From NCBI GenBank assembly GCA_001275005.1, contig JWZX01002721.1, positions 1 to 36,583 of the forward strand: a stretch of 36,583 nt of DNA, read 5' to 3'. The notes beneath the pieces are model-generated. The model searched no databases and had not been told where the DNA came from. It was given only the letters and a program-made list of their open reading frames with translations. Shown here in pieces: positions 1-36,583 of this stretch; positions within the stretch are counted from its first letter, which is position 1, and each line of letters begins with the position of its first letter. A program made the position numbers and the translations under genes. The stretch is from Chrysochromulina tobinii. Lineage: Eukaryota; Haptophyta; Prymnesiales; Chrysochromulinaceae.

Positions 1-37
1 GGACGAGTGGGGCCGAGGGGGGGGGGCTTTGACTCAC

Positions 38-1241
38 CTGCGGCGGCGCGAATTGCGAAAAGTGGTGCAGCTCGGTGCGCTCGGCGCCACGCTCCTCAGC
101 TGAAAGTGCGGCGTCCTCCGAAGGCATGCCTCGGCGTCCCTTGCCCGGGTAGGGCAGGAGGCCGAGGATCTTGCGCTCGATAGCGGCGGCCTTGTCGCCC
201 GAGGAAGCTGTGGGCGCGAGCCCAAAAGGAGGCGGCCGGTAGAGGCGCTCGGTGACGTGGTCGTGCGTGGGCACGAGGGCCGACGCGTCCGCCGCCTTGG
301 TCGCCGCCTCGGCTGCCAACTGCATCGCCGACTTGGGCGCCGCGCTTGCAAGTGACGTGGCGCTCTGGAGGAAGGCCGCAATGCCTTCCAGCTCGGCATC
401 GGAGTCGGCCAGTGCCAGGTTGGACGCCATGTCGGGCGGTGCATGCGTTCGCACAACTTGCTCGATTAGGCAGTCGAGCAAGTACGGCAGCCCGAGTGCA
501 TGCATTGGCGCGGACGCGAGCAGGTGGTTGTAGTGGCTCATGTCGGGCATGCCCTCGGCCGTCGGCACGGCGATCGAGGGCGAGAGCGTCAGATGGAAAT
601 CTTCGTACATGCACAGCTTCTGTGCCGCCGCATAGCTGCGCGCGCGAAAGCGAAGGGATGGGGTGCGAGCGACGGGCGGTCAGAAGATCGTAGGCGAGCG
701 GGGAAGGGGGGTGGCAGATTGGGGAGGGGGAAGGGGGGGGGAGGCGAGCGCACGTGAGGGCGGAGAGGCGGCTCAGGACGGCCGCGGGCGTGTTCCACTC
801 ATCGGGCGCGAGGCCTTTGAGTGTGAGCAGCACTGCCTGCTCGAGACCGGAGCCCTCGACACCAATGAGGGCCGCGAGCTCCGTCTGCAGGGCGGTCGGC
901 TCGAGCAGCGTAGGCGGTGGCAGCTCCGTCTCGCCCTCGGCGGGCACGGGAGGCGGCTCGCCCTTGCACACGCGCAGGCACTCCGAGTCCATCTCAAACG
1001 CGACAAACGTGTCGATGACCACGCCCTCCTTGGCGAGCGCGGCTGCCTCCGCCGCCGAGCGCGGAAAGTTCTGGAGCAGATAGTACGCGTCGGCGGCCTT
1101 CTCGACGGGCGGCGGCGAGTCGAAGGGCGGCTCTACCGCGGCTGGCGCGGCCGCAGGCGCAGACGCAGGCGGCACGTATGGCACGCCAGCTTCCTCCGCT
1201 GCAGCCTTTGCGGCGGCCTCGGCGGCGGCGGCCTCGGCGGC

Positions 1242-1272
<31 letters not shown>

Positions 1273-1604
1273 ATGGCGGCCTTCTTGGCATCGACGGCGG
1301 CCACCTTGTCATTCGCAACCTTGGTCGCGAGAGCCTTCGCGACCGCCTCAGGGTCCGCGGAGCCGCCCGAAAGCGCGGCAACGTCGACAACAACAATGCG
1401 GGGACGCGAGCCGCCGCCAATCTCCTGGAGCAAAGGAGCAAGATTGTAGCCCTCGGGTGCGAAGACCGAGAAGAGATGGGCGCGCCAGGTAGGTGGCGGC
1501 GCCTCGGCCATGTCCTCGTCGGCCATGACGGGTTTGTTCTTCGGCTTTTTCTGCGCAACGGAACCCTCGACCCGGATGAAGGTGTGACTGTGAATGCCAC
1601 GCAA
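38..1604 (-). CDS. SPAG17/PF6-like central-pair axoneme protein (5' part, partial)
   Basis: Two exons are visible: 1604 (or 1526) down to 754, and 635 down to 38. They are separated by a 118-nt GT-AG intron (753-636), and a second consensus donor (GTGAGT, from 37) runs off the window. The splice joins AC|C in frame. The spliced protein resembles the N-terminal half of SPAG17/PF6, a scaffold of the C1a projection of the flagellar central pair. The supporting blocks are an N-terminal WRAHLFSVF segment, a YYLLQNFPRS-type strand-helix block, a WNTPAAVLSRL block, and SHYNHLLAS...LLDCLIEQVV in exon 2, which matches the conserved YYNYLL...CMLEQVV block. A poly-Ala/Glu stretch (about 1195-1275) is low complexity. 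The start is uncertain: the ATG at 1526 (MADEDM) is a conservative choice, while the upstream residues AQKKPKNK resemble the Lys-rich N-terminus of the family and could belong to the protein or to an unseen upstream exon. The family assignment is from remembered motifs, not alignment. Confidence 0.82.
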
Positions 1605-1954
1605 CTCTATCGCGCGTTATGGTCTTGTAAAAAGTCGCAAACGTGTCGACCAAAAGGACGCGTCATCGATCGGGTGATCGCCCTGCCGCCCAAGGTCGCA
1701 TCCGACCAGCGGCGTCTGAGCTGTGTGAAGACAGAGCAACCGGGTAACCGGGCCCACACCGCGGCACAGAGAACGCAGAGGGGCGCCCGCACCGCATCTT
1801 ATCTTCAATGCAAGTCTGCTGCCAGCTGCCAGATGCCCGCTGAAGCACGCTGTGCTCTGTGCTGACCTAAGGGTTGGCGACGCGATGACAAGGCTGCTCG
1901 CGCCTGTGAATTCACACCGATGGCAAGGCTGCTCGCCCGCACCCGTGCTACGAG
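1605..1954. other. Intergenic gap between tandem minus-strand genes
   Basis: This gap holds the upstream region of the SPAG17-like gene and the 3' flank of the dihydroorotate dehydrogenase gene. A short direct repeat GATGGCAAGGCTGCTCGC / GATGACAAGGCTGCTCGC type lies near 1884-1935. I see no convincing ORF, RNA gene or canonical TATA box. Confidence 0.5.
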
Positions 1955-3265
1955 TTACTTCAACGCCGTCACCCGCGCGTACAGCGAGTACGGCTCCGGC
2001 TGCGCTAGCCCGTGCATCAGCCCTGTGTACCATTGGCGTAGCTCGACACCGGTGGCGCGGCTGCGCTGCATGTCCTCGGCGCTCTGCAGCCCACCCACGT
2101 GGATCACGGTGAAGGCGCCGTCCAGCCGCAGCTCTCGCACGGCCGCCTGCGCCGCCTTCACCTGTGAGATCGAGACTTGCGCAATCGGGGGGCCGCTCAG
2201 GCCGCCGCCGTATCGGTGCGTGTAGTGCTCGAGAATCGCCCGATCCAAATTAGGAAGCTCAAATGCAGCATAGTTCCTTTGGGTGTTGAGCGCCACGACG
2301 CCGTCGATGCCCAGGCCCGCCAGGAACTTGACCGTCGCCTTCGGGTCGCCGAGGTCCCCCATCTTGACCAGAATGGGCACGCGTCGCCCGAGCTCCGTGT
2401 CGAGCTGATCGCGCACCGCCACGACACCCTTCAGGCGCGCGCGCAGCTCCTCCGTCGCATGCTCGCCGCCGCCGCCGTGGTGCACGTTCGGGCACGACTC
2501 ATTAATCTCAATGAAGTCCGCGAGCGGGATGGAACGCCGCACGCACTCGAGGACGCCCTGCTGCTTCTTCGCTGGGTCGGTGGCGTGCGCGGGGTGGCCC
2601 ATGATCGAAACTCCGATCGGGAAAGCAGCGGCCGAGGGCATGGCGGCGGAGCTGCTGGTCGCACCCTTGGCGCCGCCGCTCGCCCGGCGGTCCGGGCTCT
2701 GCGGTGGCACGCCATTGCGGCTGCGGAAGGATGCGATGTTCTCGAGCGCCACGTCGACACCCTTGGACGGCAGGCCTAGAGAGTTGAGCGCAGCGCCCGA
2801 GAGCGGGAGCGGCGTCCACACGTTGCCCTTCCAGAGCCCGCCGAAGAAGCTGAACACGTTGCCCGTGTGAGGCTCGCTGAGCACTGTACCGACGACCGCG
2901 AAGCCGGCGCCCAGAGAGTAGTTGAAGTCGAGAAGCGAGCCGTCCTTGTCCAGTCCAGCGGCGTTGCCCAGATCATTGCGGAAGGAGAGGCCCATCGCAC
3001 GTACGCACGCCGATGGCGACGCAGGTGCGCTGCTGATGGGCGCGGCGCTGAGTGCATGGATGAAGGGTGTGCGCGAGGCCGAGTACAAGCAAATGAATGC
3101 CTCCGCAGGCAGCACGGAAGCGAGGGCCGGACGTACGGCATCGTCGAGGCGAGCGAGCCCAAGTGCCATCGAGCGCTTGCCATTCGCGTCTGCCGGCGAA
3201 AGAGCGTACACCGCGGCGCCGAGGGCGCCGACGCCGCCCACAGTCCGCGCCAGAATGCGCGCCAT
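1955..3265 (-). CDS. Dihydroorotate dehydrogenase, membrane-anchored
   Basis: A 436-residue flavoprotein predicted to oxidise dihydroorotate to orotate in pyrimidine synthesis. The N-terminus (residues 1-30) is a basic leader followed by a Gly/Ala-rich hydrophobic segment, as in class 2 enzymes of the inner mitochondrial membrane. Family motifs in order: NAAGLDKDG (101-109) at the substrate/FMN site, VVGTV (124-128), INESCPNV (254-261), LVKMGDLG (299-306), GLSGPPI (355-361), IHVGGLQSAEDM (388-399) binding FMN phosphate, and RQWYTGL (410-416). The residue at the catalytic base position is Cys258 (ESCPN), the class 1 choice, whereas class 2 enzymes have Ser. An insert of about 40 residues rich in Ser/Ala follows residue 185. 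The ATG at 3265 sits in a good context (GTCATGG); an in-frame ATG at 3319 is possible. The gene is divergent from the plus-strand gene at 3415, so both share a promoter region of about 150 bp. Confidence 0.9.
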   Translation of the reverse strand: MARILARTVGGVGALGAAVYALSPADANGKRSMALGLARLDDAVRPALASVLPAEAFICLYSASRTPFIHALSAAPISSAPASPSACVRAMGLSFRNDLGNAAGLDKDGSLLDFNYSLGAGFAVVGTVLSEPHTGNVFSFFGGLWKGNVWTPLPLSGAALNSLGLPSKGVDVALENIASFRSRNGVPPQSPDRRASGGAKGATSSSAAMPSAAAFPIGVSIMGHPAHATDPAKKQQGVLECVRRSIPLADFIEINESCPNVHHGGGGEHATEELRARLKGVVAVRDQLDTELGRRVPILVKMGDLGDPKATVKFLAGLGIDGVVALNTQRNYAAFELPNLDRAILEHYTHRYGGGLSGPPIAQVSISQVKAAQAAVRELRLDGAFTVIHVGGLQSAEDMQRSRATGVELRQWYTGLMHGLAQPEPYSLYARVTALK

Positions 3266-3414
3266 GACGGGAAAATGCGGGCGTCGATGCCCAGGAGAGT
3301 AAAGCGTCGTTCTAAGCATATTTTGTGCATTGTATCGTGGATGTGGCGGTGTTGTTTCACGCGCCTGGTTGTGCGTCTTGCCGAGCGGGCAATTAAACGT
3401 GAACGTGAACGGCA
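3266..3414. promoter_or_regulatory. Short divergent intergenic (bidirectional promoter) region
   Basis: About 150 bp separate the dihydroorotate dehydrogenase start (3265, minus) from the first ATG of the glycosidase-like gene (3415, plus). It is less GC-rich than the flanks and holds a short T-rich stretch (3310-3360) and a repeated GTGAACGTGAACG. I could not identify a specific core promoter element. Confidence 0.35.
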
Positions 3415-6400
3415 ATGTCTGCCCGAGTATGGCCCACTGCGCCTTCGCTGCCCACGGAGCACTCCAACTTTCTGTGCACATCCCGGACGCCGCTCATGGC
3501 GTATCAGCTCCCGTGCAGGTCGCCCTGGGATCACTGGCAGAGCCCGCTGCAAGACAAGTTCCTCATCGGCGCCTGGTGGCCGCCCACCCTGAACGTCATT
3601 CATCAGTATGTGGCGGCGCACTTCAACTACTTGGACACCGGCAATATAGCGTCGGGCTGCCAGGCGAATGGGACCATCCCCAATCCCGCCTCCTACGACG
3701 ATGCGTTCGGGTGCATCATGAACCATTTGCCGCTGTTCAAAGAGCTGGGTCTCAAGATCGGTTACGACGTGGGGTTTTTCAACAACTCTCTCCGGTTCCA
3801 GGACATGTTTTACGGCGGGGCGGACAACATGGGCGGGCTGACCGACTACCCATTCGGAGACGGCCCGGTCAAGCGGAAGTACAGCCAGTTCACGGTGCCG
3901 GAGCTCAAATGGGCGATGGAGCGGCTGCGAAACCATTCGCTGGACGATCACTTGCATACAGTCATGGTTCGCGACGACGTGGTGACGAACAATCGAGCGA
4001 CGCTGGAGGTAGTGGATTTCCTGCGTGAGCACTGGCCGCAGCTGCTCCCGATTACCAACACGGGCGCTCAGGGTCCCGACACGCTGTACGCTCAGCTCCA
4101 GCCGATGTACACTCCCGAGAATTACATGATCTCGGGGGCGACGACCAACGCGACCCGTGCGACCAACGAGCAGCTCGCTCTGCTGGCGGATAACGCGATG
4201 GTGACCGAGCGATTCCGCCTCTCCCCCTGGGGACTGTTCAACGTGGGCGACGGCGGCCAGAACCCCGTCTTGTACTCCCCCTCGCTCGCGCGCGTGCAGG
4301 CGTACGGCGCCGTCGCGTACGGCTCCCGCGGCTTGTATTACTACTGCTGGGGCAACGGCATCTGGACCCTGCCGTCGCCCGATCAGACCTCGGGCCCCGG
4401 CACGCCGGGTGCCATCTACGAGACCGTCAAGAGGAGTAATGCCGACCTCTCGGTGTGGGGTCAGCTCCTTATGGCTGCTCAACACGTGGGGGCGATTCGA
4501 CGCCCGTCGGTTCCGTTTGTGAGCCCGGGTGGGCGAGCCGGGTGCGGCCGACATTCTCGAGTACGGCAACATTGGCGACCATTCGACGCATCCCGCACCT
4601 ACGCTGCCCGTGGTCGCCATGGATGACCAGCTGCTCGTGGGCGCGTCCCTGCTGAACGTCAGCGGCGACGATGGCGATGGCTACCTGATGGTGGTGGATT
4701 TGCGCACCGAGACTCTTAACGCCACGACGGCGCCCACGCTCGGCCCGCGCACCGTGACGCTGGTCCTCCACCCCGAATGTACCCCGACCATCATCGAGGG
4801 CCATGCCGAGGGCTGGTCGGCAAACGTCGCGTCGCGTCATGTGTGGCGTCCGGCTGAGCACAGCCTGTCCTTGGGGCTTGAGGCCGGAGGCGGCGCGCTC
4901 GTGCGGATTGCAGGCTGCACCGATCGAGTGCGCGCCGTCCGGCAGTGGCACCAGAATCCTCGCGCAATCTCGCTGAGGCCACCGGATGCGACCTGGCAGT
5001 GCCCGCAGATGTCGCCCCGAGTCGCGGACTTCAACTACAACGGCGCAGCCGAGCGCCATGCTGTGCCAGGTGGCTGGGCCGGCTGGCAGTCCAACTTCCT
5101 CATCGGCGGCTCTTTCTGGGAGGCCTCGCGTGCCTTTGCGGACTTCCGCGAGGCGGAGGCGTGGGCGCAGGCGGGCTTTAATGTGGCGTCACTCGCTGCA
5201 GATCCCGCCGTGCTCAGCGCGTCGCTGCCGCTGTCCGCCGCCTTTGGAGTCCTCCTCTTGCCCAGCACGCAGAGGCCCAAGGTCGCCGCGACGATGCCCA
5301 AAGCCGCGATCAAACAGAGCGTCGCCGACTTTGGCTGCCACCCAAACTTTGGAGGGGCGGTGCTCGGCGACGGCGCTTCAGAGCCGCTTGCCATTGGAGA
5401 CGCCGCGGCGGCGCTGCGCGCGGTCGGATACATGTTCCTACCTCTCGTGCCCGCGGTGCCGACTGTCGGCGCGGCCGTTGCCCTCGCAGGGCTCGGCGCG
5501 CCTCTTGCGGCCGTCTCTCTGCCACTGCGGATGGCGGGCGCCATGGCGGGCGCCATGGCGGGCGCTCAACCGGCCGCGGTGGCGAACACGGTGCTCTCAC
5601 GCCTCGCCGAGCTGCGTGCGGCGGCCGTGAACACTTCCAACGCGATGACAATGGCGGTGACGCTGAGCGCGTGCGACACCACGTCCGACTCATTCACACG
5701 CTTCGCAGCGTACGCTTCGGTCATCTGGGGTGCACAGGCGCTGTGGTGGGAGGGTGTGGGCGCGTGCGCCCCCATCGGAACGGACGAGTGGGCCATGATC
5801 AGCTCCATCAATCGGCGCTTGTCACAGTGGGCCGAGCCTCTCTTCGGGAACGCAAAGGACGAGAGCACCTATGGCTACGGCGGCGGCGGCAGCGGCCGCC
5901 CCTGGAATGTGACGCGCTACGTGGTCGATCAGGTGTGGAGCACCTCCTCACTCGAGCTGCCTAGGATTGCCTATGATTACCTATGATTGCCACCTCCTCG
6001 CTCGAGCTCGATCAGGTGTGGAGCACCTCCTCACTCGAGCTGCCGCCGCTGCAAGGCGTGGCCGCCCGGCCTCCAACCGTTGGCGAGCTGGTCGAGGCTA
6101 TGGATGAGGAGCTGATTGTCATCCACCTCGTCAACGCGAGCGGCGCGCCGCCCGCGCGCACGCGTGCCCTCCTCGTCCTCTCGACGGCGTTGTCCTTGGA
6201 GCGAGGTGGTGCACCCGTGCGCCAGCTCGCCCTCCAGATGCGATCGGACGTCACCTCGACGAAACCCATCGAACCAGACTTCTTCCAAGGATGGGGCGCC
6301 GTGCCGGGCTTCAATGGGGTCGGCGAGTGGCCACAAGGGGTGGACGCTTCCTTTTTTGGACGGGCGGAGTGCGACCTTAGCTTTGGGGGGGCCAAGATGC

Positions 6401-6570
6401 CGTTGCAGCTCGCCGGCGGCTCAGCGCAGCTGGTCACCTACACGCTGTGGGCCGCCACGACAGCCTCTCCTCCTCGTGACGCGCCGGGCGAGGAGGAGCT
6501 CGTGCGTCAGATCGGGCGTCGCCCGCTACGGCGCGCTTCCGTTCGCGGCGGCGTTGCCGGCAAGATGTGA
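3415..6570 (+). CDS. Two-module glycoside-hydrolase-like protein, three exons
   Basis: I do not recognise the family with certainty. The reading frame continues across two breaks: 3415-4485, 4538-5932 and 6016-6570 give 1006 residues. The second break is a clean 83-nt GT-AG intron (5933-6015) that restores frame as VVDQ|VWSTSS. The first break is ambiguous: a 52-nt intron (4486-4537) or a 43-nt one (4519-4561) both restore frame. The protein is an internal duplication. Module 1 (about residues 40-350) starts DKFLIGAWWPP and contains QAYGAVAYGSRGLYYYCWG; module 2 (from about residue 540) starts SNFLIGGSFWEA and contains RFAAYASVIWGAQALWWEG. Each is followed by a beta-rich tail (DDQLLVGASL...YLMVVD and DEELIVIHLVN...). 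This recalls a TIM-barrel glycosidase with a C-terminal beta-sandwich; that function is inference. Several N-x-S/T sites suit a secretory protein, but no clear signal peptide is present from this ATG, so an upstream exon may be missing. Confidence 0.55.
5925..6044 (+). repeat. 37-bp direct repeat bracketing an 83-nt intron
   Basis: Positions 5925-5961 and 6008-6044 are identical over 37 bp, offset by exactly 83 nt. Each copy contains CAG|GTGTGG. The first copy supplies the donor (GT at 5933), the second supplies the acceptor (AG at 6014-6015), and their separation equals the intron length. The unique part of the intron carries two CTATGATTRC decamers and an in-frame stop. Confidence 0.9.
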
Positions 6571-6970
6571 AACGCATTTTCAAGTGACACATCGTTCACA
6601 GTGTGGAATGTAAGTTGGTTTCATGATGTCATCACTGAAGCGATTGGAAGCTTGTGCTCATTTCAACAATCCCTCCCGTCGGAACTATAGTCTCTTTGCG
6701 TGTAGGGCTGCGACCTGTGAATGTTGACATCCGCAATCGGCGGCGGAACCTCAGCGGGTAACTACAGAAAGTACCTAACCGCTAACGCATACAGCGCCGC
6801 GCGCGCGCCGCGTCGGCTGACGGGACGCGTGACGGTGCGGGCGCGGGCGCCTCGTGACAATTTTACAACTCTTCGGCCGCGTGCCGCCAATGATGCCAAT
6901 ACCACAATCCCCACCACCTGGGAGCACCTGTAGCTGGTGGAGGCTGAGTGGGAGTGTAGCCGATCATGCG
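6571..6970. other. Convergent intergenic region
   Basis: This lies between the 3' end of the plus-strand glycosidase-like gene and the 3' end of the minus-strand DNL protein. Base composition drops towards A/T around 6575-6720, as expected of 3' untranslated sequence. I see no conserved ORF or RNA gene. Confidence 0.4.
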
Positions 6971-7843
6971 TCACTCGCCCTCCGCTGGCTGCCCGATTCT
7001 GTTTCGTCTCTTCCTCTCACGCACCGCATCCCTGATGCGCCTTGCCTGGTCGTCGCTGATCCCGTCGATGCGTTCCACGTCGCCTCGAGTGCCTGCCCAC
7101 GGCCGCCGAAGGTCCGCGACGGATGGCGCCGTCCCGGGCGCTGTTCCATTTGTCGCGCTCAGTGCCTCCACCTCGACGAACTCCATGGCCGCTGCGCTCG
7201 CAGCCTGCGCACCCGCACCATCTGTGACCAGTCGCCGGACGGGCGTTCCTCGGGATGCCATGTACTGCTCCAGCGTCTGAAACTCATCCTCGATCCAAGA
7301 GAGATGGTCGGCGATCAAGTGGGATGACTGGCAGCCTGGGCACGTCGCGATCACTGTCCCCTTGGTGTAGGCGTGCCAAGAGATGCTATGGCTATTGGGC
7401 GCGTTGCACACGTTGCACGTGAACTGCAGCTCGAAGCGATCGCGCTTCGCCTTCGGCTTCTTCTGCGGCCGCTTGGACGAGGCGATGCCAGCGTCTATGA
7501 TGGTACGTGCTCGTGGCGGCTCCATGCGATCGACCTCCTCCCTGCTGTAGCCGAGGGAGAGCAGCTGCAGCCGCATCGCCTTGGTGATCATGAATTGCAC
7601 CGAAGCCACGCTCCTCCCGGTGGCTGACAGCGGCTGGCCATCAGGCGTGGCCACTTGCGACACCTGCAAAATGACATCCTTGTAATCATCCTCCTCGTCG
7701 CCAGGATCGTCCTCATTGCGTGGGATGCGAACGAGCTGTGCAACCGGATGGCCACTGGAACGCAGACCAGCAGCAGCGCGCATGCAAGTTCCGGGCATGG
7801 TGAACGCTGCCACGCTAACCGCGTAGAACGTCAGTAGAGCCAT
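6971..7843 (-). CDS. DNL zinc-finger protein (Zim17/Hep-type Hsp70 escort), probably plastid-targeted
   Basis: A 290-residue protein. Residues 138-186 form a DNL zinc finger: FTCNVCNAPNSHSIS, then AYTKGTVIATCPGC and HLIADHLSW. Cys143, Cys146, Cys168 and Cys171 are the zinc ligands. Members of this family (Zim17/Tim15/Hep1 in mitochondria, HEP2 in chloroplasts) keep organellar Hsp70 soluble. The N-terminus (MALLTFYAVSVAAFTMPG) is a short hydrophobic signal ending in VAAF, then an Arg/Ser/Ala-rich stretch; this fits the ASAFAP-type junction of bipartite presequences in algae with secondary red plastids, so plastid import is the likely fate (inference). Between the presequence and the finger, residues 84-120 hold a helical motif (LLSLGYSREEVDRMEP) resembling a small UBA-like bundle. 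The acidic/Ala-rich C-terminal tail is unassigned. No intron is needed. Confidence 0.88.
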   Translation of the reverse strand: MALLTFYAVSVAAFTMPGTCMRAAAGLRSSGHPVAQLVRIPRNEDDPGDEEDDYKDVILQVSQVATPDGQPLSATGRSVASVQFMITKAMRLQLLSLGYSREEVDRMEPPRARTIIDAGIASSKRPQKKPKAKRDRFELQFTCNVCNAPNSHSISWHAYTKGTVIATCPGCQSSHLIADHLSWIEDEFQTLEQYMASRGTPVRRLVTDGAGAQAASAAAMEFVEVEALSATNGTAPGTAPSVADLRRPWAGTRGDVERIDGISDDQARRIRDAVRERKRRNRIGQPAEGE

Positions 7844-8216
7844 CAGAGCACCTCGTCTGGCGTAGGCACGACCTTTTCACTGTGAGTTGGTGCCTTCATG
7901 GATCCGAGAGTGCGGAGCACGCTCCGGCTCACAGCCGTTTCACACAGAGCTGGGCCTGGCGCTGGTGCTTTCACGCAAAAAACCTTGCGGAAATAACTCG
8001 TTCCGAAGGGGCTGACCCGGGGGCGGCCGCACGAATTCGCCGTCTCTGTCGTGATGAGCGCTCGGCATCCTCATCTTCTTGTTTTTTCGTAATTCCTTTT
8101 TCGGTTTCCAAACTTCCCCGACTTGCAGAATGAAACGACTCGAGAAAGAGGTCTTCTGAAGCTCTCGCGGCAAGCCTCGCCCCTGAAAGCGGGCGTCGCG
8201 AGTGTGACTCAGACAG
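7844..8216. other. Divergent intergenic region upstream of two genes
   Basis: It contains the 5' flanks of the DNL protein (minus) and of the Gly-rich protein (plus). A relatively A/T-rich patch lies at 8075-8150, close before the plus-strand start. No TATA box or RNA gene could be assigned. Confidence 0.4.
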
Positions 8217-8605
8217 ATGTCGATAGACAGGTTCCACCACGCGCTGCCGGCAGAGGTGACATTCGAGGGCAAGGTTTACCCACTGTACAACTTTGGCCAG
8301 CTGGATCGGTGCAATAAGGCTTCCCTCAAGAGCCGGGCGTTGGACTTGTGCGATGGCGTCGGGCGCGATCGGCTGCCGCCCCTGAACTATCACAACAAGG
8401 AGGATATGATCGTGTGGATCCTACAGGTCGAATCGGCACTTGCGCTGGGTCAAGGCCTGAGAGGCCCCTTTGGAGATCAGGTCACGCCGCTGACGCTCGG
8501 GATGCCCAAAAACTACGTCGAGGACAACATGGTCAGTGATGATGGCTACTTTACGGGGACTCACGACCGTGGCGGTGGCGGCTCGCCTGTTCGGACACAG
8601 GATTT

Positions 8606-8662
<57 letters not shown>

Positions 8663-9011
8663 GTACGACGGCGGCGGGTATAGCCACCAAGGTGGCAGCG
8701 GTTATGGCGCCAACCGCCCCAATTCCGCGGGGTTCGCGCTCGAAGCGCGGTCGAGCTCCACTGGTGGCTACGGTGGCGGATACGGAGGCGGCGGCGGCAG
8801 CATGGACAGGGGGTCCTTCGGGAGGGGCTCCTCTGATGATCGTGCCGATTCGCCGCAGACCCAATGGAGACCGAGCCACGGCCTGCGTCCGGCCACTGCA
8901 TTGAACAACATGGACCGCTCGAATCTGCATTTCGCAGATCCGAGCGATGAGTCGGCCCATATTGCCAACCTGTCGCGGCAGCGCAACACGTCGTCGAGTA
9001 TCTTCGGTTGA
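8217..9011 (+). CDS. Protein with SAP-like N-terminal motif and long poly-Gly tract
   Basis: A 264-residue protein of unknown function. Residues about 18-75 form a compact helical block (YPLYNFGQLDRCNKASLKSRALDL...DRLPPLNYHNKEDMIVWIL, quoted in parts) that looks like a SAP-style helix-turn-helix followed by an amphipathic helix; the high sequence complexity and lack of stops argue it is real. Residues about 130-148 are an uninterrupted Gly run encoded by a GGC microsatellite (8607-8662). Residues 150-200 continue as Gly/Tyr/Ser-rich low complexity similar to RNA-binding or phase-separating proteins. The Ser/Asp/Asn-rich C-terminal end (from about 210) is unassigned. No targeting signal is evident. 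Confidence 0.72.
8607..8662 (+). repeat. (GGC)n trinucleotide microsatellite in coding sequence
   Basis: About 18 perfect GGC units encode an uninterrupted Gly tract, in frame with the 8217-9011 protein. Length polymorphism and assembly error are both likely at such a site. Confidence 0.95.
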
Positions 9012-9768
9012 CAAAGCCGCCGCTGGCTTGAGGAGGTGAGGGCGTTGCCTCGTCGCCGGAGGTGATTGGCAGCCACGTGCTGGGGATCCAGATGCTGGAC
9101 AGCGCCATCGTGGGCAGCCACACTCCAAAGCGGCAGCTTCGGTCGCTGTCAAGCCTTGCTGCGGAGCATGTGGGTTGGATCATGTAGGATCATGTGAATC
9201 CCTTCCTTGCTCGAGGGCGGGCGCTTCAAGTTCGGGCCATGAAGGCTTCCTGGAGGAGCTTTCCTGGAGCTTTCCTGGAGCCCTGGAGGCAGGCTTTTCT
9301 TGAACTGAATACTGATGTGGGCCCGTCGAGTGGCTATTGTATGTCACAGCGGGGGAACCGTATGTTTAGCGGAGCCGCGAAGCGGCTGCGCGCGAGGGTG
9401 TCCGGGTGTGTGTGTGTAGTGCTCCGACTTCGCGACGGCGGGTGTCGTGTCACGTGTGTACTGTAACTCGACTGTATCTGCAACGACCCGCGTATCCTGT
9501 GTAAGGTTGTGCGTGGAGGCTATCATTAGCCACTTGGCAATCGGTGTAAGGTTGTGTGGCGGCGCGCCGTAAACGGCAAAACGGTGTATTTATTTTCTGA
9601 GACGCGCGGCGACGGGCGCGACGGTCCCAGGAGGTTAAAACGAAACCACATTCCGTTCCACATACATGTGAGATGACCCGATGACAGATGGGATCGATGC
9701 TGGCTGGAGTATGCGCTAATACCTTGTAATGTGAAATTGGGACACGCTGATCCGATCGCAAGCAAAGC
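9012..9768. other. Convergent intergenic region
   Basis: The 757-bp gap between the 3' ends of the Gly-rich protein (plus) and the JmjC protein (minus). A short tandem repeat of TTTCCTGGAGC lies at about 9250-9290. GT-rich sequence (9400-9550) includes GTGTGTGTGTAG and repeated GTGTAAGGTTGTG (9500 and 9545). Short ORFs here have no protein-like composition and I do not call them genes. Confidence 0.45.
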
Positions 9769-11481
9769 CTATCGCTTCTTCTTCGCACCCTTCCCGGCGC
9801 TCGCCGGTGCAGCAGCCGCGCCGCCAAAGCCCGCCTTCGGCTTCGCGCCGCCGCCGGCCGCACTTGCGATCTCGGCGCTCGGCGGCGCGATGAGCAGAGC
9901 TTGCTCAGGCTGCCGACGGGACCATCGGATGAGATTGGCGGAGATGCCATCGAGAATGTCCATCTCGTTCATCAGCAGCTCGATGAAGCGCTCGATCTCG
10001 CGCGGAGATCGCGGCCGCTCAGACGCGGCGCGCATGTACATGCGACTCTGCACGCTGAGCACGTCGCGGTGGTGCTGCATGAAGCGGAGCGCTGTGGCGG
10101 GCAGTTGCAGCTCGCGCGCGAGCGAGGCGGCGTCCTTGTCAACCCACCGCGCAGGCTCAGCGACGAGCATGCGTTCGGCGAGCTGGCGACTGATGGCCCC
10201 CTGTAGCTGCGCTTCGACAACCTCGAGAGGGAGCAGCGTCGTCGTGGGCGGCGATGCCGCCGCGCTACCAGCATGCGCAGCGCCCGTGCCAGCCGCGGAC
10301 GCGCCTGCCGCAGCCGGCGCCTGGTCAGCATTGGCCGTGCCGCACAGCAGAGCGAGCTCGGTCGCCGCGAGGAAGCCGACCGGTAGAGATGCATGCAGCA
10401 TCGACCACTCGGGCAACGCCAGCGCCGTGACGGGCGCACCGCCCGCGAGAGTAGCGGGCTGGCCGGCGCGCACGAGCGCGAGCTGGCGTGCATGCGCGTA
10501 CGAGAGGCTCCAAAGGTGCGTGTCGACGCCAACGGTCAGGTGCACCGACGGCTGCTGGGCTGCGATGGCGCCGTGTCGGGCATCCTCGACGGGCTCTAAA
10601 AGGGTGTCAGTCGTGTGTGGCCAGCCGGCCGGAATGTAGAGCACCTGTCCGGGCTCCATGATGGTATCGAGTACGAGGGCATCCGGATCGGCCGTCATCA
10701 GGTCCGTGCCCTTGCCGCGTGCGAACGGGTCCATCGCCGGGGCCCTCTCTGGTGGGGGAGGCCGGTACACGCGCCAGCGCTTGCGGCCGGTCGTCTGGAC
10801 GAGCAGCACGTCCTGCTGATCGGTGTGCAGCTGGGTTGAGGTGGACAGCCCGGGTTTGGAGAGGTACACGTTCATCCAGATGGGCAGGCTCGTCACCTCG
10901 AGCATGGCGCGCGAGATCGCCGCGAGCTTTGGCACACAGAAGCCCGCGTTGAGCATCACGACCGTCGCCTCATCCATCCTTGCGTCCACGTCGGCAAATG
11001 TGAAGCCCGGCTGGAAGGGCTTATTGTAGATGCCGCCCTGGTGGCGCACGCCGCTCGCGACGAATTGCGGCGGAAGCCGCTGCACGTCGCGCTCGACGTC
11101 CTCCATGGTGAACGAGCCGATGGCAAACGGCCAGAGCTCGTCGAGCTTGAATGCCGCCTTGCCAAAGCCCTCCTTGAGGAAGGCGGCGTTGGTAGCGAGC
11201 GCACGGAAGGCGTGGCGCCACGGTGCATCCGCGATCGTTCCTGTGCTCACGCGCTCCGCCAGATCGAAGGCGGCGGATGACGGCGGCGGCACCGCGCGGA
11301 TGGCACTGAGATAGCGCGCGCCTTCGTCGGCGGGTGTGGCGAGCGATGCCGAAGGAGTTGTTGCTACTTGCATGGCCTCGCTAGCTCGGGCCGCACATGA
11401 GAAGACCAAGGCACGAGAGTTGCTGATGGGCAGCAGTCGGCCATCAGTGTGGAGCGCCGCGAGGCAGGACGCGAGGAACAT
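9769..11481 (-). CDS. JmjC/cupin-8 type Fe(II)/2-oxoglutarate oxygenase
   Basis: A 570-residue intronless protein. The double-stranded beta-helix core spans residues about 195-330: the iron ligands are H219 and D221 in QLHTDQQDV and H289 in YIPAGWPHTT. Between them lies TGRKRWRVYRPP, and 2-oxoglutarate would be held by residues on the strand following HTD. The layout is that of JmjC hydroxylases of the MINA53/NO66 ribosomal-oxygenase and cupin_4/8 groups, which hydroxylate proteins; the substrate is not deducible. A helical C-terminal region (residues 400-540) could be a dimerisation or winged-helix part. The protein ends in Gly/Ala-rich sequence and GKGAKKKR, a possible nuclear/nucleolar signal. 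The first 30 residues are hydrophobic with Cys/Ala and could instead be an organellar leader; an alternative start is the Met at residue 37. It is divergent from the channel gene at 12014. Confidence 0.85.
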   Translation of the reverse strand: MFLASCLAALHTDGRLLPISNSRALVFSCAARASEAMQVATTPSASLATPADEGARYLSAIRAVPPPSSAAFDLAERVSTGTIADAPWRHAFRALATNAAFLKEGFGKAAFKLDELWPFAIGSFTMEDVERDVQRLPPQFVASGVRHQGGIYNKPFQPGFTFADVDARMDEATVVMLNAGFCVPKLAAISRAMLEVTSLPIWMNVYLSKPGLSTSTQLHTDQQDVLLVQTTGRKRWRVYRPPPPERAPAMDPFARGKGTDLMTADPDALVLDTIMEPGQVLYIPAGWPHTTDTLLEPVEDARHGAIAAQQPSVHLTVGVDTHLWSLSYAHARQLALVRAGQPATLAGGAPVTALALPEWSMLHASLPVGFLAATELALLCGTANADQAPAAAGASAAGTGAAHAGSAAASPPTTTLLPLEVVEAQLQGAISRQLAERMLVAEPARWVDKDAASLARELQLPATALRFMQHHRDVLSVQSRMYMRAASERPRSPREIERFIELLMNEMDILDGISANLIRWSRRQPEQALLIAPPSAEIASAAGGGAKPKAGFGGAAAAPASAGKGAKKKR

Positions 11482-12013
11482 GGGAGCCGGAGTGGGCCGC
11501 CGTAACTTGGACTTTCATACATTCTGTATTCACACCAACACATGCTGAAAAAAAAACAAAAAAAAGCAAGTCCTCGACTCCACCAATATGACAGTACGTA
11601 GAACGCAATCTCAAATCCATGATCAATACATGTCGTCGTGAAGGACAACAATGCAGGCAATGCTCGTGTTGCAGCTCGTCGTGTAGGACCGGGGTGCGAC
11701 TGATTGATGGACTGAAAATCCTGGTTGTGTTTTACGCCTCGGCTTACGCGCCAAAGTAAGACCGGTCAAAAGACACCGGGGGGAGCCGGGACACACGGGA
11801 CACGCGGCAATTGACACGCGGGCGCACAAAGGCACACGGACCTCACAGACGAACCTCACCACCATCCATCCAAACCCACCAACCAAGTAAGACCGGTACA
11901 TGTACAAGTACAATTGTCCGTTCCGACTGGCGGACTGGGTGTGTTTTTGAACCGTGTCCCGTGATATTTTTGGGCGCTGCCAAAAAATTCGCGAATTTGA
12001 CACACGGACGCAC
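11482..12013. promoter_or_regulatory. Divergent promoter region with repeats
   Basis: It separates the JmjC gene (minus) from the channel gene (plus). Contents: an A-rich run (11549-11569), AAGTAAGACCGGT twice (11754-11766 and 11885-11897), a 28-bp segment (11768-11795) whose reverse complement recurs exactly at 29898-29925, and the near-palindromic GGTACATGTACAAGTACAA after 11895. No gene was found. The coding start is placed at ATG 12014 (CACATGGCC) because the open frame before it has no other ATG. Confidence 0.5.
11768..11795 (-). repeat. 28-bp dispersed repeat, copy 1
   Basis: This is the exact reverse complement of 29898-29925; the core reads CCGGCTCCCCCCGGTGTC on the minus strand. Both copies lie in short divergent intergenic regions about 18 kb apart. 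Confidence 0.9.
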
Positions 12014-15000
12014 ATGGCCGAGTCCTCTAGAAATGGCCGTGCACGCACGACTCCTTCCTCGCCGCCGCCGTCCACCCTGGGTCACCTGGACGATCGGAGG
12101 AATTCCGCTCAAAATCTGAGGAACCCTGTGCGCACAGGGTCGGCTCCAGCGCGCATGACTCCCTCCTCGCCGCTGGCAGAGCGACGCTCCCCAATGGACG
12201 AGTCATCTACTAGAATCCCTCGGGAGTCCCAATCGCCTCTGATTCCCACGTCTGGCGGTGCTCCAGCGATCGAAGCGATCGAAGCGACTCCCTCCTCGGT
12301 TGCTGGCAGTTTGCCGTCGCAAGACGTGCATGTGGCCCACGAGAGCGCAAAGCGGAATCCACTCAACGACTGGTCGAAGGACAAGGTGGAGAAATGGCTC
12401 AAGGGCATCGACCCAAAGATCGCGAAGGCAGCCAAGGCGGCGGGCGTGAATGGGCGTGTCCTTCAAGAACTCGACGCTCTTGCCTGGACTGAGCTTGGCG
12501 TCACCGTTGCTCTTCGCCGCAGCCAGTTGGTAGCCGCGATGAAATTGGCGGAGGAAGGTATTCCGTCCGAGGACACCGCGCCTTCGAGTACGCCAAGCTC
12601 GTCCCCGATGAGCCATCTCACCCCCGAAGAGGAGGAGGAGCTGAGGCGACTCGAAGACTGGAAGAAGGGGCTCGATGCGGGCGACAAGCAGGCCGCGGAG
12701 GCTGCGAAGAAGGCCGACGAGGCCGCGGAGGCCAAGAAGAAGGCACAGAAGGAGGCCAAGAAGAAGGCCGACATGGAGGCCGCAAAGGCAGAAGCCAAGA
12801 AGCCCCCGGCCACAAAGAAGGCGGAGAAGGAGGCAGCGGAGATTGCCGAGCGCATCGCGGACCTCAAGCGCCATCGGATCCAAATCCGCTGCGCCATCCA
12901 AAACCTGAACCCCCACGACTTTGCGAAAAGTCAGACCTTTGAGGCGCTCATCAAGTTCGAGGCCTCGTGGGAGGACCGCTCGCCCATCCTGTATGAGATG
13001 CTGGCGGCGGGTTATAAGCTGGGCGACCGGATCGTAGAAAAAAAATGCACCTACAACAAGTTCGTAATCCTGCAGCACGACGGCAGCGAGAACAGCGAGC
13101 TCTTCACGCCGCGCATCACCTTCAAGAACCGCGCGAAGGAGCCCAAGACCAAGGAGGAGTTGTACGTAGCCGAGTTGCCTCTGATGACCACTGATAGCCT
13201 CCCTGATGACCAATGATGACCTCCCTCATCAGCTACGATCTCTCCAAATGGACGGTGGACGAGCCGACGGTGAAATGGAGATCAATCTTTCAGGGTGCGT
13301 TAACCTGCGCGAGGCCTCTGATTGACCTCTGATTGACTTCTGTTGACCTCTGATTGACTTCTGTTGACCTCTGATTGACCTACGATACCTCTCTCATCAG
13401 GAGTCTTCAACATGCGCGAGGCCTCGTTACGCAAGTTCCCGATAGACGAGCAGATGCTCACGATCGAGGTACGAACTCGGCGACTTGATGTCTCTGATGA
13501 CCTCTGATGACCTCTGATGATCTTCCTCATCAGGTACAGGCGGGCTGGCCCATGAACAAGGAGTCTGCGCCGGCCGACGAGCAGCAGCCGCCGCCTTGGA
13601 AGCTCTATGGGGTTAAGCTGCAGAAGCATAGTGGTGGTAAGGTCGAGGACAAGAGCGTCGTCTCGGTCGGCTCGCAGGTACCTATCCTGATGGCCATTGA
13701 TGGCCACTGAGACCACTGATGACCCCCATTGACGAAGTCGTCTTGGTCGGCTCGCAGAGTTTCGCGATGATGAATGGGTACCGGCTGTCCAAAGGCGTCT
13801 TCTTCGACGCCCGAAAGACCGATAAGGTGAGTGCCACTGATGACCACTGATGACCCCTGATGACCACTAATGACCCCTGATGACTTCACATTCACCAATG
13901 TCTTCTTTTACAGGGAGACTCCACCTCATGTGCTGAGTTCTCGGTCCTTAAAATCTCGGTGCACGTGCGCCGCAAGGTAAGTGCCACTGTTGACCACTGA
14001 TGACCCCTGATGACCACTGGTCAGTTCACGTTCCCCGACGTCTTCTTTCGCAGTCGGGCTTCTGGATCAACAACGTCGTCCTACCCTGCTGGATCATCAC
14101 CAGTAGCCTCCTCAGCTCATACGGCCAGAGCATCCGGAGTGGCGACCGCCTCAATGTCTCCGTGACTGTGCTGCTCACGCTCACGACCTTCAGATTCCTC
14201 GTCGCAAAGAAGCTCCCCGACGTTGACTACATGACCCTCATGTGCGACAATACGCCATAGCGCATCTCTTTCGCCGCCCAGATTGCAATGATTGCATTGC
14301 CTCACGTCTTGGCTCTCCTATTCATACATGCTCGCCTCTGTCGACCGCTGCCGCGCGCCCTCGGCGTTCGGCTCGGCACACGTACTCGCAGTGACTGGTA
14401 CGTGTTCTCGTCCTTCCTCTTTTCATTCAGCATCATCTTTATCCAGGTGAGTGCCACTTATGGCCACTTATGGCCACTGATGACCACTGATGACCACTGA
14501 TGACCACTTATGGCCACTGATGCCCGCTGATGACTTCACGTTCCCCGACGTCTTCTTCCACAGACGCTCACGGAGCTGGGCTTGTACGACGAGGACGCTG
14601 GAGCGTTTCGGTGGCGTGGATGGCGCGCCGCCCTTTCAGGCGCCGGCCTCTTAGGCAACGCGTCAGGCTCCGCGCTCTTTGGCAACGCGTCGACGGCGTC
14701 GCGGGCGCCGGGCCAGCCAAGCTGGGCAGAGGACGAGGACACCATCGTTCTTCCCGCCCCTCTTGTTTACGGACTTGGATTCTGGTGGGGCTTCCATCTG
14801 GTCGTCATGATCACCTGGTTTGGCTTCCTCATTCGCCGCAGGTTCGTCGACCCTCGCTATCGCGAGGTCCTCGACAAGAGGTGGGGCAAGGACGGCGTCG
14901 ACTGGTACGAGCCAAATTGCTTTTGATTGCCACTGATTGTGCCACTGATGGCCTCTCTGATCACCACTCTGATGGCCTCTCTGATGGCCTGTGATGGCGT

Positions 15001-15263
15001 GCCTCATCAGGGACGAGCCTGAGAGCCTCATCAGCGGGACACTCAACAAGGGGAACACCATGCGCAACCTTTCCAACCAAGTCACGGGGGGGTCGTCGAC
15101 CCAGCTCACCAACTCATGCACCTCGGACACGTCGACGGAGCTGTCGTCCATGGCAACTTGCGACAGCATGCCCAGCATGGCACAATGCCATTCAGTGTCA
15201 AACATAAGTTCTGCGACTGCTATCGCACGAGTGCGCGAAGTTCCGAAGATTAATTGGCTTTAA
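12014..15263 (+). CDS. SAM domain / coiled coil / pentameric ligand-gated ion channel fusion, ten exons
   Basis: Exons 12014-13161, 13233-13294, 13401-13468, 13534-13677, 13758-13826, 13914-13976, 14054-14241, 14392-14446, 14564-14904 and 15011-15263 join in frame to 796 residues; every intron is GT-AG. Order: Ser/Pro-rich leader; SAM domain (about 117-180, DWSKDKVEKWL...GRVLQELDALAWTELGV); Lys/Glu/Ala coiled coil (about 202-290); channel ligand-binding domain (about 289-518) with TFEALIKFEASWED, LFTPRITFKN and FNMREASLRKFPIDEQMLTIE; M1 (522-541); M2 (551-570); M3 (576-599, DYMTLIDWYVFSSFLFSFS); a loop of about 65 residues; M4 (665-690); a Ser/Thr-rich tail. M2 (SGDRLNVSVTVLLTLTTF) matches the nicotinic pattern, with Asp549 at -1', which in known channels favours cations. 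The Cys-loop cysteines are absent, as in prokaryotic and many protist members. No signal peptide precedes the ligand-binding domain. The agonist is unknown. Confidence 0.88.
13162..13232 (+). repeat. Channel intron 1 with CTGATGACC-type decamers
   Basis: A 71-nt intron, donor GTACGT, ending CTCCCTCATCAG. Its interior is degenerate CTGATGACCA / CTGATAGCCT / CTGATGACCA units. The donor at 13162 rather than 13166 is chosen because only it keeps FYDLSKWTVDEPTVKW in frame. Confidence 0.85.
13295..13400 (+). repeat. Channel intron 2 with decamer array
   Basis: A 106-nt intron, donor GTGCGT, ending CTCTCATCAG. It contains repeated CTCTGATTGAC / TTCTGTTGAC units of roughly 10-11 nt, with alternation giving a higher-order period of about 22 nt. 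Confidence 0.9.
13469..13533 (+). repeat. Channel intron 3 with decamer array
   Basis: A 65-nt intron, donor GTACGA, containing three CTCTGATGAC-type units and ending TTCCTCATCAG. The sequence AG|GTAC occurs at both the exon 3/intron and intron/exon 4 boundaries. Confidence 0.88.
13657..13757 (+). repeat. Direct repeat spanning channel intron 4
   Basis: The last 21 nt of exon 4 (13657-13677) recur with one mismatch as the last 21 nt of intron 4 (13737-13757). The 80-nt offset equals the length of the intron (13678-13757). Decamer-like CTGATGGCC / CTGATGACC units lie between. Confidence 0.88.
13827..14053 (+). repeat. Paralogous decamer introns 5 and 6 of the channel gene
   Basis: Intron 5 (13827-13913, 87 nt) and intron 6 (13977-14053, 77 nt) flank the 63-nt exon 6. 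They share their starts (GTGAGTGCCACTGATGACC versus GTAAGTGCCACTGTTGACC), an interior of CACTGATGAC / CCCTGATGAC decamers, and their ends (TTCACATTCACCAATGTCTT... versus TTCACGTTCCCCGACGTCTT..., then TTC-rich tract and CAG). They look like copies of one another. Confidence 0.92.
14242..14391 (+). other. Channel intron 7 (150 nt, atypical, no decamers)
   Basis: Donor GTGCGA, acceptor CTCGCAG. It contains an in-frame TAG at 14258 that would otherwise truncate the channel before M3. Removing it joins YMTL-I-DWYVFSSFLF, a textbook start of M3, which is why I prefer splicing over a broken gene. Unlike its neighbours it lacks the decamer array. Confidence 0.85.
14447..14563 (+). repeat. Channel intron 8 with nine or so decamers
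   Basis: A 117-nt intron starting GTGAGTGCCACTTATGGCC, then CACTTATGGC / CACTGATGAC decamers in near-perfect 10-nt register, then an end nearly identical to intron 6 (TTCACGTTCCCCGACGTCTT and CACAG). It is the longest array of the intron 5/6/8 subgroup. Confidence 0.93.
14905..15010 (+). repeat. Channel intron 9 (terminal, possibly retained)
   Basis: Donor GTACGA, interior CTGATTG / CTGATGGCC units, end GCCTCATCAG. Splicing joins TG|G GAC to give W-DEPESLISG and an 85-residue Ser/Thr-rich tail. Retention instead reads WYEPNCF and stops at 14926. Confidence 0.8.
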
Positions 15264-15508
15264 GTCAGTACGTCGCGTATGTAAAATGCATAGCGGAAAG
15301 CCATGTGAAATCTCCGTCTTATATATGATACCTAGCAGTCATTTTCTGAAGTCTTCAACTTTGAAAAGTCACTCTTAAGAGCGACTCAACGTTATCTCTT
15401 ATCTCTCGAAAAGCCTATCTGGTGTGTGCGTTGTAGTCTGAGGCGGTTCCTCGGCGAAGACCAAGAGGAAGAGCCAGGCTTACCAGGCTCCGCTCTCGTA
15501 GGACAGCT
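15264..15508. other. Convergent 3' intergenic region
   Basis: A relatively A/T-rich gap between the channel gene and the minus-strand IQ-motif gene. No gene, and no clear polyadenylation hexamer, was seen. Confidence 0.4.
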
Positions 15509-17375
15509 CTACACGATGTCCGCAGGCCGTTGACCTGTCGTGGGTCGTTGACCCGCGGGAGGCTGATCGACTTTCTGCACGTCTCTCTGCAGTTTGAGCC
15601 TGTCCTGCTCAAGCCATTGCTTCTTTTTGAGCTCCTGCTCGTGCTCGAGAGCCTTCTTCACCCGCTCAGCCAGCACTTTGAAGTGTCCGGGCGGGCCGGA
15701 GAGCGCAAAGTGCGGGCGCGGCGGCGGCTGGCGCGCGTCGGTGGGCTTTGGCTTCTTGATCTCGGCAAGGTTGATCCTCTTGCCGCCCGCGAGGAGCCGC
15801 GCCTCCTCCATGACATTCTGCTGATCCTTCCACTCGTCGTACTCACGCTTGAGCTTGCGGTACCGGTGCATCTCGGCGAAGTGAAGCGCCTCACGAAGGC
15901 GTAGATCCTCCCGGATCACCTGATGAGGGGTGCAATCAGACGCAATCAGACGCAATCAGACGCAATCAGACGCAATCAGACGCAATCAGACGCAATCAGA
16001 TCACCTTGAGGCGCGCCGCGTGCTCCTTGGAGTCGTTCATTATCGCCGCACTGCGTGAGAGGCCGCGTTCCACCTCCGAGTCGATCCATCTTTGGCACAC
16101 GATCTCGAGATGTGTCGAGATGATGAGCCATCGGCGCCGCCAAGTCGCTTGGATCCGCTTGATGGAGAAGGCGTATCTCAAGATGAGCTTGTGTGGAACC
16201 GAGAGGTCGTCCACCGCCCGCAGCCACTGCGTGAGTACCGTCGAGGCAGCGCGCTTCTGCTTGATGCGCCGGTTGATGCGGTAAAAGTAGAACCGAGCGC
16301 GCAGCAGGCGTCGCACTTTGGTGAGGGCCTTGAGCCGTTTGCGCATCACGTAGATGCGCCACATCATCACGAAAGATTTGGAGGACGCGAGCTTGAGCGC
16401 GAGCTCCTTGCGCCGCAACCGATGGTCCGCGAGCGCGGCGCCCATCCGCGAGGCGGGAACCACGGCACCGACTACCGAGAGCCACGCAGCTTGGCGTAAC
16501 CAAACCTCATGGTTGCGGCGCATGGCCGCTGAGGCGGCGTGCTGTCCGAATCGAAGGCTGATGCTGGCGGCCAGCTCGGCGAACCTCCGCGCCATCTCCT
16601 CGTCACGCCGCTCGAGCACCTCGAGGCTGTGGGCCTTATACCTCTCGTAGCGCGCCTGGCTCTCTTGCCGTCGGTTCTCGAGGAAGTCTGACGACGACAT
16701 GTGGACCGCGGCCACATTCGCTTTCACTAAGGACTGGTCGGGCGCGCGCATGAGCGTGGCCACGTGCTGCGCGAACTGCTCGCGCTTCCAGCCATCCTCG
16801 CGCAGCTCCGCGAGCGTCCTGCGCACGTACAGCTGCGCCTCCGACTTACCTCGATCATGACCTTCCTCGGACCGTGGCACGCGCTTCGGTGGCTCGGAGC
16901 GTTTCTTCGATTTGGGCGTCTTCCCCTTTGCCTCGTCCTCAGCGCGCACCGGTGCCGGCGCCACCGATTTCGACTCCGACGCGCCAGGCTCGCCGTACAC
17001 CCTGGTCGCATCGCGGAGCAGACCCTTGATGTCGTCGAAGATGTCTAGGGTCTGCTCCGCAGCACTGCGTCGTTTCCCAATCGGCGGCAGCGACAAGCCA
17101 CTGCTAGGATCGGACCGAATCTCCGATGAGTTCGGGCTAGAGCCACGTCCTTCCCACGTCGGGCGCTCGGCCTTCTGAAGCTTGTCCATCATGGAGGCGA
17201 CCTGTTGGTTGGCGGCCTTCACCGCCGACGAGAGGGAGCCTCTCGAGTAGAGCACACGCGATTGTGAGGGCAGGGCTGGCAGCGAGGCCGACACGGTGAG
17301 CGAACGCCGACGGACGCCATCTGCCGCGGGTGCTGGAGCCGCCGGCAGCAGTGGCGGCAACACATTGCCGCTCAT
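15509..17375 (-). CDS. Basic helical protein with IQ-like motif, two exons
   Basis: Exon 1 runs 17375 to 16005 and exon 2 runs 15919 to 15509, joined K|VIREDL across an 85-nt GT-AG intron; the product is about 593 residues. An in-frame ATG at 17387 is equally possible. The N-terminal 230 residues are Ser/Pro/Lys-rich and probably disordered. The middle (about 240-460) is strongly helical and basic, with regularly spaced Trp/Arg (WLRQAAWL, MMWRIYVMRKRL, LTQWLRAV) and an IQ-like KRIQATWRRRW, recalling calmodulin- or centrin-binding Sfi1/IQ-type proteins of axonemes and centrioles. Exon 2 adds a charged coiled coil (RYRKLKREYDEWKDQQ) and a second helix (LAERVKKALEHEQELKKKQ). A flagellar or basal-body role is inference only. 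It is convergent with the channel gene and divergent from the TRM1 gene. Confidence 0.68.
15920..16004 (-). repeat. 85-nt intron made almost wholly of a CTGATTGCGT decamer array
   Basis: On the plus strand seven decamers (TGCAATCAGA once, then CGCAATCAGA six times) occupy 15931-16000. On the coding strand the intron reads GTGATCTGATTGCG..., repeats, then CCCCTCATCAG. GTGATC follows AG at both junctions (AAG|GTGATC and CAG|GTGATC). Confidence 0.95.
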
Positions 17376-17728
17376 GCTGGGTCGCATGCTCACGCGAGAG
17401 ACGCGAGAGCGAAGGCGGACTGCCGTGACCAATCTGTAACCGAATTGTGAACATCGACGGAGCAATGGCTGTGAACGCACGCGACGTTCCGAGAAAACGG
17501 CCAACCGATGGCGGCGCGCACTACTTGTTAACAGTCTTGTGGCCCTCGTGCTTGGGGGTCCGGAGAGTGTGCGCGCGTTGTGTTGAACAGCAGCAGTCTT
17601 GTAACGGCCACACCTCCGTCCATAGCGATAGAGGCCCTCGTGCTTGGGGGTCCGGAGGTTGTGCGCGTTGTGTTGAACAGCAGCAGCTTGTAACGTATTA
17701 GACAATTCACCACGCTCACTTCACGCAC
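17376..17728. promoter_or_regulatory. Divergent promoter region with a duplicated ~63-bp block
   Basis: 17541-17605 and 17633-17695 are near-identical (GGCCCTCGTGCTTGGGGGTC ... TTGTGTTGAACAGCAGCAG ... TTGTAACG), 92 bp apart, just upstream of the TRM1 start at 17729 and of the minus-strand gene. The minus-strand frame stays open through it, but the composition is not protein-like and I read it as regulatory or 5' untranslated. Confidence 0.55.
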
Positions 17729-20700
17729 ATGGGGTCGGCGAGGGAGGGCAAAGCCCGCCTACACGTCGACGGCGAGCACTTTTACAACCCCAAGCAGATG
17801 CTGCAGCGAGATCTCTCCGTTCTCGCCTTGCAACAGCACGCAGCGCAGAGCGGCAGTCGGTCGCTAACGCTGCTTGATGCGCTGTGCGGCGGAGGAGTGC
17901 GTGCCATCCGCTACTTACTCGAGGTCGACCATGTGAGCGCGGTGGTCGCCAACGACGTGGACGCGCGCGCGACACGTGCCACGGCTGTGAACGTGGAACT
18001 ATCGCTCGGTCATGAGTTGCGAAGCCAATTCGAGATCTCGCAGCGGCCAGCAGCGGCACTCATGATGGAGCGGCCGCGGCGTTTCGATTGCGTGGAGCTC
18101 GACCCTTGCGGGTCCGTCTCCGAGTACCTGTTGCCAGCGATGCGGTGCCTGTCCAACGGCGGGCTGCTGCTGGCATCGTGCACCGACCTCGGCACGATGA
18201 GCGGTCGATTTGGCGACGCATGCAGCATGCGCTACGGCTCGGTGCCGTTGGCCTCGGCGGCCAAGCAGGCACCCGAGCTGGCTCTACGCATGCTGCTGCA
18301 CTTGGTCATGCGCACCGCGGGCACGCTCGGCCGGCACGCCGAGCCGCTCCTCGGCGTCGTCTTCGCCGACTTTTTCGTGCGAGTCATCGTGCGCGTGCGC
18401 GACGACGACGATGGTGTGAAGGAGATGGCTGACGAGGCAGACGGGGCTGACGGGGCAGACGAGGCAGACGGGGCAGGCGGGGCGGACGAGGCCAAGGACG
18501 CCGCGCCCGAGGCGACGCCGGCGCGCTCGTCGATCGGCTCGTGCAGCGGCCTCCTTGTGCGCTGCTGCGGTTGCGGCACGCTGCACGGGCAGCTGCTGGG
18601 CGGCGAGCAGCGCGTGGGCACGCGCTGCGAGCACTGCGGCAGCTCGCATCTCGAGAGCGGAGGTCCCATCTATCTGGGCGCGAGCTCGGACGCCGGTTTC
18701 GTCAAGGCGCTGCTCGCGCGTCTCGACGCTCCGTCGGCAGGCGCGGCGGCCTTCGGCTCGCATGCGGTGCTGCGCCCGCTGCTGCAGGCACTACTCGCCG
18801 AGGCGATGGCGCCACGCGCCTCATGCGTCGTCCACCTGCCCACATGCTCGCGATGGCTGCACAGCGCGCCGGCGCCGCCGGAGTTCCTATTACGCGGGCT
18901 CGGTGCGGCGGGGCACGCGGCGGTGGTGGCGCACTGGGAGCCGATGGTGATCAAGACGACGGACGCGGGAGCGAGCGCCGCATGGGATTGGCTCGCGGCG
19001 TGGGCGAAGAAGAACCCGCTCGATGCCCGAGACGGCGCCCGGGACAGCGCCCGTGGCGAAGGCGCCGGCGCCGGCGAGAGCGCCGGCGAGGGCGGTGGCG
19101 AGGCGTTCGCCGGGCGAGAGGCGGATGAGACCGACGGCACGCCAGCTGGCTTGTTGCGGCGGCGGCGGCCGTTGGATCCCTTGACGGCAGAGGCTGTACG
19201 AGGAGCTTCGACGCTGCTTGAGCAGAAGCAGAAGCGACGCAAGCTCGCCAGCCAGGCAGCTGCGCGGGAGATGGAGCCGTTAGCACCGGTACTGCCGGGT
19301 ACGGCTCCGGCACTGGCGCCGGCGGCGTCCGAGCTGGAGGCACCCGCCGGCGTTTGCTTTGTGCCGTCGCTCACGCCTGCTGGGCTGCTCGCACCGCCCG
19401 GTACAGCGCCCGCTCGAGCAGCCGGCAGTGCGACGCGTGGCAGTGCAACACGTAGCTGCCACTCCGGCGGCGACTGCCCCTTTCCATTTGCACATGACCG
19501 CCGCGCCGACGCGACGCCCCACGGATGCATCGAGGTCCTCGGCCCGCCCGGCGGCGGCAGCGGCGCAGCAACATCACGCACGTACACGTCACTCGCCGAG
19601 GCGGTCGCGCAGGCCAAGGAGGGCTCGGTGCTGCTGATAGGCCGTGGCGAGTATGAGGTGTCGAGTGCCATTCTCATCAACAGACCACTCGCGCTCTGTG
19701 CGGCGCGCGGCGCGAGACTCCTCGTGCGCGGCCATTCAAGCGCCCTCGTCCTTGACTGGCAGCCACAGCCAGGGGAGCGTGGTGCAGTGGCGGCGATCGG
19801 CGAGGCGATGGCCTTGACGAAACCGGCGATCACGCTCGATGGCCTCGAGATCGTTCAGACGCGCGCCCGAGACGGCCCGTGCGCCCAATCGCCAGCGGAG
19901 GCTGCCGCCGAGGCGGCGACCTGCGAGGCGACCGGTACGGCAGGTAGCCTGGCACAAGCTCCCGCTGCGAATGTGGAAGCGGACGCCTCTGCGGCCGCGG
20001 CGCGCGGTGGCTACGCATTGGTGGTGCGCGGCGCGGCGCGTTGCATGATCCGACACTGCACCATCAGCTCCGAGGTCACAGGTGGCGTCTTCGTGAGCGC
20101 GGGGGCGGCGGCGGAGCTTCACAGCTGCCACGTTCACCGGACGGCGGCCCACGGCGTGCTCGTGAGCGGTCGGGCGTGCGTGACGCTCTCGCACTGCCAC
20201 GTCGAGTCGAGCCAGGCCGCGGGCGTCGAGGTGCGTGGCCGGGCGACCGTGCTGCTGCACTGCTGCCGCGTGCATCGCTCGCTGCGCTCGGGCGTCTTCG
20301 TCACGGCCTTTGGCGAATTGCACATTGAATGGTCCAACCTTTTTGGCAACGCCTTCGCGGCGCTTGAGTGTGCGGGCGAGGCGGAGGCGCACGTGCTGAG
20401 CTGCCGCATCCACCACGGCCAGCGCGGTGGCGTGATGGCGCTCGGTCGAGCCCGCCTGACCATGCGCGACTGCACCGTCGACAAGAACTCGATGGCCGGC
20501 GTGAGCGTACGGGGCACGGCGAGCGCAGCGCTAGTGGGCAACACGGTCACGAATGGTCGCGCGAGCGGCGTGTACGTGAGCGAGAGCGCCTCGGCGGAGG
20601 TGAGCGACAACCTCATCCGCGGCAACCAGCTGTGCGGGCTCGAGCTCGACGGCGCAGGCGCGACACTCGTCGCGCGGCGCAACAAGCTCGGCGGCAATCT

Positions 20701-20776
20701 CGACGCAATGAGCGTGCCCGCGGAGGGCGGGCGGATGCGCGGGTGCGTGTTCGAGGATAATGTGGTATCCGGATAG
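17729..20776 (+). CDS. TRM1 tRNA (guanine26-N2)-dimethyltransferase fused to a right-handed beta-helix
   Basis: One uninterrupted frame of 1015 residues. Residues 1-430 are a TRM1 methyltransferase: EGKARLHVDGEHFYNPKQML (6-25) with the family's FYNPKQ...RDLSVL signature, SAM-binding DALCGGGVRAIRY (50-62), ND (75-76), the catalytic-region ELDPCGS (123-129) and SCTDLG (150-155), and a zinc-binding C-x2-C pair near 275-310 ending in GGPIYLG as in TRM1. It would dimethylate G26 of tRNA using S-adenosylmethionine. Residues about 570-590 resemble a CCCH finger (RSCHSGGDCPFPFAHD), as found near the C-terminus of animal and plant TRM1. Residues about 614-1015 are a separate right-handed beta-helix: a TYTSLAEAVAQAKEGS entry and then about 14 coils of the type GVFVSAGAAAELHSCHVHRT, like FBXO11/CASH repeats. 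Normal TRM1 proteins are 530-720 residues and lack this domain. Confidence 0.88.
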   Translation: MGSAREGKARLHVDGEHFYNPKQMLQRDLSVLALQQHAAQSGSRSLTLLDALCGGGVRAIRYLLEVDHVSAVVANDVDARATRATAVNVELSLGHELRSQFEISQRPAAALMMERPRRFDCVELDPCGSVSEYLLPAMRCLSNGGLLLASCTDLGTMSGRFGDACSMRYGSVPLASAAKQAPELALRMLLHLVMRTAGTLGRHAEPLLGVVFADFFVRVIVRVRDDDDGVKEMADEADGADGADEADGAGGADEAKDAAPEATPARSSIGSCSGLLVRCCGCGTLHGQLLGGEQRVGTRCEHCGSSHLESGGPIYLGASSDAGFVKALLARLDAPSAGAAAFGSHAVLRPLLQALLAEAMAPRASCVVHLPTCSRWLHSAPAPPEFLLRGLGAAGHAAVVAHWEPMVIKTTDAGASAAWDWLAAWAKKNPLDARDGARDSARGEGAGAGESAGEGGGEAFAGREADETDGTPAGLLRRRRPLDPLTAEAVRGASTLLEQKQKRRKLASQAAAREMEPLAPVLPGTAPALAPAASELEAPAGVCFVPSLTPAGLLAPPGTAPARAAGSATRGSATRSCHSGGDCPFPFAHDRRADATPHGCIEVLGPPGGGSGAATSRTYTSLAEAVAQAKEGSVLLIGRGEYEVSSAILINRPLALCAARGARLLVRGHSSALVLDWQPQPGERGAVAAIGEAMALTKPAITLDGLEIVQTRARDGPCAQSPAEAAAEAATCEATGTAGSLAQAPAANVEADASAAAARGGYALVVRGAARCMIRHCTISSEVTGGVFVSAGAAAELHSCHVHRTAAHGVLVSGRACVTLSHCHVESSQAAGVEVRGRATVLLHCCRVHRSLRSGVFVTAFGELHIEWSNLFGNAFAALECAGEAEAHVLSCRIHHGQRGGVMALGRARLTMRDCTVDKNSMAGVSVRGTASAALVGNTVTNGRASGVYVSESASAEVSDNLIRGNQLCGLELDGAGATLVARRNKLGGNLDAMSVPAEGGRMRGCVFEDNVVSG

Positions 20777-20965
20777 AGGCGGTGTGATGTCTGTAGTGTG
20801 ATCGCAACCTGCGATTTACTTTTTGCACAGGATACTTGTTGAACCAGACTAAGCGGTCGTGAGGAGGCCCGTTGCATGCATGCATTCGTCCTGAAAGCTC
20901 ATCGTGAGGACCACCGGACACATCAGACGACCACCTCTGCCCGTGTGACACTCACTCACAACATC
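20777..20965. other. Short intergenic spacer between tandem plus-strand genes
   Basis: About 190 bp hold the TRM1 3' flank and the HMG/bromodomain gene's 5' flank. An in-frame ATG at 20876 would extend the downstream protein by 30 residues of unremarkable sequence; ATG 20966 (MPIGKKK) is preferred. Confidence 0.45.
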
Positions 20966-23900
20966 ATGCCGATCGGCAAGAAGAAGATCCTCACCTCCGA
21001 CTCCCCGACCGACGACTCGCTCCCGGACGCGCCCAAGGACTCGCTCCCGGGCGCACCCAACGGCGCGCGCGACTCCGAATCGGACATGCAGCGTGTCGAC
21101 GATGAGTCGCACTCCGAGCTTCCCGCGGCTGCATCGACTGACCTCGAGTCCGCAGGCGCCTCGCTCACCTCGCTCGCAGCGGCTGCAGCGGTGTTACCCG
21201 AGAGTGCGCTCGCCGCGGCGGCCGCCTTCTCGGGCCCGTCTGACATCTCGTCTGGCAGTGGCATCTCCTCCTCGGCCGGAGCCGATGGCGTTGAGACCTC
21301 CAACGCTCACGCGGCCGACGCGGAGATGTCCGACGCGCTCGCCCAGGCCGCAGCGCCCTCAAACGACCGCTGCTCCACGCCCGAGATCACCCACCACACG
21401 GAGGCGCACGAAACGCTTGACGAGGAGGACGAGGATGTGGAGGACAAAGAGGAGCAGGAGGTGGAGATCGAGCAGGTCATGGAGGAGGAGGAGGAGGAGG
21501 AGGACTTCGAGGCGATGCCCGCCGCCGCAGGCGCGGCGGCGCTGCCTGTGGAGGCGGACGTAATCGCTGCGGAGGCCCACTCGGCGGAAGACGATGCGCG
21601 GGCGCCCTTGTCCTCGCCCAACGAGCCCGAGGCGGAGGATGGCACACGCGATTCGTCCTTCGAGCAGTCCGAGGAGAGCGAGCCACCCGCCACCACCGCC
21701 GCCACCGCGCGCCGAGGAGGAGGGCTACCGCGCGCCGACGAGACGGAGGAGTCGCCAACTGCAGCTGCGGTGGCGGTGCCCAAGCGCAAGAACCGGGGCT
21801 TCGTCGCGCCTCGTAAGACCGGAGCGGCGAGCCTCGCACCACCGCCCTCCTCTCAGGCCGCGCGCACGCCGGCGGCGCCCATGCCCACGGCGCGCCTGGC
21901 GAAGGGTGCATCGAGCGCGGACGCGACGAAGCCGGCGACCAAGGCGTTGACGAAGGCCAAGTCGCGCTACCACGTGGTCCAGTCCTCCGTCGAGGAGGAG
22001 AGCGCAGCCGACGCGGCAGCCGACGCCGCGGCCGACGCCACGGCTGAGGAGGCCGACGAGGCGGAGGAGGCGGCCGAATCGGAGGAGGGCCCACGCGGGG
22101 CGCCCGGCGCGGTGGCCGCTACTGCAGAAGAAGAGAACAACGAGGAGGACGAGCAGCAGGAGGTGGAGGAGCGTGGCGCTGCGGATGCCGGCCCGTCCGT
22201 GCAGCGCAAGAAGGGCTCCAAGGCCAAGCAGCCTAAGGTGAGCGGCGGCGGCGATCGCGGCGGTGGCGGCGGCGGCGGCGGCTCGAAGCCCTCGAAGGCT
22301 GCCAAGGACCCCAACGCTCCCAAGAAGCCCAAGCCCGCGTACAAGTTCTGGTGTGCAACGGTGCGCACGAGCGAGCCTTACGCGTCGATGCCCTTCGGCG
22401 AGCAGAACAAGGCGCTCGGCGCGGAGTGGAAGGCGCTGAGCGCGGCCGACAAGGCGCCGCACGAGGCACAGGCGGCAGCGTCCAAGTCGGAGTACGAGCG
22501 CGAGCTTGCGGAGTACGAGGCGGCGGGCGGCGGCGCCGTCTCGGGCATCGGCTCGGGCGCCGTCTCGGGCGCCGGCTCGAGCTCCCTGGGCAAGGCGATC
22601 AAGAAGAAGGGCAGCAAGGGCGCCGACAAGGGCGCTGCCGCCCAGAAGGGCGCCAAGGGCAAGCGCGCCGCAGCGGCCATCGCGACGCCCACGAAGTCCA
22701 AGGCCCTCGCCAAGGGCAAGCGTGCGAGCACGAGCGCCACAGCAAAGGCGGCTGGCAAGAAGCGGCGCCGCTCGTCGGAGGACGACGAGGAGGACGAGGA
22801 CAAGGACGAGGACGAGGAGGAGGAGCCGGCCGATGCGGTGTCCATCGAGGCGTCCGAGGACGACGCCGAGGACGAGGAGCAGGCGCCGGCGCCCACCACG
22901 CCGAGCGCGCGCGCCGCCAGCCGCGCGCTCATTGCCGGCGGGCGCATCCCGCGGCCGCAGAACCTGCCGGTACTCGAGGGTGACGAGCACTTTGAGCCGC
23001 GCATGCGCCAACCGATGCGCCTTGAGAAGTGGAGCGTCGGCGTCGAGGTAGCGTGGGTGCCCCAAGGGCTCGCCATGACGCTCGAGGCGCACGCGGCTCT
23101 CATCGAGCAAATGCGAGCGGATGACGAGGACACCGCGCTCCGGCTGTCGGCGCTTCCCACGCCCGATTCGGCGCTCGTCCGCTCGCCGGCCGATGGGACA
23201 GCCAACGCTGCCATCGTCACGAGCGTGCTGCGCCTCGACGGCGGCGTGACGCTGCTCACCCTGCGCTCGACGGACACGCTCGGTCCCATCCAAGATGCAG
23301 GCGAAGAGGGCGGTGGCGGCGGCGCCGACAGCGCCGACGGCGAAGGCGAGGAGAGCGGCGAGAGCGGCGCGCGCGCACGCGCTCGCTTCGTGCTCCCGGT
23401 TCTCGACCGGCTGCACTGCGACGTGGATCAATACTGCCTCGAGCTGAGCGAGTACAAGGCGGCGCTCGAGCGCGTGCGCAGCTCTAAGCACGTGGCCGTC
23501 CCCTTTGCCGAGGAGGCGGACGTGAGCGCACTCAGCCGGCCCAAGGAGGTCTTGTGGGAGGGACGCATCTTCGACGACGCAAACGAGTACGACCAGGCGT
23601 ACCCCACCTCCAAGTTCCGCTGCCTGCACGTCGCGTGGTACCGGCAGCTCAAGCGAGGCCCGGACAACCCGCTCGGTGACGCGTGGGTCTTTGACGACGA
23701 GCAAACGGACAACCTGCAGTCGCCGTGGTGCACACAGCCGTCGAACTTTCACGGCACGTGGCGTACGCACAACCCCAAGCTGGCCCAACTGGCGAACCTG
23801 CGCCCGCGGCGTGGCATCATCAAGCCAAACGCCCTCACCGCCGCTCCTGAGTCGCTCGACATCGACCCCGACGCCGAGGACGAGCGCGACCTCATCTCGA

Positions 23901-24214
23901 GCGTCCTCAAGCGGCTGCTAAGCAACGAGGCATCCTCCTTCTTCTACCACCCGGTGCCGCCTGAGGAGACGGCGTACCATGAGGAAATTAAGGCGCCCAC
24001 CTGTCTGCTGTACGCAACGCAGCGGCTCCAGCGCGAGGAGTACTCGACCTTTGCCGAGTTCGCCACCGAGATTGAGCTCATGATCTCGAACTGCCTCAAT
24101 TTCAACGAGGACGACACCGCTGCCTGGATCCTGGGGTGCATCATGAAAGCAGACTGGAGATCGGCATGCGAAGAGATGCGCGCCAAGGGGCACGGCGCGT
24201 GTCTCCCTCAGTGA
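20966..24214 (+). CDS. HMG-box plus bromodomain chromatin protein
   Basis: A 1082-residue intronless protein. Residues 1-440 are acidic, Ser/Ala/Glu-rich low complexity, with a Glu run (near 21480) and basic KRKNRGF / KAKSRYH patches. An HMG box lies at about 443-515: DPNAPKKPKPAYKFWC, then FGEQNKALGAEWKALSAADK and SEYERELAEYEA. This is the standard three-helix DNA-bending fold. A Lys/Ala-rich linker and an Asp/Glu cluster (about 590-640) follow. Residues about 680-960 form a folded region I cannot name (EVLWEGRIFDDANEYDQAYP, AWYRQLKRGPDNP), which may be a reader module. A bromodomain closes the protein at about 978-1075 (VLKRLLSNEASSFFYHPV, YSTFAEFATEIELMISNCLNFNEDD), with the acetyl-lysine-binding Asn in the NCLNFNEDD loop. 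The architecture recalls polybromo-type chromatin-remodelling subunits; nuclear action is expected. Confidence 0.84.
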   Translation: MPIGKKKILTSDSPTDDSLPDAPKDSLPGAPNGARDSESDMQRVDDESHSELPAAASTDLESAGASLTSLAAAAAVLPESALAAAAAFSGPSDISSGSGISSSAGADGVETSNAHAADAEMSDALAQAAAPSNDRCSTPEITHHTEAHETLDEEDEDVEDKEEQEVEIEQVMEEEEEEEDFEAMPAAAGAAALPVEADVIAAEAHSAEDDARAPLSSPNEPEAEDGTRDSSFEQSEESEPPATTAATARRGGGLPRADETEESPTAAAVAVPKRKNRGFVAPRKTGAASLAPPPSSQAARTPAAPMPTARLAKGASSADATKPATKALTKAKSRYHVVQSSVEEESAADAAADAAADATAEEADEAEEAAESEEGPRGAPGAVAATAEEENNEEDEQQEVEERGAADAGPSVQRKKGSKAKQPKVSGGGDRGGGGGGGGSKPSKAAKDPNAPKKPKPAYKFWCATVRTSEPYASMPFGEQNKALGAEWKALSAADKAPHEAQAAASKSEYERELAEYEAAGGGAVSGIGSGAVSGAGSSSLGKAIKKKGSKGADKGAAAQKGAKGKRAAAAIATPTKSKALAKGKRASTSATAKAAGKKRRRSSEDDEEDEDKDEDEEEEPADAVSIEASEDDAEDEEQAPAPTTPSARAASRALIAGGRIPRPQNLPVLEGDEHFEPRMRQPMRLEKWSVGVEVAWVPQGLAMTLEAHAALIEQMRADDEDTALRLSALPTPDSALVRSPADGTANAAIVTSVLRLDGGVTLLTLRSTDTLGPIQDAGEEGGGGGADSADGEGEESGESGARARARFVLPVLDRLHCDVDQYCLELSEYKAALERVRSSKHVAVPFAEEADVSALSRPKEVLWEGRIFDDANEYDQAYPTSKFRCLHVAWYRQLKRGPDNPLGDAWVFDDEQTDNLQSPWCTQPSNFHGTWRTHNPKLAQLANLRPRRGIIKPNALTAAPESLDIDPDAEDERDLISSVLKRLLSNEASSFFYHPVPPEETAYHEEIKAPTCLLYATQRLQREEYSTFAEFATEIELMISNCLNFNEDDTAAWILGCIMKADWRSACEEMRAKGHGACLPQ

Positions 24215-24754
24215 TGACGACCGAGTCCCGCATCCCCTGGCAAAAGAGCCAGCGGAGTGACGCAAGGACCCAATGCGCTCGCGATGAGAGGCTGGAAGGT
24301 GGAAAGGACGAATCTGGACCAGGAAAAGGTTCAGCCTGCGACGAGGGGGTCTGGTAGATGAGGGAGACGGGACACTGCAATCCAATCGACGAAGTGAGCC
24401 CGCGGGGATTTCCGAGCCTGCCGTGCGAACGTCCGCGGGTGCACTTCGCTTTGGTTCTCTCGGAGAGAAGAAGCTGAACGTGCAGACAACCCAACCACAC
24501 GACGAGAGGCGACGTGCGGTGTAGCTCGGCTGTGCAGTGTATAGGCCAGGGGTGACAAAGGGGAACACTCGACTGACCGCCCCGTGAGTTCGGATCTGAG
24601 TTTTCGTAATTCGATTCCACTCCTTAAGGTAACGAGTGAAACAGCTCCTGTGTACGTAGGCTATTACACGACACACAGCCACAATGCTCTACAGTTTACT
24701 ACCCCACACCGTACAGCTGTGCTGAGTACTGGAACTGACGTACCACGAGAACGA
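24215..24754. other. Convergent intergenic region
   Basis: A gap of about 540 bp between the HMG/bromodomain gene and the potassium channel gene (3' to 3'). It becomes more A/T-rich after 24590. No RNA gene, repeat or plausible protein was found. Confidence 0.45.
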
Positions 24755-27700
24755 CTAAACCTCCTCTTGCACCTTTGGCGAAAACCTTGCGCCCGGAGTT
24801 GGCGACCGCGACTTCGGTGTGGCCGATGGGATTCCTTTCGCGCTAGCCTTGTTTTTCTCGGGTCGGGTCGGGCTCGGGGAGCTGGCTCGGGAAAAGGAAC
24901 TCGATCGGGTCGGGGAACCCGGCTGTGCCGCCTTTGCCTCACCTGCGGCTTTGGCCTTGGCCTCTTTGGCCGCTTTGGCCTGCGCATCGACCGTCTTGAA
25001 ATAGACAACGACCTCACCGCTTCCGTGCTTTTCGCCTCCTTGCTTCTCGGATTTTATCTCGGGTTTTATCTTGGATGTGACCTTGATCCAGTCGCCAAGT
25101 TGCAACTTGCCAGATTCCCTCCTGTCTTGCTGGACGCCAAACAGGTCGAACTCTGCGCGTGTGAAGCTTGTCTTCACGAGGAGGGTCTGCGCGAGTGCCA
25201 AGTTGGTGATCTCTAAACCACGCGTTGGCATTTTCTCGCCACAGTCTTCCCAGTAAAGCCCAGCAACTGCCGTGTCCACCCATGGCCGCTTGAAACCATC
25301 CGCAGTTGGCTCCGTGGGCAAGCTCGGAACCCAAACTCGATTGAACCACTCGTTGTAGCCCTTGTCATCCGTGTTCATGTCAATGGCGGGGGCGTGGCTA
25401 AAGTAGTGCTTCGTGTTTGCGTCCAGCTGCACAGCGAGCTCCGAGACCTCTCTTTGTAGTTGCTCTAACTCTTGCCGCTCCTTTTCCTTCTCGAGGTCAA
25501 TCCTCTCGTCAACCTCCCTCTCGTTCACACCAGCAGGGAAAAGCAGGTTAGACACGCGATCGCGCCTCAACTCCATGGCACCAGGATTCCGTTTGGAGCG
25601 CTCTGTGGCCATCATGGAGCCCAGCTTCTTGCGCGAGCTCACAATTGAGGGGTCGACACGATTGAGGTCGAGCACACGGCCCTGTCGCACGAGAGCGGTG
25701 TACACGGTCGTGCAGTCGATCTCGACCATGCCAGGATGGCACATCTCACGGAACCGTGACCGTAGCTCGCCCACAGTCTTGTCGTCGATCAGCCCAAAGT
25801 CGATGATCGTGCGCAGGATAAACTCGTCCTCGCTAATCATGGGCGTGTCCCTATTCGTCGTTATTGCCTCCGAGCGCATCAGATCAATCAGCTTGAGACG
25901 AAAGTTCGTATTGTGGATGCGCTGTGACATCACGAGAGCGCGGAAGCGTGCAATCGTCGCTGCGAGAGCGGAGGTTGCGAGGAGCATGAGCACCATTGTA
26001 ACCGCCTTCTCGAGGACAGTGTGCGGCAGCAGGTCGCCGTAGCCGATAGTCGTGAACGTGATAATCACCCAGTACACAGAATCTACCAGCGTGAAATGAT
26101 TCAACACCATGCAGAGCGCCACGCCCATGACGGCCATCATCAGCGGCGCGAGTGTCGCATGCACCTTTGCAAACGTCGCGCCAACGAGGAAGCTCTTACC
26201 GCCGAGCCCCTGCAGAATGAATTCCTGCACGTGTCGCTTTTTTGTCTGTGGTGGCTTCTTGCTCTCGTTGCTATCCGTCTCTGTTTCGTCGTCGTATATC
26301 GAACGGTCTCGTTGTGCAAGGGAGGATAGCGTCGTCTCCGTCCAATGGACGGTCTCAGCTGTCCACCCGTCGATGAGTTGGAGTATGCTCTCAACAATGG
26401 GCACCAGGCCACCCATAACCACAACTGCTCCAAACGGCGCGTAGAAGCTTGTGAGCAGCCGCCCCATTTCAGTCTTGGGGCAAAAGTCACCATACCCCAC
26501 CGTGGTCACAGTGGTGGTTAAGAAGTAACACGTATCAAAGGCCGAGAATCCCTCGAGAATGCCGTAAGCGTAAATGCCAAAACCATAGTACAGAAAGAGC
26601 AGCCATCCAAAGTCGCGTAACCACTTCTCGATGAGCGACTTGTCGTTCTCGGCCATGTCCTTCTCAAGCTCCTTGCCGGCCCCTGACGCCTCTTCGAAGA
26701 TGGTGAACATGGATGTGAACGCCCGATTCAGCTGTTCAACCACGGCGGCCTGCTTACTCATTGGATCGAGCTTTCGCTTTGTCAATTGAGCTAGGCTGCG
26801 TCGTACCGCCCAGAAGAGGGCCGCACCCGGGCCCTTGCCCACGTGCATGCGGTACACGAAGGCGCCGTGGTCCCAATTGACCGAATCATCCCTTGTGAGA
26901 CGCGCGTTTCCGGGAGTCTCCCCGGGGTTCACCCAGGCCATTTCCCATAGGTTGACATCGTTGAGTGGCGTCATTTGACAAGGGCGCATGCGGTTGACGA
27001 GCGAACTAGCGGCGGACGGCTGGACAGGGAATGGTCCGTCAATAATGAGGTCCTGCGGAGCCTCCTTGCACGGTTGAAGCGAGATGGCCTTGGCCGCTAA
27101 GAACCTGTACCCGTCATCTGTGGCAGTGAAATAGCAAAAGCCTCCAAACAACAAGAAGAAGAAAAGCTCATCGTCCGCCCGTGACTGCGAACTGCCACAC
27201 TCAGACAGCAATGTCTCAAAGTCCCGCTCGAAACCTTCGAGTGGATGGGCAAATGCAAAGTGCGTCGCGCCAGGAGGCACGCCGTTGAGCTTCTCACTCT
27301 CGCGTGTCAATTGATCAGATGGAACCTCGGCGAGAGGCGAGAGCGCCCCTATCTGTGAAGATCCATGTTTCATCAGCCGCTTCAAGAGCGCGAGTGCCGC
27401 AGGATCGCCCGTGATCTCGTATCTGAGCATCCCGCCCTCAGAGCCTTCAGCCTCGCCCCTTTTCTCAGTAGGTTGTAGAAGGTTGCCAGAAAGTAAAGGG
27501 TTGTAGGATGATGAGCCGTACCCAGAGCTCTGAAATTTGGGAGGTTCGATGAGCTTGATTCTCAGTAGATTGACCCGAACCAGGTGGAACGTGAGACTCA
27601 TCGGCGGAGGTTCTGCAAAGTACTGCCGCAATCGATCGAGCCATGAGAGTTGGCCGTCGCCGAGCTCCTCGTACTCTTGCGGCTTCCGGTCAGCCAGAAG

Positions 27701-28294
27701 CGGGGCAGTGTCGGCCTTTGGTGACGGGGGGCGCGGCGGAGGCTCGACCACAGGCTCGTGTTGCTCGAGGGCCGCTTTCACGCGCAACTGTGCGAGCTCC
27801 GCACCAGAAGCTGCAGCTTTCAACTGCCTGACCGCACGCGCGGCGATTCGCATGGCTTTGTCATCGGCAGGTTCTGATGACAGCACGTCCATGGGCTTGG
27901 GCTTTGCAATTGCCTCCGCCATTGCTAGCGAAGGAAATGACGCTGGCGGTGCCAAAGTCAAAGGATCGGGTAGGTTAGGCTGCATCTCGGGTAGGATCGG
28001 CTGCATATCTGCAAGTTTTCGTGGTGACGATACTGGCAGTGGAGCCGCGACCCGCTCCATGAGCTTCTGATGCGCAAGACGTTCGAGGGCGCGAAACTGC
28101 TTAGGCGTTTGCGCGGTCTGTTTCAGCCTCCCGAGCATGGCGATGGCCGCTGCGCTTGTGTCCGGCAGTGGTTTCCGCCTGTCTTCTTCAGCTGTGCTAG
28201 CTGGTGTGGCGACATCAACGCCTTCACGCCGGTCTGAAACGACCGCACGGCGCCTCGAGGAGCGATCCTCGGGCCCTCCAGCCGAGAATTCCAT
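24755..28294 (-). CDS. Two-pore-domain potassium channel with long N-terminal extension
   Basis: A 1179-residue intronless membrane protein. The channel module spans residues about 560-800: a helix WLLFLYYGFGIYAYGIL, pore 1 TTTVTTVGYGDFCP (filter 599-602), a helix FYAPFGAVVVMGGLVPIV, a cytosolic linker (640-700), LMMAVMGVALCMVL, pore 2 IITFTTIGYGDLLP (filter 750-753), and MVLMLLATSALAATI. Two TT(V/I)GYGD filters in one chain define the TPK/KCNK topology: two chains form one K+ pore. After M4, ISEDEFILRTIIDFGLIDD (about 824-842) resembles the degenerate EF-hand/ExxF segment of plant and algal TPKs, so calcium control is plausible. A coiled coil (ERIDLEKEKERQELEQLQRE) and a basic Ser/Pro-rich tail follow. 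The first 560 residues, with a second folded-looking part (about 230-500), match nothing I know; ordinary TPKs begin within about 100 residues of the first helix. Confidence 0.92.
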   Translation of the reverse strand: MEFSAGGPEDRSSRRRAVVSDRREGVDVATPASTAEEDRRKPLPDTSAAAIAMLGRLKQTAQTPKQFRALERLAHQKLMERVAAPLPVSSPRKLADMQPILPEMQPNLPDPLTLAPPASFPSLAMAEAIAKPKPMDVLSSEPADDKAMRIAARAVRQLKAAASGAELAQLRVKAALEQHEPVVEPPPRPPSPKADTAPLLADRKPQEYEELGDGQLSWLDRLRQYFAEPPPMSLTFHLVRVNLLRIKLIEPPKFQSSGYGSSSYNPLLSGNLLQPTEKRGEAEGSEGGMLRYEITGDPAALALLKRLMKHGSSQIGALSPLAEVPSDQLTRESEKLNGVPPGATHFAFAHPLEGFERDFETLLSECGSSQSRADDELFFFLLFGGFCYFTATDDGYRFLAAKAISLQPCKEAPQDLIIDGPFPVQPSAASSLVNRMRPCQMTPLNDVNLWEMAWVNPGETPGNARLTRDDSVNWDHGAFVYRMHVGKGPGAALFWAVRRSLAQLTKRKLDPMSKQAAVVEQLNRAFTSMFTIFEEASGAGKELEKDMAENDKSLIEKWLRDFGWLLFLYYGFGIYAYGILEGFSAFDTCYFLTTTVTTVGYGDFCPKTEMGRLLTSFYAPFGAVVVMGGLVPIVESILQLIDGWTAETVHWTETTLSSLAQRDRSIYDDETETDSNESKKPPQTKKRHVQEFILQGLGGKSFLVGATFAKVHATLAPLMMAVMGVALCMVLNHFTLVDSVYWVIITFTTIGYGDLLPHTVLEKAVTMVLMLLATSALAATIARFRALVMSQRIHNTNFRLKLIDLMRSEAITTNRDTPMISEDEFILRTIIDFGLIDDKTVGELRSRFREMCHPGMVEIDCTTVYTALVRQGRVLDLNRVDPSIVSSRKKLGSMMATERSKRNPGAMELRRDRVSNLLFPAGVNEREVDERIDLEKEKERQELEQLQREVSELAVQLDANTKHYFSHAPAIDMNTDDKGYNEWFNRVWVPSLPTEPTADGFKRPWVDTAVAGLYWEDCGEKMPTRGLEITNLALAQTLLVKTSFTRAEFDLFGVQQDRRESGKLQLGDWIKVTSKIKPEIKSEKQGGEKHGSGEVVVYFKTVDAQAKAAKEAKAKAAGEAKAAQPGSPTRSSSFSRASSPSPTRPEKNKASAKGIPSATPKSRSPTPGARFSPKVQEEV

Positions 28295-28808
28295 CCCTGT
28301 CGACCCTCAGCGTTGTGGCCAAGAAGCCTCTGCCTTTTTCGGAGGAAAACATCGCAGTCCGCAGTGGTTTCGCACGTGTCCAAAAGTTTCCGTAAAAAGA
28401 CGCCGGGGGTTCCTTTACAAAACACAACTACTTCACACACGCCGATACAGTACTGGTTTCGGTAGGCCTACAATAAGGCAGGCCTCGTGGGCAAGCCTAC
28501 AGTAAGGCGTCTCAAAGCTACCATCAAGGCTACCATGAGGCCTCACGGTAGCTTTGAGACGGAGTGTCAGTGTGGTGAGCGCGGGGGGGGCCGCGACATA
28601 ACTGACTGACTGACTGTTCATGGTAGATACCACCGCCGTCGGCCTCGTAGGCTCTTCGATGTACGACGAAAGCGGCTCGCCCATCGCCCATCTCCTTAGC
28701 AAAACTCCTTGCAGGCGCAAGATTCGTCACCATCCCTCGTATTTGCACACGCATGAATATGAATGAGAGCTGCCTGTTGCCGATCTCTTACGCGTGCGGC
28801 GCCCCTCC
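28295..28808. other. Intergenic region with hairpin and short repeats
   Basis: Between the 5' end of the potassium channel gene and the 3' end of the LRR gene, both on the minus strand. It holds a 15-bp perfect inverted repeat (28508-28561), a duplicated GCCTACARTAAGGC (28465-28478 and 28494-28508) and TGACTGACTGACTG near 28600. No gene seen. Confidence 0.55.
28508..28561. repeat. 15-bp perfect inverted repeat (hairpin) with 24-nt loop
   Basis: CGTCTCAAAGCTACC at 28508-28522 pairs exactly with GGTAGCTTTGAGACG at 28547-28561. The loop repeats part of the stem (GGCTACC). It could form a transcript hairpin near the LRR gene's 3' end or be the trace of a small element. Confidence 0.9.
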
Positions 28809-29759
28809 TCACTTCTGCCCCTTAGCCTGCTCGAGCCGCTCGCCCTTCGCACTCCAGAATATGCCATCGCCGCTGCTCGCGCTGAGCACCGTGGCGCGCA
28901 TCGCCATCTCGACATTGGCCGCGTCCGCATCGAGTTGCAGCTGGCCTAGGTTGACACGCTTGAGCTTCTTGCACGCCGCGAGCTCCTTGGGCAGCTTGGT
29001 CAGGTTCTTGTTCTCCTGCACGAAGAGCGTCTCGAGCCCTGCCGGCCACGTGCCGGAAGGCAGGCTTGCGAGATGCATCTCGTGCGCCTGCACGCCTATG
29101 AGCTCGTGGCACTCGAGCAGGCTCGAGGGCAGCGCCGTCAAGAGGTTGCCCCAGACGGAGAGGCGCGAGAGCTTGGGCGTCGCCTTGAAGTACGCGTCGT
29201 CCATCTTCGCGATCCGATTCTTGTGGATCTCGTAGATCGTGATCGGACAGCTGGCGCACAGCACCGGCATCTCCTCGAGATTGTTGCCGGAGATGCGGAG
29301 CTCCTCGAGCGCGACGAGCGGCGCCAGGCTACCCATGCGCACGAGGTTGTTGTCGTAGATGTTGAGCACCCTCACGCTGCTCCACATCAGGAAGTGCGCG
29401 TCTGTAGTCATCATTAGCTTATTTGCAGCAACATTCACCTCCTCCAGCACTGCGAGGCCGCCAATGTCGGCCGGCAGCTTTTTGAGCATGCAGTTGAAGG
29501 CGTTGAGGACCGTGAGGCTCTTGAGACCGCCAAGCACGCCGGCCGGCAGCTCTTTGAGCGGCTTGTTGCCGTAAAGGTCAAGTTGCGTGAGCGACTCCGA
29601 GCATTTATCAAAGAGACCGACGCCGAGCGTCGCGAGGCTGTTGCCGTTCAGATCGATGTGCTGCAGTCCGGCGCGAATCAAGGAGGCATCGATAGACCCC
29701 AGAGCCTTGCCGGAAAGATCGAGGGTCTCGTGCTCCGGAGCGGGACTATCGTCAGCCAT
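28809..29759 (-). CDS. Leucine-rich repeat protein (SHOC2-like array)
   Basis: A protein of 316 residues from the ATG at 29759 (MADDSPAPEHETLDLSG); an in-frame ATG at 29834 is less likely because it adds non-LRR sequence. It consists almost wholly of leucine-rich repeats of 22-24 residues with the LxxLxLxxN(x)L pattern: ETLDLSGKALGSI, LQHIDLNGNSLATLG, LTQLDLYGNKPLKELP, LTVLNAFNCMLKKLP, LEEVNVAANKL, VRVLNIYDNNLVRMG, LEELRISGNNLEEMP, LSRLSVWGNLLTALP and LKRVNLGQLQLD. The LxxLP motif places it with the ubiquitous intracellular ROCO/SHOC2/PIRL group, which act as binding platforms. No kinase, F-box or membrane segment is attached. It is divergent from the TPR gene, with 230 bp between starts. Confidence 0.88.
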   Translation of the reverse strand: MADDSPAPEHETLDLSGKALGSIDASLIRAGLQHIDLNGNSLATLGVGLFDKCSESLTQLDLYGNKPLKELPAGVLGGLKSLTVLNAFNCMLKKLPADIGGLAVLEEVNVAANKLMMTTDAHFLMWSSVRVLNIYDNNLVRMGSLAPLVALEELRISGNNLEEMPVLCASCPITIYEIHKNRIAKMDDAYFKATPKLSRLSVWGNLLTALPSSLLECHELIGVQAHEMHLASLPSGTWPAGLETLFVQENKNLTKLPKELAACKKLKRVNLGQLQLDADAANVEMAMRATVLSASSGDGIFWSAKGERLEQAKGQK

Positions 29760-29989
29760 CGGATTGCACCGCGGCCCTGGAAGGCCTCCTAATTTTGGAA
29801 GGAATCGAATGTTATTTTCGTCGAATTCGGTCACTCAGCCGCCACTTCGCGAAGAAGTTTGGGGAGGTGACACAACGTCGTGTCTTACCGGTACAAGTGT
29901 GTCCCGGCTCCCCCCGGTGTCTTTTATCTGTACAAGTTTGCGAACGAGCGGCACGGGGTCCATGGGGGTCCAACCACAGCGTAACTCCC
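29760..29989. promoter_or_regulatory. Divergent promoter region with 28-bp dispersed repeat
   Basis: This 230-bp space between the LRR gene (minus) and the TPR gene (plus) contains 29898-29925, the exact inverted copy of 11768-11795. ACCGGTACAAGT precedes it and TGTACAAGT follows it, echoing motifs near 11890. Confidence 0.5.
29898..29925 (+). repeat. 28-bp dispersed repeat, copy 2
   Basis: TGTGTCCCGGCTCCCCCCGG continuing to TGTCTTTT; identical over 28 bp to the reverse complement of 11768-11795. Confidence 0.9.
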
Positions 29990-31921
29990 ATGGACGGTCC
30001 ACTCCCATGCATGGGCGACGAGCGCACGCAGTATATGGCGGCACGCGCAGCGGCCACCACTTCTTTCAACGCCGGCCGATTCGACGAGGCGCGCGAGCGA
30101 TTTACTACCTTGATCGCCTTGGCCAAGTGTCCGCTGGAGCACATCGCCGCACTCAATAATCGTAGCTCAGCACACCTAAAGCTCGGGCTGAACGAGTCAG
30201 CCGTGAGCGATGCTGCCACCGCCGTTACGCTTTGCAAGCTCCACGCGTCGCCGACGCTCACGGTCAAGGCACATTATAGGCACGCTTGTGCCTTGTTGGC
30301 ATATGAGCGGCCATGCGAGGCATTGCTGGCAGTCGAGGAGGCTCTGCGCGAGGCCGAGGAGCCGCCGCCCTGTCAGCTGACCGAGCTGAGGGCTCGCTGC
30401 AGAATCGCACTTTCACGAATTCCAGTCTCAACCGATGCGCGCGTGCCTTCGAGCACGAGCGTAGCAGTGGCTTCGTCTTCGGCGATCTTCGACGACGAAG
30501 ACATCAGCGAGCATGGTCACCGAGCAGTCGAAGAGACTTTGCGGGCCGAGTGCGTAGCTAGCACCACGCCGAGCAAGATGCGTGCCATGTCTCGTCGGCC
30601 ACCTCAAGGACAGATGCGTGTCATGTCCCGCCGGCTGCCTTCTTCGCTCAGCACAGAGCGTCAGAACGAACCCGCCCCAGTACGAGCAGCGCCTGGAGTG
30701 CCCCTGACAGCGCCTGGAGCGCCCATCGCAGCGCCTGGAGTGCCCATCGCAGCGCCTGGAGTGCCCATCGCAGCGCCTGGAGTGCCCATCGCAGCGCCTG
30801 GAATGCCCATGGCAGCACAGCCCCCGTCAGAGCTGCATGCCGCCAGCCAGTGTGCCTCGGCTCCAGTTGGATGGCGTTCGTCATTCGGGAATCTCGGGGA
30901 ATTCCTTGCCTCAACTCCGAATAGACGGCGTTCGTGGCTGGTGTGGCCGATCGGCGCGTTGACCGCGTGGTGGCGTGCCATGCGCTCCTGGCCATCCCTG
31001 CTAGGGCAATCAAGGGAGATCGAGGGAGATCGCACCTCCTGGCCATCCCTGCTCCGGAGCTGGTGGCGACCAGACTCGCGACGGCAGACTCGCGACGGCA
31101 CAGGCGGTGCTCAGGACGGCGCGCAAGATCCGGCCGGTTCCGCGGTGTCTTCTACCCCGGTAGCCGCCCCAGCTAGTGGCATTGGCGCACCACATCCGTT
31201 CACACCTCCGTTTGGCCGACTGGCAGCCGACGAGCTCTACGCGTGCCTCGAACCCCTGGGGCTGCTCGATCTTGTCACGGCCAAGTGCGTGAGTCACGCC
31301 TGCGCTCAGGCGGCGCGGCGCGTGCTCTCGGCGCGTTCAGAAGCTCGATTGCTGCCGGGGACGTACGTATTCTCGACACGCCGACGGGCGGTCCACCCAG
31401 ATGCGATGTGGGACGAGGATACCGTGTACATCGAGGGCGAGGGCACCATGACGCTGCACGAGAGCCGCGTGGGCGGGTGGGCGGGTGGGCAGCCCGACGA
31501 GAGTGGCTTATTGATCGGCCAGCTCGAAGAGCGCGTGTGCACGGGCGTCGGTGCACCCAGTACGGCGCCTGCCACTGTGGCTCGGGGCGTGCGTTCCCGT
31601 GATGACTCGGGGGTTGAGGAGCAGCTGGTTGGCGATTGGCGGCCCGACGGGCGCCTCCGCCTCGCGCTCGGACTGCGGCTGCGCCCGCCCCAGCGCCGGG
31701 GCCTGGGATTTATGCTCACGCTGCAACAGGCAGACGTAAGCGCGACCAGCCAAATTTGGCGCTTCACAGGAAGTGGGGCGGGGTACCTTGCGGCCCGTGC
31801 GCCAACTGAGGTCTACTACTCATGGAGGGGCGGGCAGAAACTAGTCCACGCGAGCACGTTGTCTGAGGCGGACGAAGAGGGCGGTGAGGTGATCCTCGAA
31901 TGTCGCCTGCTGTACTCGTGA
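29990..31921 (+). CDS. TPR and F-box-like protein with heptapeptide repeats
   Basis: A protein of 643 residues from ATG 29990 (MDGPLPCMGDERTQ). Residues about 15-125 are tetratricopeptide helices of the co-chaperone kind (AARAAATTSFNAGRFDEARE, HIAALNNRSSAHLKLGLNESA, VKAHYRHACALLAYERPCEA). A Ser/Arg-rich linker leads to six APGVPIA-type heptads (about 233-275) encoded by a 21-bp minisatellite. A Trp/Arg-rich stretch (about 300-365) contains the duplicated WPSLL. Residues about 407-445 (LAADELYACLEPLGLLDLVTAKCVSHAC) fit an F-box helix pattern, after which the C-terminal 190 residues are beta-rich (VYIEGEGTMTLHESRV, LVGDWRPDGRLRLALGLRL) and unassigned; they could be a substrate-binding lobe. An SCF-type ubiquitin ligase adaptor is possible but is inference; the F-box call is moderate. 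Confidence 0.68.
   Translation: MDGPLPCMGDERTQYMAARAAATTSFNAGRFDEARERFTTLIALAKCPLEHIAALNNRSSAHLKLGLNESAVSDAATAVTLCKLHASPTLTVKAHYRHACALLAYERPCEALLAVEEALREAEEPPPCQLTELRARCRIALSRIPVSTDARVPSSTSVAVASSSAIFDDEDISEHGHRAVEETLRAECVASTTPSKMRAMSRRPPQGQMRVMSRRLPSSLSTERQNEPAPVRAAPGVPLTAPGAPIAAPGVPIAAPGVPIAAPGVPIAAPGMPMAAQPPSELHAASQCASAPVGWRSSFGNLGEFLASTPNRRRSWLVWPIGALTAWWRAMRSWPSLLGQSREIEGDRTSWPSLLRSWWRPDSRRQTRDGTGGAQDGAQDPAGSAVSSTPVAAPASGIGAPHPFTPPFGRLAADELYACLEPLGLLDLVTAKCVSHACAQAARRVLSARSEARLLPGTYVFSTRRRAVHPDAMWDEDTVYIEGEGTMTLHESRVGGWAGGQPDESGLLIGQLEERVCTGVGAPSTAPATVARGVRSRDDSGVEEQLVGDWRPDGRLRLALGLRLRPPQRRGLGFMLTLQQADVSATSQIWRFTGSGAGYLAARAPTEVYYSWRGGQKLVHASTLSEADEEGGEVILECRLLYS
30689..30814 (+). repeat. 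21-bp coding minisatellite, six copies
   Basis: The unit GCGCCTGGAGTGCCCATCGC+A is repeated six times in register from 30689 to 30814. Copies 1, 2 and 6 carry substitutions; copies 3, 4 and 5 are identical. It encodes APG(V/A/M)P(I/L/M)(A/T) heptads. Confidence 0.95.
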
Positions 31922-32388
31922 GTCAGAACTCACTCACATCTGGTCTCCCAGGCGCAGTCGCCTGCCTCCTGCGCTTTGTGCGCTCGACCGGCCCGCGCGC
32001 CGCACCACGGCAGGCACAGCGTGTAGCAGTACAAGTAGAGTGAGAAGCCAGAGAGGGCAGAGTTGTACAGGATAGGGCTGCGGAAACGTGAATGCCAACC
32101 GAGCGGGACCCAACGGGGTACTGGCCGAGTAAGTACAAGTACGACTTCTACAAAACTACATTCGCGGTACGGCGTACGGGTTGGAACGGGTACGGGGGTC
32201 GGGTTCGCGACACGGCGCGGGACAACCCGCGCTAGCTCGCCTCGGCCCTACGCGGCGCGCCGGTGCTACCAGCGGATAACCTATGCAATCCCAATCGACC
32301 CATGCCGACATTACAACCGTTAGCGATGACGACTACATGTCGCAGTCGACGACGACTGACGATTACCATTACGCGGACCCACATGCGC
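31922..32388. other. Convergent intergenic region
   Basis: Between the TPR gene (plus) and the membrane protein gene (minus). Contains AGTACAAGTAGAG (32028) and AAGTACAAGTACG (32132), similar to the TACAAGT motifs near 11900 and 29930, and an alternating (G)GTACGG stretch (32165-32200). No gene identified. Confidence 0.4.
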
Positions 32389-33602
32389 TCACTTGCCCTG
32401 TTCGTTGGGTGGGGTTGCGGCCGTGAAGCAAGCAAGGGCGTGCATCGCAATCGAGCACCCCGCGGTGAATGGCACCGCCATTGCGTTGGGGTAGCACAGC
32501 TTGAGGCCTCGCCCCGGAAGGCCGCCACCATCCACACCGAGCAGCTTGAGGAAGACGAGAAACAGATGAGAGCCCGTCCCGATCGCGAGCCCCTTGCGCA
32601 ACGTGACGAATGTGGATGCGCTCGACCGCCCGCGCTCAGCGGCGTCCTTGAGCACATACGCCACCACAGCCGCGAGCCACATCTGTGAACAAAGGTTGCG
32701 CTCCCCGCAGCGTGAGCCGCGGGAAAGGGGCAGACCAGAGCGCCTACGAGTCCACCGGGTCCAGCGTACCCAGCCGGAGTTATCAGAGGTCATCAGCGTA
32801 CCCAGCCGGAGATATCAGAGGTCATCAGAGGTCATCAGCGTACCCAGCCGGAGTAGGCGCGGCTCATGCGCTCGCCGAGGAATGCGGGCACGGTGGCCAG
32901 CGGGAAGGATGAGACGACTGGCAACACGGCAAACCAGGTAAAGAGCGCAGCGCAGAGAGCGTATTCGGCGCGGCCATCACGCCCCGCGCCTCCATCCGGA
33001 CTGTCGGACACCTCTTTTGGAAAGATCGAAGCTATCGATCCGCTCAGGCCGCGGACGATGCGTGGAACGTAGTGTCCCGAGGTCGTCGGTTCGACGGTCC
33101 GCACCCAGACACCGGTGCACAGAATGGCCGTCAGGCCATGTGCGGCAGTCGCCAACAGCTTGAGCGCCGTCGGGTACAAATCGTACCCGCATGCAAAAGC
33201 TGGCATGTTGATCGACGCCGCAGCCATCCATACTGAGGCGAGCGCAAGCCCTAGGTTGAGTCGCCGATACGTCGCAGACTGGAGACGATGCCAGCCCACA
33301 AGCGCTGCCGACCTCAAGGCCACAGTCACGGCAACGCACATTGGAAGCGGCATCGCAAGCGCTTGAGCGATCGTGAGCACATTGTGGCGCAGGCCACAAG
33401 CGGCGGCGACGTTCGGGTGCGACGAGAGCGCGACGAGCGAACAACTATGAGGAGGCGAACACTCAAAGTCAGGAGGTAGAGCACAGCTCAGGATTCGGAG
33501 CTGGAGTTCGAGAGCGGCGTACGCAGTCCACCCCACACTGGTTGCAAGGCCCGCTGCTGAATAGGCCATCGCAACCCGTGGCAACGGAGCCTTATCTTCC
33601 AT
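32389..33602 (-). CDS. Polytopic membrane protein of unknown family, two exons
   Basis: Exon 1 runs 33602 to 32844 and exon 2 runs 32682 to 32389; the 161-nt intron (32843-32683) starts GTACGC, ends TTCACAG and joins SGW|MWLAAVV in frame. The product is 350 residues with about eight hydrophobic segments: AYSAAGLATSVGWTAYAALE, TIAQALAMPLPMCVAVTVAL, LGLALASVWMAAASINMPAF, LKLLATAAHGLTAILCTGVW, YALCAALFTWFAVLPVVSS, MWLAAVVAYVLK, GSHLFLVFLKLLG and a C-terminal AVPFTAGCSIAMHALACF. A hydrophilic loop (about 215-245) separates two halves. I recognise no family motif; transporter or receptor roles cannot be distinguished. The ATG at 33602 (MEDKAPLP) is preferred over the upstream in-frame ATG at 33728. 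Confidence 0.68.
32683..32854 (-). repeat. Intron with three copies of the exon end plus donor
   Basis: On the coding strand CTCCGGCTGGGTACGCTG occurs three times: across the true exon 1 end/donor (around 32853-32836) and twice inside the intron. The copies are separated by CTGATGACCTCTGAT decamers of the same family as in the channel gene. Only the first donor avoids an in-frame TGA. Confidence 0.88.
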
Positions 33603-34277
33603 GACGATGCGAGAATTCTTCAGCATAGGGTGGTGTGCGACACATTTAACCGAAGACGATGTCCATCGAGACTTGACGTGGAAGCCGGACACGCTCATCA
33701 GGACGAGCGGGATGAGAGAGCGAGACATGTTCGAGTCGCTTTATGAATATTGTTGCTGTCGGCCGGGCGGGCCCGCGAGGGATCGCCCGAGGATGAAGGA
33801 GGGAGATTTTGAGAGCCGAAACCTCCTTTCCACAGGGAACACTTGGAAAAATGGGGGGCTTGCAGTACGGGTACAGAACCCTGGAGGCGCTGCGCTCGCT
33901 TTTACAGGGTCCCCAGGATTTCATCTAAGCTTGACCACTTATGACGGGAAAATGGTGCCGTGCATGCATCTTCCACTATCGTGCCTCCCGATGCAAAGAC
34001 AAGGCCGTTGACACCGGTTTCTAACGAGCGGCGATGCCGCCGGCGGCAGCTGTGCCAGTGACTGTCGCGACCTGCTCTGGGTAGAGCGTGGCGCCGGCGG
34101 GGAATCGGAGGAGGAACAGGCTGGCTGCCTACAGTGCGTCAAGCTATCGAACCCCATTCTCCGCAGCGGCCACGGCCATCTGTGGGGCAGCCTCGAGCTC
34201 GGCGCCGCGACAACTGGCCGCTTGGTCGACCGTGCACAGGGCAACATCAATCGCGTGCATCTTCCAATGAACCACAA
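33603..34277. other. Intergenic region between tandem minus-strand genes
   Basis: The 5' flank of the membrane protein gene and the 3' flank of the hydrolase. A plus-strand open frame across 33601-34011 has mixed composition and overlaps the upstream region; I do not support it as a gene. No RNA gene seen. Confidence 0.4.
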
Positions 34278-35396
34278 TCAACCACTACGTTGCTGTGCGC
34301 GGGCCATGAGGTCGGCCCGTTCGAAGCAGTCTGCGGTCGGCACTCCTCTCGCAAGCAGGTACGCCTTGAGACGAGCGGTAGACATAGCTTCAAGCTCCAT
34401 TGGGGACGCCTCTGATTGACCAGCACGCTCTGCAGCTGGGCCTGCCGCCGCCGCCGCTCCTGGCGCTGTCTCCTCGGTGCTGATCACCGACTGCAGAAAG
34501 GCGCGAATGTCCCTCACCTCCTGATCGCACGTCGCGTGCCCCATGCCCGCGTACGACCGGAACTTGACCTGCGCCCTCGGAGCGAGGCGCTGCACACTCG
34601 TAACGACGCGCCGGCCCTCGCTCAGCGGCACCACATTGTCAGCCTCGCCGTGCGCCACCAACACACGAAGGGCCTGATTGGCTTTTGCGAGTGTCGCCGT
34701 CTCGTCGCCGAAGAAGGTCGAGAGAGCGAGCACGCCACCGAGTGTGCCGCCTTCGAAGCTGAGTGCAGCTCTGGTGGCAATCAGGCCACCCTGCGAGAAG
34801 CCGCCAAGCACGATGCGCTCGCACGGCACACCTCGCGCCATCTCACGATGAATCAGAGAATGGATGTAGTCGACGGATGGCTGAACGTCTGAGGGATCCG
34901 CTCGCATCATCCTGCCGGCTGCTGCTGCAGGCGACCCAGGGGAGTCGACGCGTAGCCACGAGGAGATGGCAAACCCACCGAGCTGCTGCGATGGCGCCGA
35001 GGGAAACACGACGCGCAAACCGTCCATTTGAATCAGAGGCCCACCCAATGAGGAGATGAAGCCGCTGCCCGTGTCCCCAAAGCCGTGGAGAAGAATGAGA
35101 CAGGCGGCCTCCGCCGAGCTCGAGCCTTGTTCGATAGGCTCGGGCCCACTCCACGGGGCTGAGGGTGGTGGACTCTCGAGGAGCTCTCGATACATGACGG
35201 CACGCTCCACCAATGAAGCCTTGTCCAAGCATCCTTCCGTGCTGATGCTGCGAGCCTTGAGGAGTGCCTTGAGCGAGCTGGCCCTCATACCTTCAAAGTC
35301 GAGAGACATGACAATCGGCAACGACGGGCCGGCTCGGGCGATGATGGCGGGCGCGAGAGTAGTGAAGCCGGAGCTCATGACCCAGGCCGCGAGCAT
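34278..35396 (-). CDS. Acyl-protein-thioesterase-like hydrolase flanked by twin SAP-like motifs
   Basis: A 372-residue intronless alpha/beta hydrolase of the APT/LYPLA-carboxylesterase group. ILLHGFGDTGSGF (101-113) gives the oxyanion-hole strand; VVFPSAP (129-135) and SSWLRVDSPG (145-154) match the family. The nucleophile is Ser201 in GGFSQGG, Asp253 lies in HGEADNVVP and His287 in GMGHAT, so the triad is complete. The enzyme would hydrolyse thioesters or carboxylic esters (S-palmitoylated proteins or lysophospholipids). Uniquely, a 33-residue helical motif occurs on both sides of the catalytic domain (34-66 and 335-367) with the shared pattern M-x4-LKA-x-L-x-AR...T-x2-C...L-x2-RA, similar to SAP-like folds. 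The N-terminus (MLAAWVMSSGFTTLAPAIIA) is hydrophobic with GFTTLAPA, possibly a secretory or plastid leader. Confidence 0.87.
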   Translation of the reverse strand: MLAAWVMSSGFTTLAPAIIARAGPSLPIVMSLDFEGMRASSLKALLKARSISTEGCLDKASLVERAVMYRELLESPPPSAPWSGPEPIEQGSSSAEAACLILLHGFGDTGSGFISSLGGPLIQMDGLRVVFPSAPSQQLGGFAISSWLRVDSPGSPAAAAGRMMRADPSDVQPSVDYIHSLIHREMARGVPCERIVLGGFSQGGLIATRAALSFEGGTLGGVLALSTFFGDETATLAKANQALRVLVAHGEADNVVPLSEGRRVVTSVQRLAPRAQVKFRSYAGMGHATCDQEVRDIRAFLQSVISTEETAPGAAAAAGPAAERAGQSEASPMELEAMSTARLKAYLLARGVPTADCFERADLMARAQQRSG

Positions 35397-36363
35397 TCGA
35401 CCCAGACCTTCGTGTGCGTGTGAACGTTAACACGACAGACGCGACAACCGGTGCGTGTGAACACGCGACAACCGATGGCAAAGGAACTCTCCCCTGTCCG
35501 AAACGAACTCCCACGGAAAACACACGACAAAACCAAAAAATCTCAAAAAAACTCTCGACCTCGGCGTCTCGCTGCAGGGTACCACCTTTCAAAGCGGATT
35601 CGGGCAGCCCGAATCGCTGCAGGAACGACGTCGCGTTCGTTTCGGGAATCGGACTCTTCCTTTAATACTGCCCGCTCAGTGTGTGTGTAGACTTCAAGTC
35701 TTGTCTCATGAATTTGAATCGACGGGACGCCGTTTCGACCCTCGCAGAGGCTCTGCACACTGCAGAGCCTCGCTCGCTGGGCTTTCCACAGGAAAATTGG
35801 TCAGCAAATTCGAGTCAGAGAATACCAAGAAAGGGAGTATTTCAGTTTGGGAGCCCAATTGCGAATTGGTGGTGCTCCGCTCGGCTCGTCGGAGGACGTC
35901 GCCACACCCGCCCGTCGCGCGCACGTCCACGTGGGCACTGGTAAACGTTCGGTTAAGTAAACCGAACCCGAACGTCGCCGTCGGCGAACTGAATCGCATC
36001 CGCAATCTGACCAGAGACCCAAAACAAAACAGAGCATAGACTTGCTCTTGAAGCACAGGTGGAGGGTATACGGGAATACGGCGTTGGGTCCAAGATCGTT
36101 AACTTGAGCGTCCTCTTCCACAGCTCTCCCCGTCGCTCCGCGCCTCTGAGGGAGGCTCTCTTTGGCGTTTTCATCTACTGGGGGCGGCCGCCTCACAGCA
36201 CGACGCAATGATCGGGCCCACGCACGGAGCCCGAGCGCAGTCGGCTGCCCGCAGCACGGCCAGTCCCCGTCGCACCGAAGCTGCCGTGTGAAAAGCTCGC
36301 TGTGGAAGTACTCGCCTGTGAGCTCGGCGAAGCTCGGGGGCTTGGGCGGCGACGGCTGCTGCT
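35397..36363. other. Long intergenic stretch upstream of the hydrolase
   Basis: A promoter-side region for the hydrolase (minus). It contains a duplicated GTGCGTGTGAACxx...GCGACAACCG (35414-35475), A-rich sequence (35518-35560), a 19-nt palindrome GATTCGGGCAGCCCGAATC (35597-35615) and an inverted repeat TTCGGTTaagtaAACCGAA (about 35949-35967). Open frames here are short with non-protein composition. From about 36170 rightwards the minus strand also stays open (PPSFAELTGEYFHSELFT), which could be an exon of an unseen gene. Confidence 0.45.
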
Positions 36364-36583
36364 GATGACGGCGCGGCCGGTGCCGTTGCTGCTGCTGCTG
36401 CTGCTGCCAGCGGTGCCGGCGGTGCGTGCAGCGGCCGGTGCCGTTGCACTCGTGCGCCTCACCATCGACGGCAGCAGGCTGCGCAGCCCGCGCGCCGGGC
36501 GAGCGGCGGGCGGCGGCGGCGAGTGCGGCGTGGGATGGGCGCGTGCGGGCTCGGCGCGCCCGGCAGCGGCGGCGGCGGCGACG
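36364..36583 (+). CDS. Possible start of a secreted/membrane protein (runs off the end)
   Basis: From ATG 36364 the plus strand is open to the window end and begins MTARPVPLLLLLLLPAVPAV, a textbook signal peptide (basic n-region, Leu core, Ala-x-Ala-like c-region near RAAAG), followed by VALVRLTIDGSRL and a Gly/Arg/Ala-rich stretch. The Leu core is encoded by a CTG repeat, so the resemblance may be accidental, and the minus strand offers a competing open frame through the same bases. No family can be assigned from about 73 codons. Confidence 0.3.

Follow-up and report, generated by a model that had tools for sequence, protein, structure and literature searches.

The window, the 36,583-nt stretch of Chrysochromulina tobinii DNA analysed here (assembly GCA_001275005.1, contig JWZX01002721.1), carries at 12014-15263 a gene with nine GT-AG introns. 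Exact splicing yields 2391 nt, comprising 796 codons plus a stop codon with no internal stops, in agreement with the single 796-residue, nine-intron gene of the first-pass annotation, which was made from the sequence alone. The reading frame opens at 11951, after an in-frame stop at 11948-11950. The features of the gene and of its predicted product, a pentameric ligand-gated ion channel (pLGIC) subunit with a ligand-binding domain (LBD), are:

12014..13161, + strand, exon 1: Ser/Pro/Arg-rich N-terminus, SAM domain, Lys/Glu helix and first ~96 LBD residues
12356..12559, + strand, SAM domain, residues 115-182 (Pfam, genome-SAM HMM and homologues)
12617..12871, + strand, Lys/Glu/Ala-rich helix, residues 202-286, single-alpha-helix-like, a variable spacer
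12872..13976, + strand, Cys-less pLGIC LBD, residues 287-518, interrupted by introns 1-5, FPID at residues 416-419
13162-13232, 13295-13400, 13469-13533, 13678-13757 and 13827-13913, + strand, introns 1-5, all GT...AG
13233..13294, + strand, exon 2: part of the LBD
13401..13468, + strand, exon 3: carries the Pro-loop FPID
13534..13677, + strand, exon 4
13758..13826, + strand, exon 5
13914..13976, + strand, exon 6: pre-M1 arginines at its end
13977-14053, 14242-14391, 14447-14563 and 14905-15010, + strand, introns 6-9, all GT...AG
14054..14241, + strand, exon 7: M1 (14057-14125), M2 (14147-14206) and start of the M2-M3 loop
14242..14391, + strand, intron 7: 150 nt, takes out an in-frame TAG at 14258-14260
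14392..14446, + strand, exon 8: last part of the M2-M3 loop, then the greater part of M3
14564..14904, + strand, exon 9: remainder of M3, the acidic M3-M4 loop, M4 (14765-14833) and the Arg-rich beginning of the C-tail
14657..14692, + strand, two N-glycosylation sequons, NASG and NAST, in the M3-M4 loop
15011..15263, + strand, exon 10: C-tail rich in Ser/Thr, then the stop codon

Once intron 7 is removed, the M2-M3 motif KKLPDVDYMTLIDWYV reappears; at the same position, after YMTLM, homologue P0001 diverges from the family. An eight-intron splice, which implied a possibly broken gene, was discarded, since its in-frame TAG vanishes once the 150-nt intron is spliced out.

Judged by its sequence, the window protein is a subunit of a Cys-less pLGIC (Pro-loop receptor) with SAM as an N-terminal domain. 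The superfamily criterion, a Pro-loop of the form F/YPxD, was taken from PMC4795631, and the protein has FPID at residue 416. The pre-M1 Arg (HVRRK, 514), the M1 Pro (VVLPCW, 526) and the M2-M3 Pro (KKLPDVDY, 570) are all present, and the hydropathy profile has four TM peaks after residue 519 and none before it, as expected for four TM segments following an LBD of ~200-230 residues. A Cys-loop consists of two cysteines 13 residues apart that flank the Pro-loop; cysteines are absent around REASLRKFPIDEQML in the window protein. M2 carries Asp at -1', Arg at 0' and Leu at 9', residues with which the pore is probably cation-selective.

The first-pass annotation had proposed profile searches with SAM and Neur_chan_LBD/memb models as a check. 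In a scan of an 846-residue model that preceded the final splice, Pfam Neur_chan_memb matched at 6e-5, below its cut-off, and there was no match to the LBD; a family profile matched nAChR and GABA-A structures, including the TM regions, with a best E of 2e-9. For the SAM domain, a Pfam scan with the whole window protein gave no SAM match at E <= 1, and the window domain alone matched SAM_1 at E 0.042 (14.6 bits, below the cut-off of 23). However, three of the 17 homologues scanned (P0002, P0003 and P0027) pass the SAM_2 cut-off, and an HMM built from 15 SAM domains of this genome gives the window domain 21.3 bits, the highest-scoring of 3400 shuffles reaching 8.3; the same HMM gives P0009 10.5 bits (E 0.11), not significant by itself. 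The assignment, a profile match that extends across the five helices of the domain, is based on the homologues and the genome-specific HMM, because the sub-cut-off Pfam match is insufficient alone. Its conserved positions, D/W/E/L/G and Arg, suggest that the SAM domain may polymerise or bind a partner. The helix that follows had been described as a coiled coil, a description we do not uphold: in the best a/d register of residues 202-286 strong hydrophobics make up only 16%, so a hydrophobic heptad is lacking, and the helix is not conserved, being missing by eye in P0001, P0002, P0003, P0028 and P0030.

Homologues at 62, 52 and 36% identity each have a SAM domain ahead of the LBD, the order that the earlier reading had given for a SAM domain and a complete pLGIC (LBD, M1-M4) in one chain. 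A second pLGIC family of the same genome, represented by C2146 and including the MMETSP-derived P0021, likewise has a SAM-like domain before the LBD and sits elsewhere in the tree; SAM has therefore probably been joined to a pLGIC at least twice. The N-terminus varies among the relatives: P0005 and P0011 begin with a C2 domain, and P0001 has almost nothing before SAM. In total, five homologue entries contain a C2 domain, some of them metagenome variants in which it is N-terminal, and in the two entries scanned C2 precedes SAM (E 4e-18 and 3e-17). In another relative, the C781 frame, a PARP domain follows M4 (PF00644, 4e-10); the closest sequence, C1706, ends after M4 without PARP, and the PARP fusion is for this reason suggestive only. 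Viral contigs scanned contained no relatives.

A signal-peptide-like segment is found in none of 15 algal proteins tested (best pre-LBD 12-mer hydropathy <=1.81) and in 7/7 bacterial pLGICs (>=2.39), in a test that measures hydropathy, differs from a trained predictor, covers 15 of the 19 algal proteins and had only 19 residues before the LBD to work with in C971. In residues 1-286 of the window protein the best 12-mer reaches 1.43 and there is no hydrophobic segment, bearing out the earlier observation that neither a signal peptide nor an extra TM segment precedes the LBD.

Of 19 algal proteins, 17 have a greater K/R density on the LBD side, C2146 and P0020 running in the opposite direction, and none of the six bacterial proteins does; bacterial C-tails are 0-6 residues long, so part of this difference comes from the mere presence of an algal C-tail. 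Whichever the topology, an Arg ahead of M1 is typical of the superfamily. With the pre-M1 stretch excluded, the raw number of K/R residues is higher on the LBD side in only 10, 12 and 12 of the 19 algal proteins at flanks of 8, 15 and 25, and higher on the opposite side in 6, 3 and 5. Net charge is more positive on the LBD side in 19/19 algal proteins at three flank lengths, but it does not set the bacterial controls apart, whose LBD side is the more positive in 3, 4 and 3 of 6 (per residue, in up to 5/6). The M3-M4 loop is net negative in 16/19 algal and 0/6 bacterial proteins, with -3 in the window protein and 0 to +3 in the bacterial controls. All these counts compare algal proteins that are mutually related, and so not independent, with bacterial pLGICs (seven for the signal peptide, six for charge). 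In the C730/C781 family five of six members have six cysteines in the M3-M4 loop and the remaining one has five, a content that would fit a loop on an oxidising side. The PARP domain after M4 in C781 would need cytosolic NAD.

An explanation that would account jointly for these features, and that we rate slightly better than even, is that the SAM-bearing, Cys-less pLGIC is inverted in the membrane. Because a signal peptide is absent, the SAM domain and the LBD would be completed in the cytosol; M1 would then begin membrane insertion, the N-terminus staying inside. The resulting pentamer would stand upside-down, with SAM, LBD, M2-M3 loop and C-tail cytosolic and the M3-M4 loop facing the exterior or a lumen. 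An intracellular ligand would be read by the LBD, which would gate the pore, and the five SAM domains could bind to other SAM proteins or form polymers with them, clustering or anchoring the channel; in the C2-SAM variants calcium and anionic lipid might act as a second switch. The broader proposal, that a whole set of eukaryotic pLGICs is upside-down, with a cytosolic LBD and cytosolic modules (SAM at least twice, C2, perhaps PARP) and gating by intracellular ligands, is more tentative, falling just short of even. To our knowledge, no pLGIC with a cytosolic ligand-binding domain has been described.

The principal alternative, which we regard as unlikely though well worth weighing, is the canonical topology, in which either M1, as a reverse signal anchor, or a signal peptide encoded by an unseen exon brings the N-terminal half across the membrane; SAM and LBD would then face the outside or a lumen, where SAM would serve for oligomerisation. 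In every pLGIC of known topology that we are aware of the LBD is extracellular or periplasmic, and the bacterial relatives have the signal-peptide-like segment. A SAM domain is also not strictly cytosolic, since the EF-SAM of STIM1 lies in the ER lumen and provides a precedent. Sequons are weak evidence and point in both directions: across the 19 algal proteins there are 15 per 5666 residues before M1, five of them in P0009, and six per 777 M3-M4 residues, and the C-tails hold seven, of which the window protein contributes two. Against translocation, the signal-peptide-like segment is missing from all 15 algal proteins tested, P0021 included; the 519-residue pre-M1 tail is very long to be translocated without a signal peptide; C2 and PARP are modules of cytosolic function; and the algal K/R pattern is the reverse of that of bacterial pLGICs. 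An upstream signal exon, suggested by the first-pass annotation, is disfavoured by the differing N-termini, the in-frame stop upstream of the gene and the absence of a hydrophobic segment before the LBD of P0021. Among the three options of that annotation, unusual topology is the best supported; its third, an organelle membrane, is a possible but improbable location. Import into a mitochondrion or plastid, giving an inner-membrane channel, would use the Arg/Ser-rich N-terminus as targeting sequence, and residues 1-47 contain eight Arg and three acidic residues, counted by eye; however, the N-terminus is not conserved, the relatives starting with C2 or close to SAM. Still less probable is a SAM scaffold that has kept the pLGIC fold and lost conduction: the sequence is divergent, with Pfam scores under cut-off, but it retains the Pro-loop, the pre-M1 Arg, the M1 and M2-M3 prolines and, in M2, Arg at 0' and Leu at 9'. 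That SAM and channel are separate products wrongly merged by the gene model is barely credible, for although the gene is known here from genomic sequence alone, one uninterrupted exon covers SAM together with the first 40% of the LBD, and P0001, P0009 and P0028 are each predicted as a single protein that contains SAM, the LBD and TM segments.

Among the top-ranked matches in the open-access literature we found neither a SAM-pLGIC fusion nor an inverted pLGIC. In Shank-type SAM scaffolds and STIM1, SAM serves for clustering or docking in signalling, a use also proposed here for the window protein; no pLGIC is known to us among these SAM proteins. The extra domain of the bacterial pLGIC DeCLIC is periplasmic and is not a SAM domain. 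According to PMC9897478, it lies N-terminal to the LBD, as the extra domain does in the window protein; here, by contrast, that domain is SAM and no signal-peptide-like segment accompanies it. Cys-less eukaryotic Pro-loop receptors are known from protists, the haptophyte Emiliania among them (Jaiteh, Taly and Henin 2016, PMC4795631), and, as far as the available sections of that study describe them, share with the window protein the F/YPxD Pro-loop, the pre-M1 Arg, the M1 Pro, the M2-M3 Pro and the lack of Cys-loop cysteines. The termini were removed there ahead of alignment, and the same sections give no account of a SAM or C2 fusion, a missing signal peptide or inversion, whereas the window protein has SAM.

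If the inverted reading is correct, pLGICs, textbook extracellular receptors, would include a lineage that lacks signal peptides and bears modules of cytosolic type, one fold working from opposite sides of the membrane, and the role that pLGICs play in single-celled eukaryotes, so far unexplained, would become testable. Even under the canonical topology, a SAM-pLGIC fusion that has probably arisen twice would be a new domain architecture.

The C2 domain of the C2-SAM variant P0011 also occurs elsewhere: that of G000:C608 is 93% identical to it, which points to recent shuffling, and is followed by an EF-hand-like sequence, recognized by eye only, in place of SAM and channel.

The gene at 12014–15263 encodes a SAM domain joined to a pLGIC. 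Splicing from the sequence, with nine GT-AG introns behind a plus-strand ATG at 12014, yields 796 residues, exactly the intron number and chain length of the first-pass annotation. The gene and its surroundings comprise:

9769–11514, minus strand: JmjC_2/cupin-like protein (1.4e-18), upstream of the channel gene
11948–11950, plus strand: in-frame stop ahead of the gene
12014–13161, plus strand: exon 1, one unbroken coding stretch for the SAM domain, a Lys/Glu helix and the N-terminal ~96 residues of a ligand-binding domain (LBD) of about 232
14242–14391, plus strand: intron 7, which completes the set of nine
15261–15263, plus strand: stop codon
about 15924–15999: tandem GCAATCAGAC repeat, near the neighbouring gene
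17702–20776, plus strand: single frame for a tRNA N2,N2-dimethylguanosine methyltransferase (TRM, 1.5e-62) fused to a right-handed beta-helix (8.7e-30)

Since exon 1 runs from the SAM domain into the LBD, splicing cannot separate the two. An eight-intron model was rejected, as it leaves an in-frame TAG at 14258; recognising intron 7 as the ninth takes this TAG out, and the chain then reads KKLPDVDYMTLIDWYV, as an M2-M3 loop leading into M3 should. The database homologue P0001 diverges from the family right after YMTLM and continues with sequence unlike the other members, which fits an intron at the corresponding position. Short ACTGATGACC-type repeats fill several introns of the gene, but not intron 7.

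The SAM domain is weak in Pfam for the window protein alone: its isolated segment scores 14.6 bits against SAM_1 (E 0.042, below cut-off) and was not among the matches when the whole genome was searched with SAM_1 and SAM_2 (E ≤ 1). The assignment is upheld by three of the 17 homologues scanned, P0002 (23.4), P0003 (21.0) and P0027 (20.6), which pass the SAM_2 cut-off (20.5), and by an HMM built from 15 SAM domains of the window's genome. With this HMM, all 17 pLGIC segments score 10.5–37.1 bits (window 21.3), and the best of 3400 shuffles scores 8.3; the lowest-scoring segment, that of P0009, is not significant alone (E 0.11). Compared profile to profile with SAM, the window family reaches 97% probability and a second family, typified by contig C2146, reaches 95%, the latter aligning over its C-terminal 70% alone. 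Elsewhere in the genome, a protein that by eye is Ulp1/SENP-type protease-like (L021, contig C1843) carries a C-terminal SAM domain (SAM_1, 4.7e-13).

The coiled coil proposed behind the SAM domain did not hold up. Residues 202–286 (27% K/R, 26% D/E, 26% Ala) have only 16% strong hydrophobics in the best a/d register. The predicted segment resembles a single alpha-helix, although its opposite-charge i,i+4 pairs are only mildly enriched (17, versus a mean of 11.5 and a maximum of 19 in 1000 shuffles). By eye, this helix is missing from P0001, P0002, P0003, P0028 and P0030, and P0009 has a charged helix ahead of SAM in its place; judged from these predicted proteins, the stretch is a variable spacer.

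The channel part proved to be a pLGIC, as first annotated. In an earlier 846-residue model, Pfam returned Neur_chan_memb below cut-off (6e-5) and no LBD match. A five-sequence family profile matched the transmembrane region of nAChR and GABA-A subunits (best E 2e-9). According to PMC4795631, superfamily markers include the Pro-loop, pre-M1 Arg, M1 Pro, M2-M3 Pro and a beta-9 aromatic; the four checked in the window protein, the Pro-loop (FPID), pre-M1 Arg, M1 Pro and M2-M3 Pro, are all present. The Cys-loop is absent. The M2 sequence, with Asp −1′, Arg 0′ and Leu 9′, suggests a cation-selective pore.

Homologues were sought among 5.8 billion proteins with the channel part (17 matches) and then with a family profile (28 among the best 8000 candidates scored), together giving 28 distinct entries. 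Inspection of 18 of these by eye identified SAM in 17 (exception P0010) and the start of the LBD in 17 (exception P0037). P0009 and P0028 extend to M4, although P0009 seems to have a shortened M2-M3 loop. In P0010, half an LBD follows sequence resembling, by eye, an unrelated bacterial ABC transporter ATP-binding protein; chimerism of the contig or an unusual fusion would account for this. A precomputed C2 domain is present in P0005–P0008 and P0011, and it precedes SAM in the two scanned, P0005 (E 4e-18) and P0011 (3e-17); the window gene itself gave no C2 match. P0011 is a metagenome variant, and its C2 shares 93% identity with the C2 encoded at C608:17760-18227 in the window's own genome, by a gene with EF-hand-like sequence behind its C2. 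This identity indicates that the C2 of P0011 was probably gained recently by domain shuffling.

The window's genome contains 14 pLGIC places at E ≤ 0.05, representing 13 distinct loci; the 498-codon frame of C730 is identical to that of C1335, and the two are probably haplotypes or a duplicated contig. At C2146:49712-51391, an intronless 560-codon frame places a SAM-like domain directly ahead of the LBD. The SAM-like region is present in the seven homologues aligned with it (P0026 loosely), including P0021 from an MMETSP transcript set. An approximate tree built on the region between LBD and M3 groups the window family (support 0.99) with the C971/C2162 pair as its sister (0.96), and the C2146 family (1.00) lies elsewhere. 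SAM was not seen in the C971/C2162 pair; the N-terminal ends are provisional at C971, C1216, C1153 and C2189. Given these separate positions, SAM probably joined a pLGIC on two or more occasions, the alternative being several losses. Directly upstream of the C971 pLGIC gene lies a long frame, retroelement-like by eye (L017, 2–3100).

Domain order, conservation, intact channel motifs and the lack of a signal-peptide-like segment can be read directly from the predicted proteins. The last point, raised in the first-pass annotation, was borne out by the best 12-residue hydropathy before the LBD: 15/15 algal proteins give ≤1.81 (C971 represented by 19 residues; C2162, C2189, C1216 and C1153 left out), versus ≥2.39 in 7/7 bacterial pLGICs. 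K/R density (15 residues pre-M1, M2-M3 loop and 15 residues post-M4, versus the other side) is greater on the LBD side in 17/19 algal proteins (exceptions C2146 and P0020) and 0/6 bacterial proteins, a difference due partly to bacterial C-tails of 0–6 residues. With the pre-M1 stretch excluded, raw K/R counts at flanks of 8, 15 and 25 put the LBD side ahead in 10, 12 and 12 of 19 algal proteins and behind in 6, 3 and 5; among bacterial proteins it is ahead in 0/6. Over its full length, the M3-M4 loop carries a net negative charge in 16/19 algal proteins (−3 for the window protein), compared with 0 to +3 in the six bacterial ones. Net charge on the two sides does not separate the groups: at all three flanks the LBD side is the more positive one in 19/19 algal proteins, and the same holds for 3, 4 and 3 of 6 bacterial proteins (up to 5/6 per residue). 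Sequons decide little, as they occur on both sides: in the window protein, the M3-M4 loop and the C-tail hold two each and the 519 pre-M1 residues none, and the 19 algal proteins together have 6 in 777 M3-M4 residues, 15 in 5666 pre-M1 residues (P0009 contributing five) and another 7 in their C-tails. SAM domains are not strictly cytosolic; that of STIM1 lies in the ER lumen. Chiefly on the missing signal peptide, K/R pattern, acidic M3-M4 loop and C2 variants, we lean slightly toward an inverted orientation, in which the LBD would face the cytosol; the compared proteins are related to one another, and the few controls are all bacterial.

In such an inverted channel, the N-terminus would stay in the cytosol, M1 would be the first helix inserted into the membrane, and the LBD would sense an intracellular ligand; SAM could dock or polymerise, clustering channels, and C2 may add calcium-dependent membrane contact in some variants. 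The top-ranked open-access matches name neither a SAM-pLGIC fusion, in line with the first-pass annotation, nor an inverted pLGIC; most subscription journals lie outside this coverage, so the novelty of both is provisional. PMC4795631 states that its analysis dropped the termini and that the study of domain architectures is still to come. A further domain combination occurs at L045 (C781, 713–4474), where a 1253-codon frame runs from a pLGIC through a long linker to a PARP catalytic domain (PF00644, 4e-10) at the C-terminus; its closest relative, C1706, ends right after M4.
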